IMG/VR virus record: IMGVR_UViG_3300027509_000028
Coordinates: 1-34,042 of that record
Strand: one strand, 5' to 3'
Source of the DNA: a virus
DNA: 34,042 nt
The notes beneath the pieces were generated by a model. That model was given only the letters and a program-made list of their open reading frames with translations, was not told the DNA's origin and made no database searches. Numbering within the stretch: the first letter of the stretch is position 1; the number at the start of each line of letters is the position of its first letter. Both the position numbers and the translations under genes were made by a program. This document shows, one piece after another, positions 1 to 34,042 of the stretch.

Positions 1-27
1 AACTGGAAAGAAAAGAAAAAAAAATAA

Positions 28-237
28 TTATTTACTTTCTTTAATTTTTTCAATAATAATTTCAGAATAAATAGAATCTAAAATGATTAATTGTTGTTTA
101 CAATTTGATTTTTTTTCAACAGATACTGAAGGAGCTTTGATACATTCTAATAAACCAGATCTTTGATTTATTATTCTTTGTTCTAAAGGTAAACAAGAGC
201 ATAAAGATAATATAAATAATAATAATAAGTTTTTCAT
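28..237 (-). CDS. small predicted lipoprotein
   Basis: 69 aa. Residues 1-15 form a short hydrophobic signal (MKNLLLLFILSLCSC) followed by a polar chain. The stretch L-C-S-C resembles a lipobox with Cys15 as the lipidated residue, so an outer-membrane or inner-membrane lipoprotein is likely. The mature part is about 54 aa with two more cysteines. It is the last gene of the minus-strand chain visible at the left edge. Size and lipobox would also fit an outer-membrane spanin subunit, but there is no partner directly beside it, so this is speculation. Confidence 0.6.
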   Translation of the reverse strand: MKNLLLLFILSLCSCLPLEQRIINQRSGLLECIKAPSVSVEKKSNCKQQLIILDSIYSEIIIEKIKESK

Positions 238-308
238 AATTTAATTTTTAATAATGATACAATTTTCATGTGGTTCTAGTGGATGTAATATAACTAATAC
301 ATTATCAT

Positions 309-719
309 CTAAACCTTATTAATTAATTTTAAAGCTTTTTGTAATCCTTTTTCTAAAGCTAATTCATAAGAAATAATATTAAAACCTTTATGATAAATAG
401 CATTATTATTTATGTCATCAATATAATATTGATGCATAATTTTTTTATTAGCTATTTTACATTTTCTAGCTTCTACATATAAATTATGTTTATCTCTTAA
501 CCATTTTTGAAGTAAAGATTGAGTAGGTGCAGAACATGTTTTTCCATAACCAAAATTATCTCTATCTTTATGATTTGCATTTACTCTAAAAGAGTATTCA
601 TAAGGTTTTTTTAGATAATTCATTGTAGAATTTTTACAATAAAAATGTAAAACATTAAGATCAAAGCTTTTTTCTTTAGCTAATTTAGCAGTTTCAAATG
701 ATATTAATTGATCTTTCAT
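309..719 (-). CDS. phage protein of the '...QKWLRxxH...YExALEKGLxxALKLI' family
   Basis: 136 aa, no signal or membrane segment. It shares its layout with the product at 20209-20628: an N-terminal F/Y-rich part, a central APTQSLLQKWLRDKHNLYVE block (residues 74-93 approximately) and a C-terminal YELALEKGLQKALKLI helix. The product at 22255-22554 shares only the C-terminal helix. I know such small proteins from Bacteroidota phages but no function is established that I can name. The start overlaps the stop of the upstream gene (716-925) by 4 nt, so translation is probably coupled. The 71 nt to the next gene hold no ATG-started frame. Confidence 0.7.
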   Translation of the reverse strand: MKDQLISFETAKLAKEKSFDLNVLHFYCKNSTMNYLKKPYEYSFRVNANHKDRDNFGYGKTCSAPTQSLLQKWLRDKHNLYVEARKCKIANKKIMHQYYIDDINNNAIYHKGFNIISYELALEKGLQKALKLINKV

Positions 720-925
720 CTTTCATTTATTAACTTATCAAGGAATACAATTAATACTAAAGAAAGCCAACCCATTACACCTCCTCCTAATAATATAGCA
801 GGTATAGCGTCTGGAAGTCTAATTTCAGTAGTAATCATTTTTAATATTTGATAACCTAAACAAGAACCTCCTATTATACTGCATACTATAAATAAAAATG
901 CTAAAACTTCTAATGTTGTTTTCAT
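716..925 (-). CDS. small two-helix membrane protein
   Basis: 69 aa with two strongly hydrophobic stretches (about residues 7-30 and 41-61) joined by a short polar turn and followed by a basic tail (DKLINER). A bitopic or hairpin inner-membrane protein is the plain reading; a holin-like role is possible because of size and topology but nothing specific supports it. It overlaps its neighbours on both sides by 4 nt, placing it inside a coupled operon. Confidence 0.6.
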   Translation of the reverse strand: MKTTLEVLAFLFIVCSIIGGSCLGYQILKMITTEIRLPDAIPAILLGGGVMGWLSLVLIVFLDKLINER

Positions 926-1014
926 AATTTATTTTTAATTTTAACTAGTTTAAATAAAAAAATTCCAATAATAATACCTGAAATTATCATAAATAAAGAA
1001 TAATTTAAATACAT
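922..1014 (-). CDS. 30-aa single-span membrane peptide
   Basis: The frame runs from ATG at 1014 to a TGA that overlaps the next start (ATGA). The peptide MYLNYSLFMIISGIIIGIFL... has one continuous hydrophobic segment (residues 4-20) and a lysine-rich C-terminus (KLVKIKNK), typical of tiny phage membrane peptides. The support is the composition and the exact start/stop overlap; a chance frame cannot be excluded at this length. Confidence 0.4.
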   Translation of the reverse strand: MYLNYSLFMIISGIIIGIFLFKLVKIKNKL

Positions 1015-1031
1015 AACTTTAATTTTTAGTA

Positions 1032-1400
1032 ATGACTTTTGAAGAATATAAAAAATGTTTGTGTGAACCTGAATTAGATGAATATGGAAATCCAATTGAG
1101 CCTGATGAGGGTGAAACAGGAGATGGTGCTAATGCACCTGGTTGCTGTATCAACAGGCGTGATTTCTTTTTTGGATGTGCTTTAAATGCACTTATACCTA
1201 AATATTCATTTAGACATGATTTACATATAGATGAAATAGAAGAACATACTATACACTGTATTAATAGAGCTCATTATATTGCAGATAGATGTGATGCTAG
1301 ATGCGGAAGTGCCCCTACTTCTACTCCATTATTTGGAGGAGTGCCTCATGAACCTCAAAGAGATCCATTTGATGTATCAGGTAACACTGGTAATGCGTAA
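1032..1400 (+). CDS. cysteine-rich acidic protein on the opposite strand
   Basis: 122 aa. It starts at ATG 1032 and ends at a stop lying inside the stem of a strong terminator. The N-terminal third is very acidic (EPELDEYGNPIEPDEGETGD) and is followed by CC, a FFFGC hydrophobic patch, a His-rich stretch (residues 61-81) and further Cys residues: eight in all, at about 9, 11, 38, 39, 49, 76, 86 and 90. Metal binding is plausible. I do not recognise the family. It stands alone on the plus strand in a minus-strand region and so forms its own transcription unit. TAACTTTA at 1014-1021 is a one-mismatch match to the TAnnTTTG box but has no clear -33 element. Confidence 0.6.
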   Translation: MTFEEYKKCLCEPELDEYGNPIEPDEGETGDGANAPGCCINRRDFFFGCALNALIPKYSFRHDLHIDEIEEHTIHCINRAHYIADRCDARCGSAPTSTPLFGGVPHEPQRDPFDVSGNTGNA

Positions 1401-1432
1401 ATCAGGAGAGCCAATTAAGACTCTCCTGATTT
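1399..1432. terminator. bidirectional intrinsic terminator
   Basis: A perfect 12-bp inverted repeat, AAATCAGGAGAG (1399-1410) and CTCTCCTGATTT (1421-1432), encloses a 10-nt loop. It lies exactly between the convergent genes ending at 1400 and 1434. The ends are A/T-only, so both strands give a short U-tract; it can serve both transcripts. Confidence 0.85.
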
Positions 1433-1433
1433 C

Positions 1434-2069
1434 TCATTTCTTTAGTAACTCACTATTAATTCTTTTTAATCTATTTTTTCTTCTAGTTACTAGAACTTTA
1501 TTTAAATCTATAAATAGACCAAATCCTTTACCATATCTTCCTCCTATACCTATTGTTTTATTTTTAGATAAAATAAGAAAATGATCTGATTTAAAAATTG
1601 AATCTTCTTCTTTTTTTAAAGATCTTATAGTAAAATCATCTAATAACTCATTTACTACAAGCCAACTAACTTGTCTTAAAGTATTATTACCTAAATATTT
1701 ATCTTTAAAATTTATGTTATGAATATTCAATGCCACTGTTTCCCTAGCTAGTAAATCTTTAGTAAAAGATCTACTTATAAAAAACACTGGTTTATTTTCT
1801 TCTTTTGAAAATCTATTATTAGAATGATGTTCCATTAAACTAAAACCAGTACTTAATAATGTATTATTTACATTTAAATATCCATCTACTTTTTCTAATT
1901 TTAAAGATTGCTTTTTTATAGCTTCTTTGTTATTAAATCTTCTAAAAAGTAAATCACTTATTAAAGTAGGAACAAACATTTCTTTATATCCATTTTTGTT
2001 TAACACTAAGATAGATTTATTTATTATAAATCTAAGCTCTTCTGCCATTTCATTTTGATATAATCTCAT
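1434..2069 (-). CDS. hypothetical protein, basic
   Basis: 211 aa, no signal peptide or membrane segment. It is rich in Lys, Asn and Leu with a strongly basic C-terminus (VTRRKNRLKRINSELLKK). A glycine-rich turn (IGIGGRYGKGFGLF, about residues 174-187) precedes the last strand. Family not recognised. It is the last gene of a chain and runs into the shared terminator. Its start lies 20 nt inside the upstream gene 2050-2442. Confidence 0.7.
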   Translation of the reverse strand: MRLYQNEMAEELRFIINKSILVLNKNGYKEMFVPTLISDLLFRRFNNKEAIKKQSLKLEKVDGYLNVNNTLLSTGFSLMEHHSNNRFSKEENKPVFFISRSFTKDLLARETVALNIHNINFKDKYLGNNTLRQVSWLVVNELLDDFTIRSLKKEEDSIFKSDHFLILSKNKTIGIGGRYGKGFGLFIDLNKVLVTRRKNRLKRINSELLKK

Positions 2070-2442
2070 CTATTTTCTTCTTTTTAAGCACCTTATTATT
2101 ATAAATCAATAAGTTTCTTTGTACATAACCATCTTTAAATATAGGTGGCAATTTAAATATAATCTCTTCTTTCATATCTTTTACAAAATACAAAGTTTTA
2201 GCATTTATAAGTACTTTCATAGTTTTTAAAAACTCTCTTCTGTCTTCAAACTTAACTAAGTTAAAAGGGTCCCCTTCATAACATAAAAAGTAACCTTGTC
2301 TTTCATTTAATAAGTCATTTATATTTAAAATATCTCTAGTAAAAGAAGCTTTACCTCTAGGAGAAAATTCTTTATTTGAATATCTTAAATATCTGTAAAT
2401 TACATCTTTTATTCTTAATAAATTTGGATCTATAAATTTCAT
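2050..2442 (-). CDS. hypothetical protein
   Basis: 130 aa, soluble, basic. It contains alternating hydrophobic and basic residues with no motif that I recognise. Its end overlaps the next gene by 20 nt and its ATG shares one base with the stop of the upstream gene (2442), so it belongs to the 1434-6560 operon. Confidence 0.7.
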   Translation of the reverse strand: MKFIDPNLLRIKDVIYRYLRYSNKEFSPRGKASFTRDILNINDLLNERQGYFLCYEGDPFNLVKFEDRREFLKTMKVLINAKTLYFVKDMKEEIIFKLPPIFKDGYVQRNLLIYNNKVLKKKKIDEIISK

Positions 2443-2771
2443 TAATATAATTCTAATATTTTTTTACCTATTATAGGTAAACATACTTTATTCACTTTAA
2501 TAACAGTATCATTATTTCTTCTTACTACTTCACCTATAGCTAATCTATTATTAATTTTAGTGTAGTAATATTTACCTAATTTTAAAAGATGCAAGTTATC
2601 TTTGTCCACAATTTCTCCAACCATTTCCAACACTTCTGTTTTAAGAAAGGTATTAAATTCTCTTTTCCATTGTCTTTTGTCTGAAGCCTGCTTAAGTCGT
2701 GTACTCTCCTCCTTTCTATCAAGGTATCCAAAGGTTGCTGATATGGGGGGTAATTCTCTGCTGCTCTTCAT
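2442..2771 (-). CDS. hypothetical protein
   Basis: 109 aa, basic and soluble. The first 35 residues are charged and probably disordered (SSRELPPISATFGYLDRKEE); the rest (KYYYTKINNRLAIGEVVRRN... IKVNKVCLPIIGKKILELY) alternates like a small beta-rich domain. Function unknown. It overlaps both neighbours by 1-4 nt. Confidence 0.65.
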   Translation of the reverse strand: MKSSRELPPISATFGYLDRKEESTRLKQASDKRQWKREFNTFLKTEVLEMVGEIVDKDNLHLLKLGKYYYTKINNRLAIGEVVRRNNDTVIKVNKVCLPIIGKKILELY

Positions 2772-3268
2772 CCTGGATCATTTACTTGCCATGTATTAAT
2801 ACCTACAGATCTATTAGTACCTGCTCTTCTTGCAGTATTTCTTATTTGCTCTTCTTGTCTATTACGTATCATATTATGAAGAACATTTATATCCTCATTT
2901 TCATTTACAATTTCTGGTTCTCCATTTAATATTTTATTTTCAGCTACTAATTCTTCATTTTTTTTTGCATCAGCAATGGCGTTTTTCCATCTTGCATATG
3001 TGGTTCTAGGCACCTCTACAACGCTTCTTAATTCATTAGTACTATCAATTTCATTTACTCTTTCATCTATTGTAGTAAGAGCTACTTCAACTAATCTTCT
3101 CTCCGCTTTTGAAGAATCTTTATCTTGGTATATTCTATTAAGGATCTTTCTCCTTATTAATAATAAATTAGATAATATAAGTACATCAGTACGAGTAGTA
3201 TTAGAAAAGTCTATTATATGAAACTTGTATAAATCTTTCAGTTCATTTGTGTTTAAAATAATGTTCAT
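2768..3268 (-). CDS. hypothetical protein with helical, charged C-terminal half
   Basis: 166 aa. Residues 1-60 are mixed; from about residue 60 the chain is a long charged helix (RRLVEVALTTIDERVNEID...) and the end is Arg/Asn-rich and polar. No signal peptide. A structural or scaffold-type role would fit the helix content but I do not recognise the family. It overlaps the next gene start by 4 nt. Confidence 0.65.
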   Translation of the reverse strand: MNIILNTNELKDLYKFHIIDFSNTTRTDVLILSNLLLIRRKILNRIYQDKDSSKAERRLVEVALTTIDERVNEIDSTNELRSVVEVPRTTYARWKNAIADAKKNEELVAENKILNGEPEIVNENEDINVLHNMIRNRQEEQIRNTARRAGTNRSVGINTWQVNDPG

Positions 3269-3792
3269 ATTATATTAAAAATTTTTAAAAGTATGGCAAA
3301 TACAATACCTGAACCCCCTATACCGAGAGTAGTTGTCTTAAATTTTTTTAATTGTCTATTTTCTTCTAAAATAGTAGGTATAGTTGTTAAAGTCTCTGTA
3401 CAGTTAGCAAATAAATCCATACTATATTTATAGTTTTCTCTATTATCTGCAACTAAACTAGCGTTTGTATTTGTTAAAGTATTATTATTACCTAATAATA
3501 AATTAAAGTTAAAATTATCTAAAGAGTCTTTAGCTATCTTAACATTTAATCTATCATTTAAAATATCTATTGTTTTTAAATCTCTAGCCCATAATTGTGC
3601 ATGTTCTTTTTTTAAGATATAAAATGTAGCGTCTTTTTTATTATATATCAAAGGAAAATAAGAATCTGATATTTTATCTAAGTTCATCAAATCTGACTCC
3701 ATCTTCAATTCTGTCTGAGATAATAGAAGAAAGGGTATCATCAGAAAAAATAAGTTCAGGTATATTAGACTGAATAGCTTTAAGTTCTTCAT
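3265..3792 (-). CDS. exported protein with C-terminal membrane anchor; spanin-like topology
   Basis: 175 aa. Residues 1-26 are an uncleaved or type I signal (MKNLKLFSLIYLNLFFLMIPF...LLSQ), residues 27-145 are extracytoplasmic and polar with Asn-rich helices, and residues 155-173 are a second hydrophobic anchor (LGIGGSGIVFAILLKIF). A protein fixed at both ends across the periplasm is the plan of unimolecular spanins. Its first 119 nt lie out of frame inside the gene 3674-4036, as in overlapping Rz/Rz1 pairs. If translation instead starts at Met31 (3702) the signal would be lost, so the longer start is preferred. The spanin role is inference from topology and position near a cell-wall domain gene at 5497-5985. 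Confidence 0.6.
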   Translation of the reverse strand: MKNLKLFSLIYLNLFFLMIPFLLLSQTELKMESDLMNLDKISDSYFPLIYNKKDATFYILKKEHAQLWARDLKTIDILNDRLNVKIAKDSLDNFNFNLLLGNNNTLTNTNASLVADNRENYKYSMDLFANCTETLTTIPTILEENRQLKKFKTTTLGIGGSGIVFAILLKIFNII

Positions 3793-4036
3793 CTGTTTGA
3801 TTAAGTTTATTTAATTTCTTATTAATAGATACTAACTGTTCAGTTAGTTTATTTTCTTTCTCAGGTATACTATCTTTGACGTTAATAAGTCTCATCAACT
3901 CATTATTTTCTTTTTTTAAAATCTCATAATTACTTTCAAGTTCTTTTGTTTTTTTTATATTTTTATTCCAGCCTATACCTAAAAGAATTAATATTAAAGT
4001 TATAGCTAAAATTATAAATATTTGTAATCTTTCCAT
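3674..4036 (-). CDS. membrane-anchored coiled-coil protein; possible inner-membrane spanin (Rz-like)
   Basis: 120 aa. One N-terminal transmembrane segment (residues 6-23, IFIILAITLILILLGIGW) is followed by a basic boundary (NKNIKKTK) and a long heptad-like helix (ELESNYEILKKENNELMRL... TEQLVSINKKLNKLNQ). This N-in/C-periplasm layout with coiled coil is that of Rz-type i-spanins. The C-terminal 40 codons overlap the next gene in another reading frame. Family assignment is by architecture only; phage tail or anchor proteins could look the same. Confidence 0.6.
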   Translation of the reverse strand: MERLQIFIILAITLILILLGIGWNKNIKKTKELESNYEILKKENNELMRLINVKDSIPEKENKLTEQLVSINKKLNKLNQTDEELKAIQSNIPELIFSDDTLSSIISDRIEDGVRFDELR

Positions 4037-4329
4037 TATTTATTTTTTTTAATTTCTAAATTTAATTCATTACATCTCAATATAATAAATTTTCTTAAAT
4101 CATAAATATAACCTTTACCTCCTGTATAATCTAACACCTTTTCTATATCATAGCTAAGTACTCTTTTAAAATGATTAAAGTATTTTATATTTAAATCTCC
4201 TAAAGAACTATCTACTGATGCTTCTCTAATAGTAGCTACTATTTTTTTTTTATTAAAATCTAGTCTAGATAAATTAGCGCCAAGTGTTGTTAATCTGTTT
4301 CTTAATGTTAATAATTCAGTATTTGTCAT
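4036..4329 (-). CDS. hypothetical helical protein
   Basis: 97 aa, soluble and basic, with a leading helix (TELLTLRNRLTTLGANLSRL) and a GGKGYIYDLRKFI segment near residues 69-81. It shares one base with the following gene's start and 4 nt with the preceding stop. Function unknown; its fixed place between the cell-wall gene block and the possible spanin suggests a role in the same late module. Confidence 0.65.
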   Translation of the reverse strand: MTNTELLTLRNRLTTLGANLSRLDFNKKKIVATIREASVDSSLGDLNIKYFNHFKRVLSYDIEKVLDYTGGKGYIYDLRKFIILRCNELNLEIKKNK

Positions 4330-5513
4330 GTTATAACTTTAAATTCTTTACTATCATATACTTCCCATAAACTTAAATTAGTTATAGGTTTCTCTTTCTT
4401 AAAATTAACTACTCTTTTATCATATAAATATCTTATAGCAGCCTCATCAATTTTACCTAATTTACCTTTTGATATTAGTTTACCTTTTTCTATTTTAAAA
4501 AAGTATCTAATACCTTTCATAAATTCATGCTTTTTCTTTAGATTATATAAATTAAATATAGCAAATCTATTTATAGTACCTTGACTTATCATTTTATCTA
4601 CTGAACCAGATAAATATACTGATCTTCGTCTATTATACTCTTTTGGTGTTATATTTAATTTAGCGCAAATAGCTTTTACTAAATTTAAATCTTTAATCAT
4701 TCTGATTTCAGCATTTAAAGATGGCTTTTTAGGAAATTTAATTTTAGTTCCTTTTTTCATATTTACATATAGTTTTACTGACCCTGAAACATTTAAATTT
4801 TGTCCATTAAGTTTAAACCATTTACAATGTGCAGGTATCCAAAATTTATCTTTATTAGGATCTCCAGTTATCTTATAGTTTTTACCGCCTATAAGTACTT
4901 TAGTTCTTTTTCTATCAATAGTATATTTAGGTAACCATTTATAAGCTTTACTTTTATTTAAAAAATAAGAGTAATTAGCTATGTTTCCACACATAACAGA
5001 TGCTATATGTTTATTCCAAGTAGTTACATATAAGCTAACAGTAGTACCATTTTTATATTGAACTTCTTTATTAAATAGAACTAATTTCCAACTACTGAAG
5101 TTAGCAAAATTTCTTGTTTTATGTGATTGCTTAATGTAATCAGGTCTACTTTCACAATAATATTTATATACTGCTAATCCTGCTATAAAGTTACCATGTC
5201 CTAATGGTCTATACTTATCTCCTGCTTTTAAATCATGTTCATGTTGTCTAGGTACAGTGAATGTATAAAATAGATTTCTATAAAAAAGTATTTTTAACTC
5301 AGAATTATATTCTTTAGGTAATTTTTTATTAATATAATTAACACAGAACCTAATTTTAGATACCATTCTATCTATCTTACCATAATCATCCATTTCAGTA
5401 AGTTCTTTAATAACTTTATTTAATAAAGTTATATCTAAATGCTCTCTATCTATATAAGGTATTTTTTTATTTATATTAACTATTTTATAATTATGATCAT
5501 TCACTGTATACAT
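4326..5513 (-). CDS. large basic hypothetical protein
   Basis: 395 aa, soluble, Lys/Tyr/Asn-rich, with no signal peptide. A segment around residues 105-125 (RPLGHGNFIAGLAVYKYYCE) and a run of predicted strands in the middle are the most conserved-looking parts; no catalytic signature is evident. The C-terminal 120 residues are helical and very basic, which would suit nucleic-acid or wall binding. It overlaps the 3D-domain gene by 17 nt. I do not recognise the family, and call it only as a real gene by length and coupling. Confidence 0.7.
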   Translation of the reverse strand: MYTVNDHNYKIVNINKKIPYIDREHLDITLLNKVIKELTEMDDYGKIDRMVSKIRFCVNYINKKLPKEYNSELKILFYRNLFYTFTVPRQHEHDLKAGDKYRPLGHGNFIAGLAVYKYYCESRPDYIKQSHKTRNFANFSSWKLVLFNKEVQYKNGTTVSLYVTTWNKHIASVMCGNIANYSYFLNKSKAYKWLPKYTIDRKRTKVLIGGKNYKITGDPNKDKFWIPAHCKWFKLNGQNLNVSGSVKLYVNMKKGTKIKFPKKPSLNAEIRMIKDLNLVKAICAKLNITPKEYNRRRSVYLSGSVDKMISQGTINRFAIFNLYNLKKKHEFMKGIRYFFKIEKGKLISKGKLGKIDEAAIRYLYDKRVVNFKKEKPITNLSLWEVYDSKEFKVIT

Positions 5514-5985
5514 CTTTTAATTTTAATAAATTAATATAATTAGGTTTAACTAACAAATCTATTCTATTACAATAAGAGTATCTATCATTCATTACGTCTT
5601 CTATTCTCCACCAACCTTTAAAATATTGCTCTTTACTATCAATAAATATTGAATCACCAAAATTATATCTTGTACCTATCATATTTCTAGGTACAGCAGC
5701 TATTCTTGGTGGATTATTAACATCTTTTATTTCAAAACCACTAGCTGTAATTGTAGGAGTATTATCTGTTTGATCAGATACTGCCCAGTATACAGATACT
5801 ATAGTGGTATCACATTCTTGTATTTTAAAAGAAGGTATATTTATAATTGTAGGTTCTTCTACTTCTATAAAACCTGTTACACATTTTACAAACATTAAAG
5901 AAAAAGCAGTCATAGTAAATGAAAATATAATTATAATTTTTACAGTATATAATATTCTATTCATTTTTGTTATTTTAAATTTCAA
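5497..5985 (-). CDS. 3D/RlpA-like double-psi beta-barrel protein, probable cell-wall lytic enzyme
   Basis: 162 aa. An N-terminal membrane segment (residues 12-33) would place the rest in the periplasm. Residues 66-146 follow the order of the 3D (Asp-Asp-Asp) domain: VYWAVSD, TASGF (80-84), RIAAVPR (94-100), GTRYNFGD (104-111), RIEDVMNDR (127-135) and NRIDLLV (140-146). The last two motifs carry the Asp residues expected in the barrel (ED and ID); the first Asp of the family (usually VDP) is replaced by Val-Pro. Family members are lytic transglycosylases or peptidoglycan-binding barrels (MltA, RlpA, Sps-type). Peptidoglycan cleavage during lysis is the likely job, supported by possible spanins 1.5 kb downstream. 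Met8 (5964) is an alternative start. Confidence 0.65.
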   Translation of the reverse strand: MKFKITKMNRILYTVKIIIIFSFTMTAFSLMFVKCVTGFIEVEEPTIINIPSFKIQECDTTIVSVYWAVSDQTDNTPTITASGFEIKDVNNPPRIAAVPRNMIGTRYNFGDSIFIDSKEQYFKGWWRIEDVMNDRYSYCNRIDLLVKPNYINLLKLKDVYSE

Positions 5986-6169
5986 ATATAAAACCTCTTA
6001 TATCATTCTTATCATTTGTTTCTGTAAATTTTAATTTATATCCATGTTGTCCAAAAGAATTTAAAATTTCATTTATTTTTTTTTCTCTTTGAATAACAGT
6101 TAGATTAGATAATTGCCATCTACCCGTATATACGTATTTATATTTGTATTTAGTTTCTTCTAGTATCAT
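5975..6169 (-). CDS. small DUF4177-like protein
   Basis: 64 aa. The pattern YKYKYVYTGRW ... REKKINEILNSFGQHGYKLKF matches the short DUF4177 fold (a strand, a helix with 'ekkLNelGkeGWeLv', then strands). Function unknown. It overlaps the small gene upstream by 4 nt and the 3D-domain gene by 11 nt. Confidence 0.6.
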   Translation of the reverse strand: MILEETKYKYKYVYTGRWQLSNLTVIQREKKINEILNSFGQHGYKLKFTETNDKNDIRGFIFEI

Positions 6170-6294
6170 TTTTTTGTTTTATTTACTTCTTTATAAACAG
6201 TTATAAATATTCCTGCTAAGATCATAAAAGTGCCTAATGGCTCATTATATCTTAACATTAAAAAACCACCTGTAACTAATATTGCTCTTTTCAT
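6166..6294 (-). CDS. 42-aa membrane peptide
   Basis: ATG at 6294 overlaps the stop of the gene at 6291, and its own TGA overlaps the next ATG; both are ATGA junctions. MKRAILVTGGFLMLRYNEPLGTFMILAG... contains two short hydrophobic stretches (residues 4-13, 19-33) and a basic tail. Too short for a family call. Coupling at both ends is the main support. Confidence 0.5.
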   Translation of the reverse strand: MKRAILVTGGFLMLRYNEPLGTFMILAGIFITVYKEVNKTKK

Positions 6295-6560
6295 AATGGA
6301 TCTACTTCTTCTATTTTTAATTTATATAAATCTATTTTAAGAACTGCAACTTCATGTATATCTACTAAATATTCATTATTTATTAAAATACTTGTAGAGG
6401 GGTCTTTTTTTATTATCTTATATGGTTCCCACTTTCCATTATTATTTACAATTATTTTTATTTTTTCATAAAAACATGCTATATAAACTTCTTTATAATT
6501 AGTTAATTTAAATAAAAAAGGCGTAGCTAATGAACTAGCTAAAAATTTTCTTCTTTTCAT
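6291..6560 (-). CDS. small exported protein with Tat-like signal
   Basis: 89 aa. The N-terminus MKRRKFLASSLATPFLFKL has the twin-arginine layout (R-R-x-F-L followed by a moderately hydrophobic run). The remaining 65 residues look beta-rich (VYIACFYEKIKIIVNNNGKW...) with no cofactor motif. A Tat signal would be unusual for a phage protein and could be a chance match of an ordinary basic Sec signal. It couples to genes on both sides by 4-nt overlaps. Confidence 0.6.
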   Translation of the reverse strand: MKRRKFLASSLATPFLFKLTNYKEVYIACFYEKIKIIVNNNGKWEPYKIIKKDPSTSILINNEYLVDIHEVAVLKIDLYKLKIEEVDPL

Positions 6561-7198
6561 ACTCCATATTTTTCTAAATAAAAATTACTAATCTTTTTTT
6601 TATCTCTTAATTTATAAGGAAGAGCATGTCTAGGTAAATTAAATCTAAATATACCTTTATATACTTTTTTATCTGAAACTATATATTTCATAATAGCTTG
6701 ACTTGATAAGTAATATATATACCCTTCTTTTAAAGTTATAAAATTACTTTCTTTTATTCTACCTGGTATATATCCATGTGAATCTACTGGTACATCTAAT
6801 TCTCCATTAAATACTTTAATAGTATCATCAGTAGCCATCATTAAACAGCCTCCTTGTCTTGGTACACCAAATATTCCTATATGAAATTGACTACCCAATC
6901 TAATTGCAGCTTGTTTTCCATCTAGTTTTTTTTTAACTAATATGGTATTGCCTAACATATGAGGTAATGTTCTATTAATTAAAGGTTTATCTGCTTCTAC
7001 ATATCTACCTATTTGAGTAACAGTGGCCATTCCTACTCTTTCTTTAATAGGTATTAAATCTAACATATATTTTATAATAAACCTAGTTTCTTTTTCTAAA
7101 CCACTTGTATCTCCATCTAAATTGAAGTTTTCTTCTTGATCTATTTTTAATTCAGGTAAATAAAATTCACATACCTCTATTACTTTTGAATATATCAA
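6557..7198 (-). CDS. hypothetical protein
   Basis: 213 aa, soluble. Parts read as a beta-sandwich-like or barrel domain (IGRYVEADKPL, IRLGSQFHIGIFGVPRQGGCLMM) with a basic C-terminus (RDKKKISNFYLEKYGV). No motif that I can name. Overlaps of 4 nt on both sides put it in the same operon. Confidence 0.65.
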   Translation of the reverse strand: MIYSKVIEVCEFYLPELKIDQEENFNLDGDTSGLEKETRFIIKYMLDLIPIKERVGMATVTQIGRYVEADKPLINRTLPHMLGNTILVKKKLDGKQAAIRLGSQFHIGIFGVPRQGGCLMMATDDTIKVFNGELDVPVDSHGYIPGRIKESNFITLKEGYIYYLSSQAIMKYIVSDKKVYKGIFRFNLPRHALPYKLRDKKKISNFYLEKYGV

Positions 7199-7458
7199 CT
7201 TTTACCGATTTGAACTTTATAATAATGATCTGATATTTTAGACAATTTTAAATTATCTTTACCTAATATAGAATGAATCTCATTTACTCCATTTGGTAAT
7301 TCTACTATATATGATTTCATACCGTCTTTTACTCTTTTCATAAAAACTTCTTTAATCTCTTCTGCTCTTTTAACAGGAAAATTAGCTATTCTATTTGTAA
7401 TTTTCTCATCAAATTTAAATTCCTTTTTGATTCTTGATGTTTTTTCTAATTCTGTCAT
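7195..7458 (-). CDS. hypothetical protein
   Basis: 87 aa, soluble, with a helix carrying many charges (KRAEEIKEVFMKRVKDGMKS) then two short strands. Function unknown. ATG overlaps the upstream stop and its own stop overlaps the next gene, both by 4 nt. Confidence 0.65.
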   Translation of the reverse strand: MTELEKTSRIKKEFKFDEKITNRIANFPVKRAEEIKEVFMKRVKDGMKSYIVELPNGVNEIHSILGKDNLKLSKISDHYYKVQIGKS

Positions 7459-7874
7459 TTCTTTTTTTGTTTATTATACCATTTAATAAATTCTACTACA
7501 GATTCATATACATTAGTTATAGACCCGTCAAAAGTTGTATCAACATCAGAACCCTTATATAAGTGGTTCCAATAATGTCCTTCACTAGAAACTCCTTTAG
7601 TGCAATCCCCTACTGAGATATAAAAACCGTCATTACTACTAGATTGCCAATATACTTCTGCATTTTCTATTTGTATATTACTTATCTTTTCTACTACAGG
7701 CATTAACAAACCCCAAGATTCATTAAATTCTATATTAGCATCATAATTAAAATATTCATCATTAAACATGTATAAATATTTTGATACATAATTTCCATAA
7801 TTATTAATATCATTATACGGATCAGAATTATCTAACTCCATAAATTCTGCTATTAACTTATTATTTTCTTCCAT
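7455..7874 (-). CDS. 'LIAEFM...WGLLMPVVEKI' phage protein
   Basis: 139 aa, acidic, soluble. The motifs NKLIAEFMEL at the N-terminus, NESWGLLMPVVEKI in the middle and YESVVEFIKWYN at the end are a pattern I know from numerous small proteins of Bacteroidota phages and mobile elements, of unknown function. It is the first gene of the minus chain that runs to about 1.4 kb; upstream of it lies the tRNA-like gene. Confidence 0.75.
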   Translation of the reverse strand: MEENNKLIAEFMELDNSDPYNDINNYGNYVSKYLYMFNDEYFNYDANIEFNESWGLLMPVVEKISNIQIENAEVYWQSSSNDGFYISVGDCTKGVSSEGHYWNHLYKGSDVDTTFDGSITNVYESVVEFIKWYNKQKKK

Positions 7875-7932
7875 AATAATTATTTAATTAAAAAATTCCT
7901 AACTAACTCACCATATTCATCTTTCACATCTA

Positions 7933-8010
7933 TAAACTAAGAGGGATTTGAACCCACGATACTGTATCTGAATGAAGAAACAGGAACTTACCCGTTGTTC
8001 TATTTAGTTC
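7933..8010 (-). tRNA. tRNA-like gene with expanded anticodon loop
   Basis: On the minus strand GAACTAA (8010-8004) pairs with TTAGTTT as a 7-bp acceptor stem. GAAC/GTTC forms the D stem around AACGGGTAA with the G-G pair, and GTGGG-TTCAAAT-CCCTC is a canonical T arm with one U-U mismatch. One extra base sits between acceptor and D stem. The anticodon stem TGTTT/ATACA has a T-T mismatch and leaves a 10-nt loop, CTTCATTCAG, instead of 7. I therefore cannot assign the anticodon (TCA, TTC and CAT can all be read). It may be a decayed tRNA, an unusual suppressor or a tRNA-like RNA. Confidence 0.6.
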
Positions 8011-8032
8011 CCTAAAGATGACTAAGCCACAC

Positions 8033-8051
8033 CCCTGATTTGGACTCAGGG
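8033..8051 (-). other. stable hairpin upstream of the tRNA-like gene
   Basis: CCCTGA/TCAGGG encloses the 7-nt loop GTCCAAA when read on the minus strand. It has the size of a tRNA anticodon arm with CCA in the anticodon place, but no D arm, T arm or acceptor could be found around it. The rest of the 312-nt gap 7875-8186 shows no further gene. Confidence 0.4.
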
Positions 8052-8110
8052 CACTTAACCTCTCTAATAGATTTGATTAACTTTTATTGTTTTACAAGTG
8101 ATACGTTAGG

Positions 8111-8118
8111 CAAAACTA
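8111..8118 (-). promoter_or_regulatory. possible -7 box for the tRNA-like transcript
   Basis: On the minus strand the sequence is TAGTTTTG, a full match to the Bacteroidota TAnnTTTG box. A TTTG lies 24 nt upstream, slightly further than the usual 17-23 nt. A transcript from here would cover the hairpin and the tRNA-like gene. Confidence 0.35.
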
Positions 8119-8186
8119 CTACTTTTCACTATAACGAGCATACAAACAGTGCACATCACGAAAAACAGCTATTATAATAGTATACT

Positions 8187-8510
8187 TTAAATTTTAAAAA
8201 TATAAGTTTTAATATTATCCTCTATTATTACTATTTTAACTTTATCAATATCATTATTATTTAATAAGTCTAAATAAATTTCTAATAAATCCTGTCTTTC
8301 AGGTAATTTACTTAATGATGCATTATGCCAACTTATTAAATCTTTAATTGCTAATACTAACGGTATCAAGTCTTCTGGTTCCACTAGTATTGATTCTTTT
8401 AATCCATTTTCATATTTGACTATCAAATATATCCCATCTTCTATTTCTATTTCCTCTGTATATGTAATTAAAAATTCAAAATTTCTTTCTTCTATGTCAT
8501 TTATTACCAT
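8187..8510 (-). CDS. hypothetical acidic protein
   Basis: 107 aa, strongly acidic (many Glu, Asp and Ile), soluble, likely a small alpha/beta fold (EFLITYTEEIEIEDGIYLIVKYE; DLIPLVLAIKDLISWHN). Function unknown. It lies downstream of the terminator at 8530-8555 and so is probably transcribed from its own start or by read-through. Confidence 0.65.
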   Translation of the reverse strand: MVINDIEERNFEFLITYTEEIEIEDGIYLIVKYENGLKESILVEPEDLIPLVLAIKDLISWHNASLSKLPERQDLLEIYLDLLNNNDIDKVKIVIIEDNIKTYIFKI

Positions 8511-8529
8511 TATTGAATTTAAAAAAAAC

Positions 8530-8555
8530 AGGAAAGGACATTACTGCCCTCTCCT
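8530..8555 (-). terminator. intrinsic terminator
   Basis: On the minus strand AGGAGAGG and CCTTTCCT pair (one mismatch) around GCAGTAATGT and are followed by TG and an uninterrupted run of eight T. It ends the transcript of the gene at 8586-8975. Confidence 0.8.
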
Positions 8556-8585
8556 TTAGTTACTTAATTTCATTAAAAACTATGA

Positions 8586-8975
8586 CTATTCATTTATTTG
8601 ATCAGCCATTGCTACTTTGCTTTCTGCCTCTCTTTTAGGGGCTTCTTCATTTGCATTGATTATTACTGCAGCACCTAATTCTTTAGAAGCTTTAATAAGA
8701 TCAAGTGCAGCTAATGATGGACTTAATTTACTCCATTGAAATCTTCTTCCATACTCTTCATCTGCTTCAGTTTCTCTGCAGGATGCAAGATAACTGTGAC
8801 CTACTTCAAATCCAATATTTTCAGCTACAGTCCCCGCAAGAACTATTCTGTTTGGTGCTTTACCTGCTACAATATTTAAGATAACTGGCATTTTACCATT
8901 TTTATCTGCAGTTGCAGGATTTTCTAATGAGCCTGTGTAGGCATTTACTGATACTATACTTTGTTCTGTAAACAT
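8586..8975 (-). CDS. hypothetical protein with higher GC, probably well expressed
   Basis: 129 aa, soluble, acidic C-terminus. Its composition differs from neighbours: more Ala, Gly and Glu, and less AT-rich codons. Possible beta-barrel part at residues 1-60 (SIVSVNAYTGSLENP... NIVAGKAPNRIVLAGTVAENIG). It has its own strong terminator and a repetitive AT leader. A nucleic-acid-binding role would fit a small abundant early protein but no motif proves it. Confidence 0.7.
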   Translation of the reverse strand: MFTEQSIVSVNAYTGSLENPATADKNGKMPVILNIVAGKAPNRIVLAGTVAENIGFEVGHSYLASCRETEADEEYGRRFQWSKLSPSLAALDLIKASKELGAAVIINANEEAPKREAESKVAMADQINE

Positions 8976-9022
8976 AATTTAATAATTTAATAATTTAAAA
9001 AAATAATTTAATAATTTAATAT
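8976..9022. repeat. AT-only short tandem repeat in the leader of the 8586-8975 gene
   Basis: The unit TAATTTAA / AATAATTT recurs five times in two clusters directly upstream of the ATG at 8975. It may act as an unstructured A/U-rich translation leader, which Bacteroidota use in place of Shine-Dalgarno sequences. Confidence 0.6.
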
Positions 9023-9043
9023 ATAATAAGTGTGAAATTAAGT

Positions 9044-9382
9044 CTATTTTGCTACTTCTTTAATAACTACAGCTTCTTTTCTTTCAATCATCTTTGTTTC
9101 CCCTCTTTTAACTTTATTTGCATAATCTAAAATAAACTCTCTAATAGGAGTTTCTCTAGGTAAATTATCAGCAAGTTGTATTATTTCTTTAGATGAAATA
9201 TTAAATAAATCAGTTAATAACATCATTATTAATTTTTTCTTACTAGGTGGAGATAATGCTTGCATTATAACTCCAAAATCTAGTTTTTTAAGAAATACTA
9301 ATTGATTAAATTTTAAAACAGTTATTTTGTGTTTCTTAACTAAATCATTTGCTGGCTTGTCCAGTACTACAATCTTATTCAT
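9044..9382 (-). CDS. hypothetical basic helical protein
   Basis: 112 aa, soluble, basic. Helices rich in Leu and Lys (NQLVFLKKLDFGVIMQALS; KKKLIMMLLTDLF) and a charged C-terminus. No recognised family. It sits 9 nt downstream of 9392-9928 and probably shares its transcript. Confidence 0.65.
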   Translation of the reverse strand: MNKIVVLDKPANDLVKKHKITVLKFNQLVFLKKLDFGVIMQALSPPSKKKLIMMLLTDLFNISSKEIIQLADNLPRETPIREFILDYANKVKRGETKMIERKEAVVIKEVAK

Positions 9383-9391
9383 TTCTTGTTT

Positions 9392-9928
9392 TTAGTTTTT
9401 AAAAATAAAATCTTTAAAGGGAATAATAGCAAAAGAAAGTGTTCCTTCTTTTACTTTACTTATTTTAAATAAAGCTTTTTTATTATTTACTATAATAAAT
9501 TGACCTCTATCTAATTTATGATATTTAGTGTTTTTAGCATTAAATATTCTGAAATTTCTAGATTTATCACTAACAGATACATTCATATTGAACAACATCT
9601 CTCCTCCTTTATAGTTTTGTTCACTTGATAAACCTAGTATAATATAAAATGGAATATAAGTTTTATTATTAAAAGATAATGGCTCATACCCTATACTACT
9701 TTCTGGAGTTATTTTATATATTGGTATTGCGTTTTCAGTAAAAGAATTACTAAAATCAATACCAGATTTACTTGTAAAATATCTAGTCACGTAATCAATT
9801 AAGCCTTTATTTTTTAGATATTTAAAATGATAATTTTTAGGTTTAGCTTTAAACCATTTAATATTTTGATTTGATGAAATTAATATATTGTTTACTAAAT
9901 CATCATTTACATTTATTACTAGGTCCAT
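9392..9928 (-). CDS. hypothetical protein
   Basis: 178 aa, soluble, basic, without signal peptide. The middle (SIGYEPLSFNNKTYIPFYIILGLSS) and end (KVKEGTLSFAIIPFKDFIF) look beta-rich. The fold may be a jelly-roll or capsid-accessory type but this is only an impression. Directly upstream lies the structured segment 9946-10096. Confidence 0.65.
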   Translation of the reverse strand: MDLVINVNDDLVNNILISSNQNIKWFKAKPKNYHFKYLKNKGLIDYVTRYFTSKSGIDFSNSFTENAIPIYKITPESSIGYEPLSFNNKTYIPFYIILGLSSEQNYKGGEMLFNMNVSVSDKSRNFRIFNAKNTKYHKLDRGQFIIVNNKKALFKISKVKEGTLSFAIIPFKDFIFKN

Positions 9929-9945
9929 TTAATTGTTTTTAAAAG

Positions 9946-10096
9946 AAGGATGCAGGAAGACTAGCCGCTAATTAACGCTTCAATACATAAGTATAATTAA
10001 AATAATAAATATATTCTAAACGAATATAATACTTCTTAAAATTATATGATTCTTATATACAAGCTAGTAAGATTCTTACGTCTTCCCAACATCCTT
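9946..10096. ncRNA. candidate structured RNA, about 150 nt
   Basis: Nested perfect stems close the segment: AAGGATG (9946) with CATCCTT (10090), GGAAGAC (9955) with GTCTTCC (10080), and CTAGC (9961) with GCTAG (10063). Inside are AAGTAT/ATACTT (9989/10029) with an inner ATATTC-TAAAC-GAATAT hairpin, and a GTAAG-ATT-CTTAC hairpin (10067-10079). No gene fits here. Strand is undetermined. This is hand folding without energy calculation. Confidence 0.55.
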
Positions 10097-10116
10097 ACTA
10101 TATTTAGAAAATATAG

Positions 10117-10305
10117 TCAAATTATTAATTCATATAGATTTTTCAGTCCAACTATACGTTGAAATCTTCCTTCTTTTATCACTTCTATATGAGTACCATC
10201 ATTAACAAATCTTGGAGGATTCATTAATGATATTTTTATTATATGATCACAATAAGTAGTAATCCTATAACTAAATTCTTCTCTTTGTACTGTTTTAACT
10301 ATCAT
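10117..10305 (-). CDS. small hypothetical protein
   Basis: 62 aa, probably a small beta-sheet domain (VQREEFSYRITTYCDHIIKISLMNPP). Function unknown. It lies between the candidate RNA and the terminator of the upstream Cys-rich gene. Confidence 0.6.
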   Translation of the reverse strand: MIVKTVQREEFSYRITTYCDHIIKISLMNPPRFVNDGTHIEVIKEGRFQRIVGLKNLYELII

Positions 10306-10323
10306 GTTATTAATTTAAATAAA

Positions 10324-10357
10324 AAGAGCAGCCTTACATAAATGTAAAGCCACTCTT
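10324..10357 (-). terminator. intrinsic terminator
   Basis: On the minus strand AAGAG...CTCTT closes a stem with the inner palindrome TTACATTTATGTAA; a five-T run and more A/T follow. It ends the transcript of 10371-10745. Confidence 0.7.
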
Positions 10358-10370
10358 ATCTATATTATAA

Positions 10371-10745
10371 TTATTCTAAAGATGGACATAATACTCTACA
10401 GCTATCACGATCTAAATTAGATGGTAGTATATGTGAGCAACTAGAGGATGCAGTGCATGGAATATTACTTGCCTCTCCCGTTTCAGGGTTACTCAAATAA
10501 AGTGTACATTCACTGCCATCTTCACAACATGTTATACAGACGTTATCTCCCAGCCAATTCCTAATATCACTTATTGGCATCTCTGCCATAGGTGTAGGTA
10601 TTGGTGAAACATAAGCTGATTCCATACTGTCTGGACAATCTTCGCAATTTTGATCTACAGAAGCTCTACCCATAAGTAAGCAAAGAAAACATAAAGCAAG
10701 ACAACAAAGAGTCCACCCAAGAGAAAAATTAGAATTACTATTCAT
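10371..10745 (-). CDS. cysteine-rich exported or membrane-anchored protein
   Basis: 124 aa. Residues 8-26 form a hydrophobic, Cys-containing signal or anchor (LGWTLCCLALCFLCLLMGR). The exported part has about ten cysteines in pairs (CEDC, CITCCEDGSEC, CTASSSC, CRVLC), suggesting disulfides in the periplasm or at the surface. The GC content is higher than average here. No recognised family. A smaller protein at 20722-20862 has the same plan (anchor followed by clustered Cys). Confidence 0.65.
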   Translation of the reverse strand: MNSNSNFSLGWTLCCLALCFLCLLMGRASVDQNCEDCPDSMESAYVSPIPTPMAEMPISDIRNWLGDNVCITCCEDGSECTLYLSNPETGEASNIPCTASSSCSHILPSNLDRDSCRVLCPSLE

Positions 10746-10785
10746 ATTAACGATTTAATAATTAAAAAATGTGAGAAGGTCAATT

Positions 10786-11022
10786 TTAATTTATAATCAT
10801 TTGTGGATCATAAAAATATTCTTTTTTGTACCATTTAGCAGCTCCAGATTTAAATTTTATTAAAAATAAATTCTTCTTTTGCTTAATAATACTGTATTTA
10901 AAGCCTTCATGTAAAAATTTAGCTTTAGAACCATCTTTACATGTAGCTTTTGCTATTACTTTTGTATTAATATATCTCTTCTCAGGTATTTTAAAGCCAT
11001 ATGAGCGTCTTTCTTTTATCAT
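10786..11022 (-). CDS. small basic protein
   Basis: 78 aa with Lys/Tyr-rich sequence and a likely SH3-like set of strands (VIAKATCKDGSKAKFLHEGFKYSIIKQKKNLFLIKF). Possibly nucleic-acid binding by charge. It overlaps the ArsR-type gene upstream by 4 nt and may be part of the same regulatory unit. Confidence 0.6.
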   Translation of the reverse strand: MIKERRSYGFKIPEKRYINTKVIAKATCKDGSKAKFLHEGFKYSIIKQKKNLFLIKFKSGAAKWYKKEYFYDPQMIIN

Positions 11023-11348
11023 TGGACTATCTCTTCTACTAAACTAGAGATCTGCGCCATACGGTCATTATTTAAGCTATAATAGATGAATTTCCCTTGT
11101 CTCTCTGTGTCAACTACCCCCACTCTTCTTAATATTGCTAAATGCTGTGATGCTACTGATTGTTCTAGTCTTAGTTTAATATAAATATCAGTTACAGTCA
11201 TAGTTCCATTCTCTTCTAATGAATCTATAATCTTTTGTCTTAACTTGTGATTGACAGCTCTGAGAACAAGTACTGCTTTTCTGAAATCTGCATAATCTAA
11301 TTGAACTTTTTTAACTGGTTTTCTTAAACCAACTTTCATTTTACCCAT
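11019..11348 (-). CDS. ArsR/SmtB-type winged-helix transcription regulator
   Basis: 109 aa. From residue 24 the sequence follows the ArsR pattern: VLRAVNHKLRQKIIDSL (28-44), the turn TMTVTDIYIKL (49-59), the recognition helix EQSVASQHLAILRRVG (62-77) and the wing VDTERQGKFIYYSL (79-92). The metal-binding ELCVCDL motif is absent, so it is probably not a metal sensor. It should bind DNA as a dimer and control phage or host promoters. The genes downstream (10786-11022) and upstream membrane genes are in the same direction. Confidence 0.8.
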   Translation of the reverse strand: MGKMKVGLRKPVKKVQLDYADFRKAVLVLRAVNHKLRQKIIDSLEENGTMTVTDIYIKLRLEQSVASQHLAILRRVGVVDTERQGKFIYYSLNNDRMAQISSLVEEIVQ

Positions 11349-11351
11349 TAT

Positions 11352-11582
11352 TTAAAGTTTAATTGTGAAATATTTATCTAATAATTTTATTATACTATGA
11401 TCAGTTTTAGAATAAGTTTCTATGTACCAATACGCTATTACTCCACATGTTGCTATTACAAAAAACATAACACTCATACATTCAGGTCCACTAGCTTCAT
11501 TACCTTTTTGTATAAATAAATAATTATAATATGCCCATATTAAATAAACTGGTATGAGCCATACTGTATGTCTACCTTTCAT
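11352..11582 (-). CDS. small two-span membrane protein
   Basis: 76 aa. Hydrophobic segments at about residues 6-24 (VWLIPVYLIWAYYNYLFI) and 34-55 (CMSVMFFVIATCGVIAYWY), with a soluble basic tail. Its N-terminus (MKGR.....VPV/LL) resembles that of the next gene, 11579-12109, so the two may be distant duplicates. Confidence 0.6.
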   Translation of the reverse strand: MKGRHTVWLIPVYLIWAYYNYLFIQKGNEASGPECMSVMFFVIATCGVIAYWYIETYSKTDHSIIKLLDKYFTIKL

Positions 11583-12109
11583 TGTTTTAATATTTTAGTT
11601 TGTACTATTTCCATTATTTCTTTGTATTCAGGTTTTATATCAGCTGTATTATATGATGAATCCCAATCTCTATAATATTTATCCTTATTATTAGAGAGCT
11701 CTCTCATATTAAAAGATAGTTTACCTTCTGAATTTGATTGAACTAAATGTCTAATATTTAAAAGTTTTAATTTAGCTATTTTTCTATCTTTTGCATTAAA
11801 AGAAAAATAAGCATCTAATAAGTTTGTAATTTTATTATTTCCTAAAAAATAAAACTCATGTACTATAATTCCTATTATAAATAATATAATACCTATAAAA
11901 ATAACATAAAGTATTCTTCCACTTGCTACTAAAAAATTACCAGAAGTGTGTTCATTACCATTATTAGGAAAATGTGAAAAGTTTTCATTCATACACCACC
12001 ACTCTTTATATTCAATCATATGTTGAAAAAAGGGTAAATAATATGATACTACATGATATAAACACCATAGTAATAATGGCACTACTAATATTGCTATTCT
12101 ACCTTTCAT
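11579..12109 (-). CDS. membrane protein with cytoplasmic C-terminal domain
   Basis: 176 aa. Hydrophobic segments at about residues 4-25 and 67-92 (RILYVIFIGIILFIIGIIVHEFYF) and a 75-residue charged C-terminal part ending in KTILKQ. Family unknown. The start MKGRIAILVVPLLLW and the following gene's MKGRHTVWLIPVYLIW share a pattern and orientation. It overlaps that gene by 4 nt. Confidence 0.6.
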   Translation of the reverse strand: MKGRIAILVVPLLLWCLYHVVSYYLPFFQHMIEYKEWWCMNENFSHFPNNGNEHTSGNFLVASGRILYVIFIGIILFIIGIIVHEFYFLGNNKITNLLDAYFSFNAKDRKIAKLKLLNIRHLVQSNSEGKLSFNMRELSNNKDKYYRDWDSSYNTADIKPEYKEIMEIVQTKILKQ

Positions 12110-12130
12110 GTCTTAGTTTTAGATTTAATA

Positions 12131-12520
12131 TTAAACTATTTCTGCTTCGCATAATAATCTGTGTTTAGGTAATTCAAGTAATTTTTCTAATGTCTCTAAT
12201 CTGTTTAGAGCATCTTCTTCTGACATTTGTTCATTCTGCACTTTATTAAATAATAATATTTTACTATTATTTATCATTGCAAGTTTTTGTTCATATTGTT
12301 CATCTAATTTGTCCTGTTCTGTTCTAAAATCTATTTCTACATATCCTTGAGGAGCTGCATCACCTATTGATAAGGTTGTTATTAATTGTAATACCACAAA
12401 TATTATGATGAAAAATAGTGGTGGTAAAGGTAAGAAATAGTATGCTAATAAGTCTATACTAAGGAATAGTGTACCTACTGCAAATATTCTACCAAATTCT
12501 TTAGTTATAATTTGTATCAT
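12131..12520 (-). CDS. two-span membrane protein with charged tail
   Basis: 129 aa. Two hydrophobic stretches (about residues 12-32 and 33-52, with PLPPLFF between) are followed by a helical Glu/Gln-rich C-terminal half (RTEQDKLDEQYEQKLAMINNSK...). A phage-encoded inner-membrane factor of unknown role; the plan of a membrane hairpin with cytoplasmic helix is common in superinfection or takeover proteins. Confidence 0.6.
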   Translation of the reverse strand: MIQIITKEFGRIFAVGTLFLSIDLLAYYFLPLPPLFFIIIFVVLQLITTLSIGDAAPQGYVEIDFRTEQDKLDEQYEQKLAMINNSKILLFNKVQNEQMSEEDALNRLETLEKLLELPKHRLLCEAEIV

Positions 12521-12725
12521 ATTGTTCTGTATGTTTTTTAATGATTGACTCTGATATATTTTTCTTCTTTACTTTTACTGTTCCAAATATAGTTTGTTCT
12601 ATACAATAAGAGTACTCAGAAAACGGTACATATACCCATTTATTGTAAGTTCTTTTTCTTACAATATTTTCAAGTATGCTTTTCTCATCTGGATCTAAGT
12701 GATGAGTCCGTGTTAATGTGTCCAT
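12501..12725 (-). CDS. small hypothetical protein
   Basis: 74 aa, soluble. Starts MDTLTRTHHLDPDEKSILENIV and continues with a basic, Tyr-rich part. Its end overlaps the membrane gene 12131-12520 by 20 nt. It is the first gene of the membrane-protein group, next to the non-coding segment 12726-12979. Confidence 0.55.
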   Translation of the reverse strand: MDTLTRTHHLDPDEKSILENIVRKRTYNKWVYVPFSEYSYCIEQTIFGTVKVKKKNISESIIKKHTEQYDTNYN

Positions 12726-12776
12726 TTGAGTAATTTTGGTTATAATATATGAATTTTATACTAGTTTAAAAAATAA

Positions 12777-12915
12777 ATACAATAGTTTACTAGATTTTAA
12801 GCCTTTTCTTACGACATAAGGCGTCAATAATACTACATTTTTAGCTATTGTGTGTATTACATCCCACCAATATCCTCCTTAATTTAAAAGCATGCTGAAG
12901 AATGAGCTATTGTAT
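12777..12915. other. inverted-repeat segment without a gene
   Basis: ATACAATAG (12777) pairs with CTATTGTAT (12907); inside are GCCTT...AAGGC (about 12800-12822) and a second copy of AGCTATTGT at 12843. The 254-nt gap 12726-12979 holds no credible reading frame. It may be an RNA or a regulatory region for the divergent genes on both sides. Confidence 0.35.
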
Positions 12916-12938
12916 CATTATGTTTTAAAATATCTTTG
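12910..12938 (+). promoter_or_regulatory. Bacteroidota-type promoter of the HNH gene
   Basis: TTG (12910-12912), an 18-nt spacer and TATCTTTG (12931-12938) match the TTG-N17-23-TAnnTTTG consensus. Transcription would begin about 12944, roughly 36 nt before the ATG at 12980. The -33 part overlaps the closing stem of the inverted-repeat segment. Confidence 0.65.
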
Positions 12939-12979
12939 TTTAAATTTGGTTTTTTGTTAATTTTTTATTATATTTTAAT

Positions 12980-13486
12980 ATGAAATTAAAAAGAAATTGT
13001 AAACAATGTGATGAAGAGTTTTTAGCTGATACCAGAGAATTAAATAGAGGTAATGCTAAATTTTGTTCTATATCTTGTGGGGTACAACATAGTAATTTAC
13101 ATAGAAAGTTACATAATAAAGTATGTAAACATTGTAGTAATAGATTTGAATCAATTAATATAACTGCTAAATATTGTTCCAATTTCTGTAAACAAAAGAA
13201 CTATAGATTAAGAGCTAAGTCTGATAATAAACATGATGCTAAATTAAAAAAACTAATAAGACAATATCCATGTGAAAATTGTAATTATTCTACTACTCAT
13301 AGAGATGTACATCATGTTATACATGTAAAAGACGGCGGTAAAAATGAATATTCTAATTTAATATCTTTATGTCCCAATTGTCATAGAGAAGCACATTGTG
13401 ATATATTATCTAAAGAAACTTTATTTAATATAATTAAAAATAGAATATTATCATTGTCTTTAAAAGAATTATTAAAAGAAATATAA
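12980..13486 (+). CDS. free-standing HNH homing endonuclease with zinc fingers
   Basis: 168 aa. Two N-terminal CxxC...CxxxC fingers (Cys7/10/29/33 and Cys49/52/66/70) are followed by an HNH nuclease domain: CENC (98-101), the HH pair (111-112), Asn126 and CPNCHREAH (131-139). HNH enzymes nick or cut DNA with one metal ion; in phages such free-standing genes spread by homing. It is alone on the plus strand between minus-strand genes, with its own promoter and terminator, as expected of an inserted mobile gene. A zinc-finger pair before the HNH domain is typical for DNA-site recognition. Confidence 0.85.
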   Translation: MKLKRNCKQCDEEFLADTRELNRGNAKFCSISCGVQHSNLHRKLHNKVCKHCSNRFESINITAKYCSNFCKQKNYRLRAKSDNKHDAKLKKLIRQYPCENCNYSTTHRDVHHVIHVKDGGKNEYSNLISLCPNCHREAHCDILSKETLFNIIKNRILSLSLKELLKEI

Positions 13487-13488
13487 AA

Positions 13489-13522
13489 TATGCCACACCA
13501 TTACAATGTGGCATACTTTTTT
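13489..13522 (+). terminator. intrinsic terminator of the HNH gene
   Basis: TATGCCACA (13489-13497) and TGTGGCATA (13507-13515) form a perfect 9-bp stem with a 9-nt loop, followed by C and six T. It starts 3 nt after the HNH stop and also separates the convergent gene 13535-13813. Confidence 0.85.
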
Positions 13523-13534
13523 AAAATGGTCTAT

Positions 13535-13813
13535 CTATTCTTCTTCTGTTTCTGGCCCATCACCTCCATCAGCGGGTGTATCATCTCCTTGCTCTTCATC
13601 TGCTCCTAAAGCAGTATCTACTACTTCAGTAGCTGTTTCAACAGCATCAGATACTACAGCAGCTCCAGCAGCTAGAACAGTTCCTACTGCTTCCATTGCT
13701 TTGTCTTCTGCTGTATCTTCATTATTTGTGTTTTCATTAGTAGCATCAGCTGTGTTAGCCATTTCTACTACATCATTTGTTTGCTCCATTGGAGCGTTGT
13801 CATCATTATTCAT
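13535..13813 (-). CDS. very acidic Ala/Asp/Glu-rich protein
   Basis: 92 aa with roughly 28 acidic residues and almost no basic ones. Residues 1-38 and 72-92 are polar, acidic and probably disordered; residues 41-68 (EAVGTVLAAGAAVVSDAVETATEVVDTAL) are Ala/Val-rich and could form an amphipathic or membrane-associating helix. The strong negative charge suggests a DNA-mimic or a protein that binds basic partners; this is inference. Its GC content is well above its neighbours. Confidence 0.65.
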   Translation of the reverse strand: MNNDDNAPMEQTNDVVEMANTADATNENTNNEDTAEDKAMEAVGTVLAAGAAVVSDAVETATEVVDTALGADEEQGDDTPADGGDGPETEEE

Positions 13814-13837
13814 AATATTATATTTAAGATTAAAAAT

Positions 13838-14215
13838 TTACCATGTTTTAATTACTAATATTTCAGGAATAGTATCCCTGACATATCTTCCAGTACATTT
13901 ACCAGTTTCTAATTGTACATCTATCATACACTCATCTAAGAATTGATTTATTCTTAAAAATCTAAATGGATAGCGTATTGCATATTCTTCACCCACCTCT
14001 AATTGATAGGTACAATGTATTAAATCAGATACAATCTGATTTGTATTTACTTCATGTATAATAGTATACACATCTAACTCATAATGTTCTGTTATCTCTT
14101 CTGTGATTGACATTGGTTCTTTAGAACATGAGCTAAATACTAGTATTAACATTAGTATAACCCAGAATATTGGATTAACTACTTTATTTTGTTGGTGTTT
14201 TATAATTTCATTCAT
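13838..14215 (-). CDS. predicted lipoprotein
   Basis: 125 aa. After a polar lead (MNEIIKHQQNKVVN) comes a hydrophobic segment (residues 15-28, PIFWVILMLILVFS) and F-S-S-C-S, a good lipobox with Cys30. The exported part of about 95 aa looks beta-rich, with two more Cys in pairs. A phage lipoprotein on the host envelope could block superinfection or take part in lysis; neither is shown by the sequence. Confidence 0.7.
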   Translation of the reverse strand: MNEIIKHQQNKVVNPIFWVILMLILVFSSCSKEPMSITEEITEHYELDVYTIIHEVNTNQIVSDLIHCTYQLEVGEEYAIRYPFRFLRINQFLDECMIDVQLETGKCTGRYVRDTIPEILVIKTW

Positions 14216-14227
14216 TATTTAAAAAGT

Positions 14228-14980
14228 TTATTTAATCCAAGAGTGAAATATATCAGAATAATCATCTAAAGTTTTTTCTGATACTTCTTTAATATTATCT
14301 TTATATTTTCTAATAAATTTCTTTTCATTCCATTGGTCCATTTTTTTTATATAGTGTATAGCATGAATCATTCTTGAACTAGGTTTTTTACAACCTGTAA
14401 TATTTTGATGTAAGGGTAACAATTTATTAACTAATGTCATTAAGTCAATAAATCCTTTTTCATCATTTATTTTAAAATGACCAGATTTTATTTTATCTGA
14501 TACTGAACCACCTCTTGATTGTCCTGTTCTACTTCTTATTCCATATAATAGTTTAGAACAAGTGCTTATGCTATAAATAGATGATTCTTTATGTTGTACT
14601 AATTTTACATAATGTGCATAATTTAAATAACAATATGCATTTACATAATCATCTATAGTCCAGGCTAAACTAGTACTATTTAAAGAACTAACAAAACCTA
14701 CCATTTTATCTACTTTGTCAAATTTTACTTGACAGATGCTGTAATTTAACGGTAAATTAGCAAATATAGCTGATTTAACCCTATGTTGACCGTCTGCAAT
14801 AAAATGTTCCCATTTACCAGTAATTAAATTAGTATAAATTAATATTATACTTCCTACGAATCCATAAATTTGCATATTTGTAACTAGTTCTTTTCTAGCG
14901 CTAGCATTTCTATTAAATGGTAAATAATTTAATTTAGCGCTTTGTTTAGGTGATAATGTCCCTAATTCTTTTAATTTCAT
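14228..14980 (-). CDS. ParB/sulfiredoxin-like (DGQHR) protein
   Basis: 250 aa. The N-terminal 90 residues have the ParB-N/Srx fold pattern: NYLPFNRN (18-25), a helix with YGFVGSIILI (39-48), and the core motif FIADGQHRVKSAIFANLP (60-77). In this superfamily the DG(Q)HR motif binds nucleotide; members act as CTP-dependent partition proteins, nucleases or transcription factors. The C-terminal 150 residues are helical and unlike ParB's HTH. In a phage it may bind or modify DNA. It is followed by a strong terminator upstream (15015-15041), so it begins its own unit. Confidence 0.75.
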   Translation of the reverse strand: MKLKELGTLSPKQSAKLNYLPFNRNASARKELVTNMQIYGFVGSIILIYTNLITGKWEHFIADGQHRVKSAIFANLPLNYSICQVKFDKVDKMVGFVSSLNSTSLAWTIDDYVNAYCYLNYAHYVKLVQHKESSIYSISTCSKLLYGIRSRTGQSRGGSVSDKIKSGHFKINDEKGFIDLMTLVNKLLPLHQNITGCKKPSSRMIHAIHYIKKMDQWNEKKFIRKYKDNIKEVSEKTLDDYSDIFHSWIK

Positions 14981-15014
14981 GATTGTTATTTATTTTAAAT
15001 AATAATAATAAAAA

Positions 15015-15041
15015 CAGAGAGTCTTTGATGTTGACTCTCTG
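15015..15041 (-). terminator. intrinsic terminator
   Basis: CAGAGAGTC (15015-15023) and GACTCTCTG (15033-15041) form a perfect 9-bp stem; on the minus strand it is followed by TTTTTATTATTATT. It terminates the 15625-15075 gene pair. Confidence 0.85.
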
Positions 15042-15074
15042 CTAACTATGTGAGGCTTCAAACCCCCGTGTATT

Positions 15075-15323
15075 TTATAGATTAGATAATGTAATATCAC
15101 CTGTAAATAATTTAAAATCTTTTTTATAGAATTGTTTATGTATTCCTATTGTTTCTTTAATATTTTTTTTAAACAATATAGTTCCATAAAAAGTATTTAA
15201 TCCACTTGTTGAATTAACTATTATTAAAGAATCTAATTTTGATTTCTTTTTACTAATTAATAAATTAGGTATATCCCAATTAATTTTACTCATTGATTTT
15301 TTATAATCTACTGTTACTTTCAT
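15075..15323 (-). CDS. small hypothetical protein
   Basis: 82 aa, basic and soluble with alternating strands (LLISKKKSKLDSLIIVNSTSG; TFYGTILFKKNIKET). Function unknown. Its ATG overlaps the stop of the upstream gene by 4 nt. Confidence 0.6.
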   Translation of the reverse strand: MKVTVDYKKSMSKINWDIPNLLISKKKSKLDSLIIVNSTSGLNTFYGTILFKKNIKETIGIHKQFYKKDFKLFTGDITLSNL

Positions 15324-15625
15324 CTTCCTAATATTTGTACAGCATCTCTATCAGTGATGTGCTGGCTAGTTTCAAAATCTAATGGTTTCATTGCTTTTAA
15401 TTTAACTGCTTTCATCTCTTCTTCATGTGTAAGTCTAAGTTTAGGTTTAGAAATAGGAAATATTCTTACTTCAAATAATGGATTTCTAGGTATTATATTA
15501 TTTAATTTTTCAGCTATTTTAATTCCTTCAGAATTTGCATACTCTGATCTTATAAATGTTTTTTTACTTATAAATTTAAGTATTTCTTTCTCATACAAAA
15601 GAAATTTATAGGTGTGTTTATTCAT
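15320..15625 (-). CDS. hypothetical protein
   Basis: 101 aa, basic, soluble. Central NPLFEVRIFPISKPKLRLTHEEEMKAVK segment; end ITDRDAVQILGR. No recognised family. First gene of a two-gene unit between two terminators. Confidence 0.6.
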   Translation of the reverse strand: MNKHTYKFLLYEKEILKFISKKTFIRSEYANSEGIKIAEKLNNIIPRNPLFEVRIFPISKPKLRLTHEEEMKAVKLKAMKPLDFETSQHITDRDAVQILGR

Positions 15626-15656
15626 TATGATGTATTTAATAAGTGGTTAATAAATA

Positions 15657-15680
15657 AGAGAGAGCTAACTAGCCCTCTCT
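15657..15680 (-). terminator. intrinsic terminator
   Basis: AGAGAG (15657-15662) and CTCTCT (15675-15680), extended by GCT/AGC, form a hairpin followed on the minus strand by TATTTATT. It ends the 16424-15703 unit. Confidence 0.7.
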
Positions 15681-15702
15681 TTAACTAAATTGGTGTATTA
15701 AA

Positions 15703-16152
15703 TTAAATTCTTTGATAATAATCTTCAGGCATTATTGTATTATGTGATATATAAGTTAATTCCCAAAGATTTTCATCTATATTGTTAAATATTCCTATTT
15801 TATTAGAATGATAATAAAGATCTTTAGTCCACTCATCATTTAATGGATCACTATAAATAACAAAAGGTGTTTCTATTATAACTTTATTATTTTGATCAAA
15901 TGATCTTATTATTCTATCTACTGATAAAGAATAAGTTTCTTCTGTGTATCCAATATTATACTCAGTTAAATGCTCATCATTCTCCATTTTAATGTATACT
16001 TGATTAGTATAATCATTATAAAATATAGTATTACATGTATTTGTACTTATAGGTACATAATTATCTTGAAAGTCAAGTTTAATTTGTTGTTCAGGTATAA
16101 TAGATATTAATGATCCTATTATAAAAAATATAAATGGTATTTTATGTTTCAT
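15703..16152 (-). CDS. exported hypothetical protein
   Basis: 149 aa. Residues 1-21 (MKHKIPFIFFIIGSLISIIPE) are a signal peptide or N-terminal anchor; the rest is polar, Asn/Tyr-rich and beta-like. Function unknown. Its ATG overlaps the upstream stop by 4 nt. Confidence 0.65.
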   Translation of the reverse strand: MKHKIPFIFFIIGSLISIIPEQQIKLDFQDNYVPISTNTCNTIFYNDYTNQVYIKMENDEHLTEYNIGYTEETYSLSVDRIIRSFDQNNKVIIETPFVIYSDPLNDEWTKDLYYHSNKIGIFNNIDENLWELTYISHNTIMPEDYYQRI

Positions 16153-16424
16153 AATTTTTGGTTTTTTATTAAATCTAAATTATTTTTTATCCATTTTGCA
16201 AAATCATGAAAATCATTTTGAATTAGTTCTGCATTTAATAAATCAGCAGTATTTATTCCTTTATATCTATTATTCCATTTAAAATAGTTTTTTTCTTTAC
16301 TTTTTAAATAAGATATCATTATTTTATTAAATTTTCTTTTTGATAAAATAATATTAGGTAATAATTTTCGTATATAAACATGAATACCATTTAAATAATT
16401 TACTTTTCTTTGTAATCTGCTCAT
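16149..16424 (-). CDS. basic helical hypothetical protein
   Basis: 91 aa, strongly basic N-terminal half (RLQRKVNYLNG, SKRKFNKIMISYLKSKEKN) and a helical end (FAKWIKNNLDLIKNQKL). DNA or RNA binding would suit the charge; no motif confirms it. It lies downstream of the terminator at 16449-16482. Confidence 0.6.
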   Translation of the reverse strand: MSRLQRKVNYLNGIHVYIRKLLPNIILSKRKFNKIMISYLKSKEKNYFKWNNRYKGINTADLLNAELIQNDFHDFAKWIKNNLDLIKNQKL

Positions 16425-16448
16425 ATTTTAAAGTTTTAGTTTAAAAAG

Positions 16449-16482
16449 TGAAGAGTATATGCTATATTGTATACACTCTTCA
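16449..16482 (-). terminator. intrinsic terminator facing left
   Basis: TGAAGAGT (16449-16456) and ACTCTTCA (16475-16482) form an 8-bp stem, followed on the minus strand by CTTTTTAA. The nearest gene upstream on that strand ends 816 nt away, at 17298, so the terminated transcript either has a very long 3' end or is the structured non-coding segment itself. Confidence 0.65.
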
Positions 16483-16610
16483 TATGTTATCATTATCTAC
16501 GGATAGCAATAATAATTCCATTAATTAGTTTGAAGATGAATAAATCTGTTACGTGAATAATCATAATAATACTAATTTAGTTACTCTTTAGTTTTTGGGA
16601 AACTAAAAAA

Positions 16611-17125
16611 TATACAGCTAATTCCTCTGTATAACCACTCATACTATTAATATGATTAATCTGGTGATATTGCACAATTAAATAATAGCAGGATTTGCAA
16701 CCTTAACGCCTACAGACTACCCTTTCAAGGGCTTTAAACTATTATTTATACTTAAGTAGCTATTAACTATAATAATTTGAGGACATCACTCACCATTATT
16801 ACTATTACTTAAGGCAAATGAGCCATTACAATCGGACTCTCTAGAAGGATTTAAACCTTTTACCATTTGCTGCCTCCACTAAAAGATATAAATTCACCTG
16901 AATAAGACAACTATTATTACAACAGTTTATATCAGCTGATGCCCGTTGAATAGGGATTCATTTACATCTTAATAGCTTTACATTGTTATCCCTTAACAAA
17001 AGATAAGGAATACTTTGTTGGCTTAGATATCTAATTTGCCTGATATCTAAGCTTGACACTATGTTGGCCCTACAGACAGTTTTATTATACCTAACTGACA
17101 AATATCAACACTTTTTTCGTTTTAT
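16611..17125. ncRNA. large candidate structured RNA
   Basis: About 515 nt with no credible gene and consecutive perfect stems: TATACAG/CTGTATA (16611/16627), AAATAATAG/CTATTATTT (16680/16739) enclosing a CCCT-TTCA-AGGG hairpin, GCAAATG/CATTTGC (16814/16864) around AAGG-ATTTAAA-CCTT, GATATAAA/TTTATATC (16885/16926), an 11-bp hairpin GCTTAGATATC/GATATCTAAGC (17021/17042), and nested TGTTG/CAACA plus CAGTT/AACTG followed on the plus strand by CTTTTTTCGTTTTATTT (17110-17126). The T-run favours a plus-strand RNA ending there; the terminator at 16449-16482 would fit a minus-strand one. Confidence 0.5.
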
Positions 17126-17223
17126 TTCTACAATATGTTCTGATAAAAAAGAAATGAGTGTATAACTAAAAAACAACACCAACTATACTCTAGGCATAAG
17201 AGTATTGTATTTTAAGTGGTATT

Positions 17224-17252
17224 GGCAGAGAGCATCATCACTACTCTCTGCC
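17224..17252. other. strong isolated hairpin
   Basis: GGCAGAGAG and CTCTCTGCC pair perfectly over 9 bp with an 11-nt loop; no T-run follows on either strand. Just right of it, TATACCC-TTAAGA-GGGTATA (17271-17290) is another hairpin before the stop of 17298-17651. Possibly terminator, 3'-end protection or part of the large RNA. Confidence 0.5.
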
Positions 17253-17297
17253 GTTCATCAACCACAAACTATACCCTTAAGAGGGTATAAAATATCT

Positions 17298-17651
17298 TTA
17301 TTTCTTTTTTAGATACCTAGCTTTAGGATATCCAGTTTTAGCATTAATGATGAAATACCAATATTTACTTTTATCTTTATTAGTCCATACATATCTAGTA
17401 TTATGTTTTTCTTTAGTTCTTATACCAAGATATGCCTTGTATTGTTTACCAGATTTATTAGATGTTCTCATGATGTAAATAGATCCTGATCTAGATTGTC
17501 CTCCTTTAAATGTTTTACCAGATATTGTTACATTTCCAGTTTCATTTATAGTTGATGTAACTATTTCAACAAACCTTGATGTTTCTTGAGCTGATACATT
17601 TAATGATATCATAGTAACTATAGCTATGATTAATGTTTTGATAGTATTCAT
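17298..17651 (-). CDS. secreted hypothetical protein with cleavable signal peptide
   Basis: 117 aa. MNTIKTLIIAIVTMISLNVSA is a textbook type I signal with cleavage after VSA before QE, the usual Bacteroidota form. The mature 95 residues are basic, Ser/Thr/Lys/Tyr-rich and beta-like (VTISGKTFKGGQSRSGSIYIM). No family recognised. Export to the periplasm suggests a role at the host envelope. Confidence 0.7.
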   Translation of the reverse strand: MNTIKTLIIAIVTMISLNVSAQETSRFVEIVTSTINETGNVTISGKTFKGGQSRSGSIYIMRTSNKSGKQYKAYLGIRTKEKHNTRYVWTNKDKSKYWYFIINAKTGYPKARYLKKK

Positions 17652-17669
17652 TTTAATTGTTTTAAATGT

Positions 17670-17792
17670 TTATAATATGTAATCACCAACATTATGGTAA
17701 TATTTTAATATATCTTCATTGTCATTAGGTTTAGGAAATTGATTTTTCCCTTCAATAGTTAAACTATTCCACCATTTAATTGCTTCTTTCAT
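17670..17792 (-). CDS. 40-aa hypothetical protein
   Basis: ATG 17792, stop 17670-17672. MKEAIKWWNSLTIEGKNQFPKPNDNE... has the WWN-L pattern seen in small proteins of Bacteroidota phages. It starts 1 nt before the stop of the neighbouring 45-aa gene and lies 18 nt before the secreted-protein gene. Confidence 0.55.
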   Translation of the reverse strand: MKEAIKWWNSLTIEGKNQFPKPNDNEDILKYYHNVGDYIL

Positions 17793-17930
17793 TTAATAAT
17801 TATTAACTTTTGCTCCTAAACAAGATATGTCAATAAAACTATTTTTTATAAGTTTACCATATTGCTTATAAACAGCATCATATGATTTATTAAGTAATTG
17901 ACATACTTTATGTACATGTATTTTTTCCAT
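17793..17930 (-). CDS. 45-aa hypothetical protein
   Basis: ATG 17930, stop 17793-17795, directly abutting the next gene. The sequence begins MEKIHVHKVCQLLNKSYDAV and may contain a helix-turn-helix-sized pair of helices. Too short for a family call. Confidence 0.5.
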   Translation of the reverse strand: MEKIHVHKVCQLLNKSYDAVYKQYGKLIKNSFIDISCLGAKVNNY

Positions 17931-17958
17931 GATTTAATTGTTTAATGGTTAATAATAA

Positions 17959-18005
17959 AAGAGAATGCAGGATATACTGCCATTTAATTTACATAAAGTT
18001 CTCTT
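17959..18005 (-). terminator. probable intrinsic terminator with inner hairpin
   Basis: AAGAGAA (17959) and TTCTCTT (17999) close a stem containing GCAG-GATATA-CTGC; on the minus strand TTTTATTATT follows. It would end transcripts from the 18274-18432 gene or the non-coding segments. Confidence 0.55.
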
Positions 18006-18043
18006 AGCTTTACATGTCTTGAGTTTCACGTGTTTTTTAAAAT

Positions 18044-18105
18044 AATACAAGTGAATATACATTACGTGTATACTGTGTACTGTTATTTTCAGCTATCCTT
18101 GTATT
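18044..18105. other. inverted-repeat module
   Basis: AATACAAG (18044-18051) pairs with CTTGTATT (18098-18105); TATAC...GTATA forms an inner hairpin. Just right, ATTAAT...ATTAAT around 18115-18136 is another. No reading frame of note in 17931-18273. Confidence 0.4.
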
Positions 18106-18161
18106 AAATGCATATTAATTACTCTCCAGTATTAATTGCTTTCACATGAGTATTTTAAAAT

Positions 18162-18251
18162 AACTCTCACAAGGTTGCACCTTGATTAATTACACCAAAT
18201 TAATACTACAAGATTTCTTGTTATGTTTATACCTGCAATTGGATGAGAGTT
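18162..18251 (-). ncRNA. cloverleaf-like, tRNA-sized RNA candidate
   Basis: Read on the minus strand: AACTCTCA (18251) closes with TGAGAGTT (18169). Inside are ACAAG-AAAT-CTTGT (18221-18208), ATTAAT-TTGGTGTA-ATTAAT (18204-18185) and CAAGG-TGCAA-CCTTG (18184-18170), the last adjoining the 3' closing strand directly, as a T arm does. Length is 90 nt, like a class II tRNA. The loops lack TTCRA and a 7-nt anticodon loop, so it is not a normal tRNA. Confidence 0.5.
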
Positions 18252-18273
18252 ACTACTTCAATATTGTTCTTCT

Positions 18274-18432
18274 TTAATTTACCTTTTGCATTTTTAATGT
18301 AACAAAACATTTACCTTTGTTGATAGATGGTTTATTAGATATTAATGTATATCCTTTTTTCTTCCAATGTTTTAACCATCTGAAGTGTTTATTATAAAGT
18401 AATGTTTTTTCTATTTTAGTTGTATTGCTCAT
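18274..18432 (-). CDS. 52-aa basic protein
   Basis: ATG 18432, stop 18274-18276. MSNTTKIEKTLLYNKHFRWL... is strongly basic (KHWKKKGYTLI, KPSINKGKC). Isolated between two structured non-coding segments. Possibly RNA or DNA binding from charge alone. Confidence 0.5.
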   Translation of the reverse strand: MSNTTKIEKTLLYNKHFRWLKHWKKKGYTLISNKPSINKGKCFVTLKMQKVN

Positions 18433-18532
18433 GATTGATGATTTAGTGGTGATTTAATAAAATAATCAATTGTTGTACTCAAACTTTAGTGCTGGACTGA
18501 CTACCTACTTCTGGTGTACATTTATGATATAA

Positions 18533-18690
18533 AAATAGTAACTTAGATTACACATGTATAAAGCCATAGTACGTAAATTATCATAATTAAAAGGAGTAAT
18601 GAACTCTCAATTTAACAAACTGATAACTAACTGTATTTTTCAATACGTCTACTCAGCATTATAGTATCATGTGTAATCATATTGCTATTT
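18533..18690. ncRNA. candidate structured RNA, about 160 nt
   Basis: GATTACACATG (18546) pairs perfectly with CATGTGTAATC (18668) over 11 bp, extended across an internal loop by AAATAG (18533) with CTATTT (18685). Inside are GAGT-AATGA-ACTC (about 18593-18606), GTATT-TTTC-AATAC (about 18632-18645) and AATTAT-C-ATAATT. No gene is present in 18433-19082. Confidence 0.55.
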
Positions 18691-18827
18691 ATTTTGTATT
18701 TCTTAACGGTTTTAAAAAGGGATAAAAGTACAACTAACGCTATACTAGTATATATCAATTGGATTGCTTAGAAGTGATAAAAAGAGGGTTAAAAGGGAAT
18801 GAGATAGTGCACTCCACCCCACAACAA

Positions 18828-19004
18828 CACTTACATTCAAAATAAAATTAGGACTAATCAGGATTTACTACAATACCTTTGTACTATAGTAGATTTAGTG
18901 TGGTGTTTCAACTACCAATCAATATTTAAATATAATACCCTATTGAATTATCAATAAATAATAAATTAATTAATAAACTGATTAGTCCTTATCTTGAATG
19001 AGTG
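18828..19004. ncRNA. candidate structured RNA, about 175 nt
   Basis: A 12-bp perfect stem AGGACTAATCAG (18850) with CTGATTAGTCCT (18978) is continued outward by CATTCAA/TTGAATG (18834/18994) and CACT/AGTG (18828/19001). The interior contains TCAATA...TATTGA and an ACTAC...GTAGT-like imperfect hairpin. Beyond it lie CACAT-G-ATGTG (19015-19025) and GAGC-TTAC-GCTC (19064-19075). Confidence 0.55.
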
Positions 19005-19082
19005 CTGATAGTACACATGATGTGCATACTACCAGCTCACTGTATGTTAGATGGCAATGAAGAGAGCTTACGCTCCCGGATA

Positions 19083-19265
19083 CTATCCCTCCATGCTACG
19101 CAATGCAGCTTGAGGAACTTGTATCACTTGATCTACTTCGTAAGCATCAGCATCCTTGGTAGACATAACTAATGCGTTATACACAAACTCAGATTCTACG
19201 GACACGGTCAACCATGTCTTACCTGTTTTAGAAGTAGAGATTTTAATAATTTTACATGATAACAT
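19083..19265 (-). CDS. small hypothetical protein
   Basis: 60 aa: MLSCKIIKISTSKTGKTWLTV..., a probable OB-like strand set with an acidic middle and QVPQAALRSMEG end. Less AT-rich than neighbours. Function unknown; single-strand or tail-associated binding cannot be judged. Stop at 19083 lies close to the GAGC-TTAC-GCTC hairpin. Confidence 0.6.
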   Translation of the reverse strand: MLSCKIIKISTSKTGKTWLTVSVESEFVYNALVMSTKDADAYEVDQVIQVPQAALRSMEG

Positions 19266-19292
19266 AACTTAAAGTTTTAATGATGATTAATA

Positions 19293-19311
19293 AGAAGGGG
19301 AAGGCCCTTCT
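19293..19311 (-). terminator. intrinsic terminator
   Basis: AGAAGGG (19293-19299) and CCCTTCT (19305-19311) form a GC-rich stem; on the minus strand TATTAATC follows, a weak U-tract. It would end the 20189-19494 operon. The 228-nt stretch 19266-19493 has no convincing gene; it contains several G-runs on the plus strand. Confidence 0.55.
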
Positions 19312-19493
19312 CTTATGCCGAGGATTAGGTGGGGTGTTGTTAATGGGGGTACTCACTTCCAATCCCACATACGTTTTTCAAATTATATATATATTGTATC
19401 TCAAAAACCTTTTTTGGAGAACATAAGAGGGGGGGAATTAAAGCCCTTTATTTCTAATGGGTCTCTAAAAGATGGAATACTATATATAAATAA

Positions 19494-19703
19494 TTAAGTA
19501 GCTTTTATATCTGATAAATAATCAAAGTCATGATCATTGTTATTTCCAGCCCCTATATTTATCCCTTCACTTCTTCCTGCTTCATATGCTTTACTTTTCA
19601 CATCAACTATTAATAGAGATAAATCCCTTACTATTATATTTGCAGATTCTGCGGGTACTTTAAAATTCATCAAAGTAATTTTTAATTTATTTAATTCTTC
19701 CAT
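19494..19703 (-). CDS. small helical phage protein
   Basis: 69 aa, helix-rich, with SKAYEAGRSEGINIG, the 'AxxAGxxxG' pattern shared by many small phage proteins, and a polar Asn/Asp tail. Function unknown. Last of three co-oriented genes. Confidence 0.6.
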   Translation of the reverse strand: MEELNKLKITLMNFKVPAESANIIVRDLSLLIVDVKSKAYEAGRSEGINIGAGNNNDHDFDYLSDIKAT

Positions 19704-19704
19704 A

Positions 19705-19950
19705 TTATTTTATTTTCATTTTATTAATTGCATCTTCATCTATTAAATATCTAACATCATACTTTTTACCAACACTACTAATTCTAGAGTATTCTTTTAC
19801 AGGGTTATTTATTAACACTTGATCTAAAGCTAAGTTCCACATTCTTTTCATAGCAATTATTGTAATAGCTTCATCTTTTTCAGAATCTAAAGACTGCTCA
19901 TGTTCTAATAATATTTCTTCTAAAAATCTTTCTATTTGTGCTTTTGTCAT
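19705..19950 (-). CDS. small helical protein
   Basis: 81 aa, acidic helix-rich N-terminus (QIERFLEEILLEHEQSLDSEKDEA), then basic. Function unknown. It overlaps the upstream gene by 4 nt. Confidence 0.6.
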   Translation of the reverse strand: MTKAQIERFLEEILLEHEQSLDSEKDEAITIIAMKRMWNLALDQVLINNPVKEYSRISSVGKKYDVRYLIDEDAINKMKIK

Positions 19951-20189
19951 TTTATTTTTTTTCTAATAAGTTCAGAGTATGTAGAAAATACATTAGGTCC
20001 TTTTCTGGGTATGTATTTTTCTAATTTATCAATATCCTTTTCAGTAATATTCTTAGCTTTTCCAGCAATGAATCCTATATCATAAGCAACTTTAAATATA
20101 AGAGTTGTTACGTCTCTAGGATCTTTTTTACTTTTTGCTATCTTTTGATAACACTGTTCTATTATATCTTCTATTTCTTGTTCTTTCAT
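19947..20189 (-). CDS. small helical protein
   Basis: 80 aa. KVAYDIGFIAGKAKNITEKDI resembles the AxxxGxxxGK block of other small proteins here (21055-21381, 27841-28035). Function unknown. First of a three-gene operon. Confidence 0.6.
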   Translation of the reverse strand: MKEQEIEDIIEQCYQKIAKSKKDPRDVTTLIFKVAYDIGFIAGKAKNITEKDIDKLEKYIPRKGPNVFSTYSELIRKKIK

Positions 20190-20208
20190 TTTCTTTATTA
20201 TTTATTTA

Positions 20209-20628
20209 TTATGATTTCACTTTTATTAATTCAAGTGCTTTTATTATTCCAGCTTCTAGTGCTTTAATATATGTATTGTAACTAGTTACATAAGTGTGTT
20301 GATCTGTATCATGATGAATACAACATACAAATGAATTCCAGCCTTTTTCTGGATCAGTATAACATAATTCAGGTAATACATATATTTTATGTTCTTTCAT
20401 AAGCCATCTCTGTACTTTATGTTGAGGAACCGCTATTATGGTAGTAGGAACTGGATTAAAGATTGTAATATCATGTATACTATCAAAATGATCTGTAACT
20501 AGGTCTCCTTGAGAAATGTTATGCTTTTCAAATTTAGCATCATGTATATAGTGATAATGTCCTCCCCAGTTGAAACCTAACTTTTTTAATTGCAAAGACG
20601 TTTTATAGGATAATAAATCTGTTTTCAT
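20209..20628 (-). CDS. paralogue of the 309-719 protein
   Basis: 139 aa. Motifs in the same order as in 309-719: an N-terminal SYKTSLQLKKLGFNWGG part, AVPQHKVQRWLMKEHKIYV (about residues 66-84) and YIKALEAGIIKALELIK at the end. WGGHYHYIHD and HDTDQHTYV add many His, Tyr and Asp. Unknown function; the family is known to me only from Bacteroidota phages. Confidence 0.7.
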   Translation of the reverse strand: MKTDLLSYKTSLQLKKLGFNWGGHYHYIHDAKFEKHNISQGDLVTDHFDSIHDITIFNPVPTTIIAVPQHKVQRWLMKEHKIYVLPELCYTDPEKGWNSFVCCIHHDTDQHTYVTSYNTYIKALEAGIIKALELIKVKS

Positions 20629-20659
20629 TTTATTATTGTTTTAGTATAGACATAAAAAA

Positions 20660-20683
20660 GCCCCTACCAATTAAGATAGGGGC
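20660..20683 (-). terminator. strong intrinsic terminator
   Basis: GCCCCTA (20660-20666) and TAGGGGC (20677-20683) form a perfect GC-rich stem with a 10-nt loop, followed on the minus strand by six T. It ends transcripts from 20722-21381. Confidence 0.85.
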
Positions 20684-20721
20684 CAAAGTCCGGTAAGACT
20701 TTAAATCCACTTAGTGAACTC

Positions 20722-20862
20722 TCATACACTTGGTGATTTTCTTGCTTCTTCATTCTGACAGCATCCAACTGTTGCTGATTTACAGGCTGTTCTACAGCTT
20801 ACTTGACATACTAGCCATGATACCACAGCTGATATAGCAATTGTTATTAAGTATTGTTCCAT
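20722..20862 (-). CDS. 46-aa membrane peptide with clustered cysteines
   Basis: ATG 20862, TGA 20722-20724. Residues 4-19 are a hydrophobic span and are followed by CQVSCRTACKSATVGCC, five Cys in 17 residues. Same plan as the larger protein at 10371-10745. The small size and Cys pattern suggest a disulfide-linked or metal-binding surface peptide. Confidence 0.55.
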   Translation of the reverse strand: MEQYLITIAISAVVSWLVCQVSCRTACKSATVGCCQNEEARKSPSV

Positions 20863-20869
20863 TATTAAA

Positions 20870-21058
20870 TTATTTAATGATTTTTAAATTAAGGTGCATC
20901 ATATCATTTAGATACTTAATTCCCTTTTGTCTATTCTCTGGTGATAAATTATCCCAGTCTTCTAAGAAAATATCAAACTCTAAAGTCTGAATTTTCTCTT
21001 TTAAAATTCTTTCATTTTCTTCATCAGTTCTTAACTGACCTAAATTAAACACTTTCAT
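20870..21058 (-). CDS. small hypothetical protein
   Basis: 62 aa, acidic helices (DEENERILKEKIQTLEFDIF; SPENRQKGIKYLNDMM). Function unknown. Overlaps the upstream gene by 4 nt. Confidence 0.6.
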   Translation of the reverse strand: MKVFNLGQLRTDEENERILKEKIQTLEFDIFLEDWDNLSPENRQKGIKYLNDMMHLNLKIIK

Positions 21059-21381
21059 TTTTTATGTAACTCTATTAATTCTAACAGAAGACTGGCTACA
21101 TCTTTTTCTGTCTTTAATTCATCTTTATCAAATTTATGTCTCATATAACTATGTATCTTTTTGAACATGACTCCCTGACCTGCTTTATAAGCATCATCTA
21201 TGGCTTCTTCCATGTCTTCAGTGTTAATAGTTACTTCTCTCTCAGTCATAGTCCCATCTTCATTAAACGTTGCATAAGACTGGCTCCATAGGTAACTCTT
21301 TACCTGATCTAGCCTCTGAGAGCTTAATAAGCCTATCTTTTTCTTTGTGATAGTACTCTTTAATCTTTTTACTGGTTTCAT
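21055..21381 (-). CDS. hypothetical helical protein
   Basis: 108 aa: basic head (KPVKRLKSTITKKKIGLL), acidic centre with IDDAYKAGQGVMF, helical tail ending LLELIELHKK. It shares the 'AxxAG' block of small phage proteins. An out-of-frame ATG at 21403 gives a 45-aa alternative frame, judged less likely. Confidence 0.6.
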   Translation of the reverse strand: MKPVKRLKSTITKKKIGLLSSQRLDQVKSYLWSQSYATFNEDGTMTEREVTINTEDMEEAIDDAYKAGQGVMFKKIHSYMRHKFDKDELKTEKDVASLLLELIELHKK

Positions 21382-21489
21382 CTATCTGTTGCTTTCTATT
21401 CATAGTTTTTAATAATCATCTAAAAGTTTTCCCCATTTGGAAAAGCTAGACCATCCCCCTTTCAAAAAGAGTAAGTAAACTTATCTTTC

Positions 21490-21513
21490 AGAAAGAGAGC
21501 AAACTCCCTTTCT
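21490..21513 (-). terminator. hairpin, possible terminator
   Basis: AGAAAGAGAG and CTCCCTTTCT pair over 10 bp with one mismatch around CAAA. No clean U-tract follows, so activity is uncertain. A smaller hairpin TTTTCC/GGAAAA lies at 21427-21444. The 205-nt gap 21382-21586 has no gene. Confidence 0.4.
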
Positions 21514-21586
21514 TTAGAGTTCTAAATATAAACAATTTTTTTGACAATAGCAACTACTTAGCAAATTATTTTTAATTTATTTTAAT

Positions 21587-21802
21587 TTAAGTTCCATATA
21601 GATTTAATAACTTTCTTCTCTTTTCTATTTCAGAATAGTTTATTCTTTGTTTGATTTCATATAATTTTAAAAAATCAAAGCAATCCTTAATACTTCCTTC
21701 AAATAAATTAATAACTAAAGGAGCTGTTTCTGGATCTAAAAGGTTTATTTGTGTATCTTGTAACTTATATGTATCATTTGCTATGTATATTAAATCTATC
21801 AT
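21587..21802 (-). CDS. small hypothetical protein
   Basis: 71 aa, MIDLIYIANDTYKLQDTQINLL..., a short strand-rich start and a charged helical end (KQRINYSEIEKRRKLLNLYG). Function unknown; adjoins the upstream gene with no gap. Confidence 0.6.
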   Translation of the reverse strand: MIDLIYIANDTYKLQDTQINLLDPETAPLVINLFEGSIKDCFDFLKLYEIKQRINYSEIEKRRKLLNLYGT

Positions 21803-22084
21803 TTATTTAGTTTTATTTAATAATTCAGGTTCTACAGCTGTTTTATTAATCTCAACAGAGTCTATAATGCCATCCATGTATAACCATCTAGTTAAAGAGT
21901 GAGCAGGCTCTAGTTTATTCATAGTTGCATTCTCTATCTTCTTCAGAGGCTTTTTAAACCTCACCAGAGATACTTTACCATTTAATTGGATAGAAGTCTT
22001 ATAATAAACATCTCCCATCTCAATCTTTTCAAATACAGCCAGAGGCTTCTGCTTGTATAATTCTTTTTTTATTTGTTTATTCAT
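21803..22084 (-). CDS. hypothetical protein
   Basis: 93 aa, basic; KPLAVFEKIEMGDVYYKTSIQLNGKVSLVRF suggests a small beta domain, followed by a helical end. Function unknown. Its ATG overlaps the stop of the 23-aa peptide upstream. Confidence 0.6.
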   Translation of the reverse strand: MNKQIKKELYKQKPLAVFEKIEMGDVYYKTSIQLNGKVSLVRFKKPLKKIENATMNKLEPAHSLTRWLYMDGIIDSVEINKTAVEPELLNKTK

Positions 22085-22152
22085 TTCTCTAATTTATTAT
22101 TAATGTTATGTAATTGGATAACTATTATTACTAGTAGTATTATTTTAATCAT
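22081..22152 (-). CDS. 23-aa hydrophobic peptide
   Basis: ATG 22152 overlaps the TGA of the frame before it, and its TGA overlaps the next ATG. MIKIILLVIIVIQLHN... is one membrane segment with a polar tail. The double coupling makes it credible; length alone would not. Confidence 0.35.
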   Translation of the reverse strand: MIKIILLVIIVIQLHNINNKLEK

Positions 22153-22276
22153 TCTTCTTCATTTTTTAATTCATTTAATGTGATCCAGTAATCTTCAAGT
22201 TCTTTTTCAAAAAGAAGATAACTAAGTGAAGGACTGAACCATTTTTTATTTAATTTAATTTTTAATTTTTTTTTTT
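22149..22276 (-). pseudogene. out-of-frame tail after an A11 run
   Basis: Just behind the stop of 22255-22554 an open frame without ATG reads KWFSPSLSYLLFEKELEDYW...TLNELKNEEE and ends at 22149-22151. It is one nucleotide out of frame with 22255-22554, and the two are joined by a run of 11 A (minus strand, 22276-22266). A single-base change in that run would fuse them. It may be a sequencing or assembly error in the homopolymer, a decayed fusion, or real slippage. Confidence 0.4.
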
Positions 22277-22554
22277 ATTATTAAAGCTTCTTTTAGACCT
22301 TTATCAAGGGCTTCTTCATAAGTATCCCAATAACCAGTATTCCACATTCTTGAGTGTTTGGTTATAATTCTATTTATCATCTTCTTTTCTGTACTTTCAG
22401 GATCTTCATAAATTATGTCATATGTATAACAAAAACTATTAGAATCTTCTCCTTCATAATTAATTATTACATTGATATAATCTTTATCTCTTAAGTTTTT
22501 TTGTAATTCAAATTTAGTTATCAATTCCTTATCCATTTCCAGAGTTTTTTTCAA
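22255..22554 (-). CDS. small protein with 'YEEALDKGLKEALI' C-terminus
   Basis: 99 aa. The C-terminal WDTYEEALDKGLKEALIIKKK is the same helix as in 309-719 and 20209-20628, so it is a shorter member of that family. The N-terminal half is different and acidic. It overlaps the end of the nuclease gene upstream by 26 nt. See the note on the A11 run after its end. Confidence 0.65.
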   Translation of the reverse strand: MKKTLEMDKELITKFELQKNLRDKDYINVIINYEGEDSNSFCYTYDIIYEDPESTEKKMINRIITKHSRMWNTGYWDTYEEALDKGLKEALIIKKKIKN

Positions 22555-24364
22555 AGTGAAGTAAATCCTCTACTTCTTCAAAAAGGTAGTCATATTCATA
22601 ATCTGTCTCCAAACCATCCTCAGGATCTGGGATATGGGTAAACTTGAGGTTTCTAATAGTGAAGCCAAATTCAGAAAGCATCCATGCATACAGACTTCCT
22701 TGAAGGCGGTAGTGGTTATAGTTGCAGTCATCTAGCGTATCTAATGGAAACTCCATAGATTGGAAGTCATTAAATTTTTTAATCTTTTTATTTGTATTAT
22801 GTGTTTTAATATAATTTTTACTAAATAAATAAGTTTTTTCTTCTCCTTCTACAGCTAAACATTTTGTAGGAACTGTTTTAACTTTTTCTATATTTTTAAT
22901 ATATCTAGATTTAGAATATTTATTATTTTTAGTATTTATTAAATCATTATAGTCTTTATTTCTACATAAAAATGGATTTATATCAGGTGTAAAATTTACA
23001 CTATATCCTTTAAATTGTTTTCCAAACCCAGTTCCATTATAATTAATAGTTGTAGGTTTTAAACCTAATGAAGATACTATATTAGAAACGTCTTTTGCTT
23101 GTAGCTTACTTGTAGTTTGCATTACACATCTTTTTCTATTTCTATTAAAATAACCATCTCCATCCATATAACCTCTCAATAAATCTAATCTTTGTTTATA
23201 TGATGCGGTTAAATATAAATCTGGAACATGTTTATTATTTAAAACATTTAATTTTATAAGATGTTTTCTTATATTATATATAGTTCTTGATTCAGCTTTA
23301 TCATTATATTGATTATGATTATGAGAAGTAGAATAACCTCTATTATGTATTTCTTTCCATATATCATCATTTATACAAGTAATAGTTCCACATGTTCTAT
23401 TACCATCAGCAAGCCAAAGTCCTAAAACATAAGGATCTATTGGGAGCTTTTTATTAGAAAATTCAGGGTAAGCACAATTTATAGCTAATGTATTGCCTTT
23501 AAAGTTGAATAACTCTTCAGTAGTTAATTCTATCTCTTTTTTTTCTTTTTTACCACTTTCATATACTACCCATTTATGTTCATGATCAGCTACTATACTA
23601 TCATTAGTATCAAAAGTTATTTTATAACAGGGATTATAATGAACATCAGATACATGTTTAACTTTAGTAATTTTACCATTTCCATTAAATATGTTATCTC
23701 CTACTATTATATTTTCTATTTTTTTAAATCCTATATCAGTTGGAATTAAAGTTCCTAATTCTAAACCCTTATAATCATCAATGTCAATGAATCTAACGTC
23801 TTCTACAGTTTCAATCCATACTTTGTCGGCAGTACCTGCTAGCTTATATGGATCATTCCATATAAGCAACTCTGGATAATACCCGTCTTTCAACTCATAC
23901 AAATTATTAACAAGAGATTGATTCTGACTAGTAACTTCTACACTCTTTTGAATTACCTTTACTTCTTTATTAGTAAAAGGATTTATTTGGGTCTTCTTAC
24001 TATAAGATAGCGCTTCTTGTGAATCGTGGTACTTATTACCTTTCTTAATAGCTTTTTTATTTATGCCTTTCCATTTTCCTGTAATCTCATTCATCTTTTC
24101 TAACACATCTGACATCTCACCCCCTAGTTCTTTTGTATATGCATGAGCACATGCGGCTATTAGGTTATGATCATATGGAGGTGAAAAGCATGATTTAACT
24201 TCAGAAAAAGTATCAGGCATTAGTTCTTCATATGCTTTATAAGCAGACCAGAACTTTGGATTAAATTTAATCTTATACTTACTTATTAGTTTTGTAACAG
24301 AAGTGTATATAACATCTCCTTTATTGTAAGTATGACTTTTTTGAGAAAACTCTATTTTTTTCAT
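22529..24364 (-). CDS. PD-(D/E)XK nuclease interrupted by an intein
   Basis: 611 aa from ATG 24364; an in-frame ATG at 24391 adds nine AT-leader residues. The host protein is a RecB/Cas4-like exonuclease: LAGTADKVWIE (175-185) carries the first Asp and DIDDYK (194-199) is the D-x-K core, continued after the intein by TNKKIKKFNDF. A helix with YRLQGSLYAWMLSEFGF follows, as in phage exonucleases where Q-xxx-Y aligns DNA. Residues 200-523 are the intein. Excision would give about 287 aa. Such nucleases act in DNA processing or recombination, and inteins often sit at their catalytic centres. It is the first gene left of the strand switch. Confidence 0.85.
   Translation of the reverse strand: MKKIEFSQKSHTYNKGDVIYTSVTKLISKYKIKFNPKFWSAYKAYEELMPDTFSEVKSCFSPPYDHNLIAACAHAYTKELGGEMSDVLEKMNEITGKWKGINKKAIKKGNKYHDSQEALSYSKKTQINPFTNKEVKVIQKSVEVTSQNQSLVNNLYELKDGYYPELLIWNDPYKLAGTADKVWIETVEDVRFIDIDDYKGLELGTLIPTDIGFKKIENIIVGDNIFNGNGKITKVKHVSDVHYNPCYKITFDTNDSIVADHEHKWVVYESGKKEKKEIELTTEELFNFKGNTLAINCAYPEFSNKKLPIDPYVLGLWLADGNRTCGTITCINDDIWKEIHNRGYSTSHNHNQYNDKAESRTIYNIRKHLIKLNVLNNKHVPDLYLTASYKQRLDLLRGYMDGDGYFNRNRKRCVMQTTSKLQAKDVSNIVSSLGLKPTTINYNGTGFGKQFKGYSVNFTPDINPFLCRNKDYNDLINTKNNKYSKSRYIKNIEKVKTVPTKCLAVEGEEKTYLFSKNYIKTHNTNKKIKKFNDFQSMEFPLDTLDDCNYNHYRLQGSLYAWMLSEFGFTIRNLKFTHIPDPEDGLETDYEYDYLFEEVEDLLHFEKNSGNG
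22796..23767 (-). mobile_element. intein with LAGLIDADG homing endonuclease
   Basis: 324 aa. The N-terminal splicing block is GLELGTLIPT...GFKKIENIIVGDNIF, the middle contains two LAGLIDADG motifs, LGLWLADG (host residues 314-321) and LLRGYMDGDG (395-404), and the C-terminus is YLFSKNYIKTHN followed by Thr as the +1 residue. Position 1 is Gly rather than Cys or Ser, which suggests a non-class-1 splicing route. It is inserted between the catalytic Lys and the following Thr. Confidence 0.85.
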
Positions 24365-24428
24365 GTATATAATATAATAAATTATACACATTTATTTACT
24401 TAAAAGTATAAGAAATTTATACAAGTCC

Positions 24429-24459
24429 TTGGTTATTCCATATTTTTTTCTTATCTTTG
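24429..24459 (+). promoter_or_regulatory. Bacteroidota-type promoter of the plus-strand module
   Basis: TTGG (24429-24432), a 19-nt spacer and TATCTTTG (24452-24459) give a near-perfect -33/-7 match. The expected start is near 24465, a few nt before ATG 24469, so the first mRNA is almost leaderless. The rest of the divergent region 24392-24428 shows no second strong promoter for the nuclease gene. Confidence 0.7.
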
Positions 24460-24468
24460 TATATCATT

Positions 24469-24867
24469 ATGATTAGAAAAGTAAAAGATACATTAAAATT
24501 TAAAGAAGAGAGAAATTTTATAGAAAAAACTATAGATATATATACTGCTATATTTATGGATACCCATTTAACAGCAAAAGAAAGATCATATTTTACTGAA
24601 TTAGTTCTTTTAAACAAACAAGGTATTAATCTCTTAAGTAGGAAAGCTAATGAAACTTTAACTGAAAAATTAGGCTTTCATAAAAAAAATGATAGAGGAA
24701 TATGGATATATAGAGGTAAGTTAAAAGAAAAAGGCTGGTTAATTAAAACAAAAGAGAATATTAAACTTTTACCAGTGTTTGATTTTAAAAACAAAGAGAT
24801 AGATACATTCTTCTTTAATGTAAACATTAGTTATGAGCAGAACACAAAAGAAAACAATAACAGATAA
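24469..24867 (+). CDS. hypothetical protein, winged-helix-like
   Basis: 132 aa. A TTG four codons earlier (24457) lies inside the promoter, so ATG 24469 is taken as the start. Residues 30-95 (LTAKERSYFTELVLLNKQGINLLSRKAN... TEKLGFHKKNDRGIWIYRGKLKEKGWLIK) read like a helix-turn-helix with a wing, a plan known from conserved head-region genes of crAss-like phages. First gene of the plus-strand operon; a regulator or DNA-binding role is inferred. Confidence 0.65.
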   Translation: MIRKVKDTLKFKEERNFIEKTIDIYTAIFMDTHLTAKERSYFTELVLLNKQGINLLSRKANETLTEKLGFHKKNDRGIWIYRGKLKEKGWLIKTKENIKLLPVFDFKNKEIDTFFFNVNISYEQNTKENNNR

Positions 24868-25072
24868 AATAATAGAAGCAGAAGTTGAATTCTTCAAAAA
24901 AGAAGTAAGGGATGCTAGTTATTTAATAATCACTCCTTATGTATACACTGAGTTACTGCAAGAGATGGGATTAAGTATATCTGATAATATTTGTCATTAT
25001 ATGGGCCTTACACTTGCTATAGTTCCAGACCCTGATTGTTTAGGTTTAGATAATGAGATTATTATACTTTAA
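24833..25072 (+). CDS. hypothetical protein
   Basis: 79 aa: charged helical start (KTITDKIIEAEVEFFKKEV) then a small alpha/beta part (ASYLIITPYVYTELLQEMGL). The layout resembles the terminal part of capsid-related small proteins but no family is recognised. Overlaps the upstream gene by 35 nt. Confidence 0.6.
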   Translation: MSRTQKKTITDKIIEAEVEFFKKEVRDASYLIITPYVYTELLQEMGLSISDNICHYMGLTLAIVPDPDCLGLDNEIIIL

Positions 25073-25074
25073 AA

Positions 25075-25425
25075 ATGGATTTAAAGACAATACTGAAAAG
25101 AGTAGCAATAAAAGAAAGAATTGATGAAGAGTCTGTAAAAATTGCTTATAATCATTTTATTAAAGAACTAAAGTTAAAGTTAACTTCAGATGAAATGCCT
25201 AAAGTTCTAATTCATAATTTTGGAACTTTTTCAGTATCTTTAAATAGGTTAGAGTCTATGATGAGATTCCATATAAAAAGATACTTAAATAGAAAGTTAT
25301 CTAAATCTCATTTAAAAGAACTACTTACTCCAATGTTTGAAGTAAGAAGAAGATTAAAACAAGAACAAGAATATAAAAATGAAAAAAACAAAAACAACAG
25401 TAGAAAGAAAAACAAGTTCAAATGA
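25075..25425 (+). CDS. HU/IHF-like DNA-binding protein
   Basis: 116 aa. The start (DLKTILKRVAIKERIDEESVKIAYNHFIKELKLKL) is the N-terminal helical dimer part of the HU/IHF fold and KVLIHNFGTFSVS (43-55) is the conserved turn into the DNA-binding arms. The arm region is replaced by basic residues, and the C-terminus is a long Lys/Arg tail (VRRRLKQEQEYKNEKNKNN). crAss-like phages carry IHF-like genes near their head genes, in agreement. It probably bends or packs phage DNA. Confidence 0.75.
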   Translation: MDLKTILKRVAIKERIDEESVKIAYNHFIKELKLKLTSDEMPKVLIHNFGTFSVSLNRLESMMRFHIKRYLNRKLSKSHLKELLTPMFEVRRRLKQEQEYKNEKNKNNSRKKNKFK

Positions 25426-25874
25426 GCAAAAAGAAAATAAAAGAACAGCTAAACATGGATGCCCTTCCGGAAGATGTGGCATCAGAACTAATAGAGAAAA
25501 TTCAAGAAAAACTAGATCCAGAAGCTATACAACGACTCCTATCCCAAGGAGTGGATCCTAGACAGATAGTAAAAAAGCCTTACGTTAAAGCAGAGGACGG
25601 GCCTTTACCAGTTACTAAAAAACAATATATAGGAGTTAAAGTGACACCAGAAAATAGAAATCAATTAATGGTTGATTTAAGAGCTGAACTAATAGTGAAT
25701 CTACAAAAGAATCCAGATGTTCCTATTGACTCAGATCATTTAGATAAAGTATGTAAGGAATATATACTTAGAGAACAAAAGCATGAAAGAGCTTTTAATA
25801 AAGGAAAAGAAACATATTGGTATAAAGGAGAACCTTACCAAGTATTATATAGAGTAATAAACCCAGAAGATTAG
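25422..25874 (+). CDS. hypothetical protein, conserved-looking
   Basis: 150 aa, helical start with SELIEKIQEKLDPEAIQRLLSQGVDPRQIVKK, followed by a basic, mixed domain (TKKQYIGVKVTPENRNQLMV; KGKETYWYKGEPYQVLYRV). No family recognised. Overlaps the HU-like gene by 4 nt. Confidence 0.65.
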   Translation: MSKKKIKEQLNMDALPEDVASELIEKIQEKLDPEAIQRLLSQGVDPRQIVKKPYVKAEDGPLPVTKKQYIGVKVTPENRNQLMVDLRAELIVNLQKNPDVPIDSDHLDKVCKEYILREQKHERAFNKGKETYWYKGEPYQVLYRVINPED

Positions 25875-26101
25875 TGAAAAATTTATATTTATTAGAAACA
25901 GCATTAGAACAAATAGAAGCAGAGATATCAACTGATATAGCAAAGATCAAAGTATACTTAGATGATCCATCAGCAACACCTGAGGAGCAGGATCCAGTAT
26001 ATGCAATACATGAAGTACTACATCATATAGCTAATCATATAATAGCTAAAGAGTCTGCAGAAAATTTAATTAAACAATTCAAAGAATCAACAGATGAGTA
26101 A
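25874..26101 (+). CDS. small acidic helical protein
   Basis: 75 aa, GTG start overlapping the upstream TAG by one base. ALEQIEAEISTDIAKIKVYL and HEVLHHIANHIIAKESAENL are amphipathic helices. Function unknown; overlaps the next gene by 8 nt. Confidence 0.6.
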   Translation: MKNLYLLETALEQIEAEISTDIAKIKVYLDDPSATPEEQDPVYAIHEVLHHIANHIIAKESAENLIKQFKESTDE

Positions 26102-26333
26102 ATTTAGCTTAAATAGAGAAGAAGCAAACAAAGATAGTGAAAATAATACTACTATAAGTGTTCTTGCAGTATTATCACAGTTACTTCATGATGCTTATGA
26201 AGGTAGAGTAAAACCTGATAACAAAGGAGACAAAGGAACAATAAGAGAGTCTTTAGACAATATGCCTTTTATAAGAATGCTCCAAACAGAAATAGGAGAT
26301 ATATTAGGTAAAAACATTAAAGACTATGAGTAG
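26094..26333 (+). CDS. small acidic hypothetical protein
   Basis: 79 aa, polar start and two helices (ISVLAVLSQLLHDAYEGRV; FIRMLQTEIGDILG). Function unknown. It overlaps the next small gene by 8 nt. Confidence 0.6.
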   Translation: MSKFSLNREEANKDSENNTTISVLAVLSQLLHDAYEGRVKPDNKGDKGTIRESLDNMPFIRMLQTEIGDILGKNIKDYE

Positions 26334-26505
26334 AATAAATGCAAGTTTAATTTACATATCAAGAGATCTTTTAAAAATAAGAGAAGAATACATAAGTCAA
26401 AAAAATATTGCTTATGCAAGATCTATTAATAATATATTAATACCATTAGAAGAATTTTTAGAAAAACTAGAAGATGAACAAATATCAAAAACAATTAGTA
26501 AATAA
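26326..26505 (+). CDS. 59-aa helical protein
   Basis: ATG 26326, stop 26503-26505: MSRINASLIYISRDLLKIRE... LIPLEEFLEKLEDEQIS. Two amphipathic helices. Overlaps both neighbours (8 and 32 nt), as typical of this operon. Confidence 0.55.
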   Translation: MSRINASLIYISRDLLKIREEYISQKNIAYARSINNILIPLEEFLEKLEDEQISKTISK

Positions 26506-27070
26506 TTTCATAGGTTTTGTAGATGATGATTCTCCAATAAAGGAATACAATTTATATGAATTCCCTGAGAATTATATTTTAATAAGACTATTTACCTATA
26601 ATCCAGAAATAAAAGAAGGAGAAGGTATTATAACAGACTTTGAAGGAACTAAGACAACATCTGAGGCTGAATTCAGATTAATACCTTATGGTAAAGTATT
26701 AGCTAATACAGTAGGCCCAACAGACTGGTATACTGCCTTAGCTCCAGGAGATATGATCTCTGTCCCTGATGAATTATCAGGAGTTCAAATTAATCCTAAA
26801 TGGGTACAATTTAAAGAACTAATGAAAGAAAGACCGGCTCCCATGACTACATATGAACCACCACAGCTTTTAGGTAAAATACAAGCTTGGGAAAGATATG
26901 CATTTTCAGGAGCTAAATTAAAAGAGGATAGAGATGAAAATGATTTTTATACTTTTTTAATACCTCATTCATTTATAACAGCAAAAGTAAATAAGAATGT
27001 TCTTAAAAAAACTGCAAAAAGTTTGGTCTCAGCTAGTAAGGTTAAAATGGCAACATCTAATAAGTCCTAG
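26474..27070 (+). CDS. GroES-like fold protein, possible head-folding co-chaperonin
   Basis: 198 aa. The order of strands matches the GroES barrel: ENYILIRLFTYNPE (32-45), EGIITDFEGT (50-59, the mobile-loop side), FRLIPYGKVLANTVG (67-81) and LAPGDMISVPDE (89-100); GDxIxVP resembles the 'vGDxVlf' strand. T4 gp31 is the classic phage GroES-like factor for capsid folding. The C-terminal 100 residues (KELMKERPAPMTTYEPPQLLGKIQAW..., then Lys/Ser-rich) are extra. The match is by pattern; it could be another small barrel. Confidence 0.5.
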   Translation: MNKYQKQLVNNFIGFVDDDSPIKEYNLYEFPENYILIRLFTYNPEIKEGEGIITDFEGTKTTSEAEFRLIPYGKVLANTVGPTDWYTALAPGDMISVPDELSGVQINPKWVQFKELMKERPAPMTTYEPPQLLGKIQAWERYAFSGAKLKEDRDENDFYTFLIPHSFITAKVNKNVLKKTAKSLVSASKVKMATSNKS

Positions 27071-27353
27071 AAAATGGGGACATGTAGTAGAGGCTAAGAA
27101 GTTAGAAAAGTTAGAAAAAGAAGAGGGTTTACCTCTTCACTTAGAAGAACTTATAAAATACAGAAAGACAAGACCAGGTTGTAAAGCATGTGTAGAAAAA
27201 GGATTTTGTGATCATTGTGGCTGTAGTATACCAGCAGCAATGTATGTTCCTGACAATGAATGTTCAGGAGGTCATTGGGATTCTTTTCCTGACTTTGATA
27301 AAGGAATCTGGGATAATTATAAAGAACAATATGATATAACAATAACAATTTAA
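26997..27353 (+). CDS. zinc-finger-like protein with basic N-terminus
   Basis: 118 aa; ATG 26997 lies 74 nt inside the GroES-like gene. The core KWQHLISPRKWGHVVEAKKLEK... precedes a treble-clef-like Cys pattern: PGCKACVEKGFCDHCGC (61-77) and ECSGGHWDSF (88-97). The same order is known to me from crAss-like phage proteins of unknown role. The first 16 residues encoded before KWQH may be an artefact of start choice. Confidence 0.65.
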   Translation: MFLKKLQKVWSQLVRLKWQHLISPRKWGHVVEAKKLEKLEKEEGLPLHLEELIKYRKTRPGCKACVEKGFCDHCGCSIPAAMYVPDNECSGGHWDSFPDFDKGIWDNYKEQYDITITI

Positions 27354-27355
27354 TA

Positions 27356-27769
27356 ATGACACATACAGAAAAGATTACAAAAATTAGATCAGACTTTGAA
27401 AGACTCTATGTAAACTTAGGAGATGTAAAAGACAAATCCTCTACTAAGTTTCAATTTAAATATAATGGAGATACTCCTATTGAAGGATTAGAGAAAACAT
27501 GTGGTTGTACAGCAGATTTAGTATACAACCCTAACACTAAAATTATCAGTGGTACATTGAATTTAAATGAAAATCCTAATAATATAAATCAACCTGAAAA
27601 GTTTAAAGATTTTGAAAAAAACATAAGAGTATACTTTGAACCTAATGTTCCTAGTCATACAGTGACTAACTACATTAGAAAAACAAATACAAATAAGATT
27701 ATAGTTAATTTAAAATTAAAAGGTACATTAGAATATTTACCCGTTCCTAATGCTCCAGTTAAATTATAA
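27356..27769 (+). CDS. DUF1573-like Ig-fold protein
   Basis: 137 aa. TKFQFKYNGDTPIEGLEKTCGCT (30-52) has the DUF1573 signature 'F.f.N.G..pl.i..v..sCGCT', followed by an Ig-like set of strands and the end VNLKLKGTLEYL ('i.L.l.G.v'). No signal peptide is present, so the protein stays in the cytoplasm or virion. A virion surface or host-binding role is possible. It precedes a strong terminator, so it ends the first part of the operon. Confidence 0.6.
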   Translation: MTHTEKITKIRSDFERLYVNLGDVKDKSSTKFQFKYNGDTPIEGLEKTCGCTADLVYNPNTKIISGTLNLNENPNNINQPEKFKDFEKNIRVYFEPNVPSHTVTNYIRKTNTNKIIVNLKLKGTLEYLPVPNAPVKL

Positions 27770-27783
27770 TATATCTCTCCCCT

Positions 27784-27825
27784 GGAATATTTAGAAAGGC
27801 TGTCCTAGTCTTTCTTTATATTCCT
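27784..27825 (+). terminator. intrinsic terminator or processing hairpin
   Basis: GGAATAT (27784-27790) and ATATTCC (27818-27824), then AGAAAG/CTTTCT (27793/27810), form a long stem with a small internal TT/TT loop and an 11-nt loop; TTTATTTAA follows. It divides the plus-strand operon between the DUF1573-like gene and the next set. Confidence 0.7.
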
Positions 27826-27840
27826 TTATTTAAATAGATT

Positions 27841-28035
27841 ATGAAAAAAGCTAAAGAGTATATAAAAAACAATGTATTTTCTATAGAGAATAGATACGGA
27901 GTACATACAGTAGTTTATGATGAAGAGGTTACGAAAGCTATAGAAATAGCTTATTTAGAAGGTAAATTAGAAAATGAACTTCATCCTTTAAATATATCAG
28001 GATGGAAAAAAGAAATTAATAAGTTATTAGAATGA
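27841..28035 (+). CDS. small helical phage protein
   Basis: 64 aa: MKKAKEYIKNNVFSIENRYG..., with YDEEVTKAIEIAYLEGKLE, the helix seen in other small phage proteins ('AIEIAxxxG'). Function unknown. First gene after the terminator; its TGA overlaps the next ATG. Confidence 0.6.
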   Translation: MKKAKEYIKNNVFSIENRYGVHTVVYDEEVTKAIEIAYLEGKLENELHPLNISGWKKEINKLLE

Positions 28036-28169
28036 CAAATTACCAAAAAATAACAATAAGGAGACTGTTTAACCAGTTTAAAGAGTCATCAACAATATTA
28101 ACAGAAGAGGACATTTATTATCACATAAAAGATCATGTAATAAGAATGGACTATAAAAAACATTACTAA
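28032..28169 (+). CDS. 45-aa basic peptide
   Basis: MTNYQKITIRRLFNQFKESS... with ILTEEDIYYHIKDHVIRMD, helical and basic. ATGA overlap with the previous gene and 1 nt gap to the next support it. Confidence 0.5.
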   Translation: MTNYQKITIRRLFNQFKESSTILTEEDIYYHIKDHVIRMDYKKHY

Positions 28170-28170
28170 T

Positions 28171-28401
28171 ATGAAAATATCATTAGATCTTGAAGCTAAG
28201 AGTATCTTAGTGGAAAGAGAATCAACATTAGGAGCATTAGTTGCTTTAGCAAAAAAGTTAGATAAAGAAGGGTGGGAAGACTTCACTATAGAATCTATTC
28301 CAAGTTTTGGCGATTTTCTCTCTAACGAAAATTTACAAGAAGATCCTTTAGAAGGATTTAGATGTTTAGGAACAGATTTTAACTCAAACAATAAAGCATG
28401 A
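28171..28401 (+). CDS. small hypothetical protein
   Basis: 76 aa, acidic, helical start (VERESTLGALVALAKKLDKEGWEDF) and polar end. Function unknown. Overlaps the SET gene by 4 nt, so it may be translated with it. Confidence 0.6.
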   Translation: MKISLDLEAKSILVERESTLGALVALAKKLDKEGWEDFTIESIPSFGDFLSNENLQEDPLEGFRCLGTDFNSNNKA

Positions 28402-28748
28402 GTTATAAACCCTTACCTCCAAATTTAACTATTAAGTCTAGTCCTATTGAAGGGCTAGGCTTATTTGCTAAACAAACTATCCCTAGTAAAGAACTTTATT
28501 TAGGAGTAACTCATTTATTTATAAAGGAATATAATCAATTAGAAAGAACACCATTAGGAGGTTTTATAAACCATTCAAAAAAACCTAATTGTGAAATAAG
28601 ACAAGTATTAGATTATGACAATTTAGAAGTACATGAGCTAGTTACTTTAAGGTCTATAAAAAAAGGAGAAGAGTTATTTGTAAACTATGACAATGCTTTA
28701 ATACGTCACACTAAAGATGAATATAAAGAAGTAAATTGGAAAAATTAG
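28398..28748 (+). CDS. SET-domain protein (putative protein-lysine methyltransferase)
   Basis: 116 aa, a minimal SET domain. IKSSPIEGLGLFAKQTIPS (12-30) is the 'I..S.i.GlGlFA...I' start with the GxG of S-adenosylmethionine binding; GGFINHSKKPNCEI (54-67) is the NHS...NC core; SIKKGEELFVNYD (86-98) is the 'GEEL...Y' end with the catalytic Tyr97. The Cys-rich post-SET motif is absent. The target could be a phage or host protein. SET genes occur in large viruses; here it lies in the packaging module next to a thioredoxin-like gene. Confidence 0.8.
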   Translation: MSYKPLPPNLTIKSSPIEGLGLFAKQTIPSKELYLGVTHLFIKEYNQLERTPLGGFINHSKKPNCEIRQVLDYDNLEVHELVTLRSIKKGEELFVNYDNALIRHTKDEYKEVNWKN

Positions 28749-29212
28749 AAGAAGCTAAAAAATATGCAAGAATGCATGGCGGTACTATAGAGTACTGGTT
28801 AAATCAATTAATAGAAAAAAGAATGATTAAAAAAAGTATAATACAGTTATCAGCAGAATGGTGTGGTCCTTGTAGAGGACTCAGAGATAATATCAATAAG
28901 AATTATCTCTCCAAAGATGAATATAAGGATGTAGATTATAAATTTATAGATATAGATAAACCTGAACACATTTGGTGGAAAAACTTCATGGAAAAAAATG
29001 GAATAAAATCTATTCCTTTTATGTTTGCACAAGAGACAAAAGATGATGAACATTTACTTTTCCCGGTAGACAGACACAATCTAGAAGCTATATTTGAATA
29101 CGCAATTGATGAAACTAATTATTTACAAGACAGCACACAGGAAACTGGAGAAGCCTCAAGTGATACCAGTGTGCAAGAAGTTCAAGAGTCAGGAGAAAGA
29201 GAAAAAGTGTAA
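28736..29212 (+). CDS. thioredoxin-like protein
   Basis: 158 aa from TTG 28736; ATG 28772 (residue 13) is an alternative start. SIIQLSAEWCGPCRGL (34-49) has the WCGPC redox centre and GIKSIPFMFAQE (89-100) has the cis-Pro94 loop. An N-terminal helical extension and an acidic Glu/Ser-rich tail (DTSVQEVQESGE) are additions to the usual ~105-aa fold. Cytoplasmic, since no signal is present. Phage thioredoxins and glutaredoxins support ribonucleotide reduction or oxidative folding of virion proteins. It overlaps the next gene by over 100 nt. Confidence 0.75.
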   Translation: MEKLEEAKKYARMHGGTIEYWLNQLIEKRMIKKSIIQLSAEWCGPCRGLRDNINKNYLSKDEYKDVDYKFIDIDKPEHIWWKNFMEKNGIKSIPFMFAQETKDDEHLLFPVDRHNLEAIFEYAIDETNYLQDSTQETGEASSDTSVQEVQESGEREKV

Positions 29213-29384
29213 GTGTCCTTCAACTGAATTTGATGATAAAAAACATATAATAACAATTCCATTTGGAAAGCATTATTTTGATTGTGGGTGTGAATATATA
29301 TGTCCACCTTCAAAGTGTGCTAAATATGCAGAGAAAGGTGAGGAGTTAAGATTTCACTATAACTGCCCTAAATGTAAAAAATGA
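29109..29384 (+). CDS. zinc-binding-like protein
   Basis: 91 aa from ATG 29109 (a TTG at 29094 and two GTGs at 29160 and 29169 are alternatives). The C-terminal 60 residues contain CKCP, FDCGCEYICPPSKC and YNCPKCKK, three Cys groups that suit one or two zinc sites. The N-terminal 30 residues overlap the thioredoxin-like gene in another frame, which argues for a later start. Family unknown. Confidence 0.55.
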   Translation: MKLIIYKTAHRKLEKPQVIPVCKKFKSQEKEKKCKCPSTEFDDKKHIITIPFGKHYFDCGCEYICPPSKCAKYAEKGEELRFHYNCPKCKK

Positions 29385-29902
29385 CAAATAACATAGTAAC
29401 AGGAAATCCAGATTTAGGATTCTTTGAACAGAACCCACAGTTAAAATATATTTCTGTTTTCAATGAAATTATACGGTCTTTTCCTGATAACTATGATAAG
29501 ATCTTATGGGCTATTTATATGACTGAAGACCCGTCTTCCAAGTTGTATAATATGCCTAAAGATCAAAGAAGAACAGAAGTAGCTTCAAACTACTTAGAAG
29601 ATTCTAAATTTAATTGGGAACAATTAGAAGAAATAATAGCTAAGTATGTGAAAGTATCTATGTCAAAAGAAAAGCTTATGTACAAAATGATTGTAGATAA
29701 GATGGAAACAATGGTCATGAGACTAAAATCTTTAGATGAGACTGAAGATAAAGACTGGAGAAAAATAATGAATCTTTTAGAGAAGAGTTCTAAGATATGG
29801 GACTCTTTAGATAAGGTAAAAGAAAGATTAGAGAATTCAGAGGAAGTAGGTACCATTAAAGGTGGTGCACAAAGATCATTCAGAGAAAAAAGAAACAAAT
29901 GA
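29381..29902 (+). CDS. possible small terminase subunit
   Basis: 173 aa. Helical throughout: QLKYISVFNEIIRSFPDNYDKI; YLEDSKFNWEQLEEIIAKYV; KMETMVMRLKSLDETED; a KGGAQRSFREKRNK tail. Position one gene before TerL, helix content, size and basic tail suit a TerS-type ring subunit. There is no recognisable HTH, so the call is by context. Confidence 0.5.
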   Translation: MTNNIVTGNPDLGFFEQNPQLKYISVFNEIIRSFPDNYDKILWAIYMTEDPSSKLYNMPKDQRRTEVASNYLEDSKFNWEQLEEIIAKYVKVSMSKEKLMYKMIVDKMETMVMRLKSLDETEDKDWRKIMNLLEKSSKIWDSLDKVKERLENSEEVGTIKGGAQRSFREKRNK

Positions 29903-30072
29903 CAGAATTTAGTTTAGAACCACATGATATAATTCATGGATTTAAAATAGGACCAGAGTATAGAATACTAGTAGATGAAGACCAAATTAAACAAGGTTGG
30001 TTTTTCAGCTTTGGATTTTTCTTATTTACTTTAAATATAGTAAAATTTTATATCACAGATATAGATGAGTAA
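29899..30072 (+). CDS. 57-aa membrane-like peptide
   Basis: ATG 29899 overlaps the upstream TGA; stop 30070-30072 overlaps the TerL start. MTEFSLEPHDIIHGFKIGPE... with GWFFSFGFFLFTLNIVKFYI (35-54) as a hydrophobic span near the end. Small membrane protein between TerS-like and TerL genes; function unknown. Confidence 0.55.
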   Translation: MTEFSLEPHDIIHGFKIGPEYRILVDEDQIKQGWFFSFGFFLFTLNIVKFYITDIDE

Positions 30073-32404
30073 ACTTTTAGAAGGACCAGTTAGGTTATTT
30101 CCACAGTTGTATGACATAAGTGGATTTGTAATAGGTGAACATCCCAAATATCACCCCCTTTCTCTTGACTATGAGACGTACTGGACTTCTATGGAAAGAA
30201 GATGCTTAGAAGGTACTTGGGAAGAAGATAGAGACGGTGAATTAGGAGGTTGGCGTTATATGCCCGGCTTCCTTTTTTATTATGCTAATATATGTAAAAT
30301 TATTGATGAGTCAGATGATGGTGGTACAACAGTAGATAATCCTTTACTCAGAGATGTAGAATGGGTATTGTCTTATGCTTGGATGACAGCTAGAGGTTTT
30401 TCAGGTTTTGAACATGACAATGAATTTACTTGCAATAGATTAGTCTTGAAACAAGAGGAAGGTAAAGAACTGACCCCTAAAGAACAAATATCTCTAAATA
30501 AAGATAAGTATACTCTTAAGAAAGATGGTAGTCCAAAGAAGTATGTAGAAGCAAGAGAGTACTTATATAGAACTCATAATGATAACATGGGTAAAGCATT
30601 GTACAATAACTTTGCTTTAAATCTTATGATATTAGGAGCAAGGGGATTTGGTAAATCTTTCTTTGCTGCAAATGCTATTATAGGACATGAGTTTAATTTT
30701 TATGGTAAGAAGTATTATAATGAAACTTACTTAGATAACCCATCCCCAGTAGAAATCTTTGTAGGAGCGGCTCTTGCTTCTAAGTCTACTGATTTATTAA
30801 AGAAATTTACACTCTCACAAGAATATATAAAGAAAGAAGTAGGAGCATATGGATCAGGAGAAGAATTTATACCAGGATTTTTTCATAACAATACTACAGG
30901 ATCTTTAAGACCTAACTCTTCTTATGAACACAAATATGCTTCTAAAGTAGGTGGAACATGGGTAGAAGAAGGTACAGGAACTAAGATTGCTCATGGTGTA
31001 TATACTACAGAGAATCCACAAGCAGCTGTAGGAACAAGACCTACAGTAATGGCAATTGAGGAGGTAGGACTAGTAGGTAATTTATTATCTGTACATGGTG
31101 CTAATGAAACATGTATGATTAGAACCACTAAGTTTGGATCAGCTGTGTATTTTGGTACAGCAGGTAACATGGAAAAGATAACAGAACCCAAGATCATATT
31201 TGAAGATCCTGAAGCTTATAACATGGTACCTTTTAAAGACTCATGGGAAAACAGAACTAAGCCCATAGGTTTATTTATGCCTGCTTATTATGTAGATAAC
31301 TCATTTAAAGATAAGAATGGTAATACTAATTTACAGCTTGCTTTTGAACAAGAAATAATAGAAAGAACTAAAAGACAAAAAGCTAAGAACTCTGCAGCAT
31401 TAGATGAGTATATGATGGCACGTCCTCTTATACCTTCAGAGATGTTTTTAACTGCATCTGGTAATTTCTTCCCTGTAGCTAAGCTTAGAGAAAGATTAAT
31501 TGAAGTAGAAGTATCTAATATATTTGAAAAGTTCTCTTCTGTAGGAATGCTTCATTTTCACAATGATAGAAAAATAGTAAGATGGGAAGAAGATGTAACT
31601 AGAAAAAAGTATGTACCTATTACAGGTATGAACCTAGATGCTTACAAGTCTAACATGTTTGGGGCTATAGTTATTTATGAACACCCTACAGACAGTATGC
31701 CTGAAGCTACTTATGATAGGGCTTTATATAAAATAACATATGATCCAGTAAAAGATGATAATGGTGGTACTTCTTTAGCTTCTATATTAGTATATAAATC
31801 TTATGTAGATAAAACATGGGAATCTGAAGAAGAGACATTACAACATGACTTAGTTGCTGAATTTATAGGAAGACCAGATAGAGTAGAAGATATACATGAT
31901 ATAGCTATTAAATTGGCTTTATATTTTAATGCTAAGGTTATGGTAGAGAATAACTTACCTGACTTTATTAGATATTGTAGTTTAAAAAAGTGTAGGCATA
32001 TATTACAACCTACTCCTTGGTTAGCCATATCTAAAGTAATAGCTAACCCAACAAAAAAATACCAAGTAGGAGTTTCTATGAATCAGCAATTAAATGTTCA
32101 ATGTGAACAACTGATAAGAAACCTTCTTTTGGAAGACTGGATAAAAGGAGAGGAGGAGTTTAATAATAAATACTTTTTACATAAGCTAAAGTCACCTAGA
32201 TTACTCAAAGAGTTAATAGAATATGATAGAGAAAGAAACTTTGACCACGTATCTAGTTTAAAATTATTAGCATTATGGTTGTCTCAAGAAATAGAGCAGC
32301 CTATAACACAAGCTAAAAAAACAGATAGATACAAAGATATTGAAACCTTTTACAATAAACATATAAAAGGAACACAAAAAGAAAATCCATATTATGCCTA
32401 TTAA
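30065..32404 (+). CDS. terL: terminase large subunit (crAss-like phage TerL)
   Basis: 779 aa. The motor that pumps DNA into the prohead. The ATPase half has Walker A LMILGARGFGKSFF (187-200, P-loop GARGFGKS), Walker B VMAIEE (328-333) and the coupling motif FGTAGNM (363-369). The nuclease half shows the RNase H-like acidic centre: ITYDPVKDDNGGTS with Asp560, and VMVENN with Glu628. A 180-residue N-terminal extension with YETYW and WRYMPGFLFYYAN precedes the motor, as in crAss-like terminases. It overlaps the start of the portal gene by 11 nt and the small membrane-peptide gene by 8 nt, so stoichiometry may be set by coupling. Confidence 0.92.
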   Translation: MSKLLEGPVRLFPQLYDISGFVIGEHPKYHPLSLDYETYWTSMERRCLEGTWEEDRDGELGGWRYMPGFLFYYANICKIIDESDDGGTTVDNPLLRDVEWVLSYAWMTARGFSGFEHDNEFTCNRLVLKQEEGKELTPKEQISLNKDKYTLKKDGSPKKYVEAREYLYRTHNDNMGKALYNNFALNLMILGARGFGKSFFAANAIIGHEFNFYGKKYYNETYLDNPSPVEIFVGAALASKSTDLLKKFTLSQEYIKKEVGAYGSGEEFIPGFFHNNTTGSLRPNSSYEHKYASKVGGTWVEEGTGTKIAHGVYTTENPQAAVGTRPTVMAIEEVGLVGNLLSVHGANETCMIRTTKFGSAVYFGTAGNMEKITEPKIIFEDPEAYNMVPFKDSWENRTKPIGLFMPAYYVDNSFKDKNGNTNLQLAFEQEIIERTKRQKAKNSAALDEYMMARPLIPSEMFLTASGNFFPVAKLRERLIEVEVSNIFEKFSSVGMLHFHNDRKIVRWEEDVTRKKYVPITGMNLDAYKSNMFGAIVIYEHPTDSMPEATYDRALYKITYDPVKDDNGGTSLASILVYKSYVDKTWESEEETLQHDLVAEFIGRPDRVEDIHDIAIKLALYFNAKVMVENNLPDFIRYCSLKKCRHILQPTPWLAISKVIANPTKKYQVGVSMNQQLNVQCEQLIRNLLLEDWIKGEEEFNNKYFLHKLKSPRLLKELIEYDRERNFDHVSSLKLLALWLSQEIEQPITQAKKTDRYKDIETFYNKHIKGTQKENPYYAY

Positions 32405-34042
32405 AAGGAAAAAGAAGAATGCATATACTAATAAGAAATATAGAGATTCTAGTATAGCATCTTCAGCATTTAATCCTAAAAGAATACTATCTTGGTCTCA
32501 GAAAAAAGCTAATAGCTTTAGATGGGTAGAAGACTGGGTAGATTTTTATGACGCAGCTTCAGGCCCTTCTGATGATAAAACTATAGAAAAATATAAGTTA
32601 AATTATGATTTGTATAATGGTAGAGCTAAGACTCATAACTATTCTAATATGTGTTCTTCTGAAGAACTAACAGAGATGGGAATAGGTATGGATGCTGATC
32701 TTAGTAACATAAGACATCACCCTATCATAGATAATATTGCTAAAGCAATTGTAGGAGAACAAAAGAAAAGACCTTTACAACCTATTGCTATAGATACTTC
32801 TAGAGAGGCTTTTAATAATAGACGTAGAAAAAAGCTAGAATTACTTCAAGGATATTTAAAGAATAAAATAATAGCCCCAATTCAAGAAAGAATTACTCAA
32901 GGCTATATGCAAGAGTATGGTATACAAGATCCATATTCATTATCTCCTGAAGAACAAAAGGAGATGCAACAACAGATACAACAAAGAGTACAGTTTGAAA
33001 CTCCTGAAGAAATACATGACTTTATGCAGAAGAACTATAGAGTCCCTTCTGAAATCCAAGGTCAAAAAATTATAGATTATGTTATTAAAGAGCAAGATGT
33101 AAAGTTCAAGACAGATGAGATGTTTAAGCATGCTGTCATTACAGGTAGAGAATTATATCATGTAGATATTAGACATGGTAATCCTTATTTAGAGATGGTT
33201 AATCCATGTGGGTTTGAGTATGGTGCATCTGATGATAGCTTATTTGTAGAAGATGGTGAGTGGGCTAGATATGAAAGAATAATAAAGTACAGTGATATAT
33301 TCAATATGTATGGTGATATCTTAACTGCTTCTGATGTTAAGAAGTTAGATAAAATGTGTATTCTAGGAGGAGGGAATAATAGAGACAGGAAACAGAAGGT
33401 AGAGTCTAATCTAGTATCTGTAGTTTCTAATATGAGAGAAAGAGGATCTGAAATAGATATAGACATCAAAAGTAGAGAAGGGCAAGAGAAGATAAAGAGT
33501 TTAATGAATAATGGAGGATATAGAAGTACAGTAGAGGGCTATGATGAAATACGTCATTTGCACGTAGTTTATAAAGGAGTAAGAAAGCTAAAAGATATAA
33601 CTAGAATCAATAAAGGAACTCAAGAGAAAGAACACTTTATAGTAGATGAGTCTTATGAATTTTCTAAGCTAAAGGGTGATATAAAAGAAAATATAATATA
33701 TGCTCCTGAAATATATGGAGGAACTAAGATAGGTTATGGCTCTAATTCAGATGGAGATGGTGGTGCTCTATACTTGAAGAAGGGGCCATTACCTTATCAA
33801 TACAGGTCTTTATCTAATCCTTTTGATGTAAAGCTTCCTTACTATGGTGCTGAGTATAATAAGCTTATGAACAATAGTGAGAACGTATCTATCATGGATT
33901 TAGGTAAACCTTGGCAGTATAGGTATAATGTAGAGATGGCTAGATTAGATGAGGCATTAGCTTCAGATATAGGTAATGTATTACTTACTACAATGAATGC
34001 TAAGCCTAGAGACTGGTCTTGGAAAAAGTTTTATGAGTTCAT
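32394..34042 (+). CDS. portal protein, 3' end cut by the window
   Basis: ATG 32394 lies within the last codons of terL; the frame stays open for 549 codons to the window end, so the C-terminus is missing. The start is basic (MPIKRKKKNAYTNKKYRDSS); then WVEDWVDFYDAASG (45-58), HHPIIDNIAKAIVGEQKKR (103-121) and ITGRELYHVDI (about 247-257) are typical of portals of crAss-like and related phages, which thread DNA through the head vertex. Position right after TerL is the standard order. The call rests on context plus these blocks. Confidence 0.85.
   Translation, partial: MPIKRKKKNAYTNKKYRDSSIASSAFNPKRILSWSQKKANSFRWVEDWVDFYDAASGPSDDKTIEKYKLNYDLYNGRAKTHNYSNMCSSEELTEMGIGMDADLSNIRHHPIIDNIAKAIVGEQKKRPLQPIAIDTSREAFNNRRRKKLELLQGYLKNKIIAPIQERITQGYMQEYGIQDPYSLSPEEQKEMQQQIQQRVQFETPEEIHDFMQKNYRVPSEIQGQKIIDYVIKEQDVKFKTDEMFKHAVITGRELYHVDIRHGNPYLEMVNPCGFEYGASDDSLFVEDGEWARYERIIKYSDIFNMYGDILTASDVKKLDKMCILGGGNNRDRKQKVESNLVSVVSNMRERGSEIDIDIKSREGQEKIKSLMNNGGYRSTVEGYDEIRHLHVVYKGVRKLKDITRINKGTQEKEHFIVDESYEFSKLKGDIKENIIYAPEIYGGTKIGYGSNSDGDGGALYLKKGPLPYQYRSLSNPFDVKLPYYGAEYNKLMNNSENVSIMDLGKPWQYRYNVEMARLDEALASDIGNVLLTTMNAKPRDWSWKKFYEF

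What the first reader, a model, noticed from the sequence alone, without database searches (positions are those of the whole stretch)
16611..17125. About 0.5 kb of non-coding sequence packed with nested stems: candidate large phage RNA
In a genome with almost no gaps, 16425-17297 has no gene but has at least eight perfect helices of 5-11 bp (AAATAATAG/CTATTATTT, GCAAATG/CATTTGC, GATATAAA/TTTATATC, GCTTAGATATC/GATATCTAAGC and others), several nested. A T-run follows the last helix at 17110-17126. This resembles the scale of the large ornate RNAs GOLLD and ROOL known from phages, but I cannot align it to either. Orientation is undecided: the terminator at 16449-16482 would end a minus-strand RNA.
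Basis: partly seen in the sequence, partly recalled or inferred. Interest (0 to 1): 0.82.

Follow-up and report, generated by a model that had tools for sequence, protein, structure and literature searches.

The report
Non-coding RNA island in crAss-like phage
The flagged gene-less stretch of a crAss-like phage is probably one of several structured RNAs clustered there; it matches no known RNA, but a small RNA 1 kb away belongs to a family, absent from the RNA database Rfam, that turns up in many related phages at the same kind of place.

Summary
The window is part of a crAss-like phage (terminase about 40% identical to Cellulophaga phage phi14:2). Block 16425-17297 is gene-less under codes 11, 4 and 15. 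Averaged over both strands it is the most locally folded block of that size in the window, but its whole-length fold is not exceptional and energy does not settle the strand. It matches nothing in Rfam 15 (GOLLD and ROOL included), phage or plasmid records, or the relatives I fetched.

It lies in a 2.7 kb gene-poor island. Two better-supported RNAs sit beside it on the minus strand: (1) 18161-18252, a ~90-110 nt RNA with closing stem, hairpin and loop pairing, present in at least 20 other phage contigs and always upstream of and opposite to the terminase gene (17 of 17 testable); (2) 18460-19075, the most strongly, strand-specifically folded place in the window (z about -6). Relatives carry, in the same kind of place, tmRNAs and a ~400-460 nt RNA family with compensatory pair changes. 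The small and large families are not in Rfam. The flagged block is not a detectable member of the large family.

Verdict: probably a minus-strand structured RNA of ~0.7 kb, not GOLLD/ROOL; homology and function unproven.

The parts
16425..17297 (.). the reported gene-less block, between a 91-aa ORF (16149-16424) and a 117-aa ORF (17298-17651)
   Evidence: local structure excess
16443..17160 (-). proposed RNA (about 0.7 kb): from after the 117-aa gene's hairpins to the terminator
   Evidence: 20 helices with pair probability above 0.6 on the minus strand against 16 on plus; boundaries are inferred
16443..16482 (-). terminator-like hairpin TGAAGAGTGTAT...ATATACTCTTCA (16449-16482) followed by TTTTT
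   Evidence: read from the sequence, helix p 0.62 or more; missed, probably because its loop is over 8 nt
16665..17107 (-). long-range closing helix 17107-17089 / 16683-16665 with three G-U pairs that exist only on the minus strand
   Evidence: p 0.66-0.67; no covariation test possible
17021..17052 (.). 11-bp perfect hairpin GCTTAGATATC/GATATCTAAGC
16814..16873 (.). GCAAATG/CATTTGC stem enclosing the hairpin AAGG-TTTAAAT-CCTT and a second small hairpin
   Evidence: by eye; the minus-strand ensemble prefers other partners
18161..18252 (-). member of a small RNA family: closing stem ACUCUCA/UGAGAGU, hairpin CAAGG-UGCAA-CCUUG, loop UGCAA complementary to upstream UUGCA
18460..19075 (-). most strongly folded, strand-specific stretch of the window; 12-bp stem 18850-18861/18978-18989 closes one domain
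   Evidence: z -5.7 minus, -2.4 plus; -6.9 for 18541-19055 minus
17298..17651 (-). 117-aa gene with a signal-peptide-like start, similar to the product of phi14:2 g001; directly upstream of the block on the minus strand
   Evidence: tblastx E 2e-5 to phi14:2 48-254
30065..32404 (+). terminase large subunit (Crassvirales), the reference point for gene order
   Evidence: phrog_6681 E 7e-91; 38-41% identity to phi14:2

Best explanation
The block is most likely a structured non-coding RNA of about 0.7 kb, transcribed on the minus strand with the early-side genes and ended by the hairpin at 16449-16482. It is one unit of a non-coding RNA island that crAss-like phages keep upstream of, and on the strand opposite to, the terminase gene. 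Proposed mechanism: the island is transcribed early, by the injected phage polymerase as reported for early genes of phi14:2, and the RNAs act as folded RNAs and not as messages. For this block, an RNA-only or RNA-protein scaffold acting during host takeover is the working guess. Shown here: gene-less, locally structured, island context, a conserved small RNA 1 kb upstream, structured RNAs in relatives. Inferred: transcription, strand, boundaries, function.
For: No coding potential and no protein-level relative. Structure excess over shuffles and over the rest of the phage. Minus-strand terminator. A small RNA of a conserved family lies 1.0 kb upstream on the same strand; in all 17 records with both features it is on the strand opposite the terminase and upstream of it, 3.3-24.8 kb away (Fpv20). 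Relatives have structured RNA at the equivalent place: tmRNA in phi14:2 and Fpv20 and a large family in phi14:2, G005, L065, L067, L069, L077 and G039. One of its helices shows five of seven pairs with changes on both sides. The gene just upstream of the block is similar to phi14:2 g001, in the same region.
Against: No homologue of the block itself in any collection searched. The model of the large family does not hit it above noise. The whole-length minus-strand fold is ordinary for this phage. Structure is about equal on both strands, which does not favour an RNA over a DNA element. No transcript data.
Confidence: 0.52

Rival explanations
1. The block is not one RNA but a string of separate small elements: end-of-gene hairpins of the 117-aa gene (17170-17290), a few independent hairpins and short RNAs, and the leader and terminator at 16449-16482.
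For: The strongest local z (-5.8, 17175-17424 minus) comes from the hairpins after the 117-aa gene. Most probable helices are short and local. G025, G031 and G036 carry two or three copies of the small RNA in one island, so small separate units are normal there.
Against: A long-range helix 17107-17089/16683-16665 with G-U pairs is predicted with p 0.66-0.67. In relatives one unit of 400-460 nt occupies this kind of place.
Confidence: 0.27
2. A DNA-level element: replication origin, or hairpin promoters for the injected phage polymerase, whose inverted repeats act as DNA.
For: Structure is similar on both strands (plus -2.51, minus -2.28), as perfect inverted repeats give. The review PMC10136315 describes the Crassvirales transcription programme as broadly like that of coliphage N4, whose polymerase is known to use hairpin promoters (own knowledge).
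Against: No iterons: only three weak two-copy direct repeats in 16400-19100. No GC-skew switch here; it is near 24 kb. The neighbouring RNA at 18460-19075 is strand-specific.
Confidence: 0.12
3. A decayed gene or mobile-element remnant (homing endonuclease, group I intron).
For: Homing endonucleases lie in or next to the relatives' RNAs (GIY-YIG after the G005 RNA; HNH-like frames in L069 and L077, read by eye), and the window has an HNH gene at 12980-13486.
Against: No tblastx similarity to any fetched locus, no Rfam intron match at E<=5, structure above background.
Confidence: 0.06

Closest known systems
GOLLD RNA (RF02032)
   Same: Large phage-encoded structured RNA, by size and setting in phages (PMC12286853)
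   Different: No covariance-model match; no tRNA island beside the block, and in the whole window only a doubtful tRNA-like call at 7933-8010
ROOL RNA (RF03087)
   Same: 0.5-0.6 kb phage and prophage RNA with many helices (PMC12286853)
   Different: No match (control silent); no tRNA island beside the block
Large RNA of phi14:2 / IMGVR 3300009508_000001 (G005) / L065 / L067 / L069 / L077 / G039 (found here, not in Rfam)
   Same: Gene-less 400-460 nt unit on the strand opposite the terminase where both can be placed, in the same island as the small RNA in six of these phages (not phi14:2)
   Different: None of its motifs (AGGTTAAACATTGAAACCTTTG, TTCTCAGCAAGTAGTT, GTGACCC...GGGTGCTAATAAA) occurs in the block; model R2 gives only noise there
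Phage tmRNA (phi14:2 4031-4502; Fpv20 84536-84950)
   Same: Structured RNA of about 415-470 nt in the same kind of island
   Different: No tmRNA by ARAGORN or Rfam in the window

Membership tests
GOLLD (RF02032) | match to the covariance model | tested here: not met
GOLLD (RF02032) | often near tRNA islands | tested here: not met
   ARAGORN gives only one doubtful tRNA-like call, 7933-8010
ROOL (RF03087) | match to the covariance model | tested here: inconclusive
   no match, but the 14 control genomes were silent too
GOLLD / ROOL | forms an RNA-only multimeric cage | not testable with these tools
   needs cryo-EM; PMC12286853 describes it for the known members
Large RNA family of crAss-like relatives (models fam.hmm and R2) | conserved motifs and 3' domain stem | tested here: not met
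   fam.hmm no hit in the window at E<=10; R2 best 7.6 bits on plus and 5.3 on minus within the block, against 52.8 bits for phi4:1, left out of the model
Large RNA family of crAss-like relatives | position: opposite strand to the terminase, in the island of the small RNA | tested here: met
   position alone is not homology
Small RNA family (model R1), for 18161-18252 minus | closing stem, 3' hairpin, loop pairing UUGCA/UGCAA | tested here: met
   83.6 bits minus (the window copy is in the model); sequence similarity found also by pattern and BLAST
tmRNA (RF00023) | tRNA-like ends with tag frame | tested here: not met

The most novel reading that the evidence does not exclude
Crassvirales phages carry an RNA island opposite the terminase made of several RNA classes unknown to Rfam: a widespread small RNA with a loop pairing, at least one 400-460 nt RNA family, and lineage-specific large RNAs such as the flagged block and 18460-19075, which together serve early infection.
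Probability: 0.45. Interest if true: 0.8.

Novelty: new variant of a known kind. Interest (0 to 1): 0.58.

Why it matters
crAss-like phages are among the most abundant viruses of the human gut, and the two crAss-phage papers I searched for it do not use the words non-coding, intergenic or tmRNA. A recurring RNA island with RNA families absent from Rfam would give this group an unstudied layer of early infection, testable in cultured relatives (phi14:2, Fpv20).

Tried and rejected
GOLLD, ROOL, tmRNA and any Rfam family: no match. Recoded frames (codes 4 and 15): only short frames. Close relatives by neighbour proteins and terminase: none in IMG/VR. 17-mer from the block: one hit, inside a coding frame of an unrelated phage, chance. 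Pattern AAGGTTGAAATTCCAAG: only phi14:2 and G005 real, the other 16 look like coding sequence. ParB-like gene as anchor: nothing. Blast of the block against about 40 viral records: only short matches of 11-53 nt. Membership in the large RNA family through motif, HMM and covariance model: no. TROVE/Ro60 with Y RNA as a setting, prompted by crAss001 early genes: no TROVE protein in 22 records. Fold energy as a test of the conserved large RNAs: z +0.96 to -1.43, so a low energy z is neither needed nor sufficient. Sigma-70 and Bacteroidota promoter patterns: not above chance. Host genomes: the small RNA pattern occurs in one of 84,980 species genomes, on a 4.5-kb contig of a MAG labelled archaeon, probably a misbinned phage.

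Full report
What the window is. It is a 34 kb record of a virus. The terminase large subunit at 30065-32404 and the portal protein after it match Crassvirales families (phrog_6681 E 7e-91, phrog_6547 E 1e-58). The terminase is 38-41% identical to Cellulophaga phage phi14:2; no closer relative was found in IMG/VR. Genes left of about 24.4 kb run mostly on the minus strand, genes right of it on the plus strand, which by analogy with phi14:2 puts the reported block among the early-side genes.

The observation. Block 16425-17297 holds no gene by ORF length, alternative codes, stop density or protein similarity. Perfect stems of 7 bp or more are about twice as many as in dinucleotide shuffles (25 against 13.3 +/- 3.8). 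The mean z of 250-nt windows over both strands is -2.39, lower than in any of 125 other blocks of this phage. At the scale of the whole reported stretch the energy is not special: -1.93 on minus and -3.26 on plus, against a genome background of -1.45 +/- 1.53. Energy z is a weak test here: the conserved large RNAs of the relatives, described below, have z between +0.96 and -1.43. The T-run at 17110-17126 does not sit behind a helix. The minus-strand hairpin 16449-16482 with T5 does look like a terminator.

What surrounds it. The gene-poor tract runs to 19083. Its other half contains the strongest fold of the window, 18460-19075 on the minus strand (z -5.7 against -2.4 on plus; -6.9 for 18541-19055), with agreeing minimum-energy and centroid structures. 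Between the two lies a small RNA at 18161-18252 minus. I first noticed its resemblance to a stretch in a relative by eye. A gapped pattern then found 36 places in IMG/VR, of which about 20 distinct phages besides the window carry the same RNA; most of the others are chance or near-duplicates. The consensus is ACUCUCAUCCAAUUGCAGGU, a variable stretch of roughly 40-90 bases, then CAAGGUGCAACCUUGUGAGAGUU. On 24 copies the closing stem is paired in 97% of cells, the hairpin in 100%, the loop pairing UUGCA/UGCAA in 73-78%; nine pairs have a change on both sides against 1.2 in shuffles. Two cautions: the search pattern itself fixed the closing stem, and the stem's double changes come from one sequence, apparently Fpv20, which was found without that pattern, where the stem is one pair shorter and the MAFFT alignment is shifted. 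The RNA has no Rfam match at gathering cut-off in seven loci that carry it. In every record where both could be placed (16, plus Fpv20) it lies on the strand opposite the terminase and upstream of it, 3.3 to 24.8 kb away. In 84,980 prokaryote genomes the pattern occurs once, so it is a phage RNA.

What relatives have there. phi14:2 has an unannotated tmRNA at 4031-4502 and Fpv20 one at record position 84536-84950 inside a 2.3 kb gene-less tract. phi14:2 (2905-3365) and IMG/VR contigs G005, L065, L067, L069, L077 and G039 share a second, larger RNA of 400-460 nt, with two tandem copies of its 3' domain in G039; phi4:1 and phi17:2 carry its 3' hairpin. One helix of its 3' domain has five of seven pairs with changes on both sides, covariation score 0.80 against 0.34 in shuffles, and sliding the partner destroys it; the 3' terminal stem pairs in all six sequences despite changes. 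Only five to seven sequences are involved, so this is good but not final evidence. Homing endonuclease genes lie in or next to these RNAs in several phages (G005 GIY-YIG; L069 and L077 HNH-like, by eye).

Is the flagged block one of these? Not detectably. It has none of the large family's motifs, the profile and covariance models give only noise, and all-against-all comparison of 143 gene-less segments gives it no partner. What it shares is position: 1.0 kb downstream of the small RNA on the same strand, as in L065 (0.9 kb), and directly downstream of a gene similar to phi14:2 g001. Position is a reason to expect an RNA there, not proof of homology.

Most likely working. Early transcription of the minus strand would produce the RNA and stop at 16443. 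A minus-strand-only long-range helix (17107-17089 with 16683-16665, three G-U pairs, p 0.66-0.67) would close a multi-branched domain of about 440 nt. That early genes of phi14:2 are transcribed by the injected polymerase is reported in the review PMC10136315. Function is untested; the scaffold idea is a guess by analogy with GOLLD and ROOL.

Verdict. The block is a plausible, unproven large RNA; the island and the two families absent from Rfam are the stronger finding.

Noticed in passing
window 18161-18252 (minus); L053, L056-L058, L065-L069, L073, L076, L077, L079-L081, L083, L086-L090, L026: Small RNA family of crAss-like phages with a loop pairing, not in Rfam 15; up to three copies per island (G025).
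   Followed up: yes
L025 2905-3365, L026 11820-12240, L065 8531-8934, L067 10522-10909, L069 11027-11226, L077 5238-5568, L095/L096: 400-460 nt RNA family of crAss-like phages with compensatory pair changes; homing endonucleases in or beside it.
   Followed up: partly
L025 3373-3535 and L026 12299-12450: A further conserved element after the large RNA: AAGGTTGAAATTCCAAGAGATTAA ... TTAATCTCTAAAATCTACTACATAATACAA with a terminator-like hairpin; only in phi14:2 and G005.
   Followed up: partly
L025 4031-4502; L090 4537-4951: tmRNA genes in phi14:2 (not annotated in the RefSeq record; tag GSSVQKLAMVA) and Fpv20.
   Followed up: no
L031 214-290: Pistol ribozyme (56.6 bits) close to a tRNA cluster in a crAss-like phage contig.
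   Followed up: no
window 22529-24391 (minus): Exonuclease-like protein interrupted by a LAGLIDADG, intein-like insert of about 320 aa.
   Followed up: no
window 7933-8010 (minus): tRNA-like gene with a four-base anticodon call (catt), possibly degenerate or a frameshift suppressor.
   Followed up: no
L025 1279-1983 and L026 14133-14447: Another shared gene-less element (CTGTATCAGCAGTTGTGTTTATTC) in phi14:2 and G005.
   Followed up: no
L089: The only genome-collection hit of the small RNA is a 4.5 kb contig in a MAG labelled archaeon, probably a misbinned phage.
   Followed up: no
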